NCBI RefSeq assembly: GCF_002197845.1
Contig: NZ_NIDE01000008.1
Coordinates: 186,001-250,000 of the forward strand
Reading direction: 5' to 3'
Source: Fimbriiglobus ruber
GTDB taxonomy: Bacteria; Planctomycetota; Planctomycetia; Gemmatales; Gemmataceae
Length of the DNA stretch: 64,000 nucleotides
The notes under the pieces are model-generated. The model ran no database searches. It was not told the origin of the DNA and saw only the letters and a list, made by a program, of their open reading frames with translations. This document shows, one piece after another, positions 1 through 64,000 of the stretch. Every line of letters starts with the position of its first letter. The first letter of the stretch is position 1. A program made the position numbers and the translations under genes.

Positions 1-3000
1 CGCCGTGAACGTGTACGGGGTCGGGCTCAACCCCGCCTGGGAGTCGGTGCTGGTCAGGGTGACCGTCCCGGTGAATCCGGCGTCCACGTTCCCGAACTGG
101 TCGAACACGGTGACGGTGAAGGCGGACGGGGTGCCGGCCGCGACCTGGGCGGGGAGGCCGGTCAGGGTCATTTGCACGCCCGCGGCCGCGGTGACGACGA
201 CGCCGCTCACGCTACCCGTGATGCCCGGGTTCACCGAGTCGGTCGCGGTCACCGTCTGGGTGCCGGCCGTCCCGAAGGTGACGGTGAAGGCGCCGACGCC
301 GGCGTCGGCGGACGAGAAGATGACCGTGGCCGGGTTGAACGTGGCCTTCGGGTCGGTGCTGGTCAGGGTGACGGTCCCGGTGTACCCGGTGGCCACGTTC
401 CCGAACGCGTCGCGGGCGATCACGGTGACCGTCTGGCCGGCCCCGGCGGTCACGAGCGTGGGCACGCCGGCGAGTTGGAAGGAGGCGGCCGGGGCCGGGA
501 CGACGACGATCCCGGTGTCGGCCCCGGAAACGGCCGGGTTAGCCGCGTCGGTCGCGGTGACCGATTGGGTGCCAACGGTCTCGAGGGTGACCCCGTTCAC
601 GAACGTGTGCGTCCCGGCGTCGGCGGCGGTGAAGGCGTAGCTCGCGGGCGCGATCTGGGCCTTGCCGTCGGTGCTGGTGAGGGCGACGGTCCCGGTAAAG
701 CCGGTGGCCACGTTCCCGTACGCGTCGAACGCCGTCGCGGTGACCGACCCCGGTACGCCAGCCACTTGCGGCGTCGGGAACCCGGTCAGTCGCAGGGAGG
801 TCGCGGTGGAAGCCGTGATCAGGATCCCGGTTTCGGTCCCCGTGACGGCGGAGTTCGCCCCGTCGGTGGCGGTGATCGACTGGGTGCCGGCGGTCTTGAG
901 GACGGCCCCGTTGGTGAACGTGTGGACCCCGGCGTCGGCGGCCGTGAAGGCGTAGCTCGTTGGGGTGAATTGGGCCTGCGGGTCCGAGCTGGATAGCAGT
1001 ACGGTCCCGTTGTACCCGGTCGCCACGTTCCCGTAGATGTCGTAGGCCGTTGCGGTAAACGAGCCCGGCGTACCGGCCACCTGCGGCGAGGGGAACCCGG
1101 CCAGCCTGAAGGACGCGGCGAAAGCCGGGGTCACGAGGATACCGGAGTCCGTCCCCGTGACGAACCGGTTGTTCGCGTCGGTGGCGGTGATCGACTGGAT
1201 ACCGGCCGTCCGGAGGGTGACCCCGTTGGTGAACGTGTGGGCTCCGGCGTCGGCGCCCGTGAACGTGTAGCGGGCGGGGTTGATCAGGGCTTGTGGGTCG
1301 CTGCTCGAGAGGATGACGGTCCCGGTGTACCCGGTGGCGACGTTCCCGTACGGGTCGTACAGCGTCGCCGTCACCGACCCCGGGGTCCCGGCCACCTGGG
1401 GGGTGGGGTACCCGGCCAGCTTAAGGGTCGAGGCCGCCGCCGCGGTGACGACGATCCGGCATCCGTCCCGGCGATACTCGGGGTGACCGTGTCGGTCGCC
1501 GTAATCGACTGGGTACCGGCCGTCCGGAGGGTGGCCCCGTTCTTGAACGTGTGGACGCCGGCGTCGGCGGCCGTGAACGCGTAGCTCGCCGGGGCGAACG
1601 ACGCCTGCTTGTCCGTGCTGGTCAGGGTGACCGTCCCGGTGTACCCGGTGGCCACGTTCCCGTAGGGATCGAACGCCGTCGCGGTGAACGACCCGGAGTA
1701 GCCCGCCACCTGGGGCGTGGGGTACCCGGTTAACTTGAGGGACGCGGCGGCCGCCGGGGTGACCACGATGCCGGCGTCGGTCCCCGTGATCGTCGCGTTG
1801 GCCGAGTCGGTGGCGGTGATCGACTGGGTGCCGGCCGTCTTGAGGGTCGCCCCGTTCACGAACGTGTGGACGCCGGCGTCGGTACCCGTGAACGCGTAGC
1901 TCACCGGGGCGAACGACGCCTGCGGGTCCGAACTGGTGAAGGTGACGATGCCGGTGTACCCGGTGGCGACGTTCCCGTACGGGTCGTACAGCGTCGCCGT
2001 TACCGTCCCGGGGGTGCCGGCCACTTGGGGCGTGGGGAACCCGGTCAACTGCAACGACTTGGCGGCCGCCGGGGTGACCACGATGCCGGCGTCGGTCCCC
2101 GGGGTCAACGCGTCGGGGGTGTCGGTGACGGTGATCGACTGGGTGCCGGCCGTCCGGAGGGTGACTCCGTTGGTAAACTTGTGAACCCCCGCGTCGGCGG
2201 CCGTGAACGCATAGCTCGACGCGACGAACGACGCCTGCGGGTCGGTACTCGTGAGCGTGACGGTCCCGGTAAAGCCGGTGGCCACGTTCCCGAACTGGTC
2301 GAACGCCGTCGCGGTGACCGTCCCGGGGGTGCCGGCCACCTGGGGGGAGGGGAACCCGGCCAACTGCAACGACTGGGCCGCCGCCGCGGTCACCACGATG
2401 CCGGTTTCGGTACCCGTGATGCTCGGGGTGGTCGTGTCGGTCGCGGTGATCGTCTGGGTGCCGGCCGTGTCGAGGGTGGCGGTGAACGTCGCCGAATCGT
2501 TGTCCGACGCCTGGAACGTGTACGGCGTCGGGGTGATCGTGCCCTTCGAGTCCGTGGTCGTCAGGGCGACCGTGCCGGTGTACGCGGGAGACGGCAGCAG
2601 GTTCCCGTAGGCGTCCACGGCCGTAACCGTGAACGTGTGGCTGACGCCGGCGATCGTGTTGGGGAACCCGGACACGACGAAGGCCGCCGGCGTGGACGCG
2701 GTGACCGTGACCGGGAGGTTGCCGCTGATCTTGTCGGCCGCGTCCGTCCCGGTGATCGTCTGGGCGCCGGCGGTGAACAGGGTCGCGCCGTTCGTGAACG
2801 TGTGCGTCCCGTTGTCGGCGGCCGTAAACGCATACGTGAGCGGGGAGAACGTCGCCTTCGAGTCCGTGCTACTGAGCGTGACGTTCCCAGTGGCCGCGTT
2901 CCCGTACGGGTCGAGCAGGGTCGCCGTGAACGTGTACGGCGAACCGGCGACCGTCGAATTCGAAGTCGCCGAGAGGGTCAACTGGGACGCGGCCGCGGCG

Positions 3001-6000
3001 GTGACCACGATGCCGCCTTCCGTGCCCGTGATGGTCGCGTTGGCCGAATCGGTCGCGGTGATCGACTGGGTGCCGGCCGTCTTGAGGGTCGCGCCGTTGG
3101 TGACCGTGTGCGAACCGGTGCCCGAACCCGGGAAGGTGTACGACGTGGGGCGAACGACGCCTGAACGTCGGTACTGGTGAAGACCACCGTTCCCGTGTAA
3201 GCGGGCGTCAGGTTGCCGAACTTGTCGAAGGCCGACACGGTGAACGAGTGGGCGACCCCGGCCACCGTCGGGGTCGGGAACCCGGCGACGGTCAGGGTCG
3301 ACGTGGCGGCCGGGGTGACCTGAATGCCCGTCGCGGACCCGAGGATCTTGTCGGCCGTGTCGGTGGCGGTGATCGACCAGGTGCCGACTTTCGTCAGCGT
3401 CGCGCCGTCGTTGGCCGCCGCGCTGAAGACGTGGACACCATCGTCGAAGCCGGCGCCGACGCCGCTGGTGAATGTGTAGGACGTCGGGAGTGTGGTCTGG
3501 GTGCCGGGGTCGGTGGTGGTGAACGTCACCGTTCCCGTGAACCCGATCGCGGTGTTGCCGTACTTATCTTTCGCCGTGACCACCACGTCGTGATCCGTGC
3601 CGGCGACGACCGAGGACGGGTAGGACACGGTGAACGTCACGGCCGTCCCGGGGACGACGACGATCCCGTTGGAGGTGCCGGTCAGCGGGCCGGCCGGAAC
3701 CGGCGGGGTCGGCGGCGGCTCGGGGATCACCGGGGTGGTCGTCGCGGCGTCGGTCGCGGTGATCGTCTGGGCCGGGTAGTCGATGGCCACCGTCGGGGCC
3801 GACGTGTACCCGATGCCCGGGTTCGTCACGACGATGCCCGTTATGATGTTTCCGAGTTTCGTGGTCCCGCTGGCCCCGGACCCGCCGCCGCCCGTGATGG
3901 TCACAGTCGGGGCGGACGCGTACCCGGTCCCGTTGGTTAGGAGGGTGAACCCGGTCACCTGCCCGCCGGAGATGATCGCGGTTGCGGTCGCCCCGGTGCC
4001 GCCGCCGCCCGTAATAGTCACGGTCGGCGTCGAGGTGTACCCGGACCCGGCGTTCGTCAGGGTAATCGATTGGACCGGATGGCTCGCGACCGCGGTCGCC
4101 CCGGTGCCGCCGCCGCCCGTAATGATCACGTTCGGGTTCGTGGTGTACCCGGACCCGGCGTTCGTCAGGGTAATCGGGCCGACCCCGGTGCCTGTCAGTG
4201 CCGCGGTCGCGGTCGCCTGGACACCGGTGGTGGCGAACGTCACCCCGTCGACGAACGTGTGCGTCCCGTTGTCGAACCCGCTCCCGGTCCCGCTGGTGAA
4301 CGTGTACGACGCCGGGGCGAACGCGGCCTTGGTGTCCGAACTCGTGAAGACGGGCGTCCCGGTGTACGAGGTCGCCACGTTGCCGAAGTGGTCGACGGCC
4401 GTGACCGTGAAGGTGGTCGCCGCGCCGGCCTGGACCTGGTCGGCGATCACGACGGTCGGCGCGACGGTGTACCCGGTCCCCGGGTTCGTCACCGTGATTC
4501 CCGTGACGACGCCCGCCGGACTGACGGACGCGACGGCGGTCGCCCCGGTCCCGCCGCCGCCGGTGATGTAAACGGTCGGGACGACTTCGTAGCCGCTGCC
4601 GCCGGTCGTGAGGTTGATCGCCCCCACCCCGGTACCGGCCAGGGTGGCGGTGGCCGCCGCGGGCGTGGCCGGCGGCGTCGTGGTCGGCTCGCCGACCAGG
4701 AACTGGCTGGCGGCCGCGGCGTTCACGGTGAGGAACGCCTTCGCGTCGGCCATCTGGTTCGAGGTGTTGTGGACGTCGAGCCACGTCTGCGACGTGACCG
4801 GCGGGGCGGACGCCTTCTCGAACGTCACCGAGAAGACGTGGACGCCTTGGTCCGCGGCGGTGAAGGTGTAGCTCGCGGGCAAGCCGGCCGCCGCCAGGAT
4901 CGGGTCGGGCGACGAGCCGGGGGTGGTCAGGTACGGGTCGGACGTCGTGAAGGTGACGGTGCCGGTGAAATTCGTGAGCGGGAGCCCGGTGTTCGGGTCT
5001 TCGGCGGTGACCACCACGCGGACCGGCTGCCCGGCGATGGTGACGTCGGGCATGTCGATGAACAGGTTCCCGGTCGTCGTCGTGGTCGAGGCCGGGGGCG
5101 CGGGGATGTTGACGTACCCGTGGTACGAGTCGGCCGAGTACCCGAGGTCGCCGTTCGCGGGGGTGGCGCCGTTGTTCGGGTCGGGCGCGGCCTCGCCGTT
5201 GGTGCTGTTCCCGTTCTGGTTCATCGGGAACCCGGCGTAGTCCGAGATGAACGTCCCCGGGTAGTCGATCGTCACGGTCGGGGTGGACGTGTACCCGGAG
5301 CCGGGGTTCGTCACAGTAATGGCGGTTACGGCGCCGTTCAAGAACGACGCGACCGCGGTGGCCCCGGTCCCCCCGCCGCCGGTGATCGTGACGTTCGGGG
5401 CGACCTTGTACCCGCTGCCGCCGGACGCCACGGCGATCGCGCTGACGCCGCCGCCCGCGGTCGTCGCCGTCGCCAACGCGAGGGAGGCGTTGGTCTCGTC
5501 TTGCCCGATCACGACTTCGAGCGGGCCCGCCACCGCGTCGGGCGTGTACACGATCTGGAACAGGTCGTGGTAGTCGCTCGGGGCGACGGGGATCGCCGAC
5601 TGACCCGTCGGGCCGACGGTGTCGACGATCGGGGTCACGCTATCGACCGTCAGCGCGTTGCCGTCCGCGTCGGTGAGTTGAATGTTCCCGGTCGTGAACG
5701 TGGTCGCGAGGACCGGCGAACTGAACTGGACGTCGAGCGTGTTGGCCTGGGTGTCGTCGACCGTGACGCCGATGACGCGGGGGCCGGACTGGGCGACCGC
5801 CTGGTCCGGCGCGATCGCGGCGGCGACCGGGTCGGTCTGGGGGGTGCCGAGGCGAATGACCCACGTGCCGCGGCCGTAGGTGTACGCCGTGAGCAGGTCC
5901 AGCCCGCCGGTCGATTGGACCGGGAGGCCGGTACTCGGGTCGATGTTCCCGAGCGACAGCTGGATCTGGGTGACCAGGGCGTCGGTCATGTTCCCGCCGG

Positions 6001-9000
6001 CCCCGATGGCGTATTGCGACGTCTGGCCGGTCGTCGGGTCGGTGTACGTGTAGGTCGAGGCGGCCGGGTAGAGCGACCACGTCTTGCCGTTGTCGACGGA
6101 ACGGAAGACGCCGCCTTGTCCGCCGACGTACAGGACCGGGAACGTGGTCCCGGGGTTGGTCGTACTCGGGATCGCGTACCGCCAGTCGGCGGCGATGGTC
6201 GTGAGGTTCTGGAGGGCCGCGGTGAACGACCCGGCGGACCCGGTGTTGGCGTCGCCGAAGATCGATTTCTGGAGGGTGAACAGGTTGCCCGAGATGGGAA
6301 TCCACGTGGGGTTCGCGGCCGACGAATTGGGCATGAAGAACACGCCGGTCGTGGTCACGGCGTATGCGTCGTGGCTGCCGTGAACCGGGTCGGTGACGAT
6401 TTGCTGAACGGCGCTTCCGTCGAGTCCGGCGGAAATATTGATCCAGTTCGTACCGCCGCCGCCGGTGAAGGATACGTAGATATCCCCGTTGCTGGTTCCG
6501 TTGTAGATGAAGTTGTCGAGCTGGTTCGGATTCGTGGGGCTCGGTGCCCCGTACGCGGAGGCCGTCGAGGTTCCGTTGAAGGCGTTGGTTCCGGAACCGC
6601 CCGTCGTCTGGTTCCAGATCTGTCCGAGGTTCGTTGTCAGGAACAGGGTCGAAGTCGTCTCGGACCCGATTGCGACGGCGTTGGGATCGATCGGGTTGAC
6701 CGTGAACCGGTTGCCGCCGACGTACGCCCAGTTGCCGGTGCTGGTGTACGGGTTGTCCGTGGGTTGGACGAGTCCGAGGCCGAGGGAGCCCACTTCGCCG
6801 CCGGCGGGTCCGGCGAGCAGGAACTCGGTCGGGGCTGGCGCGCCGCAGCAGGGCCACTTGAAGACGTAGTCGTTCCCGTTCCCGGTTTGGGCCGTCTGGA
6901 CCCCGGTCGCGTCGCCCGTACTCCCGCTGAAGCTCAGGAGTCCGGTCGAACTCCCCTCCCCGGTCTGGAGGACGTTCGCGTTCGAGAACCCGAACCCGTC
7001 GTCCTGGGCCCCGCCGTAGAACATCGCGTCGTTGATTTCCGCCGCGAGCTGGCTCGGTTGGGTCGCCCCCTGGTAATACTGGATGGTCTGGAGGTTGCCG
7101 TTGCGGACGTTACCCGGGAGCGCGGTGGACCCGAGACTCGTCACGGTGTTCCCGTTGGCGTCGACGACCGCACTCCCCACGCCCTGGTCGTCCCCGACGA
7201 TCAGGCGGGTGAGGCCCGTGAGCGGGTCGACGATGGCGACGATCCGGTGGACGTCGGTGGCGACTTCCACGCCGCTGACCGGCATCCACGTCGCCCCCGT
7301 CCCGGTGTTCTCGAAGCTGGACACGTTCGAGAAGTCCAGTTCGGACGCGCCGAACGGGTCGGCCGGGTTGTGGTAGACGTTCAGCAGGCCGGTGTTCGTC
7401 GTGTAGATCCCGTTCACGCCGTACGCCTGGCCCGCCCCCAACATGGCGCCGCTGTTCAATGAGTTGGGGTTCGTGACCGTGCCGCCGCCCGAGAGGGCGA
7501 CCCCGCCGGTGGTGGCGAACTGCGCGCCCCCGGACGTGAGACTATTGTCGTACGCCACCATCGCCTGGGCGTCGAAGATCCCGGTGGTGTCGACGCGGAT
7601 GAGGCCGGTGCCCGTTTGCGCGCCGTCGTTGCTCCCCCCGATGTAGACCACGTTCGGATTCGTCGGGTCGATCGTCATGGCCACGTCGTAGTTGCCCTGA
7701 GTACCGAAAGGCACGGCGCCGAACGGGTTCAACTGTCCCTGCGTGTAATCGTTGGTCCCGTAGCTGTATCCCACCTTGGGTGTGTAGGCGGCGAGGTTGA
7801 CTTTCGTCCAGTTGGCGCCGCCGTCCTTGGTCAGGTACAAGCCCTGGAGGGTGCCCTGGAGGGAGACGACGAGGGCGTACAACCACCCCTGGTAATTCAG
7901 GTTCTCGAACGCGTTCGACGTCAAGTCCGGGGTCGCGAGGACGATCCGCCCGAAATCTCCGTTCGGGCTCACGTTGTTGGTCGCGAGGCCGACCTGGACG
8001 GGCGCGGTCGCGTCGTTGTTGACGTAGCTCCCGTTCACGAACGGCGACGCGTTCCCGGCCATCAGGGTCATGCTGTTCTGGACGGGGGCGTTGAAGTCGG
8101 CGTAGACCCCCTGGCCCTCGAACGCGGCGTACAGGGTGGTCAGCTGGCCGCCGGTCCCCGCGCTCCCGGCGGCGAGTACGATGTCGGTCGCGATCCCGCC
8201 CTGAATTTGGGTCCAGTGCAAGCCCGAGTCGGTACTCCGCCAGACGCCGATTTCGGCGGTCGCCCCCAGGCCGCCGGCTAAATACACGATCGCGTTTCCG
8301 CTCGCCGTCAGGGTCGGGTCGACGATAATCTTGTATCCGAATCCGCCATTGAATACGTGGTCGCGGGTCGAGGCGGAGATCGCGGAGACGGCCAAGCCGG
8401 TCGGGTCCGTGGCGTCCGCGTTGTTTGAACTGTCGAGAACAGTCCACGTCCGCCCGCCGTCCAGCGACCGGAGGACGCCAACCCCCGGAGTGCTGGCGAA
8501 GCCCGGGCCGTTACCCTCGCCGGTCATGGCGAAAATCATGGACTGGTTGGGGTCATCGTTCCGGCCGACCACCGCAATAGAGGCGATGTTCAGGCTGAAG
8601 GCCGGACCGTTGTCGGTCAGCGGGATCCAGGTCGGGCCGTTCGGATCTGTGGTCAGGAAGTCGGTCGTCTTCCAGATGCCGCCGCTGGCGGCGCCGATGT
8701 AAACGGTATTCCCGGACGGGTCGGACGGGTCGACCGCGATGGCGGTCGTCCGGGCCGTTGTGGAGTCCGCCCCGTAGTCCGGGGCCGGGCCGACGGGGGT
8801 CCAGGTTTGCTGGCTGAGCGGGTCGGTCGGGTTCTGGTTGAACACGCGGAACGGGACGGTGAACGCGTCGGCGGTCGGCTCGCCCAACCCGCTCCCGGTG
8901 GTGATGTACGGCAGGGTGAGCGACCACTTGGTCAGACTCGGCGTCTCGGCCCCGGTGTTCGTGATCCGCAGGACCCACGTACCGCTCGCCTGCTTGCCGT

Positions 9001-12000
9001 TGAGGACGTCGAGCGGGAACTGCGGGTTGTACGGCCCCTTGTCGAACGGCTGGACCGCCGCGTTACTCGTGATCGGGGTGACCCCGTTGTCCTCGAACGT
9101 GGTGTTGCTGAACCACAGCGTGCCGCCGGGCTGTTTCGAGTTGCCGGCGTTTTCGAACAGGCGGATCGTCGTCCCGTCCGGGGCGACCAGATCGGCGATC
9201 AACTGGCCGACGTCGTTCGAATCGGCCACCGTGTTGCTGATGTTGACCTGCACCTGAATCTGGTTCGGGTGCTGCGGGTTCGCGTCCACGTTGATGAGGA
9301 AGTTGTCGGGGACGGCGATTGGGAATTCGACCACCCCCGGGACCGACCCGGACGCGGCCGGGATGGTGGCCGAGGGGTTCGAACTGCCACTAAAGGCGGC
9401 CGAGTACGAGTTGTGGGCGTCCACCCCGGTCGCGACGTTGGTCGCCTGGGTCAGGTTGTCTACCCCGGCGTTCAAGTTGGTGTCCACCAACTCGGGTTCC
9501 GTCCCCGTCCCCGCCGGGTTCGGCAGGGTCGTCTGTGCGGCGAACAGCGGGTCCACCTGGATCGAGTACGACCCGCTCAAAATTTGCGTCGGGAATGTGA
9601 TCTGGAAGGTCGTCAGAGGAACGATCGTGATGACCGGTGGGAATTTGTACCCGGACCCGGGGCTGGTGACGGTGATCCCGGTGATCTGGCCGTTAACGAC
9701 GAGGGCCGTGGCGGTCGCGCCGACCCCAGTCGTGTCCCCCGGGGCCCGGGTGATGGACACCAAGACGGGCTGTGCGATGACCGCCAGCGCCGACGCACCG
9801 GACCCCCCCGGCGTATCGGGGTCGAAGATGGTAATGGTCGGGGCAGAGGTGTACCCCGACCCGCCGGCCGTGATCGCGATTCCCGTAATGACGCCGCTGG
9901 CCGAAATGATGGGCGTACCCGCCGCACCCGTCCCACCCCCGCCCGAGAAGAAGACTTCGGTGAACTGCGAGTACTTGGACCCGCCGTTCACCATCACGAC
10001 GCTGCTCACGGGCCCGGCAACGGGACTGTACCCCGACCCCGGGTTGGTGACGGTGATGCCCGAAACTCCGCCGCCCGAAATCGACGCCGAGGCGGCCGCC
10101 CCGGTTCCCGTCGCCAGGGGGGTGACCGTGATCGGCACCGGGGTGATCGTCACAATCGGTGGGAGCGAGTATTTGGACCCGGGGTCGGTGATCGTGAACG
10201 AGCTGATCGTGCCGTTGTAAGCGACGACGGCGTTGGCGGTGGCCCCGCCCCCCGTGGTGTCCCCCAGGGCTGGGGTGATGGTGACCGTCACCTCGTCGTA
10301 ATTCGACCCGGGGGCGGTCACGGTGATGCCGGTGACCGCGCCGGTCACGGGGTCGATCGCGGCCGTGGCGGTGGCGCCGGAACCGGTGAACGCGGAAGCC
10401 GCGGTCGCGGTGCCAGTCGAACGGTCGTACAGAACGCCCGTCCCGTCGATGCCCGTACCACTCGGTCCGGTGATCCGGATGATGTCGGCCGCGTTGAACA
10501 CCGGGCCGGCCGCCGTGTTAGTGTTCATGAGCCGGTCGAAGGTCACGTTGAGCGTGTTGGCCCCGGTATTCAGGGCGAGGGTCGGGTCATTCGCCTGACC
10601 GTTCGTGAGGGCCGTGAGGTTGTCGAGGACGTGCGGCCCGGGAATGATCAGCGGCTGGGTGTTGGTGGTGTAAGGGGCACTGAAGGGAACCCCGTTCACC
10701 GGGGTCGGGATCGCGAATTGATCGACGCCGCTCGTTTCGTCAGTGATCGCATTCGCATTCTGATCCATTAGATTGTGGAGCGACAACCACTGCGTGGTCT
10801 GCACGGCCACCGACCACGAGGTCAGGGTGCCGGACCCAAAGCTCCAATCGTTAGTGATCTTCAGTTGCCAGTTGCCGATCGCGGTCGTCCCGTTCAGGGC
10901 GAGCAGATTTCCGTCGGGCTTGAACGTTCCGGTAAACGGCGGGGTTCCCGAGGCAATCGGTACGGTCGCGGTGGCGGTGAACGTCGTGTTGGTGAAGTTG
11001 TCGGCCGAACTCCCGGGCGGTTCATTGATCGACAGTGGAATCTGGGTGCCGTTCGGGGCGATCAGTGTGAGTACGAGTTGGTTCGCGGAGGGGAAAAATC
11101 CGCTCTGCGCGATATTCAGAGTGACCGTCACGGCCGTGATCGTTACCGAGGGAACGCTGGCCGGCACCGGGATCGTGGCGATCGTGACCGATGGCCCAGA
11201 CCCCGTTGCCGGCCCGTAAGCGGTCGCGCCGGACGATTCCGCGATGTAGCCCGATTTGAATGACTCGACGTCGTCGAGGATCCCGGGGCCGACGGCGTAG
11301 CTGTACGTCCCCACGGCAAACTGGGGTGTTTGCAGGTGGACGAGGACGTTCGTGGGGCCGTACGGGACGCCGGGGTGAGCCGGGTTCGTGTTCGGATTGT
11401 TCTGGTAAATGACCTCGACGGAACCCACCGGGATCGAGGTGGCGGCGACCGACAGGGAGGCGTACGGGTTGCGGTACTGAACCTGGAAAAGCTGCGACAG
11501 TTGCGCGACCGACATGGCGGCGAACTGGGTCGGGTCGATCGGGCGGTCGAACGTCACCACGAACGCATCGATCCCGCTCGTGCCGTCGGTGGCGATCGAG
11601 GTGTTGTACGTCTCGGATACGGCGTTCCCGAACTGGTCGAACCCGCTGACGGCCGACGGCCCGGTGACCGTACCCAGGTCGCCACTCACGACCCGCGGGC
11701 CGGCCGCGGTCTCGGCTTTCGCGGAAAAAATGCCGCTCCCGGCCGCGTCCGCGTTCCCGGTCCAATACGCGTAGATGATTCCGCCGGACGCGATGACCGA
11801 CTGCCGGATGCCGACGCCGTCCGCGCCGGCCAGGGGGATGTTGGTCGGGACCGGTTCCAAGGTGTAAGTGGTGTCCGAAACGATGTCTGTTGCCTGCTTC
11901 GGCTGGTTCAAGAACGGCGGCGGGGCGTTCTGCTCGAACGTCTGGGAGCTGAAGGTCTGGCCGCCGTCGATGCTGGTCGCGATGTAGGTCGCGGCGCGAG

Positions 12001-14743
12001 TCACGCTCGCGTCCAGGCGGGTGTCGTACCAGGTCACGATCAGCGTCCCGGTGGTCGAGTCCACCGTCAGCGACGGGATCAGCTGTTGGCGATTCCCTTC
12101 GCTAATGTCGTCGGTAATGCTGTCGTCATTCACCTGGACGGGGATGCCGGTGTTCCAGTTGATGCCCGCGCCCTGGATGGTGCCCGCCTCGACCTCAATG
12201 TTCGTGTCGGTGAGGACGCCGTTTTTCACGGTGGCCGAGGTGTAGCCTACGTAGAACTGCCCGGAGAACGGGCTGGCCGATCCGACCGAGGTGTCGAACC
12301 CGATCGTGACCGCGGACGGGATGCCGGCCGTCGGCTCGACGGCGAACTTTGTCAACGTGTTGCTTTGGAAACTCGGTCCGTTGGGCACCGACGTCGCGTT
12401 CGTAATCTGCTTGCCTTGTGCGTCGGTATTTTGGGTAGCCGTGTTAGGATTCAGGTTGGGCAGGGTCGCGTCAGTATTGAAACCAGAGGTCACGCCGGAC
12501 GTAAAATTGAGCGAGAAGCCGTTCAAATATTCGGGCGGAATCGGGTTCGTGGTATCGTGTCGGAAGTCGGTGATTGTGAGAACGTAGTTGCCCGCCAGTT
12601 GGGCCGGCGTATCGCCGTTGATCCCGAGTTGCTCCGCGATCGTGGTCCCGAGCGAGAGGTCTTCCGGCCGGTAAACGCCAATGTAGGGGAAAGTCGTGTT
12701 GAGGTCGTTGATCCGCCGCGGGCCGTTACTGTTGAAAACGGTGCTGGTTGCGGGTTGACCCACGATTGAGACGGTCGGGGCAAGGGTATACCCGGATCCG
12801 GGGTTCGTGATCGTGATCCCGGTAACGACACCGTTCGTAATGTTGGCGGTCGCGGTCGCCCCGGCCCCGGTCGTGTCCCCCGGGGCGGGGGTAATAATGA
12901 TTGTCGGCGGGACGAGGTATCCGAATCCCCCGTTGGTGACGGGGATGCTGGTCACCTCGCCGGTAGTCGGGCCGCCGAAACCGGCTACGAACGATGCTGT
13001 CGCAGTGGCGTTTGAACCCCCACCCCCGGTGATCGTTATGATCGGGGCTTTGGTGTACCCGCTGCCCGGATTGGTGATAACGATGCCGGTCACGTGCCCG
13101 TTATTGATTAGTGCGGTCGCGGTCGCCCCGGCCCCGGTGGTGTCCCCGACGGCGGGTGTAATGGTGACGGTCGGGGGCGTGGTGTAAAAGGAGCCGGTGT
13201 TCGTCACATTGATGGCGGTGAGTACGCCGGGGATCAGTGCGGTCGCGGTAGCCCCCGTCCCCGCCTGGAGATCATTGTTATCGACCCCGAGCCCCATCGC
13301 GACGTACGGGTTCGTGGGCGTGGCCGGGGGAGGGAGTACCCCAAAACTCAGTGTGTTCGTACCCGGGATGTTGCCCTTGGTCGTAGCATCTCCGTTCGTT
13401 TGATTTTCCAGTAACGTCACCGATTGACCGGTCGGTGCCGTCAGCTTGATCGATAATTGATCAAGGGATTGCGCCACGACCGCGAGGCTGATGGAGACGT
13501 CCGCCAGCGAGAAGTTCGGGTCGCTGAAACTCGCAGCACTGATGGGGAGTGTGAACGTTGTTACACTGGGGGTGTCGACAGTCGCGGGCGATACCGCGGC
13601 AATGGCGTCTTTAATCGGCGACGACGACTGCGGGTTGTTCCCGACGTTGTAGGGGACAATAACAACGCTCGCGGCGGAATGAGTCGCCGAGCCCGAGTCG
13701 GGCTGACTGACGTCGTAACTGATCGTCGAGTAGGCGGCGCCCGCGTCCATCGTGGGCCACACGAAAACGAGAGAACCAGGATTGGCCGATGAGGTGGGGC
13801 TGAAAGCAATCTGAGGCGCCGCCCCCTCGGCGACGCCGTTCGCGGTCGTGGCGGGAAGGTAGCCGCTGTCGCTAACCGGGACCGGTTCGGTCCACGTGCC
13901 GCCGTCGTTGCCGGACACGGCCGCGAGGATCGGGCTCGGGTTAAAGGTCAGACCCGAGCCGTTGAGGTCTCCAGCCGGGGCAGCCGAATCCCCCCCGTTC
14001 CAGGCGATGTAGATCGCCTTCGACTGGCCCGCCGCAGAGTCCATCGTGTCAGTTTGTGTTGTCGCCGTGGTCGGGTCGGTGAACGACGGGAGGTTATTGT
14101 CGACCGCGATGACCGGGTTATTCGCCGTGTCCTGACCGATCCACTGGTAGATCGTCGAGTACGACGAGTTGACCGCCCCGGACGCGAATGTTCCTTCCTG
14201 AAACACAACGGAGCCACTGGTCTTACCGATGTTGTGGACGAGGTAAACGAAATACAACTCCCCGTCCCGACCAAACGCGACAGAGATGTCAGAAGCGTAG
14301 GCGTAGGAATTTGGGGAGGTGAAAGAAGAAATGTTCGGGTCGCGAATAGACGTGAACCCGCCCAAGGGGCTCCCGGTCGTGTTTGTCCCGGCTTGAAATC
14401 CTGTAATGGCAGTCCACGTCACCCCTCCGTCAGTCGATTTCTCGGCAACAATTCCGAGGTCGGTGGGCGTGCTGTTGAGGACACTCGTCGCGACTAGAAC
14501 CTGATTGAGGGGATTGGTCGGGTCGGCCACGACCTGCGGGTTGATGAAGTTGACCGCCGCGGTAGACGGAAGCGCGACCGATGCCGTTGTCGCCGTGGGA
14601 GATACCACGGTTGGCGTCGGGAGAACCGCCGGCGCGAGCCGCTCTTCGATCGTTTCGAGATTCAGCAAGTACCGCTTCCTGCCGACGACTCGGGTCTTGA
14701 ACGCCATGTGTCGGAGAACTTCGGGAAGGGTGCGGCGAGACAT
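1..14743 (-). CDS. Giant secreted/surface multidomain protein (3' end outside window; two frameshifts)
   Basis: Start chosen at ATG 14743, which gives an N-terminus (MSRRTLPEVLRHMAFK...) leading into LETIEERLAPA at about residues 29-39. That is the short LE-x-x-E-x-R motif seen at the start of many large planctomycete exported proteins; a further in-frame ATG lies 120 bp upstream. Reading downstream: Asp-box repeats (KSTDGGVTW), three regions resembling proprotein-convertase P domains (roughly 13.6-12.4, 11.2-10.8 and 9.3-8.9 kb), a long sortilin/BNR-like propeller region (8.8-5.85 kb; IWKTTDF, GGVFRSVDNGKTW), then filamin/Ig-like repeats to the window edge. Many GSGYTxxPTVTITGGGG-type units are interspersed. 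More than 4,900 codons are visible. The frame is broken near 3147 and near 1455. Probably a cell-surface or matrix adhesin; no catalytic role can be assigned. Confidence 0.85.
1446..1470 (-). other. Frameshift 2 in the giant gene (one base missing)
   Basis: The phrase ACGATCCGGC is one base shorter than the equivalent ACGATGCCGG phrase in neighbouring repeats. The repeat sequence TLKLAGYPTPQVAGTPG continues leftwards only in the third frame, and that frame stays open to position 1. Confidence 0.8.
3138..3160 (-). other. Frameshift 1 in the giant gene (one base missing)
   Basis: Compared with the equivalent position of a sister repeat near 1580-1605, the stretch before GGCGAACGACGCC is one base shorter. 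Upstream of it the protein reads STDVQASFAP; downstream the repeat continues only in a different frame. Either a real mutation or a homopolymer assembly error in the GTGGGG run. Confidence 0.8.
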
Positions 14744-15455
14744 TATGCGATTCCCCAGAGTCTCATATCGGTGTAATGACAAAATAATCACAAAAAATCG
14801 ATTAGGTCGGGGCGTTCGGACTTCGGACACCACTCGGCGTGCAAAGTTCCCGGAAGCCCGCAATTCTCACAACCGGCCATCCCAAGGTCGTGCAACTACC
14901 CCAAGGTGTCCAATTTAAACGTCATGGAACCGGTTCGTTTTTCGGCCTACGCATGAATTCTTGCGGTCTCGACTTCTTCAGTCGCTATTTGCAGTTAATC
15001 GCCTAATAACCGGCATATTTCGTACTTGTTACACGAGTATCTGAAGATTTCGATCATTAAGTACATTCGCCTGAAAAACAGACAGATTTGCCAGCTGGAG
15101 CCCGCATTGTCGATCTGGGGGCAACGGGCAGATCATGCCATGTTCAACTTTAAGTAAATCCGTGCCGAATCTTACTATCCCCGCGATCGATCACGCAAGT
15201 CGGGGGGAATAGGAAACGATACGTAAACGGGGTTTGTGTAGTGATTAGTGCGATTTTTTGTGTTGCGCGAGATCGGTCGGCGCCGGCGACGGTGTGAGCC
15301 GTGATGGCGGCGCTGCCGGACGCCTTGTTCCGCGTTACTGGCCGGGCACAGGCGGTTCGGAGGTCAATCACTATCAGTTTCGACCTCAGCTGAATCGCGC
15401 GTGTCGCTCATTCTCAAACGACCAAGTCGCTGTCGTACGATGTACCTTCGGTCTT
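14744..15455. other. Intergenic region upstream of the giant gene
   Basis: About 700 bp with lower GC and no convincing gene. It should hold the promoter of the giant gene (minus strand) and the end of the response-regulator transcript. I looked for a sigma-54 -24/-12 pattern on the minus strand because of the neighbouring NtrC-like protein and found no good match. A 73-codon frame at 15150-15371 has no recognisable features. Confidence 0.6.
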
Positions 15456-16901
15456 TCAGTCCGCCTGGTCGTCGTCTGCCCAGATCGAGCGGCCGATGGA
15501 GATGTTGAGGGCCCGGATTTTGTTCCGTAAACTGCCGCGCGTGATCCCCAGGATGCGGGCGGCCTGAACCTGATTGCCGTGCGTGTGCTGGAGAACGCGG
15601 AGGAGGACTTCCCGCTCCATCGCCGTTACCGCTTCCGCGTACAGGCTTTCGACGCCGGCCGCGATGCGCTGTTGGACGAAGTGGTCCCAGTCGAAGCCGC
15701 CCGTTGAGCCGGCGACCGGGACCGGCGCCGCGACCGTACCGAGGGCGGCGTTCAAATCCTGAGCGGTAATGACCGACCCGCGACTGTAGAGGATGGCCTT
15801 TTTTAGCGTACTCTGGAGTTCTCTCACATTCCCCGGCCAGGCGTGCCGCTGGAGCAGTTCGCGGCCGTCCGGCGCGAGACCCTGCACCGGTTTTTGCAGC
15901 TCGCGGGCGAACCGCCGCACGTAATGATCGGTGAGTAAGTCGACGTCGGCCCCCCGCTCCCGGAGCGGGGGTAAGCGGATCGTGAAGACGTTCAGGCGGA
16001 AGTACAGGTCTTTTCGGAATTGGTCCTGCTCGGTGAGCTGTTCGAGGTTGGCGTTCGTGGCCGCGATCAGCCGGACGTCGGTGCGGACCGTCTCGGACCC
16101 GCCGACCCGCTCGAACGTTTGATCCTGGAGCAGGCGCAAGACCTTGGCCTGGATCAGGGGTGACATGTCGCCGACTTCGTCGAGGAAAACCGTCCCGCCC
16201 GAACACTGCTCGAATTTACCGATGCGCTTGCGGTCCGCGCCGGTGTACGCGCCCTTCTCGTGCCCGAACAGCTCGCTCTCGAGCAACTGTTCGGGGATGG
16301 CCGCGCTGTTGATGGCGAGGAACGGTTTCTCGGCCCGGCGGCTGTGCTGGTAAATGGCGCGGGCGACCAGTTCCTTACCGGTGCCGGTCTCGCCGAGGAT
16401 GAGGACCGTCGCGTCGGTCGACGCGACGCGGCCGATGGCCTTGTACACCTCCTGCATGCCCGGGCCGCGGCCGATCAGGACGTCGGCCACGTCCGGGATC
16501 GGTTCCAGTTCGCCGAGTACCGCCGGGACGTGCATGAGCCGGCTCGTCTTGAACGCCTGGTCGACGACGTCGCGGAGCTGGGGGAGTTCGAGCGGCTTGG
16601 TGAGGTAATCGAACGCGCCGTGCTTGATCGCCTCGATCGCGAGGTCGCTCGTCCCGTGCCCGGTGATCAGGATCACCGGCGTCCGCGCGTCGGCGGCGCG
16701 GAGGCGGTGGAACGTCTGCAGGCCGGTCGCGTCCGAGAGGTGGACGTCCAGTACGATCACGTCCGGCTTGACCCGGCCGGCGGCCTCGACGGCCTCGGCC
16801 GCCGTCGACGCGGTGGCGAGTACGTACATCGGGTCGGCGAAGACCCGGCGGAACGCGTGAAGGATCGAAGACTCGTCGTCGACCACAAGAATTGTCGGCA
16901 T
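15456..16901 (-). CDS. Sigma-54-dependent response regulator, NtrC/AtoC family
   Basis: 481 aa with three domains. The receiver domain spans about 1-120, with acidic pair D8/D9, phospho-acceptor D52, T80 and K102. The AAA+ sigma-54 activator domain has Walker A GETGTGKE at 170-177, the sigma-54 contact loop GAYTGA at 217-222 (the Y variant of GAFTGA) and Walker B FLDEVGD ending at 245. A Fis-type helix-turn-helix lies near 440-470 (NQVQAARILGITRGSLRNKI). It would activate sigma-54 promoters when phosphorylated. It lies 123 bp downstream of the histidine kinase on the same strand, so the two probably form one operon and a cognate pair. The regulon is unknown; the giant surface-protein gene is the next gene downstream in the same direction. 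Confidence 0.95.
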   Translation of the reverse strand: MPTILVVDDESSILHAFRRVFADPMYVLATASTAAEAVEAAGRVKPDVIVLDVHLSDATGLQTFHRLRAADARTPVILITGHGTSDLAIEAIKHGAFDYLTKPLELPQLRDVVDQAFKTSRLMHVPAVLGELEPIPDVADVLIGRGPGMQEVYKAIGRVASTDATVLILGETGTGKELVARAIYQHSRRAEKPFLAINSAAIPEQLLESELFGHEKGAYTGADRKRIGKFEQCSGGTVFLDEVGDMSPLIQAKVLRLLQDQTFERVGGSETVRTDVRLIAATNANLEQLTEQDQFRKDLYFRLNVFTIRLPPLRERGADVDLLTDHYVRRFARELQKPVQGLAPDGRELLQRHAWPGNVRELQSTLKKAILYSRGSVITAQDLNAALGTVAAPVPVAGSTGGFDWDHFVQQRIAAGVESLYAEAVTAMEREVLLRVLQHTHGNQVQAARILGITRGSLRNKIRALNISIGRSIWADDDQAD

Positions 16902-17024
16902 GACCGGAAGACCAATGGGAGGAGGGGCGTCGACCGAGTTCCCACGATACCGGGGGGTGGGAGGTGAACGCGGCGCGTTAAACCGGGGCGCCGGACCGGG
17001 CGTGTTCTCCCTAGAGAAGAGTAG

Positions 17025-18512
17025 TTACCTTCCGCCGGAGGTCGTAACCGGCCGCGGTTCCTGGCCCGCCGGCGCGGCCTGTTCGGGGGGAAGGTCGACG
17101 GTAAACCGCGCGCCGCCGGGATCGTTCGCCGCCTCCAGCGTGCCGCCGTGGTCTTCGACGATCCGGCGGGAGATGACGAGCCCCAGCCCGAGCCCCGTCT
17201 CCTTACCACTGACGAAGGGCTGGAACAGGCGCGGGAACAGGTCCGGGGCGATCCCGGGGCCGGTGTCGGAGACGTCGACCCGGGCGGCCCCGGCGGCGCA
17301 GGAGCGGAGGGCGACGCGGAGGGTGCCCCCTGTCGGCATCGCGTCCAGGGCGTTGAGCGCGAGGTTCACGAGTACCTGCCGCAGCTGTTCGGCGTCCGCC
17401 GTATACACGAGCGGCACCGGCGGGCGGTCGAACTGGACGTCCACCCCCTGCTTGGCGGCCCGCCCGCGGACCAGCCCGAGCGTGTGGTCGATCAGCCCGA
17501 TCAGGTCGACCGGCGATCGCTCCGTCTTGGGCGGGCGGGCGAAATCGAGGAACGTCTTGAGTGACCGTTCCATCCGGCGGATTTCGATCTCGATGACGTC
17601 CAGATCCTCGGCCGCGAGTGGGGAGCGGTCCCGGTCCGCCTGCCCGACCTGGACGAGCATTTTAATCGCCGTCAGGGGGTTCCGGATTTCGTGGGCGACG
17701 CCGGCCGCGAGTTGCCCGACGGCCGCGAGTTGTTCGGCCCGGAGGACTTCCCGGTCGCGTTGCTGGAGTTGCTCGACGACTTCGCTGACCTGGGCGACGA
17801 GCTGTTCCATTTCCTCTTGAAGGTCGGCGAAATGGCCCTCGCCGGAAACGACGATCTCGGGCCCCCCGCGGGGGAGTTTGCCGGCGGCGTCGCGGACCTG
17901 GACCTGGAGCCGGCGGATCGACTGGCGGACGCCCTGCGAGACCCCGTACCCGAGGACCAGCCCGGCCACGCCGCCGGTCACGCCGATGGCCGCCATGCCC
18001 CACGCGAGAACCCGCAGGATGCGCTGGTGTTCGCGGGCACTTTCTTCGAGCCGGTTGTTATTGTAGTCGACGAGCGCCTGGCAGCGGGGGAGCGTTTCTT
18101 TCTCCAGCACTTCGGCCGCGAGGTGGACCGCGCCGACCCGGGCCGGCGATTGGTCCGTCGGTAGGCGTTCCCAGAGGAGGCGGTATTTGTGAAAGCTGGT
18201 CGTGACCTGGTCGGTCAGGTCTCGCTCCCGGTCGTTGTCCGCGAATTTGCGGAGCGTCCCGAGGTGCATCTCGATCCGCGAATGCAAGCCGACCACCCGC
18301 TCGCCCTGGTCGAAGAGGATCAGCTGCAAGTCGGTCAGATTCTCCCGCAACTCGGCCGCGGTCCGCCCGCTCCCGAAGTTCTCGCGCAAGACTTCCGCCA
18401 TGCTTTCTTGCTGGCGGAAGAGCGACATGGCCATGAGTGCGCAGACGCCGACCAGAACCCCGCTCGAGAGGAGAGAAGCAAAGAGCAAGCGGCGCGGTAT
18501 CCTGTCAGTCAT
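17025..18512 (-). CDS. Membrane sensor histidine kinase, NtrB-like
   Basis: Start set at ATG 18512 (MTDRIPRRLLFASLLSS), because the longer frame begins with an arginine-rich, non-homologous stretch; 495 aa. TM1 covers about 9-30. A helical extracytoplasmic sensor region of about 135 residues follows, then TM2 at about 168-190, a HAMP-like linker and a glutamine/glutamate-rich coiled coil at 230-258. The HisKA motif AAGVAHEIRNPL has the phospho-histidine at H274. The ATPase domain has the N box LVNLALNALDAMP and the G boxes DTGPGIA and GLGLGLVISRRIVEDHGG. It should phosphorylate the NtrC-like regulator encoded next. The signal sensed cannot be told from sequence. Confidence 0.94.
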   Translation of the reverse strand: MTDRIPRRLLFASLLSSGVLVGVCALMAMSLFRQQESMAEVLRENFGSGRTAAELRENLTDLQLILFDQGERVVGLHSRIEMHLGTLRKFADNDRERDLTDQVTTSFHKYRLLWERLPTDQSPARVGAVHLAAEVLEKETLPRCQALVDYNNNRLEESAREHQRILRVLAWGMAAIGVTGGVAGLVLGYGVSQGVRQSIRRLQVQVRDAAGKLPRGGPEIVVSGEGHFADLQEEMEQLVAQVSEVVEQLQQRDREVLRAEQLAAVGQLAAGVAHEIRNPLTAIKMLVQVGQADRDRSPLAAEDLDVIEIEIRRMERSLKTFLDFARPPKTERSPVDLIGLIDHTLGLVRGRAAKQGVDVQFDRPPVPLVYTADAEQLRQVLVNLALNALDAMPTGGTLRVALRSCAAGAARVDVSDTGPGIAPDLFPRLFQPFVSGKETGLGLGLVISRRIVEDHGGTLEAANDPGGARFTVDLPPEQAAPAGQEPRPVTTSGGR

Positions 18513-18885
18513 CGTGACGAGTTCCCGACTCGGGTAGCAACAGCATCGTAGCGAACGGGGGCGAGGCGCGGAAAGGTGGAACCGATGAGACCGGCGTACG
18601 ACCCAGGGCGTTGGCATGGGCTGAGAACGGTCAGTCCTTCAGAGTGAGCAGAATAGCCCGGCCCGCCACCGGATCAACAAGGACGCGACACGGCTGCGGG
18701 GTTCGCGTATCAGGAGGTGATTTGAGGCGCCAGTGTCGGTCTCTCTTTGAACGTTGAACGCGAGGTCCACACTGTTTTCTTTCCACCACTGTAAGCGTGC
18801 TACGGTCTTCAGGGCTGAGCGTGGAAGACAGGGGCCGGAGTTGGTACGATCTTCTTGCAAGTCGTGGGTCCGTGGGATGCTCGCT

Positions 18886-19509
18886 ATGACAGACGAAAAT
18901 ACCACAATCGTGCTCCAACGCTACCTGGACGCGATGGCTCGTGACTCGCCCGCCGAACCGCTCGTCCGCGAACTTCTGGGCCGGGCGGTGTGTCGACTCC
19001 GGGCGCTTTCCACAAACCTACTGCACCGAAGCTACCCGCGGCTGATGCGCCCCCCGCTGAACTTGCAACCCGACGAGATGGTCGGGGCGGTCGTGGAGCG
19101 GCTCATCAAGGCCATGCGCGGCTTCCGCCCCCAGACGGTCCGCCAGTTCTTCGCGCTGGTCAACCAGCACATGCGCTGGGAGCTGAATGACCTGGCCCGC
19201 CGCTTAGACGAGCAGCCGCGCGCCGTGGAATTGCAAGACGGTCTGATACCGGCGTACGAGGACAGCGATTCCGACCTCAGTCCGGACGGCCGGCGCATGC
19301 TCGAAGCGATCGACGACCTGCCGGACGAAGAAAAGGAAGTCTTCAGCCTGGTGCGTATTCAGGGATTGACGCAGACCGAGGTGGCGGAGGTACTGGGTGT
19401 GTCGGTCAAGACGGTCCAGCGGCGCCTCAACCGCAGCCTGATATTACTGGCGTCGCGACTCGACGACCTGGCTCCGGGCGTGCCGCCGGGCGCCGGGAAG
19501 TCGACGTGA
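18886..19509 (+). CDS. ECF-type RNA polymerase sigma factor paired with a Ser/Thr kinase
   Basis: 207 aa from ATG 18886, with GGGA about 10 nt upstream; an ATG at 18877 is also in frame. Region 2 is helical (ERLIKAMRGF, FFALVNQHMRWELNDLARR). Region 4 is a clear helix-turn-helix: LPDEEKEVFSLVRIQGLTQ followed by TEVAEVLGVSVKTVQRRLNR. No anti-sigma gene is adjacent; instead a Ser/Thr kinase begins 12 bp after the stop. This is an arrangement seen often in planctomycetes, where phosphorylation is thought to control the sigma factor. The pair is almost certainly co-transcribed. Confidence 0.9.
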   Translation: MTDENTTIVLQRYLDAMARDSPAEPLVRELLGRAVCRLRALSTNLLHRSYPRLMRPPLNLQPDEMVGAVVERLIKAMRGFRPQTVRQFFALVNQHMRWELNDLARRLDEQPRAVELQDGLIPAYEDSDSDLSPDGRRMLEAIDDLPDEEKEVFSLVRIQGLTQTEVAEVLGVSVKTVQRRLNRSLILLASRLDDLAPGVPPGAGKST

Positions 19510-19521
19510 GGAGTCCCGACG

Positions 19522-22500
19522 ATGGTCAGTGACCCGAGGGTGGAGCGGGCAGTCGAAGCAATGCTCGACTCGGGGTGTTCGGTCCGCGAAGCGTGTCGCG
19601 ATTACCCCGAGTTGTTGCCACAAGTCCGCGAGCGGTGGCAGCGTGTGAACGCCGTCCGCGTTCAGGTCGGGGCGCTTTTCCCGGAGGCGGGGCATCCCGC
19701 TCCCGACACGACCTCTCCCGAACCGTCGGTCACCAGCCTGCCGCGGATTCCCGGATACGACATTCATGGCGTGCTGGGCCGCGGCGGGATGGGCGTCGTG
19801 TACAAGGCCCTCCACCTCGTCCTCAAACGACCGGTCGCCTTGAAAATGCTCCTCGTCGGGCCGTACGCGCGGCCGGACGAGCGGGAGCGTTTCCAGCGGG
19901 AGGCGGTGGCGGTCGCCGGCCTTCGACACGCGAACATCGTGCAAGTCCACGACGTCGGCGAATACGAGGGCCGGCCGTATTTCACGATGGAGTTCGTCGA
20001 CGGCGGCAGTCTGGCCCAGAAACTCGCGGGCGACCCGTTGCCCGCCCGCGAGGCGGCTTCGTTGTTGGCGACGCTGGCCGGCGCCGTCCACGAAGCCCAT
20101 TCGGGCGGGATCGTCCACCGCGACCTCAAGCCGGCTAACGTCCTGCTCACCGCGGTTGGTACCCCCAAGATCGGCGACTTTGGGCTCGCCCGGCGTCTGG
20201 ACGAGGGCGCGGGGTTGACCCAGAGCGGCACCGCGATCGGGACGCCGAGCTACATGGCACCCGAGCAAGCTCTCGGCAAGGCGCACGCGGTGGGACCGGC
20301 GGCGGACGTTTACGCGCTCGGAGCCATCCTCTACGAGTTACTGACGGGCCGCCCGCCGTTTCGGGCGGAGACGGCCGCGGAAACGGTCCAACAGGTTCTC
20401 GCCCAGGATCCGGTGCCGCCGTCGCGGTTCAACGGCAAGTTGCACCGCGACCTCGAGACGATCTGCCTCAAGTGTCTTCACAAAGAATCTCAGCATCGGT
20501 ATCCAAGCGCCGCCGCATTGGCCGACGACCTCCGCCGTTTCCTGAACGGCGAGGCCATCGCGGCGCGGCCCGAGAGCCGGTTGGAACGGGTCGCCCGGCG
20601 GGTGCGGCGGCGACCGGCTTTTTCGGCCGCGCTGGTCGGGGGCACCCTGCTGACAGTCGCTTTGACCTGCGGCTGGCTCTGGTTGCTCGCCGAGCGGGCA
20701 GCCACCGCACAAACAATCAAGGCGGAGCAGGCGGCTACCGCGCGGGCGGTCGAGGATGACCTTCAGGAAATGGTCCGGTGCGAGGCGGCGGCATCCTGGC
20801 CCGAGGCGACCGCCGCACTGGAGCGCGCGAGAGTGCGACTGGGCGACCGCGGGCCGGCGAGTCTGCACCAGCACATCGACCAGGGCGAGCGGGATTTGGC
20901 TCTGGTGGTGCGGTTGGACGCCGTCCGTATGAGGTACGCGGACAGTGTTGGGGGCGTCCTCGCGTTTGCCAGTCTGAATAAAGAATACGAGGAGATATTT
21001 CACGCGGCCGGGTTAGGGGGAATGTCCGACCCGGCAGAACTGGTCGCGGCACGGGTCCGGGACTCTAACATTCGGGTCGCTCTGTTGGCCGCGCTCGATA
21101 ATTGGTCCGCCCGGGAGTGGGAGCCGCACCGACAGAATTGGGTCGCGGAGGTGGCGCGGCGGGCGGACCCGAACCCGGCGGTTTGGCGCGTCCGCGCCCG
21201 CGATCCGATCACCTGGAGGACCAAGACCGCCCTTCGCGACGTGGTCGCGGCCGCGCCGGTCAACGATCCGTCCGTGGCGTTGCTCCTGGCGCTCGCCCAA
21301 CACTGGAAGGCTGCCGGAGAAGACCCGATTCCGTTCTTGACCCAGATCCAGAAGGCCCATCCCGCGGACTTTTGGGTTAACTTTACCTTGGGCGAGGAAT
21401 TGAGAAGTAAGGGCAACCCGGCGGAAGCCGTTCGCTACCTCCAGGCTGCACTCGCGGTCCGCCCGGCGGCCATCGTCCACAACAGTCTCGGGATGGTGAT
21501 GGTGAAAGCCAGCCGGCGGGAAGAAGCCGTCGACGAGTATCGAAAAGCGTTGAAACTCGACCCGACGGCCACCCCCGCTCACAACAACCTTGGCCTCACA
21601 CTGGCCTTCATGGGGCGGCACGACGAGGCGATCGACCAGTTGCGGCTGGCTCTCAGCCTGAGCCCCAACGAACCCGCGCTCAATTATCACCTCGGCGAGT
21701 GCCTGGTGAACACGGGCAAGCAGGTCGAGGCCGTCGAACGTTTCCGTCGGGCCATCGAACTCGATCCGAAATACGTGTCCCCTCAGCAAGGGCTAAAAAC
21801 CACTCTGATCCGGCTCGGTCGCATGGAAGAAGCCCGGGACGTTTGGCGCAAGACGATCGAAGTCAACCCGCAACAGCACGACGACCGGGACGGGTATGCC
21901 GAATTCTGTCTGTTTCTCAGTCGGGAAGACGACTACCGTCTTGCGTGTCGGTCCCTGCTCGACCGCTTCGGGGCGAACAAGGATCCACAGACCGCGGAAC
22001 GAACCGGGCGGGCATGCTTGCTTCTGCCCGCTTCGGCCGACGAGATTCAGAGGGCCGCAGACCTCGTCGATCGCGCGCTGGCCGCGGATCGGAAACTGTC
22101 CCCGGTCTGGGCTTACCCTTATTACTTATTCGCCAAGGGATTGGCCGATTACCGCCTCGACCGCCTGGAGAGCGCGATCATCATTCTGGAGGGACCGGCG
22201 TCCGGGGTGCTGGCGCCCGCTCCCCAATTGGTGTTGGCTATGGCCCAGTACCGTCGCGGTCGGACAGCGGCGGCCCGCAAAACGTTCGGGGCCGCCGTTT
22301 CTTCGTTCAACTGGCGGGCGTCCAACGCGGACAACCGCGAAGCCTGGGTCTTCCACATCCTCCGCCGCGAAGCTGAGCGGATGATCCTGCCAAATCTGCC
22401 GGCATTCCTGGAAGGAAAGTATCAACCCCAGGACAACGACGAGCGATTCGCCTTGCTGGGTGCTTGTCAGTTCGCGAATCGCTTCCGCGCCGCGGCCCGC

Positions 22501-22899
22501 CTTTACGCCGACGCCTTTGCCGCGGACCCACGGCTGGCTGAGGACTTCCAACACGAGCATCGTTACAACGCGGCTCGCTACGCGGCCCTGGCCGGCTGTG
22601 GACGGGGCGTAGACGGGGCCACTCTCAGCGAAGAGGAGCGGACTCGGTGGCGCGACCGGGCGCGGGAATGGTTGCGGGCAGACCTGGCTGCGTACGTCGG
22701 GAAAGTGAATGGTGGGGCTGCCGCGGAACGCGCCGCCGTTAATAACACACTGACTCGTTGGCGGAACGAGCCCGATCTGGCAGGACTCCGCGACCAGAAT
22801 TCGCTCGCTCCATTCGCCGCAGACGAGCGGCAAAAGTGCCTGGAATTGTGGAAAGAAGTCGACGCCTTCATCTTGAATACATCCCCGAGCGTTAGCTAG
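19522..22899 (+). CDS. Membrane Ser/Thr protein kinase with TPR sensor region (PknB-like)
   Basis: 1125 aa. A short N-terminal region (1-75) typical of planctomycete kinases precedes the kinase domain at about 77-345. That domain has glycine loop GRGGMGVVY, lysine K108, HRD at 199-201 in HRDLKPANV, DFG at 219-221 and APEQ. One membrane segment lies near 371-393 (GGTLLTVALTCGWLWLLAE). It is followed by a region with several TPR-like units at roughly 600-760 (PAIVHNSLGMVMVKASRREE, PAHNNLGLTLAFMGRHDEAI). The catalytic residues are present, so it should be active. It lies 12 bp after the ECF sigma gene, its likely substrate or partner. Confidence 0.95.
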   Translation: MVSDPRVERAVEAMLDSGCSVREACRDYPELLPQVRERWQRVNAVRVQVGALFPEAGHPAPDTTSPEPSVTSLPRIPGYDIHGVLGRGGMGVVYKALHLVLKRPVALKMLLVGPYARPDERERFQREAVAVAGLRHANIVQVHDVGEYEGRPYFTMEFVDGGSLAQKLAGDPLPAREAASLLATLAGAVHEAHSGGIVHRDLKPANVLLTAVGTPKIGDFGLARRLDEGAGLTQSGTAIGTPSYMAPEQALGKAHAVGPAADVYALGAILYELLTGRPPFRAETAAETVQQVLAQDPVPPSRFNGKLHRDLETICLKCLHKESQHRYPSAAALADDLRRFLNGEAIAARPESRLERVARRVRRRPAFSAALVGGTLLTVALTCGWLWLLAERAATAQTIKAEQAATARAVEDDLQEMVRCEAAASWPEATAALERARVRLGDRGPASLHQHIDQGERDLALVVRLDAVRMRYADSVGGVLAFASLNKEYEEIFHAAGLGGMSDPAELVAARVRDSNIRVALLAALDNWSAREWEPHRQNWVAEVARRADPNPAVWRVRARDPITWRTKTALRDVVAAAPVNDPSVALLLALAQHWKAAGEDPIPFLTQIQKAHPADFWVNFTLGEELRSKGNPAEAVRYLQAALAVRPAAIVHNSLGMVMVKASRREEAVDEYRKALKLDPTATPAHNNLGLTLAFMGRHDEAIDQLRLALSLSPNEPALNYHLGECLVNTGKQVEAVERFRRAIELDPKYVSPQQGLKTTLIRLGRMEEARDVWRKTIEVNPQQHDDRDGYAEFCLFLSREDDYRLACRSLLDRFGANKDPQTAERTGRACLLLPASADEIQRAADLVDRALAADRKLSPVWAYPYYLFAKGLADYRLDRLESAIIILEGPASGVLAPAPQLVLAMAQYRRGRTAAARKTFGAAVSSFNWRASNADNREAWVFHILRREAERMILPNLPAFLEGKYQPQDNDERFALLGACQFANRFRAAARLYADAFAADPRLAEDFQHEHRYNAARYAALAGCGRGVDGATLSEEERTRWRDRAREWLRADLAAYVGKVNGGAAAERAAVNNTLTRWRNEPDLAGLRDQNSLAPFAADERQKCLELWKEVDAFILNTSPSVS

Positions 22900-23231
22900 G
22901 GAGCATTATAATCGTAATAAATTTGATATCGCGAAACCGCGTTGTCCGACGTTTCAATTTGTATTATCAGCTCCTCCTCAAACAATGAGAACAGACTGCC
23001 AGTTCTTATCCGCGCACCCAATGTTTGTTTAGCGTCATACCAGAACGGCACCTGCTCGTCGGAGAATAGCTTTTCAACGCGACTTACTGAAACGGATTTT
23101 GCCTGTAGTATCAGGCGAAGTTTCTTTTCAAAAGAATACACACGCGCAGCGAGAAGCTGACTATAGCATAAATACAGAACCGCGCAAAATATCGCAAAGT
23201 AAACTATCCACTTTAATGCTTTACTTTTCAT
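22896..23231 (-). CDS. Small membrane-anchored hypothetical protein
   Basis: 111 aa from ATG 23231; an ATG ten codons upstream is possible. One N-terminal membrane segment (WIVYFAIFCAVLYLCYSQL) is followed by a charged extracytoplasmic domain of about 80 residues (SRVEKLFSDEQVPFWYDAKQ). Family not recognised. The gene is clearly lower in GC than its neighbours, and its stop overlaps the kinase stop within the palindrome CTAG, so the two genes are strictly convergent. The composition suggests horizontal acquisition. Confidence 0.6.
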   Translation of the reverse strand: MKSKALKWIVYFAIFCAVLYLCYSQLLAARVYSFEKKLRLILQAKSVSVSRVEKLFSDEQVPFWYDAKQTLGARIRTGSLFSLFEEELIIQIETSDNAVSRYQIYYDYNAP

Positions 23232-23630
23232 GGCAGTCTGATTGGTTTTATTTATTTGCACTATCTATTTTGCAATTGACATCTGACCGGACTTCATTAA
23301 CTAATTCTTGATCCTATCCAATAAAATGTTTGGACCAAAGAATTTTCCCTGGATTTCCTTGCACACGCAGGACAGCAAATAGCCCCGGCCCCTTTCATCT
23401 CGGGTTGCAGGGGCATCTGTCTCATTTCGCGCGGTGTCCACCCGCCGCGCTTAGAGAAACGAACAAGCTGGCCAGCGCCCTTTGGCCGTCATCCCAATAC
23501 CCAGCCGTGGTCGTCATCTCCTCTCCGGCTCGGCGCGGGTGGAGGGAAACGTTGTCCGTTGCCGGCTGCCCACCGATACGGCTGCCGGAGTGAAGCAAGC
23601 CCGTGGACCGTTAATCGAGGAGTTCCCGCC
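23232..23630. other. AT-rich then GC-rich intergenic region
   Basis: About 400 bp. The left half (to about 23330) continues the low-GC composition of the small membrane gene and should hold its promoter. The right half holds the promoter of the membrane protein at 23631. No gene or repeat recognised. Confidence 0.5.
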
Positions 23631-24149
23631 ATGTCAGCGTTCGTCATCCTTCACACAGTCGTCAGCATTCTGCCGATCGGCTTCGGCTTTTATGCGTACA
23701 TCCGCGATGGGAAAATCGATCCGCGAAACCGCGTCGGCATGCTTTACGTCGTCACAATGCTGGCGGGCACGGTGAGTTCGTTCGGCTTCATTGCGACTCT
23801 CGGATTCACGCCGGGTCAGGTTCTGACTCTCATCACGCTCGCCCTCCTGGTCTTCGGAATGATTACTGTTCGCGGCCACTGGCGGAACGCGGGATACGTC
23901 CAGACGATCTGCCTCTCCACGAGTTTCCTGCTGCTCATGGTGTTCGCGTCGACCGAGACGCTTAAACGGGTGCCGCCCGGCGAGCCCTTCGCGACTGGCC
24001 CGGCCGACCCGTCGCTGATCCCCGTGCGCCTCGGACTGTTAGTCTTGTACGCGATCGGTTTGGGCTACCAGTTGCTGAAATTGCGGGCCGCGAACGGGCA
24101 ACACCGCGTTACCGTTCAGCCGGAAGGTCCGGCGGCCGAGATGATGTAG
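23631..24149 (+). CDS. Four-helix integral membrane protein, function unknown
   Basis: 172 aa from ATG 23631, with GAGGAG about 11 nt upstream. Four hydrophobic segments are visible (VILHTVVSILPIGFGFYAYI, then one near YVVTMLAGTVSSFGFIATLG, one near FLLLMVFASTETL and one near LGLLVLYAIGLGYQLL). It resembles the general DUF2306-like class of small bacterial membrane proteins, but I cannot name the family with certainty. It lies about 200 bp upstream of an EmrA/EmrB pair in the same direction. Confidence 0.7.
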   Translation: MSAFVILHTVVSILPIGFGFYAYIRDGKIDPRNRVGMLYVVTMLAGTVSSFGFIATLGFTPGQVLTLITLALLVFGMITVRGHWRNAGYVQTICLSTSFLLLMVFASTETLKRVPPGEPFATGPADPSLIPVRLGLLVLYAIGLGYQLLKLRAANGQHRVTVQPEGPAAEMM

Positions 24150-24217
24150 GACAAGGGGAAGTGGGGTCCAAAATCGGAGTCGTTTCGTGGGATGCCACAA
24201 CGGTAACGGATGGCCGG

Positions 24218-24281
24218 TTTGGTCTCCTGAGCCGGGTGAAACCCGGGGGGCACCGGCCGGCACCCGGCTCAAAAGACCAAA
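24218..24281. promoter_or_regulatory. Imperfect 21-bp inverted repeat upstream of the efflux genes
   Basis: Arms 24218-24238 and 24261-24281 are complementary with 2 mismatches in 21, separated by a 22-nt G/C-rich loop. It lies 66 bp before the emrA-like start. It could be an operator for a regulator, an attenuator-type hairpin, or the terminator of the preceding gene, although no T-run follows. Confidence 0.5.
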
Positions 24282-24346
24282 TCCTGGACTCCTATGGTGT
24301 TGTCGCGTCAAGCCTGACCTTTTCAAAATTCACGGCGAACGAACGC

Positions 24347-25834
24347 ATGAATACGAGCGTTGCTGCTCCAGAGGAGCACACCAGCGGGGCAACCAAACCT
24401 GTCCCGTCTACTCCAACCACCTCGGACGCCGGGCCGAAGCTCCCGCGCGTCTGGAAACGCTGGGCTATAGGCATCGTTTCTCTGGTCGGTCTGGCAGTCG
24501 CGGGCTGGCTGATCGTGCCCACAGTCGAGACGGCTCTGAACACCGTTTCGACCGACGACGCCTACGTGAACGGGCACGTCACGTTCGTCGCACCGCGGGT
24601 GTCGGGTCAGGTGCTGCGGGTGCTGGTCGACGATAACTACCGCGTGAAGGCCGGCGAATTGTTGGTCGAACTCGATCCCGAGCCGTACCAGATTCAGGTC
24701 AATTTGAAAAAAGCGGCAGTGACCGCGGCCGAGGCCGACCGGCGGGCGGCCGAAGCCGAGGTTCGCGGGCTGCTCGCACAATTGCGGAGCCAGCGGTGGA
24801 AACTCCAGACGGCCATGGAGCAGGTCGACAATCAAGTCGCCCTCCTCAACGCCCGGGCGGCCGCCCTCCGCAGCAAGGAAGCGACCCTCGAACGAGCCAA
24901 CGCCGACCTGGCCCGCTTGAAAGAAACGTTCGGCAAGGGGGCGTCGGCCCGGCAGGAATTGGACGCGGGGATCGAGGCCGCCGGGGTGGCGGAGGCGCAG
25001 GTCAAGCAGGCCGCCCAGGAGGTGTACGAGGTGCGGGTGACCCTCGGTCTCCCGCCGCGTCCGGCCAGCGGGTCGCTGACCGCCGTGCCCGCCGATTTGA
25101 ACCAGACGTTCTCGACCGTTCGCCAGACCGTCGCGGATTTCATCCACATCGCGGCCCAGGTCGGCCTGCCGCTCAACCGGTCCGAAGCGACGCCGACGGA
25201 GGTTCTGGAGGAGTTTCGGAGCCGGGACGCGGCCCGGGACGTGGACCGAATCTTCGCCGCTCTGATCCCGGAAGCGCCGGCGGTGAAGCAGGCCGATGCC
25301 AAGCTCATGCAGGCGCGGCGGGATCTCGACCAGGCGGAGTTGAACCTTCGCTACTGCCGGGTCTACGCCGAGATCGACGGCGTCGTGACCCGGCGGAACG
25401 TGAACCGCGGGAACAACATCCTGGCAGGCCAGCAAGTGATGGCGGTTCGGTCGCTGACCGAGATCTGGATCGACGCCAACTACAAAGAAACCCAGATCGC
25501 TCCACTGAAGATCGGCCAGCGGGTGGACGTTTATGCCGACACTTACGGGAGTCGGCGGACGTTCCGCGGACGGATCACCGGATTCACCAACGGCACCGGC
25601 TCGACCCTGGCGCTGTTACCGGCCCAGAACGCGACCGGGAACTTCGTCAAGGTCGTGCAACGGCTCCCGGTCCGGATCGAACTGGAGGACTACGACCCGG
25701 AAGTAGACACGCTGTACGCCGGGCTGTCGGTCACCCCGTACGTGTACTACAAAGATCAGTCGGCGGGCCCCAACGCCGGCCGCCGGCTCCAGGACTTGGC
25801 CCGGCCGGGGACGCCCGGAGAGAACCGGCCATGA
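24347..25834 (+). CDS. emrA: HlyD/EmrA-family membrane fusion protein
   Basis: 495 aa from ATG 24347; the longer frame upstream reads through the inverted repeat and has no conserved content. One N-terminal membrane helix (IGIVSLVGLAVAGWLIVP) is followed by the EmrA signature VSTDDAYVNGHVTFVAPRVS and VSGQVLRVLVDDNYRVKAG. A long alpha-helical hairpin then passes to the second lipoyl half and beta barrel (AEIDGVVTRRNVNRGNNI; EIWIDANYKETQIAPLKIGQ). It is the periplasmic adaptor of a tripartite drug/proton efflux pump. It overlaps the transporter gene by 4 bp (ATGA), which implies translational coupling. Confidence 0.93.
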   Translation: MNTSVAAPEEHTSGATKPVPSTPTTSDAGPKLPRVWKRWAIGIVSLVGLAVAGWLIVPTVETALNTVSTDDAYVNGHVTFVAPRVSGQVLRVLVDDNYRVKAGELLVELDPEPYQIQVNLKKAAVTAAEADRRAAEAEVRGLLAQLRSQRWKLQTAMEQVDNQVALLNARAAALRSKEATLERANADLARLKETFGKGASARQELDAGIEAAGVAEAQVKQAAQEVYEVRVTLGLPPRPASGSLTAVPADLNQTFSTVRQTVADFIHIAAQVGLPLNRSEATPTEVLEEFRSRDAARDVDRIFAALIPEAPAVKQADAKLMQARRDLDQAELNLRYCRVYAEIDGVVTRRNVNRGNNILAGQQVMAVRSLTEIWIDANYKETQIAPLKIGQRVDVYADTYGSRRTFRGRITGFTNGTGSTLALLPAQNATGNFVKVVQRLPVRIELEDYDPEVDTLYAGLSVTPYVYYKDQSAGPNAGRRLQDLARPGTPGENRP

Positions 25835-27423
25835 GTACCGTCGCCGCCACGCGGGCCACTAACCCCTGGCTGGTCGCCATCGCCGTCGTCGTGCCGACAT
25901 TCATGGAAGTGCTCGACACGACGATCGCGAACGTTGCCCTGCGGTACATCGCTGGCGGGCTCTCGGCCGCCCAGGTCGACAGTGAGTGGGTGATTACCAG
26001 TTATCTGGCCGCGAACGCGATCGTCCTGCCGATGTCCGGGTGGCTGCTCAGTCGGCTCGGGCGGCGGAACTACTTCCTCATTTCCGTTGCCGGTTTCACT
26101 TTCAGTTCACTGATGTGCGGGTTGTCGACCAGTCTGGAAGAATTGATTCTGTTCCGGGTCTTCCAAGGGTTATTCGGGGGCGGCCTGCAACCTTGTACGC
26201 AGGGGATTCTGCTGGACACGTTCCCGGAGGAGAAGCGGGGGCTGGGGCTGACCATGTTCGCCGTTGCCGCCCTCATCGCCCCGATCATCGGCCCGACCCT
26301 CGGCGGCTACATCACGGACAATTACTCGTGGGTCTGGATTTTCTTCATTAACGTGCCCGTCGGTCTCATCGCGATGGGCGCTTGTTGGATGCTGGTGAAA
26401 GACCCGCCCTATCTGGTCGCGGAGCGTGCTGCCAAACGGAATAACCCGGTCGGGTTCGATATTATCGGGCTGGCGCTTCTGGTGGTGTCGGTCGTGTGCT
26501 GGGAGGTCGTGCTGAGCAAGGGCCAGGAATGGGACTGGTTCGGCGACCCGTTCTGGCGCGTTCAGACTCTTGCCGGGCTCTTCGTGGTGTGCCTCGGCGG
26601 ATTGATCGTGTGGGAACTTCGCCACCCGGCCCCACTGGTCAACCTCCGCCCGCTGGCCGACCGCAATTTCGCGGTCGCGGCGCTGGTGATCGCCTGCGCG
26701 TACGCGGTTCTCTACGGCCAAACGACATCCCTACCGAGCATGTTGCAAACCCTGTTCGGCTACGACGCAACCCACTCCGGCCTGGTGTTGTCGCCGTCCG
26801 GAGCATTCGCCATTCTCCTGATGCCGGTCGTGGCGATCCTGCTCGGGCGGGGCACCGACGCGCGGTGGCTGGTGATGGCCGGACTGGCGTTAATGGCCGC
26901 CGGCAACTTCTGGCTCAGTCGGATGAATCTGGACATCGGTCCGTGGGATGTGGTCTGGCCGCGGGTCGTGACGATCGCCGGCCTGTCGCTGGTGTTCACG
27001 CCGTTGACGGTGGCCGCGTACCAGAACATCCCGTTGCCCCTCCAGGGAGCAGCGGTCGGGGTATTTAGTCTGCTGCGAAACGAAGGGGGAAGTGTCGGAA
27101 CGTCAGTGGCACAGACGATCGAGGAACGACGGGAGCAGTTCCACCTCTTACGCCTCAACGAGTTCTTGGACCCGTTGAACCCGGCCCTGGCGGACTATTT
27201 GGCGAATCTCCGTCCGGGACTCATTGCCAACGTCGGCGATCCGGTGACGGCCGACCAGCTGGGCTACCAAATCGTTGACAACCTCCGCCTTCAACAAGCG
27301 GCGTCACTATCGTATTTCGATGTGTTCCTGGCATTTGCGGCAGTCGCCGGGGTTCTCTGCCCGCTCATACTCCTGATGCGTCGTTCCGTCGCCAAGAAGG
27401 GTGCCCACCTCGTGGCCGACTGA
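25831..27423 (+). CDS. emrB: DHA2-family (EmrB/QacA) multidrug MFS transporter
   Basis: 530 aa, with many hydrophobic segments consistent with the 14-TM DHA2 layout. The family motif near the start is PTFMEVLDTTIANVALRYIA, and motif A is present as GWLLSRLGRRN. A mid-chain helix-rich stretch reads GPTLGGYITDNYSWVWIFFI, matching motif C of drug:H+ antiporters. It should export drugs or toxic organics across the inner membrane, working with the EmrA-like adaptor just upstream. The start overlaps the adaptor stop. Confidence 0.94.
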   Translation: MSTVAATRATNPWLVAIAVVVPTFMEVLDTTIANVALRYIAGGLSAAQVDSEWVITSYLAANAIVLPMSGWLLSRLGRRNYFLISVAGFTFSSLMCGLSTSLEELILFRVFQGLFGGGLQPCTQGILLDTFPEEKRGLGLTMFAVAALIAPIIGPTLGGYITDNYSWVWIFFINVPVGLIAMGACWMLVKDPPYLVAERAAKRNNPVGFDIIGLALLVVSVVCWEVVLSKGQEWDWFGDPFWRVQTLAGLFVVCLGGLIVWELRHPAPLVNLRPLADRNFAVAALVIACAYAVLYGQTTSLPSMLQTLFGYDATHSGLVLSPSGAFAILLMPVVAILLGRGTDARWLVMAGLALMAAGNFWLSRMNLDIGPWDVVWPRVVTIAGLSLVFTPLTVAAYQNIPLPLQGAAVGVFSLLRNEGGSVGTSVAQTIEERREQFHLLRLNEFLDPLNPALADYLANLRPGLIANVGDPVTADQLGYQIVDNLRLQQAASLSYFDVFLAFAAVAGVLCPLILLMRRSVAKKGAHLVAD

Positions 27424-27445
27424 ATCGGCACTCGCTCGACCGAGG

Positions 27446-27480
27446 AAAAAAATCCGTGCCCCGATTTCGCTCGGGGCACG
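27446..27480 (-). terminator. Rho-independent terminator of the receiver-domain gene
   Basis: Perfect 10-bp stem (27455-27464 with 27471-27480) and a 6-nt loop. On the minus strand it is followed by seven T residues (plus-strand A7 at 27446-27452). It lies 60 bp after the stop of the minus-strand receiver gene and after the convergent emrB-like gene. Confidence 0.85.
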
Positions 27481-27539
27481 TGGATCGGACGATTTCCATT
27501 GCGAGAGCCGACTTGCGCGGCAGCGATCGAGAAGGGCCG

Positions 27540-28049
27540 TTATTCTTCGGCGTCGAGTATCTCACGAACCCGGGTCGTAAGAGTTGTCGGCGAGAATGGT
27601 TTGGGAAGGATCGCGGCTTGCTGGCCGGGGAGTCCGCTCGAGAGATCGGCCGAGGAGAATTGGCCCGAGATGTAAATCACGCGGACCATCGGGCGGTCCC
27701 CACGCAACTGGGCGACGAATTCGTCGGCCGGCAGTCCGGGCATCCGCACGTCGGTAATCGTCAGATGAATCGTGCCTTTGTAGCCGCGGGCGAGCGCGAG
27801 CGCTTCGTGGCCGTTACAGGCGTCCAGGACCGTGTACCCGCGGGTCTGCAGCGCCCGTGTGATCAACGTCCGGATCATTCGTTCGTCGTCGACCACCAGG
27901 ATCACTTCGGTCGCGATCCTGGTCTTGGTGCCCGCTACGGATGGATCGGTGACACAGGTGCCGCGAGAAGCCTGCGCCTGCTTGGCGGGCTCGCGACCGG
28001 TCACAAAATCACTCAAAGCATCGGCGGCTCTTCCGTGAAGGTGGCCCAT
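27540..28049 (-). CDS. Stand-alone receiver-domain (CheY-like) response regulator
   Basis: 169 aa. An unstructured N-terminal extension of about 45 residues precedes one receiver domain: VILVVDDERMIR with the acidic pair, TITDVRMPG with the phospho-acceptor aspartate, YISGQF and ILPKPFSP with the conserved lysine. No output domain follows, so it probably acts by protein contact or as a phosphorelay member. No kinase is adjacent; the partner is elsewhere. Single-gene transcript with its own terminator at 27446-27480. Confidence 0.9.
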   Translation of the reverse strand: MGHLHGRAADALSDFVTGREPAKQAQASRGTCVTDPSVAGTKTRIATEVILVVDDERMIRTLITRALQTRGYTVLDACNGHEALALARGYKGTIHLTITDVRMPGLPADEFVAQLRGDRPMVRVIYISGQFSSADLSSGLPGQQAAILPKPFSPTTLTTRVREILDAEE

Positions 28050-28491
28050 AGTGGTCGTCTGCCCATTCCGGCGCCCCCTCGGCTAACCGGGTTGGTGGAA
28101 GAGACTCGCGCGGGCGGTTATGAGAGCCGGGCGTTAGGCTCTCATACAACGGCAGCCGGGCGAACTCACACGACGTTGGCCACACGCTCCGAGCGCGAAG
28201 CGGTTGGTTAGGGAGACAACCGCTTTCAGGGCAGCACTCGAGGTGCGATTCCCTGGACCAACGCGTCTATTCACTCTAAATGAGATTGTCGGTGCGTGTC
28301 GGAAAAAAACTGATGATCTGTCGCATTTCTCGACACTTTGTTCTTCTCATTTGGTTATCACATTGATTTGTCTCACCCGCCCTCACTGCCCGTATTGACG
28401 CAGGCGGGCGAGCGGTGGTACTGGATAGCGGTTTGGCAGCGGTGCGCCCGGGTGGGCCGCCCGTAACCGACCCCGGCTTTTGGAGGTTCTC
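28050..28491. promoter_or_regulatory. Divergent intergenic region with a small hairpin
   Basis: About 440 bp between divergently read genes, so it should hold both promoters. A 9-bp inverted repeat (28120-28128 with 28137-28145, 8-nt loop) is the only structure seen. No small gene recognised. Confidence 0.45.
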
Positions 28492-29166
28492 ATGTCCCGC
28501 ATTACATTGGCTTTGCTGGCTTTGATCGCCATCCCCACACTCGCGACCGCGGCCCCGCCTGCCGGCGACACCCTGCGTGCGGCGGACGAGGTTCTCATCG
28601 AACTCAACGCGGTCCCGGCCAAGTGCATCCCGCGGGCCTTGCTCGAACACGCCGAGGCGGTAGCGATCATCCCGCACGTGATCCGGGCCGGACTCATCAT
28701 CGGCGGGCGGGAGGGGCACGGGGTCGTCGTCATCAAGGACCAGAAGGGGTGGGGCGACATTCGGTTCATCGAGCTGAACGGGGCCAGTGTGGGATTTCAG
28801 GCCGGCGTACAGTCGTCGGACGTCGTCCTCGTGTTCAAGACGCGGGGCGGGCTCGAACGGTTACTGGAGGGCAAGAAGAAGCTGACGCTGGGAGGAGATC
28901 TGGCGGTGGCGGCCGGCCCACTCGGACGGGAAGCGTCGGCCGAGACGGACGCGCGACTCAAAGCCGAGGTCGTCTCGTACTCCCGCAGCCACGGCCTCTT
29001 CGCGGGTGTGTCGCTGGACGGCGTCGTTCTCTCGATCGACCATGCAACGAACGACCGGTTCATCCGCGACGCCGGCCCGGAAACCCACAAGGCGGCCGAA
29101 GCACTCAAGATCAAGCTGGCGGAACTCACCGCGGAAAGACTGCCGCCGCCACCAGTGCGGCGCTAA
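28492..29166 (+). CDS. Secreted SYLF (Ysc84) lipid-binding domain protein
   Basis: 224 aa from ATG 28492, with a good GGAGG 6-10 nt upstream. Signal peptide MSRITLALLALIAIPTLATA. The SYLF-type core is visible as IPRALLEHAEAVAIIPHVIR, then GGREGHGVVVIKD, GFQAGVQSSDVVLVF, GGDLAVAAGPLGR and FAGVSLDGVVLSID. In other organisms this domain binds phosphoinositides and membranes; bacterial members are exported proteins of poorly known role. Monocistronic by spacing. Length is normal for the family. Confidence 0.92.
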   Translation: MSRITLALLALIAIPTLATAAPPAGDTLRAADEVLIELNAVPAKCIPRALLEHAEAVAIIPHVIRAGLIIGGREGHGVVVIKDQKGWGDIRFIELNGASVGFQAGVQSSDVVLVFKTRGGLERLLEGKKKLTLGGDLAVAAGPLGREASAETDARLKAEVVSYSRSHGLFAGVSLDGVVLSIDHATNDRFIRDAGPETHKAAEALKIKLAELTAERLPPPPVRR

Positions 29167-29274
29167 TAGCCGACACTTCGCAGGGCCCATTCGGACGTAC
29201 CAGCTTGCTGAGATGAGTGGGGAATAGTCAGGGAGCAAAACCTATCGCGCTTCCCGCAGTATCGCGGTTCCGTG

Positions 29275-30788
29275 GGGTGTGTTCAAAGTTTGTCGGTAGG
29301 TTTTTACGCGGCCAACGTTTTGGGGGTTGCCGCCGGTCGTGTCCTCGGGTGGGTGGCCCAGAACCCGTCCCAGAACGCGGGGCCACTTTGGTAGATGGCC
29401 CGCAACGCGGCGACGGCCGCGGCCCCGTTCACCGTCCACCGCATCCCGGCTCCCTTCAACCGGGCTCCGACGACTTTACACCCGGCTTCCGTCGGTCCAC
29501 TCCCGAGGTCGTACCCGGCCGCACGGTACGCCGGGTAATCGGTCCGGTGAAGGGTTCCGTCGAAGTACCCGAGGAGTAATCGCCGGGCCTCGTCGGCCGC
29601 GTCCCCGACGGCAACGGCTGGTCCCGAATCCACGCCACGAACCCGGCCCACCGCGGTCGTACAACGTGCCCTTGGCCCGGTCCACCCACGACTCCCGCGT
29701 GGCCTCGTCGGCCCACACCGCCCGGGCATACGTGTGGAGGTGTTCGACCGCGTGATACCAGTCCAGGATGCACAACAACCCGTCGTCGAAATGCCGCCGT
29801 AATCCGGCTTCCAACCCGTTCCCGGCGTCCGACACCGCGATCACCCGGTCGACGCGGCCGAACCCGCGGGCAATGGCCCGCTGACGCAACCCCGCACACA
29901 CCTGGTCGAGGTTCCAATCCGTCACGTACTCGGTCCCCGTCTTGTCCGGCGTGTACACCAGCCCGATGTACAGCATCCGGCTGTCCGCCTGCGTTCCGTC
30001 CGGGTGTTGGATCGGGACGCGGAACGCATCCAACCCGAGATACCCGATCGTCGTCGTCTGGTCCGGGGCGGTGAAATCCCAGGCCGGTTGGGGCGGGGAC
30101 GGGACCACCACGCTCCCCGCCCGGGTCCGGGCGATCCACTCCTGGCCGGCCCGCTCGGTCGCCCGCCAGACGGTCCCGGCCGACACCCGCCGACCGGCGA
30201 AACGGCGGAGCAAGTCGTCGGCCCCGTCGGCGAACGAGGCCAGCACTCCGGCCAAGGTGACCAACGGCCGGAACCCCGGGCTGAGGGCGTCGGCTTGCAG
30301 CCCCAGGGTGGCGTCGGCCGGACACGTCCCGGTCTGACACGCCCGGCAGTGGTAGTACGCTCGGGACACGTCGACATCCCCGGTCAAGGTCACGATCCGG
30401 CGGGACCGCCAGGCGTGGAACCGGGCGTCCGCCCGGCACCCGGGCACACGATGCTCGACCCCTGGTACCCCCTTTTTTCCGGGCCTCGAGCCCGGTCTGG
30501 TGGGCCGTCGTGGCCAGGTCATGGGCGGCGTCCCGGAGCCGATACTCGATGTCCCCGAACAGTTCGGTGTCCGGGCGATCGACCAACTGCTCGGCCATCC
30601 GCCGGAGAGCGTCCTCGGCCGCCGGGCGGAGTTGGGTCAGAAGAGCTTCGATACGGGCGTGGCGGTCGGGAGTCGGAGACATGGTGCCCATCCTGGTCGA
30701 AATGTCCGGCCCGGTCACGAGTTCGGGCCGCTTCCCCGAACGTACCCGACACCCATCCATTTTGCACCCACTAACTTGGAACACCCCC
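29275..30788 (-). mobile_element. Degenerate ISKra4-like insertion sequence with 9-bp target duplication
   Basis: About 1514 bp. The 9-bp sequence GGTTCCGTG flanks both sides (29266-29274 and 30789-30797). The ends are related inverted repeats: GGGTGTGTTCAAAGTTTG on the left, and GGGGGTGTTCCAAGTTAG as the complement of the right end. Different in sequence from the two ISKra4 copies further right, but with the same layout. The transposase has several frameshifts, so this copy is probably dead. Confidence 0.8.
29304..30682 (-). pseudogene. Frameshifted ISKra4-family transposase
   Basis: The N-terminal part from ATG 30682 (MSPTPDRHARIEALLTQLRP) runs to a GGAAAAAAGGGGG tract, where ISKra4 transposases normally shift -1 to reach the GYQGSSIVCP sequence. 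A further shift then leads into the main DDE part (RAYYHCRACQTGTCPADATL; IGYLGLDAFRVPI; CILDWYHAVEHLHTYARAVW). Two more indels near 29665 and 29620 are needed to reach the C-terminus (GYFDGTLHRTDYPAYRAAGY, GSGPTEAGCKVVGARLKGAG). Catalytic blocks remain recognisable, but no intact frame exists even allowing one programmed shift. Confidence 0.85.
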
Positions 30789-30894
30789 GGTTCCGTGGCC
30801 TGCGGGAGATTTTGATTGATCTTTCCTTAGACCGAGAAAACAATAGCAGAAAGCCAAGAGCCCGTTGAGTTTGAAGACGGTTCTGAGATTGCGG

Positions 30895-31422
30895 ATGAAA
30901 GTAAACTACACGACTACTGCCGACGACTATGTTGCCTTCATTCGTCACGTAGTCCGCAAATCCGGGGTGGAATGGAGATCTTACTTATTCGGCTGGATAT
31001 GGCTGCCCGCAATTGCCTTCGCAGTCGGCACAGGTGCATTTTGTTTCCAAAGCCCAGACGTTAGAATGCTCGGGTTGTTAGCTTTCGGAGCCGGCTTACT
31101 CTACGCATTCTGGTTTCCACTGACTTACAAATCTCGGGTTGAGGGGTTACTCCGTGCGCACCTTCAGAAAAATGGTTCGCGGGGCATTGTCGGTCCGATC
31201 ACATTGATACTTACCGACGATTCGCTGACAGAGATTACTGAGATTACGCGATCTGAGGCTCGGTGGCAAAACATTCAAAGAGTGGACGTCTCAGGTGATT
31301 ATACGTTCATCTACGTAAACAGCTCTTCAGCGGCCATTTTGCCGCGACACGGGTTTGATTCAGGCGAAGAGTACGAGGCCGTCCGCGACTTCGCTCTGGC
31401 TCGTTCGGGGCATCAATTCTAA
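30895..31422 (+). CDS. YcxB-like membrane protein
   Basis: 175 aa from ATG 30895. Two membrane segments in a hairpin (LFGWIWLPAIAFAVGTGAF; LGLLAFGAGLLYAFWF) are followed by a C-terminal cytoplasmic beta-rich domain with LILTDDSLTEITEITRSEAR and YTFIYVNSSSAAILPRHGF. This matches the YcxB-like pattern of a TM hairpin and a small PH-like domain. Function unknown in the family. 30 bp upstream of the disrupted gene at 31452, so the two were probably co-transcribed. Lower GC than the window average. Confidence 0.75.
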   Translation: MKVNYTTTADDYVAFIRHVVRKSGVEWRSYLFGWIWLPAIAFAVGTGAFCFQSPDVRMLGLLAFGAGLLYAFWFPLTYKSRVEGLLRAHLQKNGSRGIVGPITLILTDDSLTEITEITRSEARWQNIQRVDVSGDYTFIYVNSSSAAILPRHGFDSGEEYEAVRDFALARSGHQF

Positions 31423-31593
31423 AAAACGGTGCAGCTTCAGAGGAGGATGAGATGCGGTGGTTGAAGCTCGTAATTACGGGTGTTTCGTTTGCAATTTCAG
31501 CCACCTTCCTAAACGCGGGGGAAACAGTATCCGACCCCCAGCTTGGGTTTCGGATAACTCGGGTGAGCGTCACGTAAGGGGGCAGAAGCTGGT

Positions 31594-32751
31594 CTAATTC
31601 TTAGACCAAAACGCCGCCCACTGGTTATCCGAGCTACAAAACAGCGCGCGCAAGTGGCTCATCGCATCGGCGCCGTCCTCGCCCCAACGCATTCCCCCGC
31701 CCTTCATGCGTTCCCCGATGACCGTCTTGCAGGCACTCTCCACCGGACCACTGCCGATCTGCCAGCCCTGGGCCAAGTAGTGCGGGTAATCCATCCGATG
31801 GGTCTGATTCGTGAAGTACGTCACGACCTCCGCACGAACACTCGCCGCCCCGGCCCGGTCGGCGAGATCCAACGACCGGACCTTCTCTAGCACGGCGGAT
31901 CCGCCGGAGGTCTTGAGTTCCTCGCACGTCGTCTCCCGCCATCGCCGGTCCGCGTCCGCGTCCCCCGGATGCAGGACGCGGGACAGTTTGGCGACGTATT
32001 CGGCCACGTGGTAGAAGTCCAAGATGACGGCTTCCACACGGGGGAAATTCGCCCGCAGGAAGTCCTCCAACCCAATGCCCCCGTCGGACAACGCGACCCA
32101 TCGATCGGCACCGCCCAGATTCACCTGGGAGGCTTGTCGCCGCAACGGCTCGGCCAACTCCGCGAGCGACCGCACCTGGGACACGTACCGGGCCTTCCAC
32201 TCCGGTCGCTTGGCCGCCGTCGGATTCGCCCACCGTGGGCGTTCCTCGGGGACCGGGTTGTCAATCATCCCGATGTACGCCATCCGCCCCTCGGCCTTGG
32301 CACCGCGGGAACCTTGTTGCCCGACGCCGGTGGCGTCGACCGACACGTAACCGACCGTTTTCCCGTCGGCATCCTTGTGCCACGCCCACGGGGTCGACGG
32401 GCCGAACGTCTGGCCCGCATGTTGGGCTTCGGCCAACCGCTCGCCGGCGGCCTCGGTCGCCCGCTGGACCGTCGACTCACTCACTCGCAGACCGGCCAAC
32501 CGCGGCAACACCGTGTCGGCGGCCGTGGCGAAACTATCCTCCAACCCGGACAGGCAGACGACCTCGTCGGCGGCCGGGGTCAGGTCGTGAGCCCGTAACC
32601 CGAGCACCCCGTCCAGGGGCGATATCCCGTGGTGGCAGTGCCGGCACAAGTAGTAGTGCCGGGAGTACTCGAGCGGACCGAACAGGCTGACCAATTGACG
32701 GGACTTGAATCCCTTGCACCGGGCCGATTCCCGGCAGTGCGGGCACGTCAT
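31594..32751 (-). CDS. ISKra4 transposase main ORF (copy 1)
   Basis: 385 aa as a separate frame; probably expressed as a fusion with the upstream 80-codon ORF by -1 frameshift. An N-terminal zinc-finger-like block (CPHCRESARCKGF, YYLCRHCHHG) is followed by DDE-type blocks: VGYVSVDATGVG, then VALSDGGIG with VEAVILDFYHVAEYVAKL, then GSGPVESACKTVIGERMKGG, and WGEDGADAMSHLRAL at the end. Complete and apparently functional. Confidence 0.9.
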   Translation of the reverse strand: MTCPHCRESARCKGFKSRQLVSLFGPLEYSRHYYLCRHCHHGISPLDGVLGLRAHDLTPAADEVVCLSGLEDSFATAADTVLPRLAGLRVSESTVQRATEAAGERLAEAQHAGQTFGPSTPWAWHKDADGKTVGYVSVDATGVGQQGSRGAKAEGRMAYIGMIDNPVPEERPRWANPTAAKRPEWKARYVSQVRSLAELAEPLRRQASQVNLGGADRWVALSDGGIGLEDFLRANFPRVEAVILDFYHVAEYVAKLSRVLHPGDADADRRWRETTCEELKTSGGSAVLEKVRSLDLADRAGAASVRAEVVTYFTNQTHRMDYPHYLAQGWQIGSGPVESACKTVIGERMKGGGMRWGEDGADAMSHLRALFCSSDNQWAAFWSKN

Positions 32752-32990
32752 GGTCGACCCCTGGTACCCCCTTTTTTCCGCTCGTCGAGAGCGGTCTGAA
32801 GACTCCGGGCGGCCAGTTCGTGGACCCGATCCCGGAGTTCGAACTCGGTCTTCCCGAGGAGTTGATCGTCGGACTTACTGGCGAACAGGCGGGCGACCCG
32901 CTTGGCTTCCTCGCAGAACAGATCCTGGAACCGCTGGTAGAGTTCGTCGGCCCGTTGCTCTTGTTCCGGGGTCAGAGTGAGTGTGTCCAT
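32748..32990 (-). CDS. ISKra4 transposase N-terminal ORF (copy 1)
   Basis: 80 aa, starting MDTLTLTPEQEQRADELYQR and ending ERKKGGTRGRP. It is the helical N-terminal part of the transposase. Its stop overlaps the ATG of the downstream ORF (ATGA). Just before the end lies GGAAAAAAGGGGG; a -1 shift there gives KRGYQGSTMTCPHC, the sequence expected at this point in ISKra4 transposases. So the full enzyme is probably made by programmed -1 frameshifting. Confidence 0.85.
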   Translation of the reverse strand: MDTLTLTPEQEQRADELYQRFQDLFCEEAKRVARLFASKSDDQLLGKTEFELRDRVHELAARSLQTALDERKKGGTRGRP

Positions 32991-34346
32991 GACGGGGCTC
33001 GGGGGGTTCGGACGGGGATTTTTAACCTCACCAAAATGCCACCATTAGAGTATCAAAAAATCCGCCCCCTTTTGAGCTGCCCACCCGGATAACTCCCCAG
33101 AAGGTTTTGTATTGGACACTGACCGAGTTCAGGGGATATATATCTACGCCTTTCAACGGCCGCCCACCGGTGACCAAAAAGTTGGCACGTTTATATTTGT
33201 GAGCCGACTCGGGGAGCAGCGCTCACGCACTACGAAGTAGTGACGATGTAAGGGGTTATGGATAGCATGATGGAACTCATGGAGGAGTTCGCAATGACGA
33301 CGCCCCTGGCCCCGAAGACGACGCCCCTGGCGACCGTGTTCACCGATGTTCCGGATCCCCGCCAACAAACGAAGAACACGAAGCACCAATTGACCGACAT
33401 CCTGGTGATTGCCACGTGTGCCGTCTTGGCTGGTGCCCAGACGTGGGAAGCCATCGCCTTGTACGGACGGACCAAGGAGACGTTCTTCCGCACATTCCTC
33501 GCCCTCCCGAACGGAATCCCGAGTCACGACACGTTTTATAACGTGTTCCGGGCTCTCGATCCGGATGCCTTCGCGACCCGGTTCGGGGCCTGGATGGCGG
33601 CCGCGTGTCGGGCCACGGGGTTGATCCCGATCGCGATCGACGGGAAGTCCGTCCGCGGGACGAAAAAGGCGACGGCGACCGGGTGTCTGCACACGGTGAG
33701 CGCGTGGGCGACGGCCAACCGGGTGACCCTCGGCCAGGTGTCCGTGCCCGACGGGTCGAACGAGATCGCCGTCATGCCCGAACTGCTCCGGGTGCTGGAA
33801 TTGAAGGGTGCCCTGGTGACGATCGACGCGGCCGGGTGCCAGGTCGAGAATGCCCGCATCATTCGTGACCGCGAGGGTGACTATCTGCTGACGGTGAAGG
33901 GCAACCAACCGACTCTCCTGGCGGCCGTCGAGGACGTGTTCGCGTCGGCCTGCGCGACCGACTTCGCGGGCGTCAAGTACGACCAGCACGCCACGAGTGA
34001 GAAGGGGCACGGGCGGCACGACGAGCGGTATGTGACGGTGATTTATGACCCGAAAGGAATCCCCGACGTGTGGCAGGGTGTGAAGGCCGTAGTCCAGGTG
34101 AATCGGGAGCGGACGGTCGACGGGAAAACGACTCACACGACCCATTACTACTTAAGCAGTTACGCCGGTGCGGCGGCGATGATGGCCGGTGTGATCCGCG
34201 GGCATTGGGGGATCGAGAACCCCCAGCCAGACGACTGGCGAAGCAACAACTTGTGCGAGGTCGGGGGGACCGGTTACGATCGCACTCGAGGCCCTTCTGG
34301 CGCTGGCCGCGTGGTGCGACCAGCGCCCCGGCCACGGAGGCACCCC

Positions 34347-34531
34347 ATGTCCGACAACGACCCCGTCCTCGGTCCCCCCCGTCGCTAGCCCCTCCGGCGG
34401 CGATCTGGGCGCAACTCCCGCCCGAGCGCCGGCGGCAACTCCAGCGACTCCTCGCCGACCTACTCGCCCGGCCAATTCTGACCGATGTGCCCCCACTACG
34501 GGAGGCGCGTCATGACCGCCACCCCGCGTGA
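34347..34531 (+). pseudogene. Small ORF preceding the recombinase, frameshifted in a C7 run
   Basis: ATG 34347 has a perfect GGAGG 7-11 nt upstream, but the frame stops after 13 codons. Adding one C to the C7 run at 34374-34380 opens a frame reading PSLAPPAAIWAQLPPERRRQ and LQRLLADLLARPILTDVPPL. That frame ends at 34531, overlapping the recombinase start by 20 bp. The restored product is about 61 aa, helical and charged. Function unknown. Either a real one-base loss, a slippage-controlled gene or an assembly error. Confidence 0.55.
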
Positions 34532-36650
34532 TCTCTCGCCTTCCCCCAAGGTCCGACCGTGGCACCTCGACCGCGGGGCGATCGTCTACGTCCGGCAATC
34601 CACCCCGCAACAGGTCGCCGACCACCAGGAATCGACGGCCCGACAGTATGCCCTCACCGATCGTGCGAGCGCGCTCGGTTGGACCCGTGAGCGGGTGACC
34701 GTCATCGACGACGACCTGGGCAAGAGCGGCCAGTCGATCGAGGGGCGGCCGGGGTTCCAGCGCTTGTTGGCCGAGGTCGCCCTCGATCGCATCGGCCTGA
34801 TCCTCGGGCTCGAGATGAGTCGACGGGCCCGGTCGTGCAAGGACGGGCACCAACTGCTGGAGTTGTGCGCCCGGTTCCGCGTTCTGCTGGCCGACGCCGA
34901 CGGCGTGTTCGATCCGACCGACCATTCGGATCGCCTCCTGCTCGGGTTGCACGGGATGATGAATGAGGCCGAACTGCACGTCCTCAAACAGCGGATGCAC
35001 CAGGGGAAGTTGAATAAAGCCCGCCGGGGTGAGTTGATCGTGTCCGTCCCGGTCGGTTACCTCAAGCACCCGTCCGGGCAGGTCACCCTCGATCCCGACG
35101 AGCAGGCCCAGGGCGTCGTCCGGTTGATCTTTGACGAGTTCGACCGGCAGGGCACCGTCCACGGAATCCTTCGCCACCTGATCGCCCACGGGATCCGACT
35201 CCCGGTGCGCTCGACCGCCGGCGGGAGCGGCGGACCGTTGCAATGGCGGCCACCGGGCCGGGAGACGATCCGCCAGATCCTCCGCCACCCGATCTACGCG
35301 GGGGCGTACCGGTACGGGCACCGGCCGACCGACCCGCGGAGGCAGACGGCGGGACATCCCAAGAGTGGTCGGAACTCCGGCCTGGCGGCGGATGAGTGCC
35401 TCGTGTTCCTCAGGGATCGATTCCCGGCGTACATCAGTTGGGAGCGGTTCGAGGCGAACCAACTGCGGCTCGCGGCGAACCGATCGCGGGCGGGGTCGCC
35501 CGGGGCGATTCGGAACGGGACCGCCCTCCTGGCCGGGGTGGTACGGTGCGGGCGGTGCGGCAAGCGAATGTACGTCCGGTATACCCGGACGGGGCGACCG
35601 TCGTACGTGTGCAGCACCCTGCGGTCCGACTACGGGCTGCCCCTGTGCCAATCGACTCCGGCCGCGGACATCGAGACGTGGGTGGCCGAGCAGGTGCTGT
35701 CGGCGTTGCAACCGGCCGCCCTGGATGCGAGTCTGACGGCCGCGGCCGCCGTCGAGGAGCAACGCCGGCAACTGGTCCGGCACTGGGAGCAACGGATCGA
35801 GCGGGCGCGGTACGAGGCGGATCGGGCGGGACGCCAGTACCACGCCTGTGAGCCGGAGAACCGGCTGGTGGCCCGCACCCTGGAGCAGCGGTGGGACGAG
35901 TTACTCCGGGAGGTCGCGCGGCTGGAAGCGGAGTTCGATCGCGTCCGCCGAACCCAACCGCGCGTCCTGGGGGAGGCCGACCGGGACCGCGTCCGGCAGT
36001 TGGCCGAACATGTGCCGGCGGTGTGGCGGGCGTCGACCACGACACCGGCGGACCGGCGGCAGATCGTTCGACTCCTGATCGACACGGTCGTGGTGACGGT
36101 CGACCCGACCGGCGACCGGGCCGCGATTCGCGTCGAGTGGTCCGGTGGGGCCGTCCAGCAGCAGACGGTCCACCGCCCGGTGCAAGGATACCGGCAACAG
36201 CGGGATTGGCCGCAGTTGTCCGCCCGGTTGATCGCGCTCCACGAACAGAATCGGACGCCGGCCGAGATCGCCACCATTCTCCAGGAGGCCGGGTTCCGAC
36301 CCCCGAAACGGGCGACCGGGTTTACGGCCGGAATGGTGCGGCGGTTAGTGGACGATCTGGGGGTGCGGCCGCGGGTGTCGCGAGTCCCCGACGAGGCAGG
36401 TCCGCTGACAGAAGGCGAGTGGTGGTTGCACGAGTTGGCTCGCCACCTGGGCGTGTCGCCGTACACCTTGCACGGGTGGCGGACGAAGGGATGGTTGCAT
36501 GCCCGCCAAGTCGGCGGGCGGGGCGGCCCGTGGGCCGTGTGGGCGGGTGGCACGGAGGTCGACCGGTTGCGTGCGCTCAAGGAATGCCCGCGGGTCTGGG
36601 CCAATCGGGATCGGCTGGCGGCGTTGCGCGTGCCGACGGTACGTGCGTAA
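34512..36650 (+). CDS. Large serine recombinase
   Basis: 712 aa from ATG 34512 (GGGAGG about 9 nt upstream), preferred over the frame start at 34485. The catalytic resolvase domain has IVYVRQSTPQQVADHQEST with the nucleophile serine, VIDDDLGKSGQSIEGRPGFQ, and LILGLEMSRRARSCKDGHQL. A recombinase domain follows (VSVPVGYLKHPSGQVTLDPD; RQILRHPIYAGAYRYG). Next is a zinc ribbon with CGRCGKRMYVRYTRTGRPSY and a following CSTLRSDYGLPLC. A coiled coil and a C-terminal MerR-like helix-turn-helix (ELARHLGVSPYTLHGWRTKG) complete it. It should integrate and excise its own element. Confidence 0.93.
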   Translation: MTATPRDLSPSPKVRPWHLDRGAIVYVRQSTPQQVADHQESTARQYALTDRASALGWTRERVTVIDDDLGKSGQSIEGRPGFQRLLAEVALDRIGLILGLEMSRRARSCKDGHQLLELCARFRVLLADADGVFDPTDHSDRLLLGLHGMMNEAELHVLKQRMHQGKLNKARRGELIVSVPVGYLKHPSGQVTLDPDEQAQGVVRLIFDEFDRQGTVHGILRHLIAHGIRLPVRSTAGGSGGPLQWRPPGRETIRQILRHPIYAGAYRYGHRPTDPRRQTAGHPKSGRNSGLAADECLVFLRDRFPAYISWERFEANQLRLAANRSRAGSPGAIRNGTALLAGVVRCGRCGKRMYVRYTRTGRPSYVCSTLRSDYGLPLCQSTPAADIETWVAEQVLSALQPAALDASLTAAAAVEEQRRQLVRHWEQRIERARYEADRAGRQYHACEPENRLVARTLEQRWDELLREVARLEAEFDRVRRTQPRVLGEADRDRVRQLAEHVPAVWRASTTTPADRRQIVRLLIDTVVVTVDPTGDRAAIRVEWSGGAVQQQTVHRPVQGYRQQRDWPQLSARLIALHEQNRTPAEIATILQEAGFRPPKRATGFTAGMVRRLVDDLGVRPRVSRVPDEAGPLTEGEWWLHELARHLGVSPYTLHGWRTKGWLHARQVGGRGGPWAVWAGGTEVDRLRALKECPRVWANRDRLAALRVPTVRA

Positions 36651-36659
36651 TGGCTTGGC

Positions 36660-36698
36660 GGGGTCCGGTCATCGTCACGGTGTCGATGACCGGACCCC
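36660..36698 (+). terminator. Strong hairpin after the recombinase gene
   Basis: Perfect 15-bp stem (36660-36674 with 36684-36698) and 9-nt loop, starting 10 bp after the recombinase stop. No T-run follows, so it may be a terminator of weak type or a structural part of the element end. It overlaps the right-hand inverted repeat of the element. Confidence 0.55.
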
Positions 36699-38422
36699 GC
36701 ACAACTTGTAACTTGGAGGTCAGTGTGACAGGCCAATCGAAAATCAACTCCATTGGGTTCTCGATGTGGTGTTTCGGGAAGATGCGAGTCGGACGCAATC
36801 GGGACACGCGGGGGCGAATCTGGCCCTGATCCGTCGGGTGTTGGTGTCGTTGCTCCGTCGCGTTCCCGGGAAAGAAACCTTACCGAGTAAGATCCTAAAA
36901 GCCGCTTGGGACGAAGATTATTTGCTGAAAGTACTCCAGGCTATCCCAGAATCATAGTGCGTGAGCCCTGCTCGGGGGAGTTCTCACCCGGGAGAAGCTC
37001 GACCCACGGGAATTAGCCTCGAAGAGCGCCAACGGCAGTCTGTCTTCCGAGAAGTGGAAAGGGTTTGAAATCGAAATCTTCCGCGTCCCGGAGCAAATCC
37101 AAGCCGGGGAGATCAAATTATTAACTTTTAACGCACAAGTGCCACTGAAACCCGAAGCGATCCAGATCGCAGTAACAGGGGAGGCCGACAAAGAACAGGA
37201 GTTGCGAGATGTCCTCCAATCAGTCCTGAATAATCTTGATGGTCAGACAAATTGGCTTAACACCGAACAGCGGGTCGGCAAACTTGTAGAGGGCATTACA
37301 AGGCTCACCGTCACGGCTTGTGTTGTGGTAGTGATTGCCGTAGTCGTTTGGCGTGCCGCCCGCAACAAGGGAAAGGGGGGTGGCCGAACTAAACCACGCA
37401 CAACACCAGACGACAGGGAATGATTCGTTCTGGGTCGTCTGGAGACTCGGTGTCTCGCTGCTACTGAGCCAAATGAGAAATTGGCACTTCGCAGGTTGGT
37501 TAATGGCGGGCGACCCAAGTGGGGGATCGCCCGGCGCATTCGTTATTCAGGAATGGGATGCTCGGTGTCGAGCCAACCCGGGGCTCATCGCCAATCGGTC
37601 ACCCAGAAGAAATACACAACACTGTCGCGCCCGTTGCTGTTCTCCGGCACTTCGGTTTTCCGGCTGGTCACAGTCTTGCGATTACGGCCGTCATAGCCAC
37701 AGGTGATGAGCAGCGTTTCCCTCTCGGCGACCTCCGCGGGCTTGTCCAGGGACCGCTGCCAGGTGTAAGCGACCCGTGAACCATCCCGCGACCAGCAGTG
37801 GCTGTAAGTCTCTCCCGGCTCATCCACCGCCATCCGCTTCTTCGTGGCCAAGTCCATCACGTACAATCGCACCTTGCCCCGTTCTCCTTTTGGCGGCTCC
37901 GGGCCGCCTTGGTAGAGCATCCGCCGGCCGCCCGGCGACAGCCGACCGCCGAATCCGAACTCCCCTTCTGGACTCACGAAGTCGGGCTTACCGGTGCCGT
38001 CGGCGTTGAGCCAGGCCACACGCATGGTGGAATCGGAAGTCTGGATGTTCGTCAGGAACCGCTTGCCGTCGGCCGACCAGTCCGTGACGTGGCACCCGTC
38101 CGGAAGGTCTATCTTCGTAAGGGATTTCGTGGCCAAGTCGTACACACGGTATGCATGCCCCGGCACCTTGTCCTCCCCAATGCCATGTTCGCCGATTATC
38201 ACTCGACCGCCGTCAGCGGACCACACCGGCAAGCTACTGGACCCCTGGTGGCCGAACACCAGGGGAATCGTGACCGGTTCCTCCTTTTTACCTCGGGATC
38301 TAAGGACCATATTCGATCGACCAGCCGCGAAATCGAATTCCAGGGCGGCGATACGACTGCCATCGGGAGACCGGTAAACGAAGCCGACGGGGTGAGCGTC
38401 ACGTAAGGGGGCAGAAGCTGGT

Positions 38423-39580
38423 CTAATTCTTAGACCAAAACGCCGCCCACTGGTTATCCGAGCTACAAAACAGCGCGCGCAAGTGGCTCATCGCATCGGC
38501 GCCGTCCTCGCCCCAACGCATTCCCCCGCCCTTCATGCGTTCCCCGATGACCGTCTTGCAGGCACTCTCCACCGGACCACTGCCGATCTGCCAGCCCTGG
38601 GCCAAGTAGTGCGGGTAATCCATCCGATGGGTCTGATTCGTGAAGTACGTCACGACCTCCGCACGAACACTCGCCGCCCCGGCCCGGTCGGCGAGATCCA
38701 ACGACCGGACCTTCTCTAGCACGGCGGATCCGCCGGAGGTCTTGAGTTCCTCGCACGTCGTCTCCCGCCATCGCCGGTCCGCGTCCGCGTCCCCCGGATG
38801 CAGGACGCGGGACAGTTTGGCGACGTATTCGGCCACGTGGTAGAAGTCCAAGATGACGGCTTCCACACGGGGGAAATTCGCCCGCAGGAAGTCCTCCAAC
38901 CCAATGCCCCCGTCGGACAACGCGACCCATCGATCGGCACCGCCCAGATTCACCTGGGAGGCTTGTCGCCGCAACGGCTCGGCCAACTCCGCGAGCGACC
39001 GCACCTGGGACACGTACCGGGCCTTCCACTCCGGTCGCTTGGCCGCCGTCGGATTCGCCCACCGTGGGCGTTCCTCGGGGACCGGGTTGTCAATCATCCC
39101 GATGTACGCCATCCGCCCCTCGGCCTTGGCACCGCGGGAACCTTGTTGCCCGACGCCGGTGGCGTCGACCGACACGTAACCGACCGTTTTCCCGTCGGCA
39201 TCCTTGTGCCACGCCCACGGGGTCGACGGGCCGAACGTCTGGCCCGCATGTTGGGCTTCGGCCAACCGCTCGCCGGCGGCCTCGGTCGCCCGCTGGACCG
39301 TCGACTCACTCACTCGCAGACCGGCCAACCGCGGCAACACCGTGTCGGCGGCCGTGGCGAAACTATCCTCCAACCCGGACAGGCAGACGACCTCGTCGGC
39401 GGCCGGGGTCAGGTCGTGAGCCCGTAACCCGAGCACCCCGTCCAGGGGCGATATCCCGTGGTGGCAGTGCCGGCACAAGTAGTAGTGCCGGGAGTACTCG
39501 AGCGGACCGAACAGGCTGACCAATTGACGGGACTTGAATCCCTTGCACCGGGCCGATTCCCGGCAGTGCGGGCACGTCAT
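38423..39580 (-). CDS. ISKra4 transposase main ORF (copy 2)
   Basis: 385 aa, identical to the copy-1 product at 31594-32751. Intact; with the upstream ORF it should form an active transposase after a -1 shift. Confidence 0.9.
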   Translation of the reverse strand: MTCPHCRESARCKGFKSRQLVSLFGPLEYSRHYYLCRHCHHGISPLDGVLGLRAHDLTPAADEVVCLSGLEDSFATAADTVLPRLAGLRVSESTVQRATEAAGERLAEAQHAGQTFGPSTPWAWHKDADGKTVGYVSVDATGVGQQGSRGAKAEGRMAYIGMIDNPVPEERPRWANPTAAKRPEWKARYVSQVRSLAELAEPLRRQASQVNLGGADRWVALSDGGIGLEDFLRANFPRVEAVILDFYHVAEYVAKLSRVLHPGDADADRRWRETTCEELKTSGGSAVLEKVRSLDLADRAGAASVRAEVVTYFTNQTHRMDYPHYLAQGWQIGSGPVESACKTVIGERMKGGGMRWGEDGADAMSHLRALFCSSDNQWAAFWSKN

Positions 39581-39819
39581 GGTCGACCCCTGGTACCCCC
39601 TTTTTTCCGCTCGTCGAGAGCGGTCTGAAGACTCCGGGCGGCCAGTTCGTGGACCCGATCCCGGAGTTCGAACTCGGTCTTCCCGAGGAGTTGATCGTCG
39701 GACTTACTGGCGAACAGGCGGGCGACCCGCTTGGCTTCCTCGCAGAACAGATCCTGGAACCGCTGGTAGAGTTCGTCGGCCCGTTGCTCTTGTTCCGGGG
39801 TCAGAGTGAGTGTGTCCAT
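39577..39819 (-). CDS. ISKra4 transposase N-terminal ORF (copy 2)
   Basis: 80 aa, identical to the copy-1 product at 32748-32990, with the same GGAAAAAAGGGGG shift tract and ATGA overlap. Confidence 0.85.
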   Translation of the reverse strand: MDTLTLTPEQEQRADELYQRFQDLFCEEAKRVARLFASKSDDQLLGKTEFELRDRVHELAARSLQTALDERKKGGTRGRP

Positions 39820-39966
39820 GACGGGGCTCGGGGGGTTCGGACGGGGATTTTTAACCTCACCAAAATGCCACCATTAGAGTATCAAAAAATCCGCCCCCTT
39901 TTGAGCTGCCCACCCAAGCCGACGGACGAATCGAATTTCTCTTTTTCCTTGCCGTCCGCATCGAGA

Positions 39967-41142
39967 TATACTTTACGCGTCCAGGAGTGACACATTGTCC
40001 CACGTCTGGAATTTGTGGGTCATCAGGGTCGCCAGTTTCTCTCGGTGTTTCGTCGGCAGATCCGCCAAGCAATGGTCGATGGCCTCCTGGAACTTCTTGA
40101 AGTCCTGATGGTGGCGGCTGTTCAACGCCTCCTTCTTCACGAACTTCCAGAGTCGCTCGATCAAGTTCAGGTTCGGCGAATACGACGGCAGGAACAACAA
40201 CTCGATCCCGAGTGCCTTGGCCGTGTGCTCCACCAGCGCGCACCGCTGGTAGCGGGCGTTGTCGAGTACCAGCGTGATCGGCAATGACCCACCGAGGGCC
40301 GCGATCTTGCGGAGCAACGCACACACCGAGGTGGCCGTGATGTACGTCGTGTTGATTTCTGTCACCAGCTCGTGCGTGACCGCGTTCAGCGCACCCAGCA
40401 CGTTGTACCTCTGCCGTCCCGACGCGGCCCGGACATGTAACCGGACGAAGCACCACACCCACCCCAGGAACGACGCCAAGACGAAGTGCGACGCGTCCAC
40501 GAAGTACACCGTCCGCTTACCGTCGCGGGCTTCCGCCAACTTCGGTTCCAGTTCCGTCTTTTAAAAAATCCGCCTGCGTGCGGGCGTGTTCGTCGACCGT
40601 TTTCTTGGGCGGCACCGGGATGGGTGCCACCTTCAGGCATTTCATCCCCAGATCCTCTTTCAAGAACTGGCGCACCCGCGACGCCTTGCGTCGGACGCCC
40701 GTCAGGTCCTCGATCCGCCGCGCCGCCTCGTGGGCCGTGTGCGGCGGGTGCCGGCGAAACGCGTCTTCGATCGTCCCGTGATGCGGTGTCAGCGCACTGG
40801 GTTGGCCCTTCCAGCCGAACGATCGGACCCCATCCAGACCCTTCGCCGCATAGATCCGCAGGGTCCGCTGCACCGTGGAGCGCGACACGTTGGCCAACTC
40901 CGCGATCCGACTGTGCGTCACGTTCCGGGTCTTGAGCCAGAGAATCTCCATCCGCTCTTGGACACGCGGGTCCGGGTGCCGATAGCGCGCGTCCGCGATC
41001 GCTTGGACCACGGGTTCGGGAAACGAATATTGGGGACGCATCCTTGCCCTCCCGCAGACGGATCGGTGAAGGATCTATCCTCCGCTATCCAGGCCTGGTT
41101 GCTCAAGGCCGACTTGTGTCACTTCAGGCGAGTCCGAGAATA
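39967..41142 (-). mobile_element. IS630-family insertion sequence at a TA target
   Basis: Bounded by TA dinucleotides (39967-39968 and 41141-41142). The outermost 28 bp of each end, read inwards, both finish with AGTGACACA in the same register, so they form imperfect inverted repeats. Removing the element and one TA restores the reading frame of the sigma-factor fusion gene, which confirms the boundaries. Confidence 0.85.
39973..41041 (-). pseudogene. IS630-family transposase in two frames
   Basis: The N-terminal frame (41041-40517, 174 aa) has a helix-turn-helix (SRIAELANVSRSTVQRTLRI) and a winged domain (FRRHPPHTAHEAARRIEDLT). The C-terminal frame (ending 39973) has the DDE catalytic core: TVYFVDASHFVLA, ITLVLDNARYQRC and SPNLNLIERLWKFVKKEALN. 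The break is at a T6A4 tract near 40556-40565; losing one A would give DFLKTELEPKLAEARDGKRT, the expected continuous sequence. It could be expressed by slippage on the A/T tract, as in some IS630 elements, or be inactive. Confidence 0.8.
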
Positions 41143-42332
41143 GCATGTATAGGTCGGATGCTTCACCAGAAATTCTGCCGCGGGTGCAACCCTGGGAACT
41201 GGGGCCGCCGCGGGCAACGGACGGACGGGCTCCGGGCTGAATCCAACCACCAAACCGGCCGCAGCGACCAATCCGATGGCGGCGACCAGTCCGAAGACGA
41301 ATAACCTGTTCGATGCGGGTGTCATGGCGCGTGTGACCTCCAGAACGAGTTCGGTTACCCGAGGCGCGGGTGTTCCACGGATTACGGCAGCGGTCAATGC
41401 GGGCGGGCAGGCGAAGTCAACGGCTGCGAGCAGTCCGACCGACAGCGACACACCCCGTCGAGCCAATCGGCGGCGGAGCAACTCACAGCCCCGTCGGACA
41501 CGGCCCTTCACGGTGCCAGTCGTCACACCGAGTGCGGCCGCGGCCTCGTCACGGGTTTGCCCTTCGAGGTAACAGAGCAATAACGGCAGGCGGTACTTGT
41601 CGGAGAGTCGATCGAGTTCCGTGTGAAGTAGGTCACACGTCTCCTGCCAACCCGGTTCCGGGAGTGGTGCCGAGTTACCCGGATCGGCATTCCCCAACGA
41701 CACCGGCCGCCGACGATTTCGCGCCCGAAGTCTTACCGCGACCCGGTGGGCCACCCCGTACAGCCACGGCCCGAGTCCGGGCTCCCAGTCCGTGCGTCCG
41801 GCTCGCCGAACAAGAATGAGGAAAGTGGCCTGGGTCGCGTCGTCGATGTCGCCCGGATCGACCAACACCCGGACAATTGCCGAGCGAACGAGGCGGGCGT
41901 GGCGGGCGACGAGGGTCTCGAACGCCGTCTCGTCGCGGACGTCCGAGAACCGCCCGAGTAACTCTCGGTCGGTCATCCGGGCGTACCCGTCCGGGTCGGC
42001 AAATCGGCGAACGAATCCGATAACCCCGCGAGCCGCCATCCCGTGCCCCCTCGCCCCGCGAGCCGCTGACATGTGTAATGCAGGCACACGCCTTTCGGTG
42101 CGCGATTTTTCTTAGGTTGGGCCGAAATATCCAGACACCGCGTTTTGCCTGCGGCCGCCCGTCTTCCAAATCGAAGAACTCCCGCGGCCAATCTCGGAAG
42201 AATTCGATCTTGACACCCCCGGCTGTGACGCTATTTTCCGCTCCTCATGCCGGTTACACACTGGGGGCGGGCGCAAGGGCCGGACGGAACCGGTTCCAGG
42301 GCGGTCGCGCATGGACGCATGGAGGGGAATCA

Positions 42333-42704
42333 ATGGGCCGCATGTTCGCCGTGATGGTCGTCGCGTTCGTCGTGTCGGTGGGGTCCGCGTCCGCCCAGGG
42401 GATGTCGTTCAAGCCGATCGACACGACAAAACTCGTTGTCCAACCAGCGGATGCAACGACCAACATTCTTTCGGGAACGTCCAAGGTGGTGAGTCGCAGC
42501 GTGGCCGGAGTGGTCGACAGCAATAAGTTCGTTCGCGCGATCAATACTCTTTTCGGGAAAAAAGCCACACCGACGACGCTGCCGACCCAGAGCGGGCTCA
42601 GTGCAATCCCGGCCGCCGGTTCGTACCCGTCGACCACATATCGGAATTCGTTTACGCCAGCGATGCCATCGTCGCACATTTTCGGACAGTCCGCTGGACG
42701 CTAA
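42333..42704 (+). CDS. Small secreted hypothetical protein
   Basis: 123 aa from ATG 42333, with GGAGGGG 6-12 nt upstream. Signal peptide MGRMFAVMVVAFVVSVGSAS ending near AQG. The mature part of about 100 residues is rich in serine, threonine and proline (PIDTTKLVVQPADATTNILS; AINTLFGKKATPTTLPTQSG). Family not recognised. It lies divergent from the sigma-factor fusion gene and 152 bp before another secreted protein. Confidence 0.75.
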   Translation: MGRMFAVMVVAFVVSVGSASAQGMSFKPIDTTKLVVQPADATTNILSGTSKVVSRSVAGVVDSNKFVRAINTLFGKKATPTTLPTQSGLSAIPAAGSYPSTTYRNSFTPAMPSSHIFGQSAGR

Positions 42705-42856
42705 CGAGTTCTCAGTACGACATTGTGAGGAGCCCGGTGGACGACCGCCGGGCTCCTTGCTTTTTCACGATTTGAGGAACCATACCCCGGTTCCGGTGTT
42801 CTAATAGTGTGAGCCGATGAATCGGATTACACATTTCACCTTGCCGGGGATGCTTC

Positions 42857-43672
42857 ATGTCTCGGTTCTTACTTCTGGCTGCCGTAATTTCGGCTCTGAG
42901 CGCTGGGCTACCCAGTTTGGCCCGCGCCGAAGACGACAAAAAGCCGGCCACGGATGACAAAAAGCCGGCCGACGACAAGAAACCAGCTGCGGATGACAAA
43001 AAGCCGGCTGCGGCCGACGACAAGAAAGCGGCCGACGACAAGCCGGCCGAGGAGAAGAAGTCAACCGGCAGCGGCTTCCCGACGTTAACCAAGCCGAAAT
43101 CACCGGACTGGTCTGGGTTTGTGACGGTGGGAGACGTCGTGGGGGAAGTGATCAAGGTCGATACCGACACCTTCACTCTCCGCGTCACCTGGCTGCAACC
43201 GGGTAAAACCAACACGCCCAGGAACTGGAACCACTCGAGCAGTGGTCGATCACCCCAGGCCCAGATGCAGCACATGCAGCAGATGGAACAGCAGATGATG
43301 CGGATGCAAGCGCAGGCCATGAGAAACGCCAAGCAGCAGCACCACGATTACAACTTGACCTTCGCCGACGAAGGCATGGTCCGGCTGACGAAACTGCCCC
43401 CGAAGAAGGACGAGAACGGGAAAACAATCGGGTACACGGAAAAGGAAATGGACGCCTTCAAGACGCCGGTCAACGTGAAGGGGTACTTGGTCGATCGTTC
43501 CGAACTGAAAGTCGGCAGCATCGCGGACGTCGTCATGGTCCGCCCCAAATCGGTCCCGGCCAATAAGGCGACCATCGCCGACCTGCGGGTAAAATACGCG
43601 TACATCGTCGGCACCGACCCCAACCCGCCGACCCAAACGGCCCAGAACAAGAACGCCAAAAAGGCCAACTGA
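42857..43672 (+). CDS. Secreted protein with an Asp/Lys repeat linker and a Met/Gln-rich segment
   Basis: 271 aa. Signal peptide MSRFLLLAAVISALSAGLPS (ending near ARA), then a low-complexity linker of about 45 residues built from ADDKKPA-like repeats. A compact domain follows (GFVTVGDVVGEVIKVDTDTF, TLRVTWLQPG) and a Met/Gln-rich amphipathic helix near residues 132-158 (QMQHMQQMEQQMMRMQAQAM). It ends with a second beta-rich part (VNVKGYLVDRSELKVGSIAD; VVMVRPKSVP). It has no recognised family. A very strong terminator follows. Confidence 0.8.
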   Translation: MSRFLLLAAVISALSAGLPSLARAEDDKKPATDDKKPADDKKPAADDKKPAAADDKKAADDKPAEEKKSTGSGFPTLTKPKSPDWSGFVTVGDVVGEVIKVDTDTFTLRVTWLQPGKTNTPRNWNHSSSGRSPQAQMQHMQQMEQQMMRMQAQAMRNAKQQHHDYNLTFADEGMVRLTKLPPKKDENGKTIGYTEKEMDAFKTPVNVKGYLVDRSELKVGSIADVVMVRPKSVPANKATIADLRVKYAYIVGTDPNPPTQTAQNKNAKKAN

Positions 43673-43698
43673 GCCGCTCGCCTTCGGTGATGAAAACT

Positions 43699-43755
43699 GA
43701 TCGTGAGCGGGGCGCGGATCATTTCCGCGCCCCGCTCACGATCTTTTCTTTTTAT
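43699..43755 (+). terminator. Rho-independent terminator with a 20-bp perfect stem
   Basis: Arms 43699-43718 and 43724-43743 are fully complementary with a 5-nt loop, followed by TTTTCTTTTT. It lies 27 bp after the stop of the Asp/Lys-repeat secreted protein. Confidence 0.9.
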
Positions 43756-43935
43756 CGCTCGTCAACCAGCTGTCGCGATCCACGACGGTAAAATCGAACC
43801 TCTCGATAAGTTGTACCCACTCGGCAAGATCAATCGAATCTTCTGGTTCCTCACAAAAATCGACAGACGGATGATACGCGAGCTATACTTGCCGCGCCGA
43901 ATTTGCGGAGACCGGCCGCGCCGCGGGAGTTAGCG

Positions 43936-45027
43936 ATGCAACTTTACTGTCCGACCTGCCAAGCCACCTTCGCGGGGTCCGTTCGCTGCCCGCGCTGCGA
44001 GGACCGGTTGGTGACGCCGGCCGAGGCGTTCGCCTCCGGCGCCGAACACGCCGAGGAACCGCCCGCCTTGATCCGACCGACGGGCCTGGCTCGTATCGTT
44101 GTCGGCTGCGTCGTCGCACTCGGGTTGTTCGTCGGCCTGCGCGAATGGGTACACGCGGCACTCGCGGCCGTCCTGTCGGGCTCGGACGGCGAGCAATCGA
44201 TCGCCTACCTCGCCCCGGGTGCCTTCCTGACCGTCCTTCTGCGAATGGTTGGTGTCGTCGTCGGCGGGCTCATGAGTGGAGCCGGGCGGTCGCGCGGGTG
44301 GGCGACCGGGGCTTGTACGGGCGTCTTGTGCATCGGGCTCTTCGCGGTACTCGACGCGGCCAACGAGGCACCTCCGGGGGTCGGTGCCGGCGTCGCGGCG
44401 GCGGTCGCAATCCTGTTGGCGACCGTGGCCGGGTGGGTCGGCGGACGGACGTGGCCGGCCCCGGCCGAACTTCCGGAACCGCCCGACCCCTCGCAACGCA
44501 GCTCCCTGGCCCGGTTGGTCGAGCGCGAGGAAAAGGCGAGCGGCCCCCGCCCGACTCTGTGGTTCCGACTGCTGATCGGAACGGTGATCGCGTGTGCGGG
44601 GTTCGCGGGCGCGGACGCGATTCGGATCGGGATGAAACGAGCGGCTCCGGGCATGCTCAATTTCGGCGGGGCGGCCCACGCGGCGGCGACGGACGCCGAG
44701 ATCGCCCTGCTCCTGGTCGTGGCCGGCGGCGTACTTGTCGGTTCGTCGACCGGAGCCGGTCTCCGGCACGGCCTCATTTCGGGATTCCTGACCGGACTCG
44801 CCTGTATCGCCAGCTCATTCGTCCAACAGGACGTGACGGCGCAGACGACCAGCGGCGTGGCAGAATTGTTCGGCGTATCCCAGGCTCAAGCGTCGCCCGG
44901 CTTGACGGCGGTCGTGGTTTGCACGGCCGTGTTCGTGGCCACCGCATTCGGGGGGTGGCTGGGCGGTCAACTCTTCCCGCCCGTCGTGCCAGTTCACCTG
45001 CGGAAACGCCGAAAACTGTTCGATTGA
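43936..45027 (+). CDS. Zinc-ribbon integral membrane protein, function unknown
   Basis: 363 aa from ATG 43936 (GGGAG upstream). The N-terminal zinc ribbon is CPTCQATFAGSVRCPRC, followed by about seven hydrophobic segments (for example LARIVVGCVVALGLFVGLRE, LTVLLRMVGVVVGGLMSGAG, LLVVAGGVLVGSSTGAGL and TAVVVCTAVFVATAFGGWLG). Such zinc-ribbon membrane proteins are common in planctomycetes and unassigned. Convergent with accC; a hairpin separates them. Confidence 0.8.
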   Translation: MQLYCPTCQATFAGSVRCPRCEDRLVTPAEAFASGAEHAEEPPALIRPTGLARIVVGCVVALGLFVGLREWVHAALAAVLSGSDGEQSIAYLAPGAFLTVLLRMVGVVVGGLMSGAGRSRGWATGACTGVLCIGLFAVLDAANEAPPGVGAGVAAAVAILLATVAGWVGGRTWPAPAELPEPPDPSQRSSLARLVEREEKASGPRPTLWFRLLIGTVIACAGFAGADAIRIGMKRAAPGMLNFGGAAHAAATDAEIALLLVVAGGVLVGSSTGAGLRHGLISGFLTGLACIASSFVQQDVTAQTTSGVAELFGVSQAQASPGLTAVVVCTAVFVATAFGGWLGGQLFPPVVPVHLRKRRKLFD

Positions 45028-45045
45028 GCCGCCCGTAAAACGACG

Positions 45046-45071
45046 GAACGCGCGATCCTCATCGCGCGTTC
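45046..45071. terminator. Hairpin between convergent genes
   Basis: Perfect 11-bp stem GAACGCGCGAT/ATCGCGCGTTC with loop CCTC, between the zinc-ribbon protein stop and the accC stop. No T-run on either side, so termination activity is only inferred from position. Confidence 0.5.
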
Positions 45072-45111
45072 GTGGTCGACGTCGGCTCGGTCTTGCCCGA
45101 GGGCGTCCAAA

Positions 45112-46464
45112 CTACGCCTTTTTGGTCAACAACTCGCGTTCGATGAAAGTCGTGTCCACACGGCCCTCAATGAACGCGGGCGTTTGGAAAATCTCCTGGT
45201 GGATGGGGATCGTCGTGTGGATCCCCTCGACGACGAACTCCCGGAGCGCGCGGCGCATGGTCGCGAACGCCTCGGCCCGCGTCGGCCGGTGGACGAGCAA
45301 CTTCGCCACCATCGAGTCGTAGTTCGGCGGGACGCGGTAGCCGGTGACGACGTGCGTGTCGAGCCGCACGCCGGGGCCGCCGGGCGGCTGCCACTTCGTG
45401 ACGACCCCGGCCGACGGGCGGAAATCTCGGGACGGGTCTTCCGCGTTGATCCGGCACTCGATCGCGTGCCCGCGGGTGACGATCTCGCTCTGGGCGTACC
45501 GCAGTTTCTCGCCGGCCGCGACCCGGATTTGCTCGCGGATCAAGTCGACCCCCGTGACCAGCTCCGTGACCGGGTGTTCGACCTGGATGCGGGCGTTGAC
45601 CTCGATGAAGTAAAACTTGTTGTCCTTATCCACCAGGAACTCGCACGTACCGGCCGAGTAGTAGTTCGCGGTCTTCACGAGGCGGACGGCCGCCGCGCAG
45701 ATGTCTTCGCGGACCTGGGCGGGCAGGTTCGGAGCCGGCGACTCCTCGACCAACTTCTGGTGCCGCCGCTGGAGCGAACAGTCTCGCTCGAACAAGTGGA
45801 TCACGTTCCCGTGTTTGTCACCGAGTACCTGGATCTCAATGTGGCGGGGTTTATCGAGGTACTTTTCGAGGTAGACGTTGCCGTCTTTGAACGCGGCCTC
45901 CGCTTCCTGCCGGGCCTGGGCCAGGCCGGTCGCGAGGGTGGCGTCGTTTTGGGCGACCCGCATCCCCTTACCGCCCCCGCCGGCTACCGCCTTGATGAGC
46001 ACAGGATACCCGACTTGGGCGGCGAACCGCAGGGCTTCTTCGTCCGTGTGGACGACGCCCTCGCTGCCGGGGACGGTCGGCACGTTGGCTTTTTTGGCGA
46101 GCTGCTTGGCCCGGTCCTTGTTCCCGACCTGGGCCATGGCCGCCTCGGGCGGGCCGATGAACTCGATCTTGCAGGTCCGGCAGACCTCGGCGAAGTGCGC
46201 GTTCTCGGACAGGAACCCGTACCCGGGGTGGATCGCGTCGGCGTTCACGACCTCGGCCGCGGCGATGATCCGCTGGATCTTGAGGTAGCTGTCGGTCGCC
46301 GGGCCGGGGCCAATGCAAACGGCCCGGTCGGCCAGGGCGAGGTACGGGGCGCCGCGGTCCGCTTCCGAATACACGACCGCGACCTCGATCCCCAGATCCC
46401 GGCAGGCGCGGATCACCCGCAGCGCGATCTCCCCGCGGTTCGCCACTAAAATGCGCTGAAACAT
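45112..46464 (-). CDS. accC: Biotin carboxylase subunit of acetyl-CoA carboxylase
   Basis: 450 aa from ATG 46464 ([20 protein letters not shown]), the standard AccC start; the longer frame upstream is not conserved. The enzyme carboxylates biotin on AccB with ATP and bicarbonate, the first step of fatty-acid synthesis. Visible: ATP-grasp glycine loop AGGGGKGM at about 161-168, [35 protein letters not shown], and [20 protein letters not shown] with catalytic residues (Ala where most have Thr or Pro). Length is normal. Last gene of the M24 peptidase-accB-accC operon, 117 bp after accB. Confidence 0.97.
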
Positions 46465-46581
46465 GTCGCTTCCAAGGGATGGTTGTCGTCGTCGCGCCGG
46501 CCCCCGGGTACGCACTCACGCGCCCGGGCGCGTGAGGCACGCCGGAGGGATCCGGTCGTCGCGTCGGCGGAGTGAGGGGAG

Positions 46582-47070
46582 TCAGGAGCCGGTGTCGACG
46601 CGGAAGAGGACGGTGCCGAACTCGACGGGCTCGCTGTTTTTCACGAGAACCTCGGCGATCGTCCCGGCACACCCGGCTGTCACTTCGTTGAAGATTTTCA
46701 TCGCCTCGATCTGGCAGATGACAGAGTTCGGCTTGATCGTGCTGCCGACCTTCACGTAGTCGTCCTTGTCGGGCTTGGGCTTGCTGTAGAACGTGCCCAC
46801 CATCTCGGATTTGACGTCGTGCAATTTTTTCCCAGCCGGCGCCGGGGCGGCCGACGCGGCCGGGGCGGAAGCCATCGGGGCCGCGGCCGCGGGGTGATAG
46901 GCTACGGGTGCGACGGCGACCGGTTCGCCACCCTTGCGGAGGCGGATCTTGTGGTCGCCTTCCTGGAGCGAGATCTCGGTCAGTTCGTGCTGGCCCATCA
47001 GGCCGATGAGGTGTTCGACGGTCTTGACGTCGAACGGGCGGGGGTCGCCGGATTTGGGGTCGCTTGCCAC
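46582..47070 (-). CDS. accB: Biotin carboxyl carrier protein of acetyl-CoA carboxylase
   Basis: 162 aa. The N-terminal helical part (VKTVEHLIGLMGQHELTEIS) is followed by an Ala/Pro-rich flexible linker (residues 51-80) and the biotinyl domain ending in VLFRVDTGS. The biotin attachment motif EAMKIFNEV has the target lysine at K125. It carries carboxybiotin between AccC and the carboxyltransferase. Located between the M24 peptidase (upstream, 73 bp) and accC (downstream). Confidence 0.97.
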   Translation of the reverse strand: MASDPKSGDPRPFDVKTVEHLIGLMGQHELTEISLQEGDHKIRLRKGGEPVAVAPVAYHPAAAAPMASAPAASAAPAPAGKKLHDVKSEMVGTFYSKPKPDKDDYVKVGSTIKPNSVICQIEAMKIFNEVTAGCAGTIAEVLVKNSEPVEFGTVLFRVDTGS

Positions 47071-47143
47071 CGTGGGCCTCTGGATACCGGATGATGACGG
47101 GCGCTCCCGCCCGGATGGCCCGGGCGGGGAACCAAGAGCATCC

Positions 47144-48265
47144 TTATCCTATGGCTCCGGGGTCGCGCGGCAGGGTGGTCAGGCGGGTCGCCCCGTCCTT
47201 CGTGACCAGATAATCGTCCTCGATCCGGATGCCGCCCCAGTCCGGGATGTAAATCGCCGGTTCGATGGTGATGACCATTCCGGATTCGAGGACGTCCGTC
47301 GAGTTCGATCGGATGCGGGGGGCCTCGTGGATTTCGAGGCCGATCCCGTGCCCGAGCCCGTGGGTGAAGTAGTCCCCGAACTTGGCGGCCGCAATGACTT
47401 TGCGGGCGGCCGCGTCCACGTCCTTGGCCGCGGCCCCGTCGCGGACGGCGGCCACAGCCGCGTCGTGCGCGGCGGCCACCACGTCGTACACTTTGTCGAA
47501 GTCGAACCCGACCCGTTCGTGCTTGTTCCGCCGCGTCGGCGCGGTCCCGAACGGGGACTTGAAAGTACGGGTGATGTCGCTCTTGTAGAGCATGTCCGCA
47601 CCCCAGTCGACGAGCAACTTGCTGCCCTCCCCGAGCGCGCGGTCGGTGGGCGGCGCGTGGGGCAGGGCGCCTCGTTCGCCGACGGCCACGATCGGCGGGA
47701 ACGCGGCCCCCCGGGCCCCGGACCGCCGGATGTACCCTTCCATCGCGTTCACGAGGTCTTTTTCGGTATCCTGCTCGCGGATCGTCGCCTTGAACATCGA
47801 GAAGGCGCGCTCGGCGGCCCGGACGGCGGCCCGGATCTGCTCGATCTCGGACGGGTCTTTAATCACTCTCTGAGACTCGACCCTGGTCTTGGCGGCCGCG
47901 AACGTCACCTTCGGGGCGGCCTGTTGAAGTGCGTCGGTCGCCCCCAGGGTGGCGTGGTCGGCTTCGAGGCCCACCGATTTGGTCCCGGCCTTGGTGAGGA
48001 CTTCACCCGCGGCCTCGGCGATCGTTTTCGAGTGCGGGCGGACGTGGACGTCGATCCCCTCGCACTCTTCTTTGACTTGTTGTTCGAACCGGGCATCGGT
48101 CACGAGAATGTACTTCTTGTCCGACGCGACGAGGTAGCTCCCGTCGCCGGTGAACCCGGTGAGGTAGGTCACGTTCACCGGGTTGGTGACGAGCAGGGCG
48201 TCCATCCCGTCGTCGTTCTTCAGATTCCGGGCGAGCGTCTGACGACGCAGGTTGAGGTAATCCAT
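47144..48265 (-). CDS. Xaa-Pro aminopeptidase-like M24 metallopeptidase
   Basis: 373 aa. Creatinase-type N-terminal domain (VTNPVNVTYLTGFTGDGSYL) and pita-bread catalytic domain with the five metal ligands: D220 and D230 in LLVDWGADMLYKSDITRTF, H306 in GLGHGIGLEIHE, E335 in TIEPAIYIP and E349 in GGIRIEDDYLV. Cleaves N-terminal residues preceding proline, in the cytoplasm. It stands first in the operon with accB and accC, an arrangement found in many bacteria although no shared chemistry is known. Either PepP- or PepQ-like; exact specificity cannot be told. Confidence 0.93.
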   Translation of the reverse strand: MDYLNLRRQTLARNLKNDDGMDALLVTNPVNVTYLTGFTGDGSYLVASDKKYILVTDARFEQQVKEECEGIDVHVRPHSKTIAEAAGEVLTKAGTKSVGLEADHATLGATDALQQAAPKVTFAAAKTRVESQRVIKDPSEIEQIRAAVRAAERAFSMFKATIREQDTEKDLVNAMEGYIRRSGARGAAFPPIVAVGERGALPHAPPTDRALGEGSKLLVDWGADMLYKSDITRTFKSPFGTAPTRRNKHERVGFDFDKVYDVVAAAHDAAVAAVRDGAAAKDVDAAARKVIAAAKFGDYFTHGLGHGIGLEIHEAPRIRSNSTDVLESGMVITIEPAIYIPDWGGIRIEDDYLVTKDGATRLTTLPRDPGAIG

Positions 48266-48490
48266 GGCTTCTTTGTTTGGGCGAAGGACAGGGTGCTTTG
48301 TAGAAAAAAATGTCCGAGAACGCAGTGTGTCAGACTGATTCTCGTACTGTAAACATATATAGGATTTTTCGTCAGTCGAGCCGAAAACTGGAGAAACTGT
48401 AACACATCCCAGTCTGGGGCTCTCACGATTGAGCGCGGGGATTACTCTTAGAACCCGCCGCGATGAGGCCGTTGTTATTCACAGGCGCCT

Positions 48491-49126
48491 ATGTTTCCTA
48501 TCTTTCTTTCGCTTCCCGGGCGGACCGTCGTCGTCGTGGGCGGCGGGCGGGTCGGCGGGCGGCGAGCCCGGGCCGCGGCCGCAGCTGGCGCCGCCGTCCG
48601 CGTCGTCGACCCCGCTCCCCCGGCCGGTGCGTCCGTCATAGACGGAATCACCTGGGTTCCCGAGGCGTACCAACCCGACCACCTCGCCGGGGCCGCCCTC
48701 GTCTTCGCTTCGGCCCCCGCGGCGGTCAACGCCCGCGTCGTCGCGGACGCGAAGGCCCGGAATGTGTTGGTGTGCGACGCAGCCGAGCCGGACCGCGGCG
48801 ACTTCACCCTGCCGGCCGTCGGCCGCCGGGGCGAGCTGGTCGTCGCCGTCGGCACCAACGGCGCGGCTCCGGCTCTGGCCCGCCGGGTCCGCGACCAGAT
48901 GCTCGCCGGGGTCGATGATTCGTTCGTGGCCTGGGTTGGAATTCTGCACGAACTGCGGTCGGTTCTTCGCAACAGCGTCCTCGATCCGGCCGTTCGGGCC
49001 GCGCTTCTGACGGAATTTTCCAGTGACGAATGGCTGGATCGCGTCCGGGCGGACGCACCGGCCGCCCGGGCCGCGATGGGCGATCGCGTCCGCGCGTCCG
49101 CGTCATCCCTCCCGCCGGGCGTATAA
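48491..49126 (+). CDS. Siroheme synthase N-domain: precorrin-2 dehydrogenase/sirohydrochlorin ferrochelatase-like
   Basis: 211 aa. The Rossmann start is FPIFLSLPGRTVVVVGGGRV, followed by GGRRARAAAAAGAAVRVVDP. Conserved middle blocks are LVFASAPAAVNARVVADAKA, VCDAAEPDRGDFTLPA and VVAVGTNGAAPALARRVRDQ. This matches the Met8p/CysG N-terminal domain, with no methyltransferase domain attached. It makes siroheme (or feeds alternative heme synthesis) from precorrin-2. Followed after 6 bp by the HemX/CcsA-like gene and then hemA, a tetrapyrrole cluster. Confidence 0.9.
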   Translation: MFPIFLSLPGRTVVVVGGGRVGGRRARAAAAAGAAVRVVDPAPPAGASVIDGITWVPEAYQPDHLAGAALVFASAPAAVNARVVADAKARNVLVCDAAEPDRGDFTLPAVGRRGELVVAVGTNGAAPALARRVRDQMLAGVDDSFVAWVGILHELRSVLRNSVLDPAVRAALLTEFSSDEWLDRVRADAPAARAAMGDRVRASASSLPPGV

Positions 49127-49132
49127 TCAAGG

Positions 49133-49993
49133 ATGCTCCCCGGCCCCCAGGTTCATTCACCGATGTTGGCCCCGCTTCTCCGCGTTTCCCTCGCCTGCTT
49201 CGGGCTGAGTTACGCACTGGCCTTACTCCTCGAACTCGCTCGCCTCCGCTGGCCGGGCCGCGTGCCGCGGATCGCCGGGCTGGCCTTCGGGGCACTCGGC
49301 CTGTTCGCGCACACCCTGTACCTGCTCGTCAACCAGCCGACCCCGGCCGCCCCCTTCGGCGGCCTGCTCGCCGTCGCGTGGGTGCTGGCCGTCTTTTACC
49401 TTTACGGGGCCGTCCACCACGCGAACCGAGCCTGGGCGGTGTTCGTCCTCCCGGTCGTCCTCGGACTGGTGGTACTGGCCCTGACCCACGCCGCCGACCC
49501 GTCCCCGGAAAGCGACCCGGAAGCCGTCGCCTGGCCCGCGGCCATTCGCTTTTGGGGTGCCGTCCACGGGCTTTTACTCCTGCTCGCGGCGGTCGGCGTC
49601 TGCGTCGGGTTCCTCGCGAGCGTGATGTACCTGGTCCAGGCCCGTCGCCTACGTGATAAGACTAACCCACTAGGCGGCATGAAATTACTCAGCCTGGAGC
49701 GGCTCGAAGCGATGAACCGTCGGGCGGTCAATCTCGCGTTCCCCCTTCTGACCGTCGGACTCTTGCTTGGCGGCGTGTTGCTCCGTCATTACGACGACCT
49801 CGCCGACACCGTGTTCTCGGTCAAGGTCGTCGGAACAATCTGTTTGTGGCTAGTGTTTTTGGTGTTGCTCTATTTGCGATACTCGGCCCATGTCCCGGGG
49901 CGGCGGCTCGCCCTTTGTACAGTGCTGGCGTTCGGCCTGATGATCGTGGTTCTCGCGGCGGCGCACCCAATCCTTCAAGGGGGCGACCGATGA
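49133..49993 (+). CDS. HemX/CcsA-like cytochrome c assembly membrane protein
   Basis: 286 aa, or 276 aa if started at ATG 49163. Eight hydrophobic segments (for example LACFGLSYALALLLELARL, LLAVAWVLAVFYLYGAVHH, AIRFWGAVHGLLLLLAAVGV, VVGTICLWLVFLVLLYLRYS). Histidines near the membrane faces (YGAVHHA, WGAVHG, LLRHYDD, YSAHVPG) fit the heme-handling CcsA/HemX family. HemX-type proteins next to hemA are thought to influence HemA levels. Its stop overlaps the hemA start (ATGA), so translation is coupled. Confidence 0.88.
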   Translation: MLPGPQVHSPMLAPLLRVSLACFGLSYALALLLELARLRWPGRVPRIAGLAFGALGLFAHTLYLLVNQPTPAAPFGGLLAVAWVLAVFYLYGAVHHANRAWAVFVLPVVLGLVVLALTHAADPSPESDPEAVAWPAAIRFWGAVHGLLLLLAAVGVCVGFLASVMYLVQARRLRDKTNPLGGMKLLSLERLEAMNRRAVNLAFPLLTVGLLLGGVLLRHYDDLADTVFSVKVVGTICLWLVFLVLLYLRYSAHVPGRRLALCTVLAFGLMIVVLAAAHPILQGGDR

Positions 49994-51261
49994 ACTTCCG
50001 CGTGATTGGATGCAACTTTCGGACCGCTCCGGTCGAACTGCGGGAACGGCTCGCCTTCGACGACGCGAAACGCACGAAGGCGGTCACCGAATTGGCCGCC
50101 CGGTACGGGGTCGAGACCGTGCTGATCAGCACGTGTAACCGGGTCGAGCTGTACGTCGCCCGGCCGGGCGGCGAGTTGGCGTTCAACGCCGGTCTGGCGG
50201 CCGAATTTCTGGCCGAAGTACACGGCGTCCCGGTCGAAGCAGTCAGCCCCCTGCTTTACGAACACTCCGCCGCGTTGAGTGTCCGGCACTTGTTCCGGGT
50301 GGCCGCGAGCCTGGACAGCCTGATCGTCGGCGAGGGGCAGATCGTCGGACAGGTCAAACAGGCGTTCCAGGACGCACTCCAGCTGGGGGCGACCGGCCCA
50401 CTGTTAAACGCCGCCTTTCAACACGCGCTCCGGGTGGCTGGTCGGGTCCGCACCGAAACCGGGATCAGCAAGGGGCACGTGTCGGTGTCGAGCGTGGCGG
50501 TCGATTACGTCAAGCAGGTATTCGACCACTTTACTGACAAAACGGTACTCATTATCGGCGCGGGCAAGATGGGCCGGCTCACGCTCAAGCACCTCCAGGC
50601 GCTAAACCCGGGTCGCATCTTGGTCACGAACCGCAGCCCGCAAAAGGCGGTCGAGGTGGCGGCCGGGTGCGGCGGCACGGCGGTCCCGTGGGACGACCTC
50701 GACCACGCCCTGATCGCCGCCGACATCGTGATCTCGACGACCGGCGCCCCCGAACCGATCATGCCGCGGGCCCGGTACGTCGACCGCGTCCTGCCAAAAC
50801 GGGTCGGGACGCAAGTGATCCTGGACATCGCCGTCCCCCGCGACTTCGACCCGGCGATCCACGACGGCGATCGCGTCTGCCTGTTCAACATCGACGACCT
50901 CGTCCGCGTCCGCGAGCAGACGATCGCGAAGCGGCAGCGGTTCGTCCAACCGGCCGAGGTGATTGTCGAACAAGAAGTGAAAAAGTTCGTCGAAGACTGG
51001 AACCGTCGGCGGAACGGCCCCGTCATCGGCCAAATGACGGCCGGGGCGGACAAGATGCGCTCAGAAATCGTGACATCGTTGTTAACGAAACTGAACGGAA
51101 AGTTAACGCCCGGCGACAAGGATTACATCGAAGGTGCGTTCCGACTGTTCCAGAACAAGCTTCTGCACGGGCCAAAAGCCGCGCTCGAAGAAGCCAGCCG
51201 CCAAGGGCACGGGGGGGCAATGTTAGAGGCGGTGAAGAAACTATTCTGGCTCAAGGAGTGA
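49990..51261 (+). CDS. hemA: Glutamyl-tRNA reductase
   Basis: 423 aa from ATG 49990, four-base overlap with the preceding gene. Reduces glutamyl-tRNA to glutamate-1-semialdehyde with NADPH, the first committed step of C5 tetrapyrrole synthesis. Visible: catalytic C49 in ISTCNRVELYVA, then VRHLFRVAASLDSLIVGEGQ, IVGQVKQAFQDAL, the NADPH-binding VLIIGAGKMGRLTLKHL, DIVISTTGAPEP and a C-terminal dimerisation helix region (GDKDYIEGAFRLFQNKLLHG). All key residues are present. Confidence 0.97.
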   Translation: MNFRVIGCNFRTAPVELRERLAFDDAKRTKAVTELAARYGVETVLISTCNRVELYVARPGGELAFNAGLAAEFLAEVHGVPVEAVSPLLYEHSAALSVRHLFRVAASLDSLIVGEGQIVGQVKQAFQDALQLGATGPLLNAAFQHALRVAGRVRTETGISKGHVSVSSVAVDYVKQVFDHFTDKTVLIIGAGKMGRLTLKHLQALNPGRILVTNRSPQKAVEVAAGCGGTAVPWDDLDHALIAADIVISTTGAPEPIMPRARYVDRVLPKRVGTQVILDIAVPRDFDPAIHDGDRVCLFNIDDLVRVREQTIAKRQRFVQPAEVIVEQEVKKFVEDWNRRRNGPVIGQMTAGADKMRSEIVTSLLTKLNGKLTPGDKDYIEGAFRLFQNKLLHGPKAALEEASRQGHGGAMLEAVKKLFWLKE

Positions 51262-51800
51262 CAGTCGATTACTCCTGTGCTGCACATGCCAATCGCGTTT
51301 GCCAATTCTTGAGCGATTATACACTCCGCGGCCGGGAGTGTGCGGTGCCCGCTCTGCCTCCCGCAAGCCGCGAACGGGGTTCGTTCCCGACCGGATGGCG
51401 TCTCGTCAGTGTCACAGTGGCCGACTCTCCGGAATAGATGTGTTGTTGGTCACGCGGACGGTTCGGCTCGCTGACCACAGACTAACCTTGCGCAAATCGG
51501 AATCCGACCGCATTCCGGTCGAAGCGGGTCGTACAGCAGGGAGGGTTTTTGCGCTTATTGCGCCGTAAATCGTGTTTTCTGATTGAGCATCGACAACGAT
51601 ACCCATGTATGAGGGGGCCTGCGGTGACGGTCGGGATCACTCGGTCGCTAACTGCGTCAGCTCGCACACGTTCCCCGTTCGCGACGCAGAGGAAATGACG
51701 ATGGGAAATGGCGGAATCTCGCCCAGCCGAACGCGCGCCCCGGCGTTCGACGCGAATAATGTGCCGGGTGACTTTCGGTGCAATCCACGGAGGCGACGGG
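51262..51800. other. Intergenic region after hemA
   Basis: About 540 bp with no convincing gene in any frame. No repeats or clear hairpin seen. It should hold the promoter for the small membrane protein at 51801. Confidence 0.5.
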
Positions 51801-52229
51801 ATGACCGAACTGCGGGTTCACGAGTTACTTCAGGCGGCTTATGTGGCTGGCGAGGTGGCGCCGTTCGATCTGGCGGCGGAGCGCTGGGGTGACGAGTCGC
51901 TGTCCGACGCAAAGACCGCCGCCGACACACTCGTGTCACTCCGGTTGGCCAAGTTCACCGACGAGGGCCGCACTCTCCTCGCCCCGACGAACGCCGGCCG
52001 GTACTGGGCGCTTCACGGCGGATTTCTGGCATTTTTGAAGGAAGAGCCGGAGAAGACCGCCGGCAAGAATCGCAGCTCGGAAGCCGAGGCGCTGCGAGCC
52101 AATTACATGGCCCTGCGGCTGAAGACCTTCTGGTGGTCTTTCGGCATGTCCGTGACCGGCTTCGTGATCGCCGTCCTCTCGATGATCGTGGCCCTCTGTT
52201 CCGGCGAAATACCCCATCGCTGGCGGTGA
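51801..52229 (+). CDS. Small hypothetical protein with one C-terminal membrane helix
   Basis: 142 aa from ATG 51801 (GGAGG 10-14 nt upstream). The N-terminal helical part resembles a small winged-helix-like fold (LRVHELLQAAYVAGEVAPFD; DTLVSLRLAKFTDEGRTLLA; NAGRYWALHGGFLAFLK). A charged linker and a C-terminal membrane helix follow (FWWSFGMSVTGFVIAVLSMI). Family not recognised. The gene stands alone, next to the right-hand mobile graveyard. Confidence 0.65.
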   Translation: MTELRVHELLQAAYVAGEVAPFDLAAERWGDESLSDAKTAADTLVSLRLAKFTDEGRTLLAPTNAGRYWALHGGFLAFLKEEPEKTAGKNRSSEAEALRANYMALRLKTFWWSFGMSVTGFVIAVLSMIVALCSGEIPHRWR

Positions 52230-52310
52230 GTAGGTTCACGGGTACTCCTCAATCCTCTTCGGCCCATTCACCTCACCAGTCTTTATGGCAGCCAGTAAGG
52301 TGTGCCCGGC

Positions 52311-53762
52311 CACCCCTTTCAACATATTATGTTCGTATGTCTTTGAGGATTCGCGCGGTCGCGACATGCTTCTTGGCCGCGAACCGGGTTCGCCGCGGCT
52401 TGGGTTTCTTGGGCCCCCGTTTCGCGGCCCGATACCGGGCCACCTTGGCACGCCGGGCGACCGCGATCAACCACGCCGCCATCTGGGCCGCCGACCACTC
52501 CCGGATGACGTCCCACGTGTCCGCCGGGACCGCGATGTCCAGGCCCGGAAGGATGGTCGCGATCTCTAACCCGATGTGGTAATCGGACAGCGGGGCGGCC
52601 GTCGGGTGGGCCACCCGGGCGGCCGCGGCCACCACCGCGTACACGTTCCCGCACGCCACCGCCACACCGAACCCGAACAAGGCGGCCGCCGGATACCGAG
52701 CGTGTTGACCTCGCATTGGAGGACCGTGGTCAACCGCTGGAACAGGGGCTCGACCGTCCACCGCTCGAGGTACAGGTCGGCGATCGCCCCGGCGTCGGCC
52801 ACCGCCACCGGCACGTTAGTCACGATCTCGATCACCGTGTCCCCGTCTTCGGTCGGGCGGTCGAGGGTCAACCGTACCCGCCGGACGACTAACGTCGCGC
52901 CCCCCGGCCCGATCAGGGTGAGCGTCTGCTCGGTCAGCGTCCCGGTGGCCGTCCGCCCGGCCGCCTGCCAGTCCGATTCGTGGTCCCACGACAGGGTCGA
53001 CGCGTGCCGCCGGAGGACGAAGTACCCGCCCCGGTCGGACACCCCGAACACGAACCCGGTGGTGCAGAAGTTGCGATCCCCGAGCCACACGTCCCGAGGG
53101 GCTACGGACGCCACGATGGGCCCGAGCAGAGCCCGCTCCTGGGCGTGCCCGTCGTCCGAACACACGATGTCCAGGGCCAACCCGAGGGCCGGGTCGAGGA
53201 CCACCAGGGTTTGCCCCGGGAGCGGCCCGGCGGCCACGTCCCGCAACGGTTGGAGTCGCCGCGGGGTCTTCGCCACGTGGTTCCCGTCGAGGATCTTAAG
53301 TCGATACCCCGGGAGCCGATCCGGGGCCGCCCCGCCCATCGCCCGGAGGACCGGTTCCAACCGGGCGGCCGTGTGCCGGACGAGGGCCGCCCCGGCGGCC
53401 GACGGCATCCGGTTCCGGCGGGCGTACACGTCCGACACGGTCACCGGGAGATCGGGCGTGGCCCGGGCGGCGGCGTGGATCGACGGGTGAATCCGGCACA
53501 CCACGGTCGACATCAAGTCGACGCACGTGGAGAACAGGAGGGTTCGCCCGGCCCGCGGCCCGACGGTCTGGTCGAACAGAGCGTCGACGGCGTCCGTCGC
53601 GAGCGCGTATTCGAGGGCTCCGCGGGCGGCGACGGCCAACGGGGTGGCGGTCAGGAATCGCGACAGGACGGCATTCAGGAGCATGGGAGATCTTTCCCGG
53701 AGTTTTCCGCAAACCACGCCATGATATACTATTCCGAAGATCGCTCCGTGTTGAAAGGGGTG
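52311..53762 (-). mobile_element. IS4-like insertion sequence, frameshifted
   Basis: Perfect 14-bp inverted repeats CACCCCTTTCAACA at 52311-52324 and its complement at 53749-53762 enclose one transposase gene. No target duplication could be identified, which fits a rearranged or decayed copy. It lies directly against the truncated ISNCY-like transposase. Confidence 0.65.
52327..53684 (-). pseudogene. IS4-family transposase with one frameshift
   Basis: Start at ATG 53684 (MLLNAVLSRFLTATPLAVAA). DDE blocks: YRLKILDGNHVAKTPRRLQP (first D), PRDVWLGDRNFCTTGF (second D), and IADLYLERWTVEPLFQRLTT (the YREK-like C-terminal motif with E). Near 52697, after QCEVNTLG, the frame is lost by one base. The C-terminus continues in another frame as YPAAALFGFGVAVACGNVYA to a stop at 52327. 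Otherwise complete, so the inactivation is recent or is an assembly error. Confidence 0.82.
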
Positions 53763-54583
53763 CTTCCGATCAGCCTACACCGATCCTGAGCCGTGCCAAA
53801 CGAACGCTCGACACGTCCCTTCGCCTGGGGACTGTGCGCCCGAATCAACTCAACGGCCAGTTCGCCGAGCGCGCGGCCAAACTGCATTTGCGCGTCGGGA
53901 TCGGCGAGCGGACGTCCCTTCTCGTGCGGTTCGAAGATGCTGTGCCGATCCGTGTAAACCGCCAGCGGTCGACCGTATTTCCGCAGCCAGATCCCCAACA
54001 AATCCAGGTGCGATTCCACGCTCCCATGCCGGTAAAACTTCGCTTCGACTCGGCGGGTGGCGTCATCGATCATGGTGATCAGAACGATCATCTCGCCGCG
54101 ACCCTCCAGCCACTCATGCACCGAGGCGTCCATCTGCACCAACTCGCCCAAACAAGCCCGTCGCGGCCGACGACTGCGATGCGGGTCATGGCGACGTTGG
54201 CGTTCCCACAAGCCCTCGGCCAGCAACCAGCGACGCAGCGTTTCGACGCCCACCTTCAACCCTTCTTCCACCAACTTCTCGCACGCGAAGGTGGGGCCGA
54301 AGTCGCGGTAACGCTGGCGGTAAGCCGCCAGCACCTGCGTTCGCAGCTTGGCTTCCAGACAGCGATTCGACGGCTGACCTCGAAGGCCATGCACCAGGGC
54401 GCTGTCACCCTGGGTCTTCAGTTTGCCCTTCAGTCGCCGGACCTGACGCACGCTCAACTTCAACAAACCAGCGGCTTCCGTAACCGTCCGATCTCCCGAT
54501 ACCACCGCTTTCAGAATCGCCAAAACGCCACGCTCGCGCTGACTCATGGGTAGAATGCCCCGATCTTGTAGCTCGGTAGACAT
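53729..54583 (-). pseudogene. ISNCY-like transposase, C-terminally truncated
   Basis: 284 codons from ATG 54583 (AAGGAGG upstream). Helix-turn-helix region: VLAILKAVVSGDRTVTEAAG and LLKLSVRQVRRLKGKLKTQG. Integrase-type core: ACLGELVQMDASVHEWLEGR (first D) and LAVYTDRHSIF (second D), then RAHSPQAKGRVERSFGTAQD with the catalytic E. Family sequence stops near 53783; the last 18 codons are foreign and run into the IS4-like end. The upstream end has two direct copies of GGACATTTCTAA (54610-54621, 54634-54645), probable transposase binding sites. Confidence 0.8.
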
Positions 54584-54689
54584 ACGTCCTCCTTGGCATG
54601 AACAAGTAGGGACATTTCTAACGAGTTAAGGCCGGACATTTCTAAGGTGTTTCAACACGGCGGCAAGGCGGTTGCGTCGACCGACATCT

Positions 54690-54835
54690 CTTGGGAGTCG
54701 GCCTTCACGAATGTTGTCGCCTGAACAACAGTCAGCGTATCATTGGCTACGGTGAACGCGTAGTTCGACGCAGACAGAGTCCCGGCGGCGACGGTGATCG
54801 TGTGCGAGCCGACGTTGCTGGTCGACGTCGCTGTC
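54690..54835 (-). pseudogene. Fragment of an MBG/Ig-like adhesin domain
   Basis: The minus strand reads NVGSHTITVAAGTLSASNYA followed by FTVANDTLTVVQATTFVKAD. This is the typical sequence of MBG-type repeats in large bacterial surface proteins (N-Y-x-F-x-x-x-N-x-T-L-T-V). Only about 48 codons survive, with foreign sequence on both sides. It is a relic of a large exported protein cut up by mobile elements. Confidence 0.65.
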
Positions 54836-55516
54836 GTGGTCAGCCTCACGACCCTCGCGTACGACAAGGCGGCCGACGACGGGAAGGTCCACGACCTGCT
54901 CCACGACGCCGGCATCCAGCCGGTCATCCAGATTCGCGCGTGCTGGAAGGGCGGCGAACGGGAGGAGGTGATCGGCGGCCGGATTCCGTTGCACGTGGTC
55001 CACGACGAGGCCGGGACGGTGTACTGCTACGACACCGTGAGCCCCGTCCCGGTCCGCCGGGCGATGAGTTCCCCCGGCCACGAGTCGTCCCGGGGAACGT
55101 TGAAATACCGGTGCCCGGCCAAGGTCGAGGGGTTCGCGTGCCCGAACGACGCGACGTGCAACCGGAGGATGTTGTACGGGAGGACCGTCCGGGTGCCGCA
55201 GGAGGACGACCTGCGTCGGTTCCCGTCGATCCCACGGGCGCCCCCGCAGTTCGAGCGATTGGATACGGGTCGCACGGCCGTCGAGCGGGTGAACGCCCAG
55301 CTCAAGATCTTCTGGGACTTAGGCGACGGGAATGTGGTCGGGTCGCGGCGGTTCCACGCCCACGTGGGGGCCGTCCTGGTCGTCCACCTGGCGTTCGCGA
55401 CCTTGCTGGCGTCGGCCCAGCGGGGCGAGGGGTCGTTCGGGGACCGGAAGTTGTCCCCGATCGGGGCCAAGTTGCAGGCCATGACGGCGGACGAAGCCGC
55501 CGTCATGTCGGGGTAA
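54836..55516 (+). pseudogene. 3' half of a DDE transposase
   Basis: About 226 codons to the stop after AAVMSG. Blocks: TLAYDKAADDGKVHDLLHDA with a catalytic-type aspartate, GIQPVIQIRACWKGGER, and RLDTGRTAVERVNAQLKIFW with the conserved glutamate, then HVGAVLVVHLAFATLLASAQ. The N-terminal half is missing; upstream it fuses to the adhesin-domain scrap. It belongs to the broad IS4/IS5/IS1182-like DDE group; exact family unsure. Confidence 0.7.
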
Positions 55517-55745
55517 CGGTCGCGATCGCATCGGCACAACAAATCTCGATCACTCACCATCTAATAAACATCAGGAACCCGTGCCCGTCGGGAGGGTCGT
55601 GCCACGGGACATCGGATGGGCCATAGCTCCACGCGGCCGACCCACAGCGACGGGAACGGTCCAAAAAATCCACATCGCAACTGGCTCTGTCCAGGTAGCC
55701 GCGGAAGGGCACCGGGATGATGCGGCACCTGGCGCTGACCCTACC

Positions 55746-57446
55746 TCACTTCCCCTGGAAGTCCTTGGCAAACGCCTTCGCCCCGAGTTCCTCGCCCGTG
55801 GCGTTTTTCGTCAGTTCCCGCCACGTCACCGTCCGGGCCGGCTCGAACACTTTCTTCTTCATGAACTCGCCGACCCGCCTGTCGCCGATGTAAATGACCG
55901 CGTTCGGGTCCGCGTCGTTGAATAACTCTCGCGCGATGGTGTGATGGACCTGGGAGGCGAAGAGTTGGCCCATCATGTAGTTGTGGTAGTAGACCGGGGC
56001 GCTGCAGATGTGGATCTTGCTCCCGTAGTCCGGGGCGTTCCGGCCGGCCGGCTTTTTCAACCCCTGGTACTTCTCGACCAGCCCCCACCAGAGCGCGTTC
56101 AAGTCCTGGTCGGGGTTCTCGTACATTCCCTTCTCGAACCGCAGCATCACCTGGCACCAGCGGCTGAAGATGAGGAGTTGGTTCCGCTGCACCTTCTTGG
56201 CCGCGGCCGCGAACGCCTCGGGGTTGTCGACCGCCACGCCCATCTTTTCGAGCCACGCCCGAGACTTGCCGAACCGCTCGAATTGCATCGCCACGCCCTC
56301 GGTCGTCAGGATGTGCGCCTCGGACCGGAGGACGTAAGGGACCGACTGCGGGATGTTCTTGCTGCTGTAGACCGAGTGGCCGAGTTCGTGCAGCATCGTC
56401 CCCATCCAGTATTCGTTGGGGACGATGTTCGCCAGCACGCGGACGTCGCCCTCGCGGTCGATGTCCGTGCAGAACGCGTGCGGGGATTTGCCCTTCTTCT
56501 CGTACAGATCGCTCCGGGCGATCACGTCGTCGATCGGCAGGCCGATGCCGGCGTAGAACTGGCTGCAGAGCTTGAGGATGTCGGCCTTCTTGTACGGCGC
56601 GTCGAGGTCCGCGTCGAACACGGCCGGGCTCTCCTGGAAGAACGGGTCGTGGTAGTGCCACGGGGCCAGGTCGGCCGGTTTGATGTCGTAGATCTTGGCC
56701 AACCGCTCGTCGATCTCGGCCTTCGCCTTCAAGAACGGCTCGCGGGTCAACTCGTCGAGTTCGTCGAACAGCTTGACGAGTTCGACGCCGTCTTGCTCGT
56801 TCAGGAACAGCGTCAGGGCGTGGAAGTTCTTGAACCCGAGTTGGGTGGCCGCCTCGTTCCGGAGTTTGACCAGTTCCTTGAGGTCGGTTTCCACGTTCGC
56901 GCCGACCTTCTTGCCCGCCTCCCACACCGCCTTCCGCTGCGCGGACTCGGTCCCCTTCTTCAGAATCTCGCGGGCCGCGCTATCAGTGATTTCGTTGCCG
57001 TTCACGACGGGGCGGAACACGTTGAACTTCTGTTCGACGACGTTCGATTTGGCGGTGATCTTCTTCAATAACTCGGGGTCGACCTGCTTTTCCAGGTACG
57101 TGAGGTACAACACGTCAACCGAGCGGGCGAGCAGTTTGTCCTCGATCGCGCCCTTGTCTTTCGCTTCCTTGATGGCTTTCAGCTCGGCGAACGCGGTCTT
57201 GTCCGACAGGGCCGCGTCGATCTTGTTCTGTGCCTCTTCTTTCTTCTTGAAGTCCTCGTCCTTCCCGGTCGTGTTCGCGTCCCACCACGCCTTGCCGGCG
57301 GTGATGTCGAGCGGCCGGAACTTGGACACGTGCGCGGCGACGAACGCTTGCGCGCGGGCGGTGACAGCCGGGTCGGCGGCCGAAGCGGAGGTAGCGCCAA
57401 AGAGCGCGGCCACGGTTAGACTCCCGATGAACAAGTGCCGGAGCAT
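55746..57446 (-). CDS. Exported HExxH metallopeptidase, M2/M3 type
   Basis: 566 aa from ATG 57446 (AAGGAA upstream). Signal peptide MLRHLFIGSLTVAALFGATS ending near ASA. The zinc site is MLHELGHSVY with H353, E354 and H357, and the likely third ligand E383 is in HILTTEGVAMQFE. The long helical N-terminal half is rich in lysine and glutamate, as in the M2/M3 peptidase clan. The C-terminal conserved blocks are CSAPVYYHNYMMGQLFASQV and FMKKKVFEPART. It should cleave oligopeptides in the periplasm. Separate from its neighbours by spacing. Confidence 0.88.
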   Translation of the reverse strand: MLRHLFIGSLTVAALFGATSASAADPAVTARAQAFVAAHVSKFRPLDITAGKAWWDANTTGKDEDFKKKEEAQNKIDAALSDKTAFAELKAIKEAKDKGAIEDKLLARSVDVLYLTYLEKQVDPELLKKITAKSNVVEQKFNVFRPVVNGNEITDSAAREILKKGTESAQRKAVWEAGKKVGANVETDLKELVKLRNEAATQLGFKNFHALTLFLNEQDGVELVKLFDELDELTREPFLKAKAEIDERLAKIYDIKPADLAPWHYHDPFFQESPAVFDADLDAPYKKADILKLCSQFYAGIGLPIDDVIARSDLYEKKGKSPHAFCTDIDREGDVRVLANIVPNEYWMGTMLHELGHSVYSSKNIPQSVPYVLRSEAHILTTEGVAMQFERFGKSRAWLEKMGVAVDNPEAFAAAAKKVQRNQLLIFSRWCQVMLRFEKGMYENPDQDLNALWWGLVEKYQGLKKPAGRNAPDYGSKIHICSAPVYYHNYMMGQLFASQVHHTIARELFNDADPNAVIYIGDRRVGEFMKKKVFEPARTVTWRELTKNATGEELGAKAFAKDFQGK

Positions 57447-57598
57447 GAAGGGTTCCTTGAAGACAGAATGGCCGCAAAAAAGCACAAAAGACGCAAAAAT
57501 AAAAACGGAATCAGGTATCGGAGTCTGTCTTCGATTTGCCTGCAGTTCCCTATAATTTTTGCGCTTTTTGCGCCGCTTTGCGGCCGTTTATTCCTGGT

Positions 57599-58522
57599 TT
57601 AAGTCGAGTAGACCCATTTTCCGAGCCAGGTGGCCGGCAGCAACAACAAAATGATAGTCAACCCGGGCCACCCGACGAACGCCACGGCGAGGGCCGCGTC
57701 GAGCAGTACGAGGCCGAAGATCGATTGTTTAACTGCGGCCTGGACCAGTTTCGGGCTCGGCTGGCGGATCGCCCGGACGAGCGGAACGCCGACCACGAAG
57801 CCGAAGGCGACCACCAGGTACGAGAAATACATGGGCGTTGGGGCTTTCCCTTCGCCGAAGTGTCCCGGGACCATCAGCGCGGCGAACGCGGCTAACGCCA
57901 TCACGCCGGCGGCGAGGCGGAGTTGCAACCGATTGCTCTCGGCTTCCTCCGTCCGGGCGAACCACGTCACGCCGACGATGTACAACCCGACCACGCCCGC
58001 GAGGTGGAACGCGAGTTCGTCCGAGACCGCCCCGACTCCCGCGGCCGAGACGCCGAGGAGGACGTTCAGGAACCGGCAGAGACCCATGCCGATCGGCCCG
58101 ATGGGTGTGTGCTTGAGCCAGCGGTTATACAGCACGATGGCGACGATGAGCCCCGCGGCCACAAGCGCTGGCGTCGGCCACCCGCCCGCGACGAACATCC
58201 CTTCCGAAGCTATCAGGGCCAGAACGAACCCGGCCGCGAGCAGCGCGACCGCGACAGCCAGTGCCCGCCGTGGCGACACGCGGCCGGAGGGGATGGGGCG
58301 GAACGGCCGAAGGCGGGCGTCTTCCGCGCGGTCGAAGAAGTCGTTCGACACCATGCCGCCGAGGTACAGACACCCGGACGCGAGCAGGACCAGGGCGAAC
58401 GTACCCGGGCGGTCAACGAGCAGGCCGGTGGCGGCGGCGGCCATGCAGATGTCCGCGAACGCGGTGAACACGTTCGGCAGGCGGAGGAGTTGGGCGTAGG
58501 TGTGGAGCTTCGGGTACTTCAT
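57599..58522 (-). CDS. UbiA-family prenyltransferase
   Basis: 307 aa with about eight or nine membrane helices. The first aspartate-rich motif is GGMVSNDFFDRAEDARLRPF with N60, D61 and D64, followed by RPIPSGRVSPRRAL. The second motif region is WFARTEEAESNRLQLRLAAG, where a usual Asp-x-x-Asp is replaced by glutamates. The family joins a prenyl chain to an aromatic or other acceptor in the membrane. It resembles EboC-like members, but the substrate cannot be told. 153 bp upstream of the metallopeptidase gene on the same strand. Confidence 0.85.
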   Translation of the reverse strand: MKYPKLHTYAQLLRLPNVFTAFADICMAAAATGLLVDRPGTFALVLLASGCLYLGGMVSNDFFDRAEDARLRPFRPIPSGRVSPRRALAVAVALLAAGFVLALIASEGMFVAGGWPTPALVAAGLIVAIVLYNRWLKHTPIGPIGMGLCRFLNVLLGVSAAGVGAVSDELAFHLAGVVGLYIVGVTWFARTEEAESNRLQLRLAAGVMALAAFAALMVPGHFGEGKAPTPMYFSYLVVAFGFVVGVPLVRAIRQPSPKLVQAAVKQSIFGLVLLDAALAVAFVGWPGLTIILLLLPATWLGKWVYST

Positions 58523-58763
58523 GTCAACGGTTTACGAGGGGGCCCAGGAGCAGGCGAGGCGTCTGGCCTTATGTTTCAGAGACGACATGACGGAATGGAA
58601 CGTGGGAGAAACTTACCACGACCAGAGTGTCGGCTTGGGAAAGAGGCCAGTGTTGTTCGGTTAAATTCTTTGTGTAATTTACAAACGACGTCTGTCAAAA
58701 AAGTCCGACCTCGATCCATGGACCAATTCAACGAAAATCTATCTGTATACCCGGAGCCTTTTC

Positions 58764-59645
58764 ATGGTCAGCTCTTCGACTCAGATTCTTATATTCGCGT
58801 GTCTCATATTCTTGAAAATCAGTCCGGCTGTGGCCGACGATCGGAAACCACCTCTTCTCGATTGCACTAGCCCCGGTGGGGCCGACGCCAGGACCGTTCT
58901 CGCCTCCCAGAAAGCGTGGGCCAAATTTCTCATCGAACCAAGCCACGAGAAGTCTTTCACCCTCGACATGACCGGAAAAGTGACAATCGACATGATCCTG
59001 CTGCCACCGGGCAAGTACTACCGGGGTGATGGCGATGCCGCGAGAATCATCACCCTGAAAAACCCGCTCTGGGTCGGTAAGTACGAGGTTACCCAGCAGC
59101 AGTACGAAGCCGTGATGGGAACGAACCCCAGTTACTTCAAAAGGGCAGGGGTTGATGCCGCATTGTACCCAGTGGAGACAGTCAGCCACGACGACGCGAC
59201 ACGATTCGCCACTCGTGCCTCCCAGAATACCGGTGCCGAATTTCGACTGCTACGCGAGGCCGAATGGGAATATGCCTGCCGCGCCGGGACGCGGACCAAA
59301 TTCTACAACGGCGATTCCAACGACACGCTCGGCGAGATCGCACATTATTACAAGAAGAACGACAGTAAGGGTCCCGAAAAAGTTGGTGGCAAGAAGCCGA
59401 ACGCTTTTGGGCTTTACGACATGGCAGGGAACTGCTGGGAGTGGTGTTCGGACTGGTACGCGGATTACGACGCGATTACAACCGATCCACGCGGGCCTGC
59501 GTTCGGCTCAATTCGAGTGAACCGGGGCGGTAGTTGGGGCCATTCTGCCCAGTGTTGCGGCGCGGCATACCGGCACAACGACACGCCTACCCGCACGAGC
59601 GGCGGCATCAGCCTGCGGCTTGTACGAGTTCCGATGTGGAAATAA
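58764..59645 (+). CDS. Exported formylglycine-generating-enzyme-like (SUMF1) protein
   Basis: 293 aa with signal peptide (TQILIFACLIFLKISPAVAD). FGE-sulfatase fold blocks in order: FTLDMTGKVTIDMILLPPGK, LWVGKYEVTQQQYEAVMGTN, YPVETVSHDDATRFATRAS, FRLLREAEWEYACRAGTRTK, NAFGLYDMAGNCWEWCSDWY and RVNRGGSWGHSAQCC. Many members of this family are not sulfatase activators but ligand-binding or modifying proteins; no sulfatase gene is adjacent. Common in planctomycete genomes in many copies. Confidence 0.92.
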   Translation: MVSSSTQILIFACLIFLKISPAVADDRKPPLLDCTSPGGADARTVLASQKAWAKFLIEPSHEKSFTLDMTGKVTIDMILLPPGKYYRGDGDAARIITLKNPLWVGKYEVTQQQYEAVMGTNPSYFKRAGVDAALYPVETVSHDDATRFATRASQNTGAEFRLLREAEWEYACRAGTRTKFYNGDSNDTLGEIAHYYKKNDSKGPEKVGGKKPNAFGLYDMAGNCWEWCSDWYADYDAITTDPRGPAFGSIRVNRGGSWGHSAQCCGAAYRHNDTPTRTSGGISLRLVRVPMWK

Positions 59646-59992
59646 ATCAGGTAGACATGAGTACAACAGTCGCAGGTGAAGTTGCAACTTGCAGGAGGTA
59701 TGCCAACCCCTGCGCGGCGCGAAACGACGACATCATCAGTCGTCAGGCATGGCTCGCGCTATCAGTGAGTTCATTCCGTCCGAATGCATCCTGCGACATC
59801 GGCTTGCATTTGCCCATCGGGGTCGGTCATCGGAGGGAGAGGGGTGAGTGTTCGTGCCGTGGGAACTCTGCTCGGCGACTGACTAACGTCGCCGGTTCGC
59901 CTGGACCGGACGTAGACGCATCAAAATCCCGACCGTGTTGTGGATAACGCCTTCGGCTCACAACGAAAGCGTTCCTGACAAGCCTAGCTCGC
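59646..59992. other. Intergenic region between convergent genes
   Basis: About 350 bp between the FGE-like stop and the rimO stop. No gene, repeat or clear terminator recognised. Confidence 0.45.
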
Positions 59993-61432
59993 TTACCACG
60001 CCGCCCCGATCGCCCGGCCGGCCAGGTCGTACCCGTCGGCCGCCGTCACCTTGACCTTCACAAAGTCGCCGGGGGCTAGCTTCTTGGCCTTCACCCGGAT
60101 CGAGCAGTCGATGTCCGGGGAGTCGGCGTAGGTGCGGCCGACGTAGTGGTTGGCGAACTCGGGATCGGGGCCGTCGATCACCGCCGTCAGCTCGGTCCCG
60201 ACCCGCCCCCGCGTCCACTCGAACGCCACCCGCTGCTGCACTTCCATCACCGCGTCGCGGCGGGCGAGTTTGACGTCCTCGGGGATGTGGCCGCCCAGTT
60301 TCTCGGCCGGCGTGCCTGGTTCGAGCGAATACGGGAAGACGCCGACGCGCTCGAACTTGAAGTCCTCGACGAACGTCCGCAGTTCCTCAAACTCGGCGTC
60401 CGTCTCGCCCGGGAAGCCGACGATGAAGGTGGTGCGGATCGCCAGGTTCGGAAGACCCTTCCGCAACCGGCCGAGCAAGTCCACGGTTGCCGCCCGGTCG
60501 ACTCGGCGGACCATCCGGCGGAGGACGCCGTCGTTGATGTGCTGGAGCGGCATGTCGATGTACGGGATGACCTTCTTGGACGACGCCAGCGTGTCGATCA
60601 GCTCGTCCGAGACGTGTTCCGGGTACGCGTACAGGAGCCGCACCCATTCGATGCCGTCGACCGTGTCCAGTTCGCGGAGGAGTTCGGCCAGGCGGACGCG
60701 GCCGTACAGGTCCATGCCGTAGTAGGTCGAGTCCTGGGCGACGATGATGAGTTCGCGGACGCCGTCGGCCGCCAGCTCGCGGGCCTCGCGGATGACTTCC
60801 TCGATCGGCTTGGTGACGTGCTTGCCCCGCATCTTCGGGATCGCGCAGTACGTGCAGAGGCGGTCGCACCCCTCGCTGATCTTGAGATAGGCGTAGTGCC
60901 GCGGGGTGATGCGGAGGCGGGCGGTGTCTTCGAGCGCGCGGACCGGGGCCGGGCGGAACAGTGACCGTTGCTCGGTCCGCTGGGCGACCGCCCGGTCGAC
61001 GACGGCCGCGATGTCCTCGCGCCCGAACACGCCGACGATCTGGTCGACCTCGGGGACGGTTTCGAGGAGCATGTCCCGGTGCCGCTCGGCCAGGCACCCG
61101 GCGACCACGACCGACCCGACCTTGCCTTGCTGCTTGAGGGCGAGCATTTCGCGGATGACGCCGAGCGATTCCTGCCGGGCCGGCTCGATGAACCCGCACG
61201 TATTGATGACGACCACGTCCGCCCCGGCCGCGTCCGGTTGGAGGGCGTACCCGTCCTGCGCGAGCTTGCCGAGCATCCGCTCGGAGTCGACGAGGTTCTT
61301 CGGGCACCCGAGGCTGATGAACGCGTAGCTCCCCTTGGCCGCCGGCGCGGCCGCCGCGGGGGCGGGGCCGGCCGAGGTCAGGGGCAACGACTTGGTCTTC
61401 GCGGGCATTCCGGGTGCGTCCGTCGATGGCAT
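59993..61432 (-). CDS. rimO: Ribosomal protein S12 methylthiotransferase
   Basis: 479 aa (471 aa if the ATG at 61408 is used; the first 33 residues are Ala/Pro-rich and poorly conserved). Radical-SAM enzyme adding a methylthio group to an aspartate of ribosomal protein S12. N-terminal UPF0004 domain with the auxiliary-cluster cysteines C43 (SLGCPKNLVDSERM), C79 (INTCGF) and C113 (VAGCLAER). Radical-SAM motif SEGCDRLCTYCAIPKMRGKH has C189, C193 and C196. It continues with IPYIDMPLQHINDGVLRRM and TTFIVGFPGETDAEFEEL, and a C-terminal TRAM domain. SLGCPKNLVDSE distinguishes RimO from MiaB. Confidence 0.95.
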   Translation of the reverse strand: MPSTDAPGMPAKTKSLPLTSAGPAPAAAAPAAKGSYAFISLGCPKNLVDSERMLGKLAQDGYALQPDAAGADVVVINTCGFIEPARQESLGVIREMLALKQQGKVGSVVVAGCLAERHRDMLLETVPEVDQIVGVFGREDIAAVVDRAVAQRTEQRSLFRPAPVRALEDTARLRITPRHYAYLKISEGCDRLCTYCAIPKMRGKHVTKPIEEVIREARELAADGVRELIIVAQDSTYYGMDLYGRVRLAELLRELDTVDGIEWVRLLYAYPEHVSDELIDTLASSKKVIPYIDMPLQHINDGVLRRMVRRVDRAATVDLLGRLRKGLPNLAIRTTFIVGFPGETDAEFEELRTFVEDFKFERVGVFPYSLEPGTPAEKLGGHIPEDVKLARRDAVMEVQQRVAFEWTRGRVGTELTAVIDGPDPEFANHYVGRTYADSPDIDCSIRVKAKKLAPGDFVKVKVTAADGYDLAGRAIGAAW

Positions 61433-61958
61433 CGGCCCGGTTCCGGGCCGCGGGATAGTTCGGCGATGGTCGAACTGGTTTTATAGGAGTTCCGGCCGAA
61501 TCGTGTCAAGCCGCGGGTCGTTTTTGTCTCGCGATCGGCTTTGACTGGCTCTGCCAATCATCGGTATGTGCCACTGTGCGCCACGTTCGCCACTCCTTCC
61601 CCAGTGGGATGACTCACGGCCCGGTGCGTGCCCACTTCGCTACTGATGACAACATCCCGCTCCAACCCGCCGACCTGGCCGTGGTGCTGACAGACCTCGG
61701 CGGCCGCGGGCGACGTACCGTATGAAGGGAGCAAGATCGCGCCGGCAGGCGCGGTCCGTCGGACTTGTCGGAACCGGGCTTTCGGAAAAACCTCGCGGTT
61801 CGTCCGAAAACCTGGAGCGTCGGTGGCCGATGTCTGATAAGCTCGTTTGTCGAACCCGCCGAATTTTGAACACCACCCGCTATCCGACCCTCCCGCCCGT
61901 TCGGTCTCTCGTCGTTGGCCATGAGAAGCTGTCGCGAGAACGCACAGTGAGGCACCCG
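61433..61958. other. Divergent intergenic region
   Basis: About 525 bp between rimO (minus) and the cytochrome-c protein (plus), so both promoters should be here. Open frames on the minus strand at 61558-61995 and 61640-61876 look like chance frames. No hairpin or repeat noted. Confidence 0.45.
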
Positions 61959-64000
61959 ATGTCCGTGGTTCTGTCCGCCCGCGCTCTGCCGGCATCCGTC
62001 GGCCGACTGCTCGCCGTGATGGTCCTTCTCGGCCCGCCCCCCGTGCGGGCGGCCGACCCGTACCAGGACAAGGTGCTGCCGTTCCTCGGCACCTACTGCG
62101 TTCAATGTCACACGAAGCAAAAGGCGAGCGGCGACCTGGATCTGACCCGGTTCACCTCCGTCGAGAAAGTCGCGGACGACTTCCGCCAGTGGGAACACGT
62201 CGTCACGTTTCTCAAGAAAGAGGAGATGCCGCCCGCGAAGGCGAAACAGCCGTCGGTCGCGGCCTGCGCGGAAGTGATCGCGGTCCTCGAAAAGCTGCTG
62301 GGCGGGGAAGCCCGGAAGCTCGCGGGCGACCCGGGCGTGGTGCCGCCGCGCCGGCTCACCAACGCCGAATACGACTACACGATCCGCGATCTCACGGGCG
62401 CGGACATCCACCCGGCCAGGGCGTTCCCGATCGATCCCGCGGCGGGCGAGGGGTTCAACAACACCGGCGAAGCACTCACGATGTCGCCGAGTCTGTTCAA
62501 GAAATACTACGCGGCCGGCGAACAGGTCGCGGACCACGCCCTCCTCACGACCGGCGGGCTCAAGTTCGCCCCGCACCCGGTCGTCACCTTCGCGGACCGC
62601 CAGAAGTATTACGAGCAGGCCATCATCCGCTTCTACGAAACCCACGCGGTCGACTACGAAGCCTATTTCACCGCCTTCTGGCTGTACCAACACCGGCCCG
62701 CGGCCAAGGCCGCTGCAACCGTCGAAGCGTGGACCACCGACCGCGGCCTCAGCCCGAAATACGCTCGCGCCCTGTGGGACACCCTCACCGGCGCCACGAA
62801 AGACGAGTTCGTGATCGGGTGGCTGCGTCAGCGGTGGGCCGCCCTGCCGGCCCCGAAGAACCCGGCGGACCCGTCCGCTGGTGAGGTCAAGGCTGCGGTC
62901 CAGGCTCTCGCGGCGGACGTGCGGAAACTGAGCCGGGAACTCTGCCCGATCGAAACGCCGGCCGTCGTCGCGAGCGCCGGGAACGGGCCGATCGACCACA
63001 TCGCCCGCCGCCGCAAGACCGCGGACACCCGCGACACGTTCGACGCGACCGCGGTCGTCGCGCCGGAGTTTCGGGTCGAGTTCAAGAACGTCGCCGACAA
63101 GCCCACGCTCAGATTGCTCATCCAAGTCACCGACGTGGGCCAGGCGGCCGACGGATTTGTCGCCGTCAACGGGATGTTTACGACCTCGGAGCGGACTCCG
63201 GACAACGTCAAGAGGTGGTCGCTGCGTAACATCCTCGCGACCCATGCCCCCGACGAACTGGCGAAGCTCGCGTTCGGAACCCACCCGCTCGGCACGATGA
63301 TCGACCCGGACGCGTTCGTGATCAAAGCCCCCGCGACTCTGGAGATCGACGTCCCGACTAAGGTGTTTCCATTCAGGAGTAAGGGGAGCGTCACGTTCTC
63401 TGCCAATTGCAAGCTCGACGGCTCGACGGCCGGGGCCGTGATCGTGGGCGTGCGAGAGCGTAAGCCCAAGGGCGACGATCAACAATCACCGGCCCGGCCG
63501 CTGGTCGACACGAAGCGCACGGCCCCATTCGCGGTGTCCGCAGCGACGTTCTGCAAGCTGTTCCCGAGCCGCTTCTATTACGTCGATTCCACCCGCGGCC
63601 TCTCGGCCGGGTTCCACCTCATTGAAGGCTTCTTCCGCGACGACGTGCCGCTGTGCCGCTCGGTCCTGAGCGACACCGAGAAGCGCGAACTCGACGGCTT
63701 CTGGGCGGAGCTGTATTTCGCCACGGGGATCTGGGAGAAGATGCTCCGCGGGTTCGTGTTCTTTGAGCGATCGGAGCGAAACTTCCTCAAACACACGGAT
63801 TTCGACTCCTTCAAGGAAGAAGACCCGGAACTGGTGAAGGACGAAACGCTTGCCCGCTTTAAAGAGGTCTACCTCAAGCGCTCGGGCGTCAAACTCACCG
63901 GCGACGCCCTCTCGAAGCACCCGATCAGCGTCTTCTTCGAGGATGTCCGCGCCGGGCTCAAGTGGCAGGCGGCCACTCTCATGCAAGCGGAACCGAATTA
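61959..64000 (+). CDS. Planctomycete cytochrome c/DUF1587-type exported protein (3' end outside window)
   Basis: Starts at ATG 61959 (GTGAGG about 8 nt upstream) and stays open to the window edge, about 680 codons. Signal peptide around residues 1-32 (LLAVMVLLGPPPVRAAD). Planctomycete cytochrome-c domain with heme motif CVQCH in PFLGTYCVQCHTKQKASGDL. A DUF1587-like block follows: RRLTNAEYDYTIRDLTGADI with FPIDPAAGEGFNNTGEALTM. A DUF1592-like region comes later (GLSAGFHLIEGFFRDDVPLC; FKEEDPELVKDETLARF). The remaining DUF1588/DUF1585 parts would lie beyond the window. Such proteins are abundant and mostly uncharacterised in planctomycetes. Confidence 0.92.
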   Translation, partial: MSVVLSARALPASVGRLLAVMVLLGPPPVRAADPYQDKVLPFLGTYCVQCHTKQKASGDLDLTRFTSVEKVADDFRQWEHVVTFLKKEEMPPAKAKQPSVAACAEVIAVLEKLLGGEARKLAGDPGVVPPRRLTNAEYDYTIRDLTGADIHPARAFPIDPAAGEGFNNTGEALTMSPSLFKKYYAAGEQVADHALLTTGGLKFAPHPVVTFADRQKYYEQAIIRFYETHAVDYEAYFTAFWLYQHRPAAKAAATVEAWTTDRGLSPKYARALWDTLTGATKDEFVIGWLRQRWAALPAPKNPADPSAGEVKAAVQALAADVRKLSRELCPIETPAVVASAGNGPIDHIARRRKTADTRDTFDATAVVAPEFRVEFKNVADKPTLRLLIQVTDVGQAADGFVAVNGMFTTSERTPDNVKRWSLRNILATHAPDELAKLAFGTHPLGTMIDPDAFVIKAPATLEIDVPTKVFPFRSKGSVTFSANCKLDGSTAGAVIVGVRERKPKGDDQQSPARPLVDTKRTAPFAVSAATFCKLFPSRFYYVDSTRGLSAGFHLIEGFFRDDVPLCRSVLSDTEKRELDGFWAELYFATGIWEKMLRGFVFFERSERNFLKHTDFDSFKEEDPELVKDETLARFKEVYLKRSGVKLTGDALSKHPISVFFEDVRAGLKWQAATLMQAEPN

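Follow-up and report, generated by a model that had tools for sequence, protein, structure and literature searches.

The window, the whole 64,000-nucleotide stretch of DNA that was analysed, corresponds to C8:186001-250000 in the 12.36-Mb genome of Fimbriiglobus ruber. Its left end is occupied by a giant surface-protein gene on the minus strand, gene A, which covers window positions 1..14743 and continues to C8:184567 when homology is read across frames. The gene starts at window position 14743, and its protein begins MSRRTLPEV. The first open frame runs to a stop at 2978 and has left the repeat register before its end; homology resumes in a second frame with a stop at 1371, and a third frame leaves the left end of the window and stops ~1.4 kb outside it. 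The two frame breaks, at approximately 3100..3180 and 1395..1470 (both on the minus strand), may be either sequencing errors or real. An earlier note on this DNA had described one chain of at least 4,900 residues. As sequenced, no such intact chain exists, the gene being split by two breaks over three frames, but a single long chain is a plausible ancestral design, and translation across both breaks gives a product of 5,392 aa. Upstream of gene A and on the same strand, a sigma-54-type response regulator and a histidine kinase, both recognized by eye, lie at window positions 15456-17300.

The next gene downstream of A is a tandem paralogue, gene B (C8:169549-184217, or L009:3549-18217; 4,889 aa), which also has one frame break. 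The two proteins are 72% identical over 4,691 aligned residues and differ by eight indels of at least 30 aa, of which five are stretches of GSGYT repeats and three are single Ig repeats. Over their final ~700 nt, the two genes share 95-100% DNA identity. Because these ends are so much closer than the 72% identity of the proteins overall, the tandem copies seem to recombine, likely by gene conversion.

Domain architecture of gene A

All features of A lie on the minus strand. The N-terminal region (14567..14743), recognized in the sequence by the motif LETIEERLAP, may resemble a planctomycete-type N terminus. It is followed by the first part of an N-terminal BNR-like propeller (13574..14566; drawn by eye and conserved in the family), by P domain 1 (12473..13573; assigned from the three Pfam stretches in the protein and from homologues that align on either side), which is split by a GSGYT cassette, and by the second part of the propeller (11684..12472; by eye). 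The Pfam model P_proprotein (PF01483) matches three stretches of A (E 1.6e-23; 83 bits, the cut-off being 21), which bears out the three convertase-like P domains of the earlier note. Pfam coordinates were used for the best stretch alone, P domain 2 (10808..11131, protein positions 1245-1352), and P domain 3 was placed by eye, at approximately 8834..9406. A large propeller region, which a family profile likens to GH74/BNR proteins, extends over 5789..8821; it holds a GSGYT pair in B and none in A. Positions 1..3781 are filled by Ig/filamin-like repeats of ~105 aa each, visible in the DNA as a ~315-bp repeat array.

Propeller regions of BNR type are present, as had been claimed, but the accompanying sortilin/VPS10 label is unsupported. 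Pfam gave no sortilin match to A, and its BNR match was below the cut-off. The family profile of the second, large propeller matched eight distinct PDB sequences at E<=0.001 (E 6.9e-10 to 4.1e-4; partial matches, the best stretches covering ~40-125 of 979 profile positions), which were GH74-type glucanases/xyloglucanases and a BNR hydrolase, and none of the eight was named sortilin. The repeat array likewise consists of Ig-like units, but the Pfam filamin model (PF00630) scored 20.8 bits, under its cut-off of 26.9, and 'filamin-like Ig repeat' is the safer name. Other Pfam and NCBIfam matches of A (Tli3, DUF3164, SodC and others) were weak; the one to DUF3164, within the Ig repeats, exceeded its cut-off, at 26.5 bits over 28 residues. 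The mixture of domains that had been regarded as an unusual architecture for one chain does exist, but it is common to a family of giant proteins in the Gemmataceae, and the frames of A are broken.

Positions of the GSGYT cassettes

Gene A carries 16 GSGYT-type units by motif and two degenerate ones recognized by eye, distributed over five sites. Each unit has about 38 residues and units occur as pairs of ~75 aa; all 11 arrays in A, B and the homologue G116a hold even numbers of units (counted by eye, with the two degenerate units included). Site 1, with four units (aa 493-664; 12752..13267), lies in P domain 1 and splits it, and the other sites lie between domains; the units are thus found both inside and between other domains, as first noticed. 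Site 2 (9623..10387) holds three pairs by eye, two of the units being degenerate, and relative to B one of its pairs is nested in another; both sites were delimited by motif, profile and alignment. Site 4 (aa 3085-3159; 5267..5491; profile and alignment) and site 5 (aa 3358-3433; 4445..4672; profile) contain one pair each, and site 6, among the Ig-like repeats, contains two (aa 3506-3654; 3782..4228; motif and profile). Cassettes occupy sites 2, 4, 5 and 6 in A as well as in B. The GSGYT profile was built on 14 pairs, one irregular pair of A being omitted, and degenerate units can escape a scan with it.

Cassette-free relatives in the Gemmataceae

A query of aa 41-914 from the window matched 24 of 95 family genomes, a count that takes in our own; in seven (G016, G021, G094, G096, G104, G109 and G110) the match was through the GSGYT part. 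The 16 others yielded 18 homologous ORFs, among them that of the complete Limnoglobus roseus PX52 genome. Their products, from L. roseus and from MAGs, form with A and B a family of giant surface proteins with homologous propellers, P domains and Ig repeats, but the profile found no GSGYT unit in 17 of the 18 ORFs, the one from L. roseus among them, and none in a further C-terminal fragment, G112a2. The exception, G116a, holds a single pair, at a position where A and B have none. The scan left out the second ORF of L075 and a fragment of L069, which match A weakly. Two side observations concern this family. G112a (L060 2601-17745) also appears split in two overlapping ORFs; breaks or splits therefore recur in the family. 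The record JAIXLE010000197.1 (L182), titled as a Bacteroidales MAG, contains a Gemmataceae-type giant gene; a contig equal to it in length and match, G022:C95, is assigned to the Gemmataceae, and the title of the record looks wrong.

A, B and 16 homologues were placed in a multiple alignment, from which the partial ORFs G089 and G090 and the fragment G112a2 were left out. Across the family, the edges of sites 1-4 can be aligned with no GSGYT cassette between them. The cassette at site 1 is present in A only, being absent from B and from all 16 aligned homologues; the pair at site 3, within the large propeller, is present in B only, being absent from A and again from all 16. Because of these one-sided absences, the two insertions would most simply have been gained after the tandem duplication, site 1 in A and site 3 in B. 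At sites 2 and 4, GSGYT units are confined to A and B within the aligned set, their absence elsewhere coming from the profile scan; G112a has an unrelated insert at site 4, where G012 aligns poorly. The possibility that the units are integral to the fold in all homologues, which the earlier note had set against its own reading, is contradicted by B and the 16 homologues that lack site 1 and by the 17 of 18 ORFs that are free of units.

On these alignments, GSGYT insertion in the giant gene looks like the derived state. The opposite polarity, in which the family ancestor had GSGYT units at all sites and clean loss was repeated, draws on the ability of recombination to remove repeat DNA and on sites 2, 4, 5 and 6 being filled in both A and B. 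It would, however, require many exact in-frame losses to leave 17 of the 18 ORFs from the 16 genomes free of units, it leaves the only pair of G116a at a site that A and B do not use, and a transporter unrelated to the giant genes shows the same one-sided pattern; we regard such a history as very unlikely.

GSGYT modules in other cellular proteins

In the own genome, where 150 of 200 first-look candidates were scored, 29 GSGYT matches were found; A and B account for 18 of them, and 11 are in other places. All 29 sit in open frames with no internal stop, and no non-coding copy was found among them, in a protein-profile search that favours coding copies. Among their hosts, named by eye apart from the Pfam hits N_methyl and Big_3_5, are a prepilin-like protein, phage-like ORFs, an SdrD-like protein and a beta-helix protein. 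GSGYT was detected in 17 of 95 family genomes (E<=1e-6), in 10 of 59 relatives (E<=1e-3) and in 14 of 294 phylum genomes (E<=1e-8), the own genome being counted each time; two other genomes of the same genus, which are 86-87% complete, gave no match. Across these genomes, hosts identified by Pfam are Nuc_H_symport, Cu-oxidase_2, RCC1 (an RCC1-repeat protein in G380) and N_methyl prepilin proteins.

The cleanest case of insertion outside the giant genes, judged from sequence comparison, is the transporter, an MFS nucleoside symporter with a four-unit cassette in G004 and G094 (75% identical). Homologues occur in 39 of 95 family genomes (E<=1e-30), and a single match spans the cassette only in G004 and G094; in four relatives of 61-67% identity, both flanks match with 0-3 nt between them. 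Among 12 aligned MFS ORFs, two have the cassette, nine have nothing there and one (G014) has a short unrelated insert. This insert and that of G112a at site 4 indicate that such loops also take other inserts, the loop position of cassettes being derived from alignments.

Multicopper oxidases with GSGYT units were found in two genomes. In G128:C25, two oxidase-like paralogues (L157 and L170) each have an internal pair, and the G386 oxidase (L162) has a six-unit array elsewhere in the protein and, by eye, a short loop where G128 has its cassette; L157 and L162 were covered by the Pfam run. The prepilin cassette (C4:890624) is only suggestive as an insertion: homologues occur in 58 of 95 genomes, the own genome included, and the matches cover mostly the two flanks, but a few of them enter the cassette.

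Occurrence in phages and viruses

Searched alone, two cassettes matched 21 PHROG families each at E<=1, and 11 and 16 at E<=1e-3, with best E values of 6e-14 and 2e-12; 18 of the 21 matched families belong to head, connector or tail classes. In viral contigs, at least 459 GSGYT stretches were confirmed among 600 pattern matches listed, and all 80 retained viral loci contain GSGYT ORFs. Of the eight viral ORFs scanned, three are head-closure proteins Hc2; a virion structural protein and a major tail protein account for one each, and the other three match several kinds of virion protein. The major tail protein has a pair inside it (L154, IMGVR_UViG_2667527211_000002), and the best segment of this locus is 73% identical to the query, the top of the 80 viral loci listed. 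The protein aligns with phrog_158 from 28 to 269 in the protein and from 14 to 163 in the profile, so that the cassette, at aa 135-202, can be accommodated. By profile and fold, the same unit is present in proteins of PHROGs 460 (head closure Hc2), 701 (virion structural), 708 and 2885 (baseplate wedge) and 158 (major tail), and there, too, GSGYT is an extra module within or beside different proteins. The difference lies in the hosts, which on the cellular side are a giant surface protein, a transporter, oxidases and a prepilin.

When 129 cassettes were compared (94 viral and 12 from other bacteria; BLAST without composition correction), 15 of the 16 A/B cassettes were nearest to a cassette of A, B or C1:1027712 and not to phage, and the transporter cassette of G004 was nearest to viral ones. 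No donor copy was identified for the A/B cassettes. They may have been copied locally by recombination after an entry that was possibly from phage.

Fold of the GSGYT pair

Structure prediction by segments, which the earlier note had proposed, gave a confident model of the pair as a module of its own: AlphaFold2 folded residues 3078-3166 of A, with 71 alignment rows, into two times three strands (pLDDT 88.8, pTM 0.75), and the pattern G..Y..P is conserved across the 71 rows. The model of P domain 1 together with its cassette was poor, with a low mean pLDDT of 49.6. In BFVD, the pair had 38 matches at E<=1e-3; TM by query length reached 0.83, and the best matches included neck and structural proteins of cyanophages. 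Foldseek gave no PDB match to the model at E<=1e-3, and the best Z of 4.4 in a VIA comparison with 239 chains was not counted as a structural relationship. The sole PDB sequence match at E<=1e-3 was a phage tailspike depolymerase, Dpo31/Dpo36 (PDB 28lx, 28mg and 8ck1; residues 442-505); the match is weak (E 2.9e-4) and Foldseek adds no PDB support at that threshold. No Pfam or NCBIfam model matched the module. A literature search with the unit peptides found nothing on them; among the matches listed, TGATATAT was the only term with a hit.

The units are rich in glycine, threonine and alanine, and the tblastn search of a phage collection with one cassette returned no match, perhaps owing to its low-complexity filter. 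Both observations would fit GC-rich coding repeats that resemble each other by chance and grow by slippage. Such an artefact is, however, already contradicted by the G..Y..P pattern over 71 rows, by the confident fold and by hits both to viral contigs and to other families within the phylum, and its probability is close to negligible.

Several bacterial hosts resemble surface or secreted proteins when judged by eye, and the phage hosts are virion proteins; together with the tailspike depolymerase as the only PDB chain matched in sequence at E<=1e-3, this raises the possibility that the cassettes were selected as binding domains, as in an adhesin. Against this, the transporter cassette falls, by eye, in the loop that joins TM6 to TM7, which in known MFS proteins is on the cytoplasmic side, the cassettes in the oxidases and the major tail protein hint at no one ligand shared by all, and no binding residues were identified. 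We consider selection for binding conceivable but doubtful.

DNA around the cassettes

The earlier note had suggested that a mobile coding repeat had spread through the gene. At the protein level this agrees with in-frame cassettes in unrelated cellular proteins and in virion proteins, but the DNA-level signatures of a mobile element were not found. No inverted repeats of at least 12 nt surround site 1, and none of the five inverted repeats in the MFS stretch flanks the cassette. At three junctions inspected for target-site duplication, the longest word shared by the flanks was reached in 758, 1000 and 594 of 1000 shuffles. In the 40 best matches listed, A/B cassettes are about 69-85% identical in DNA; none of the 16 is a near-identical copy of another, so no recent transfer was seen. 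A transposon-like origin was rejected for the sites tested on these three grounds.

Rickettsia palindromic elements are short coding repeats inserted in frame in unrelated genes. GSGYT resembles them in its in-frame position in unrelated genes and in its absence from homologues, but differs in that no palindrome, non-coding copy or near-identical copies were found. A dedicated mobile coding element of that kind, with GSGYT DNA moved by its own or borrowed transposition machinery, would account for the in-frame insertions in unrelated genes and for the patchiness of the module, which occurs in 17 of 95 family genomes and 14 of 294 phylum genomes. The absence of inverted repeats flanking site 1 or the MFS cassette, the shared flank words within shuffle expectation at the three junctions, the lack of near-identical copies in A and B and the open frames around all 29 matches in the own genome speak against it, and we hold it to be quite improbable. 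With all 29 matches in open frames, and with neither repeats around the cassettes, nor duplicated target sites, nor near-identical copies seen, recombination of a protein domain, and not a transposon, is suggested as the route.

Discussion

GSGYT is a common, apparently uncurated virion-associated module that acts as a guest domain. We propose that the pair is a self-contained guest domain, frequent in virion proteins of tailed phages and inserted in frame in loops of unrelated host proteins. In this bacterium it would have entered a pre-existing family of giant surface proteins, where it came to occupy six sites in two tandem paralogues, and its pairs would then have multiplied locally, one pair landing inside another. 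Its coding DNA would most likely have spread by gene conversion and by recombination, either illegitimate or helped by homology, copies being retained only where the frame remains open. The pattern of presence and absence, the in-frame position, the diversity of hosts and the occurrence in phages are observed; recombination as the route, phage as the source and the function are inferred. The likely effect is that exposed loops are enlarged by a stable beta module, in a way that would be near neutral or modestly adhesive. Taken as a whole, with a phage-frequent module, in-frame entry, local copying and recombination in place of a transposon, this explanation is probably correct. A bolder version, in which GSGYT is a protein-coding element that travels between phage virions and cellular genes by a dedicated in-frame route and enters any permissive loop, whether in giant surface proteins or in membrane transporters, appears unlikely.

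The guest domain may be compared with the Ig-like domains on phage structural proteins, which are a promiscuous beta module found on many virion proteins. GSGYT is likewise a promiscuous beta module, but its sequence differs, it interrupts domains of cellular proteins and it has no Pfam match. Promiscuous inserted domains are thus a known kind; the GSGYT family and its directional gains in cellular genes appear to be new within our searches of Pfam, NCBIfam and the literature.

The direction of an insertion in the middle of a domain is usually hard to polarise, and here it is given by the paralogue pair, by the cassette-free homologues and by a transporter with and without the module. Gains of such clear direction make the route of in-frame domain insertion testable. 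The abundance of the module in viruses, with no Pfam or NCBIfam model to describe it, points to an annotation gap and to a possible traffic of virion parts to cellular genes.
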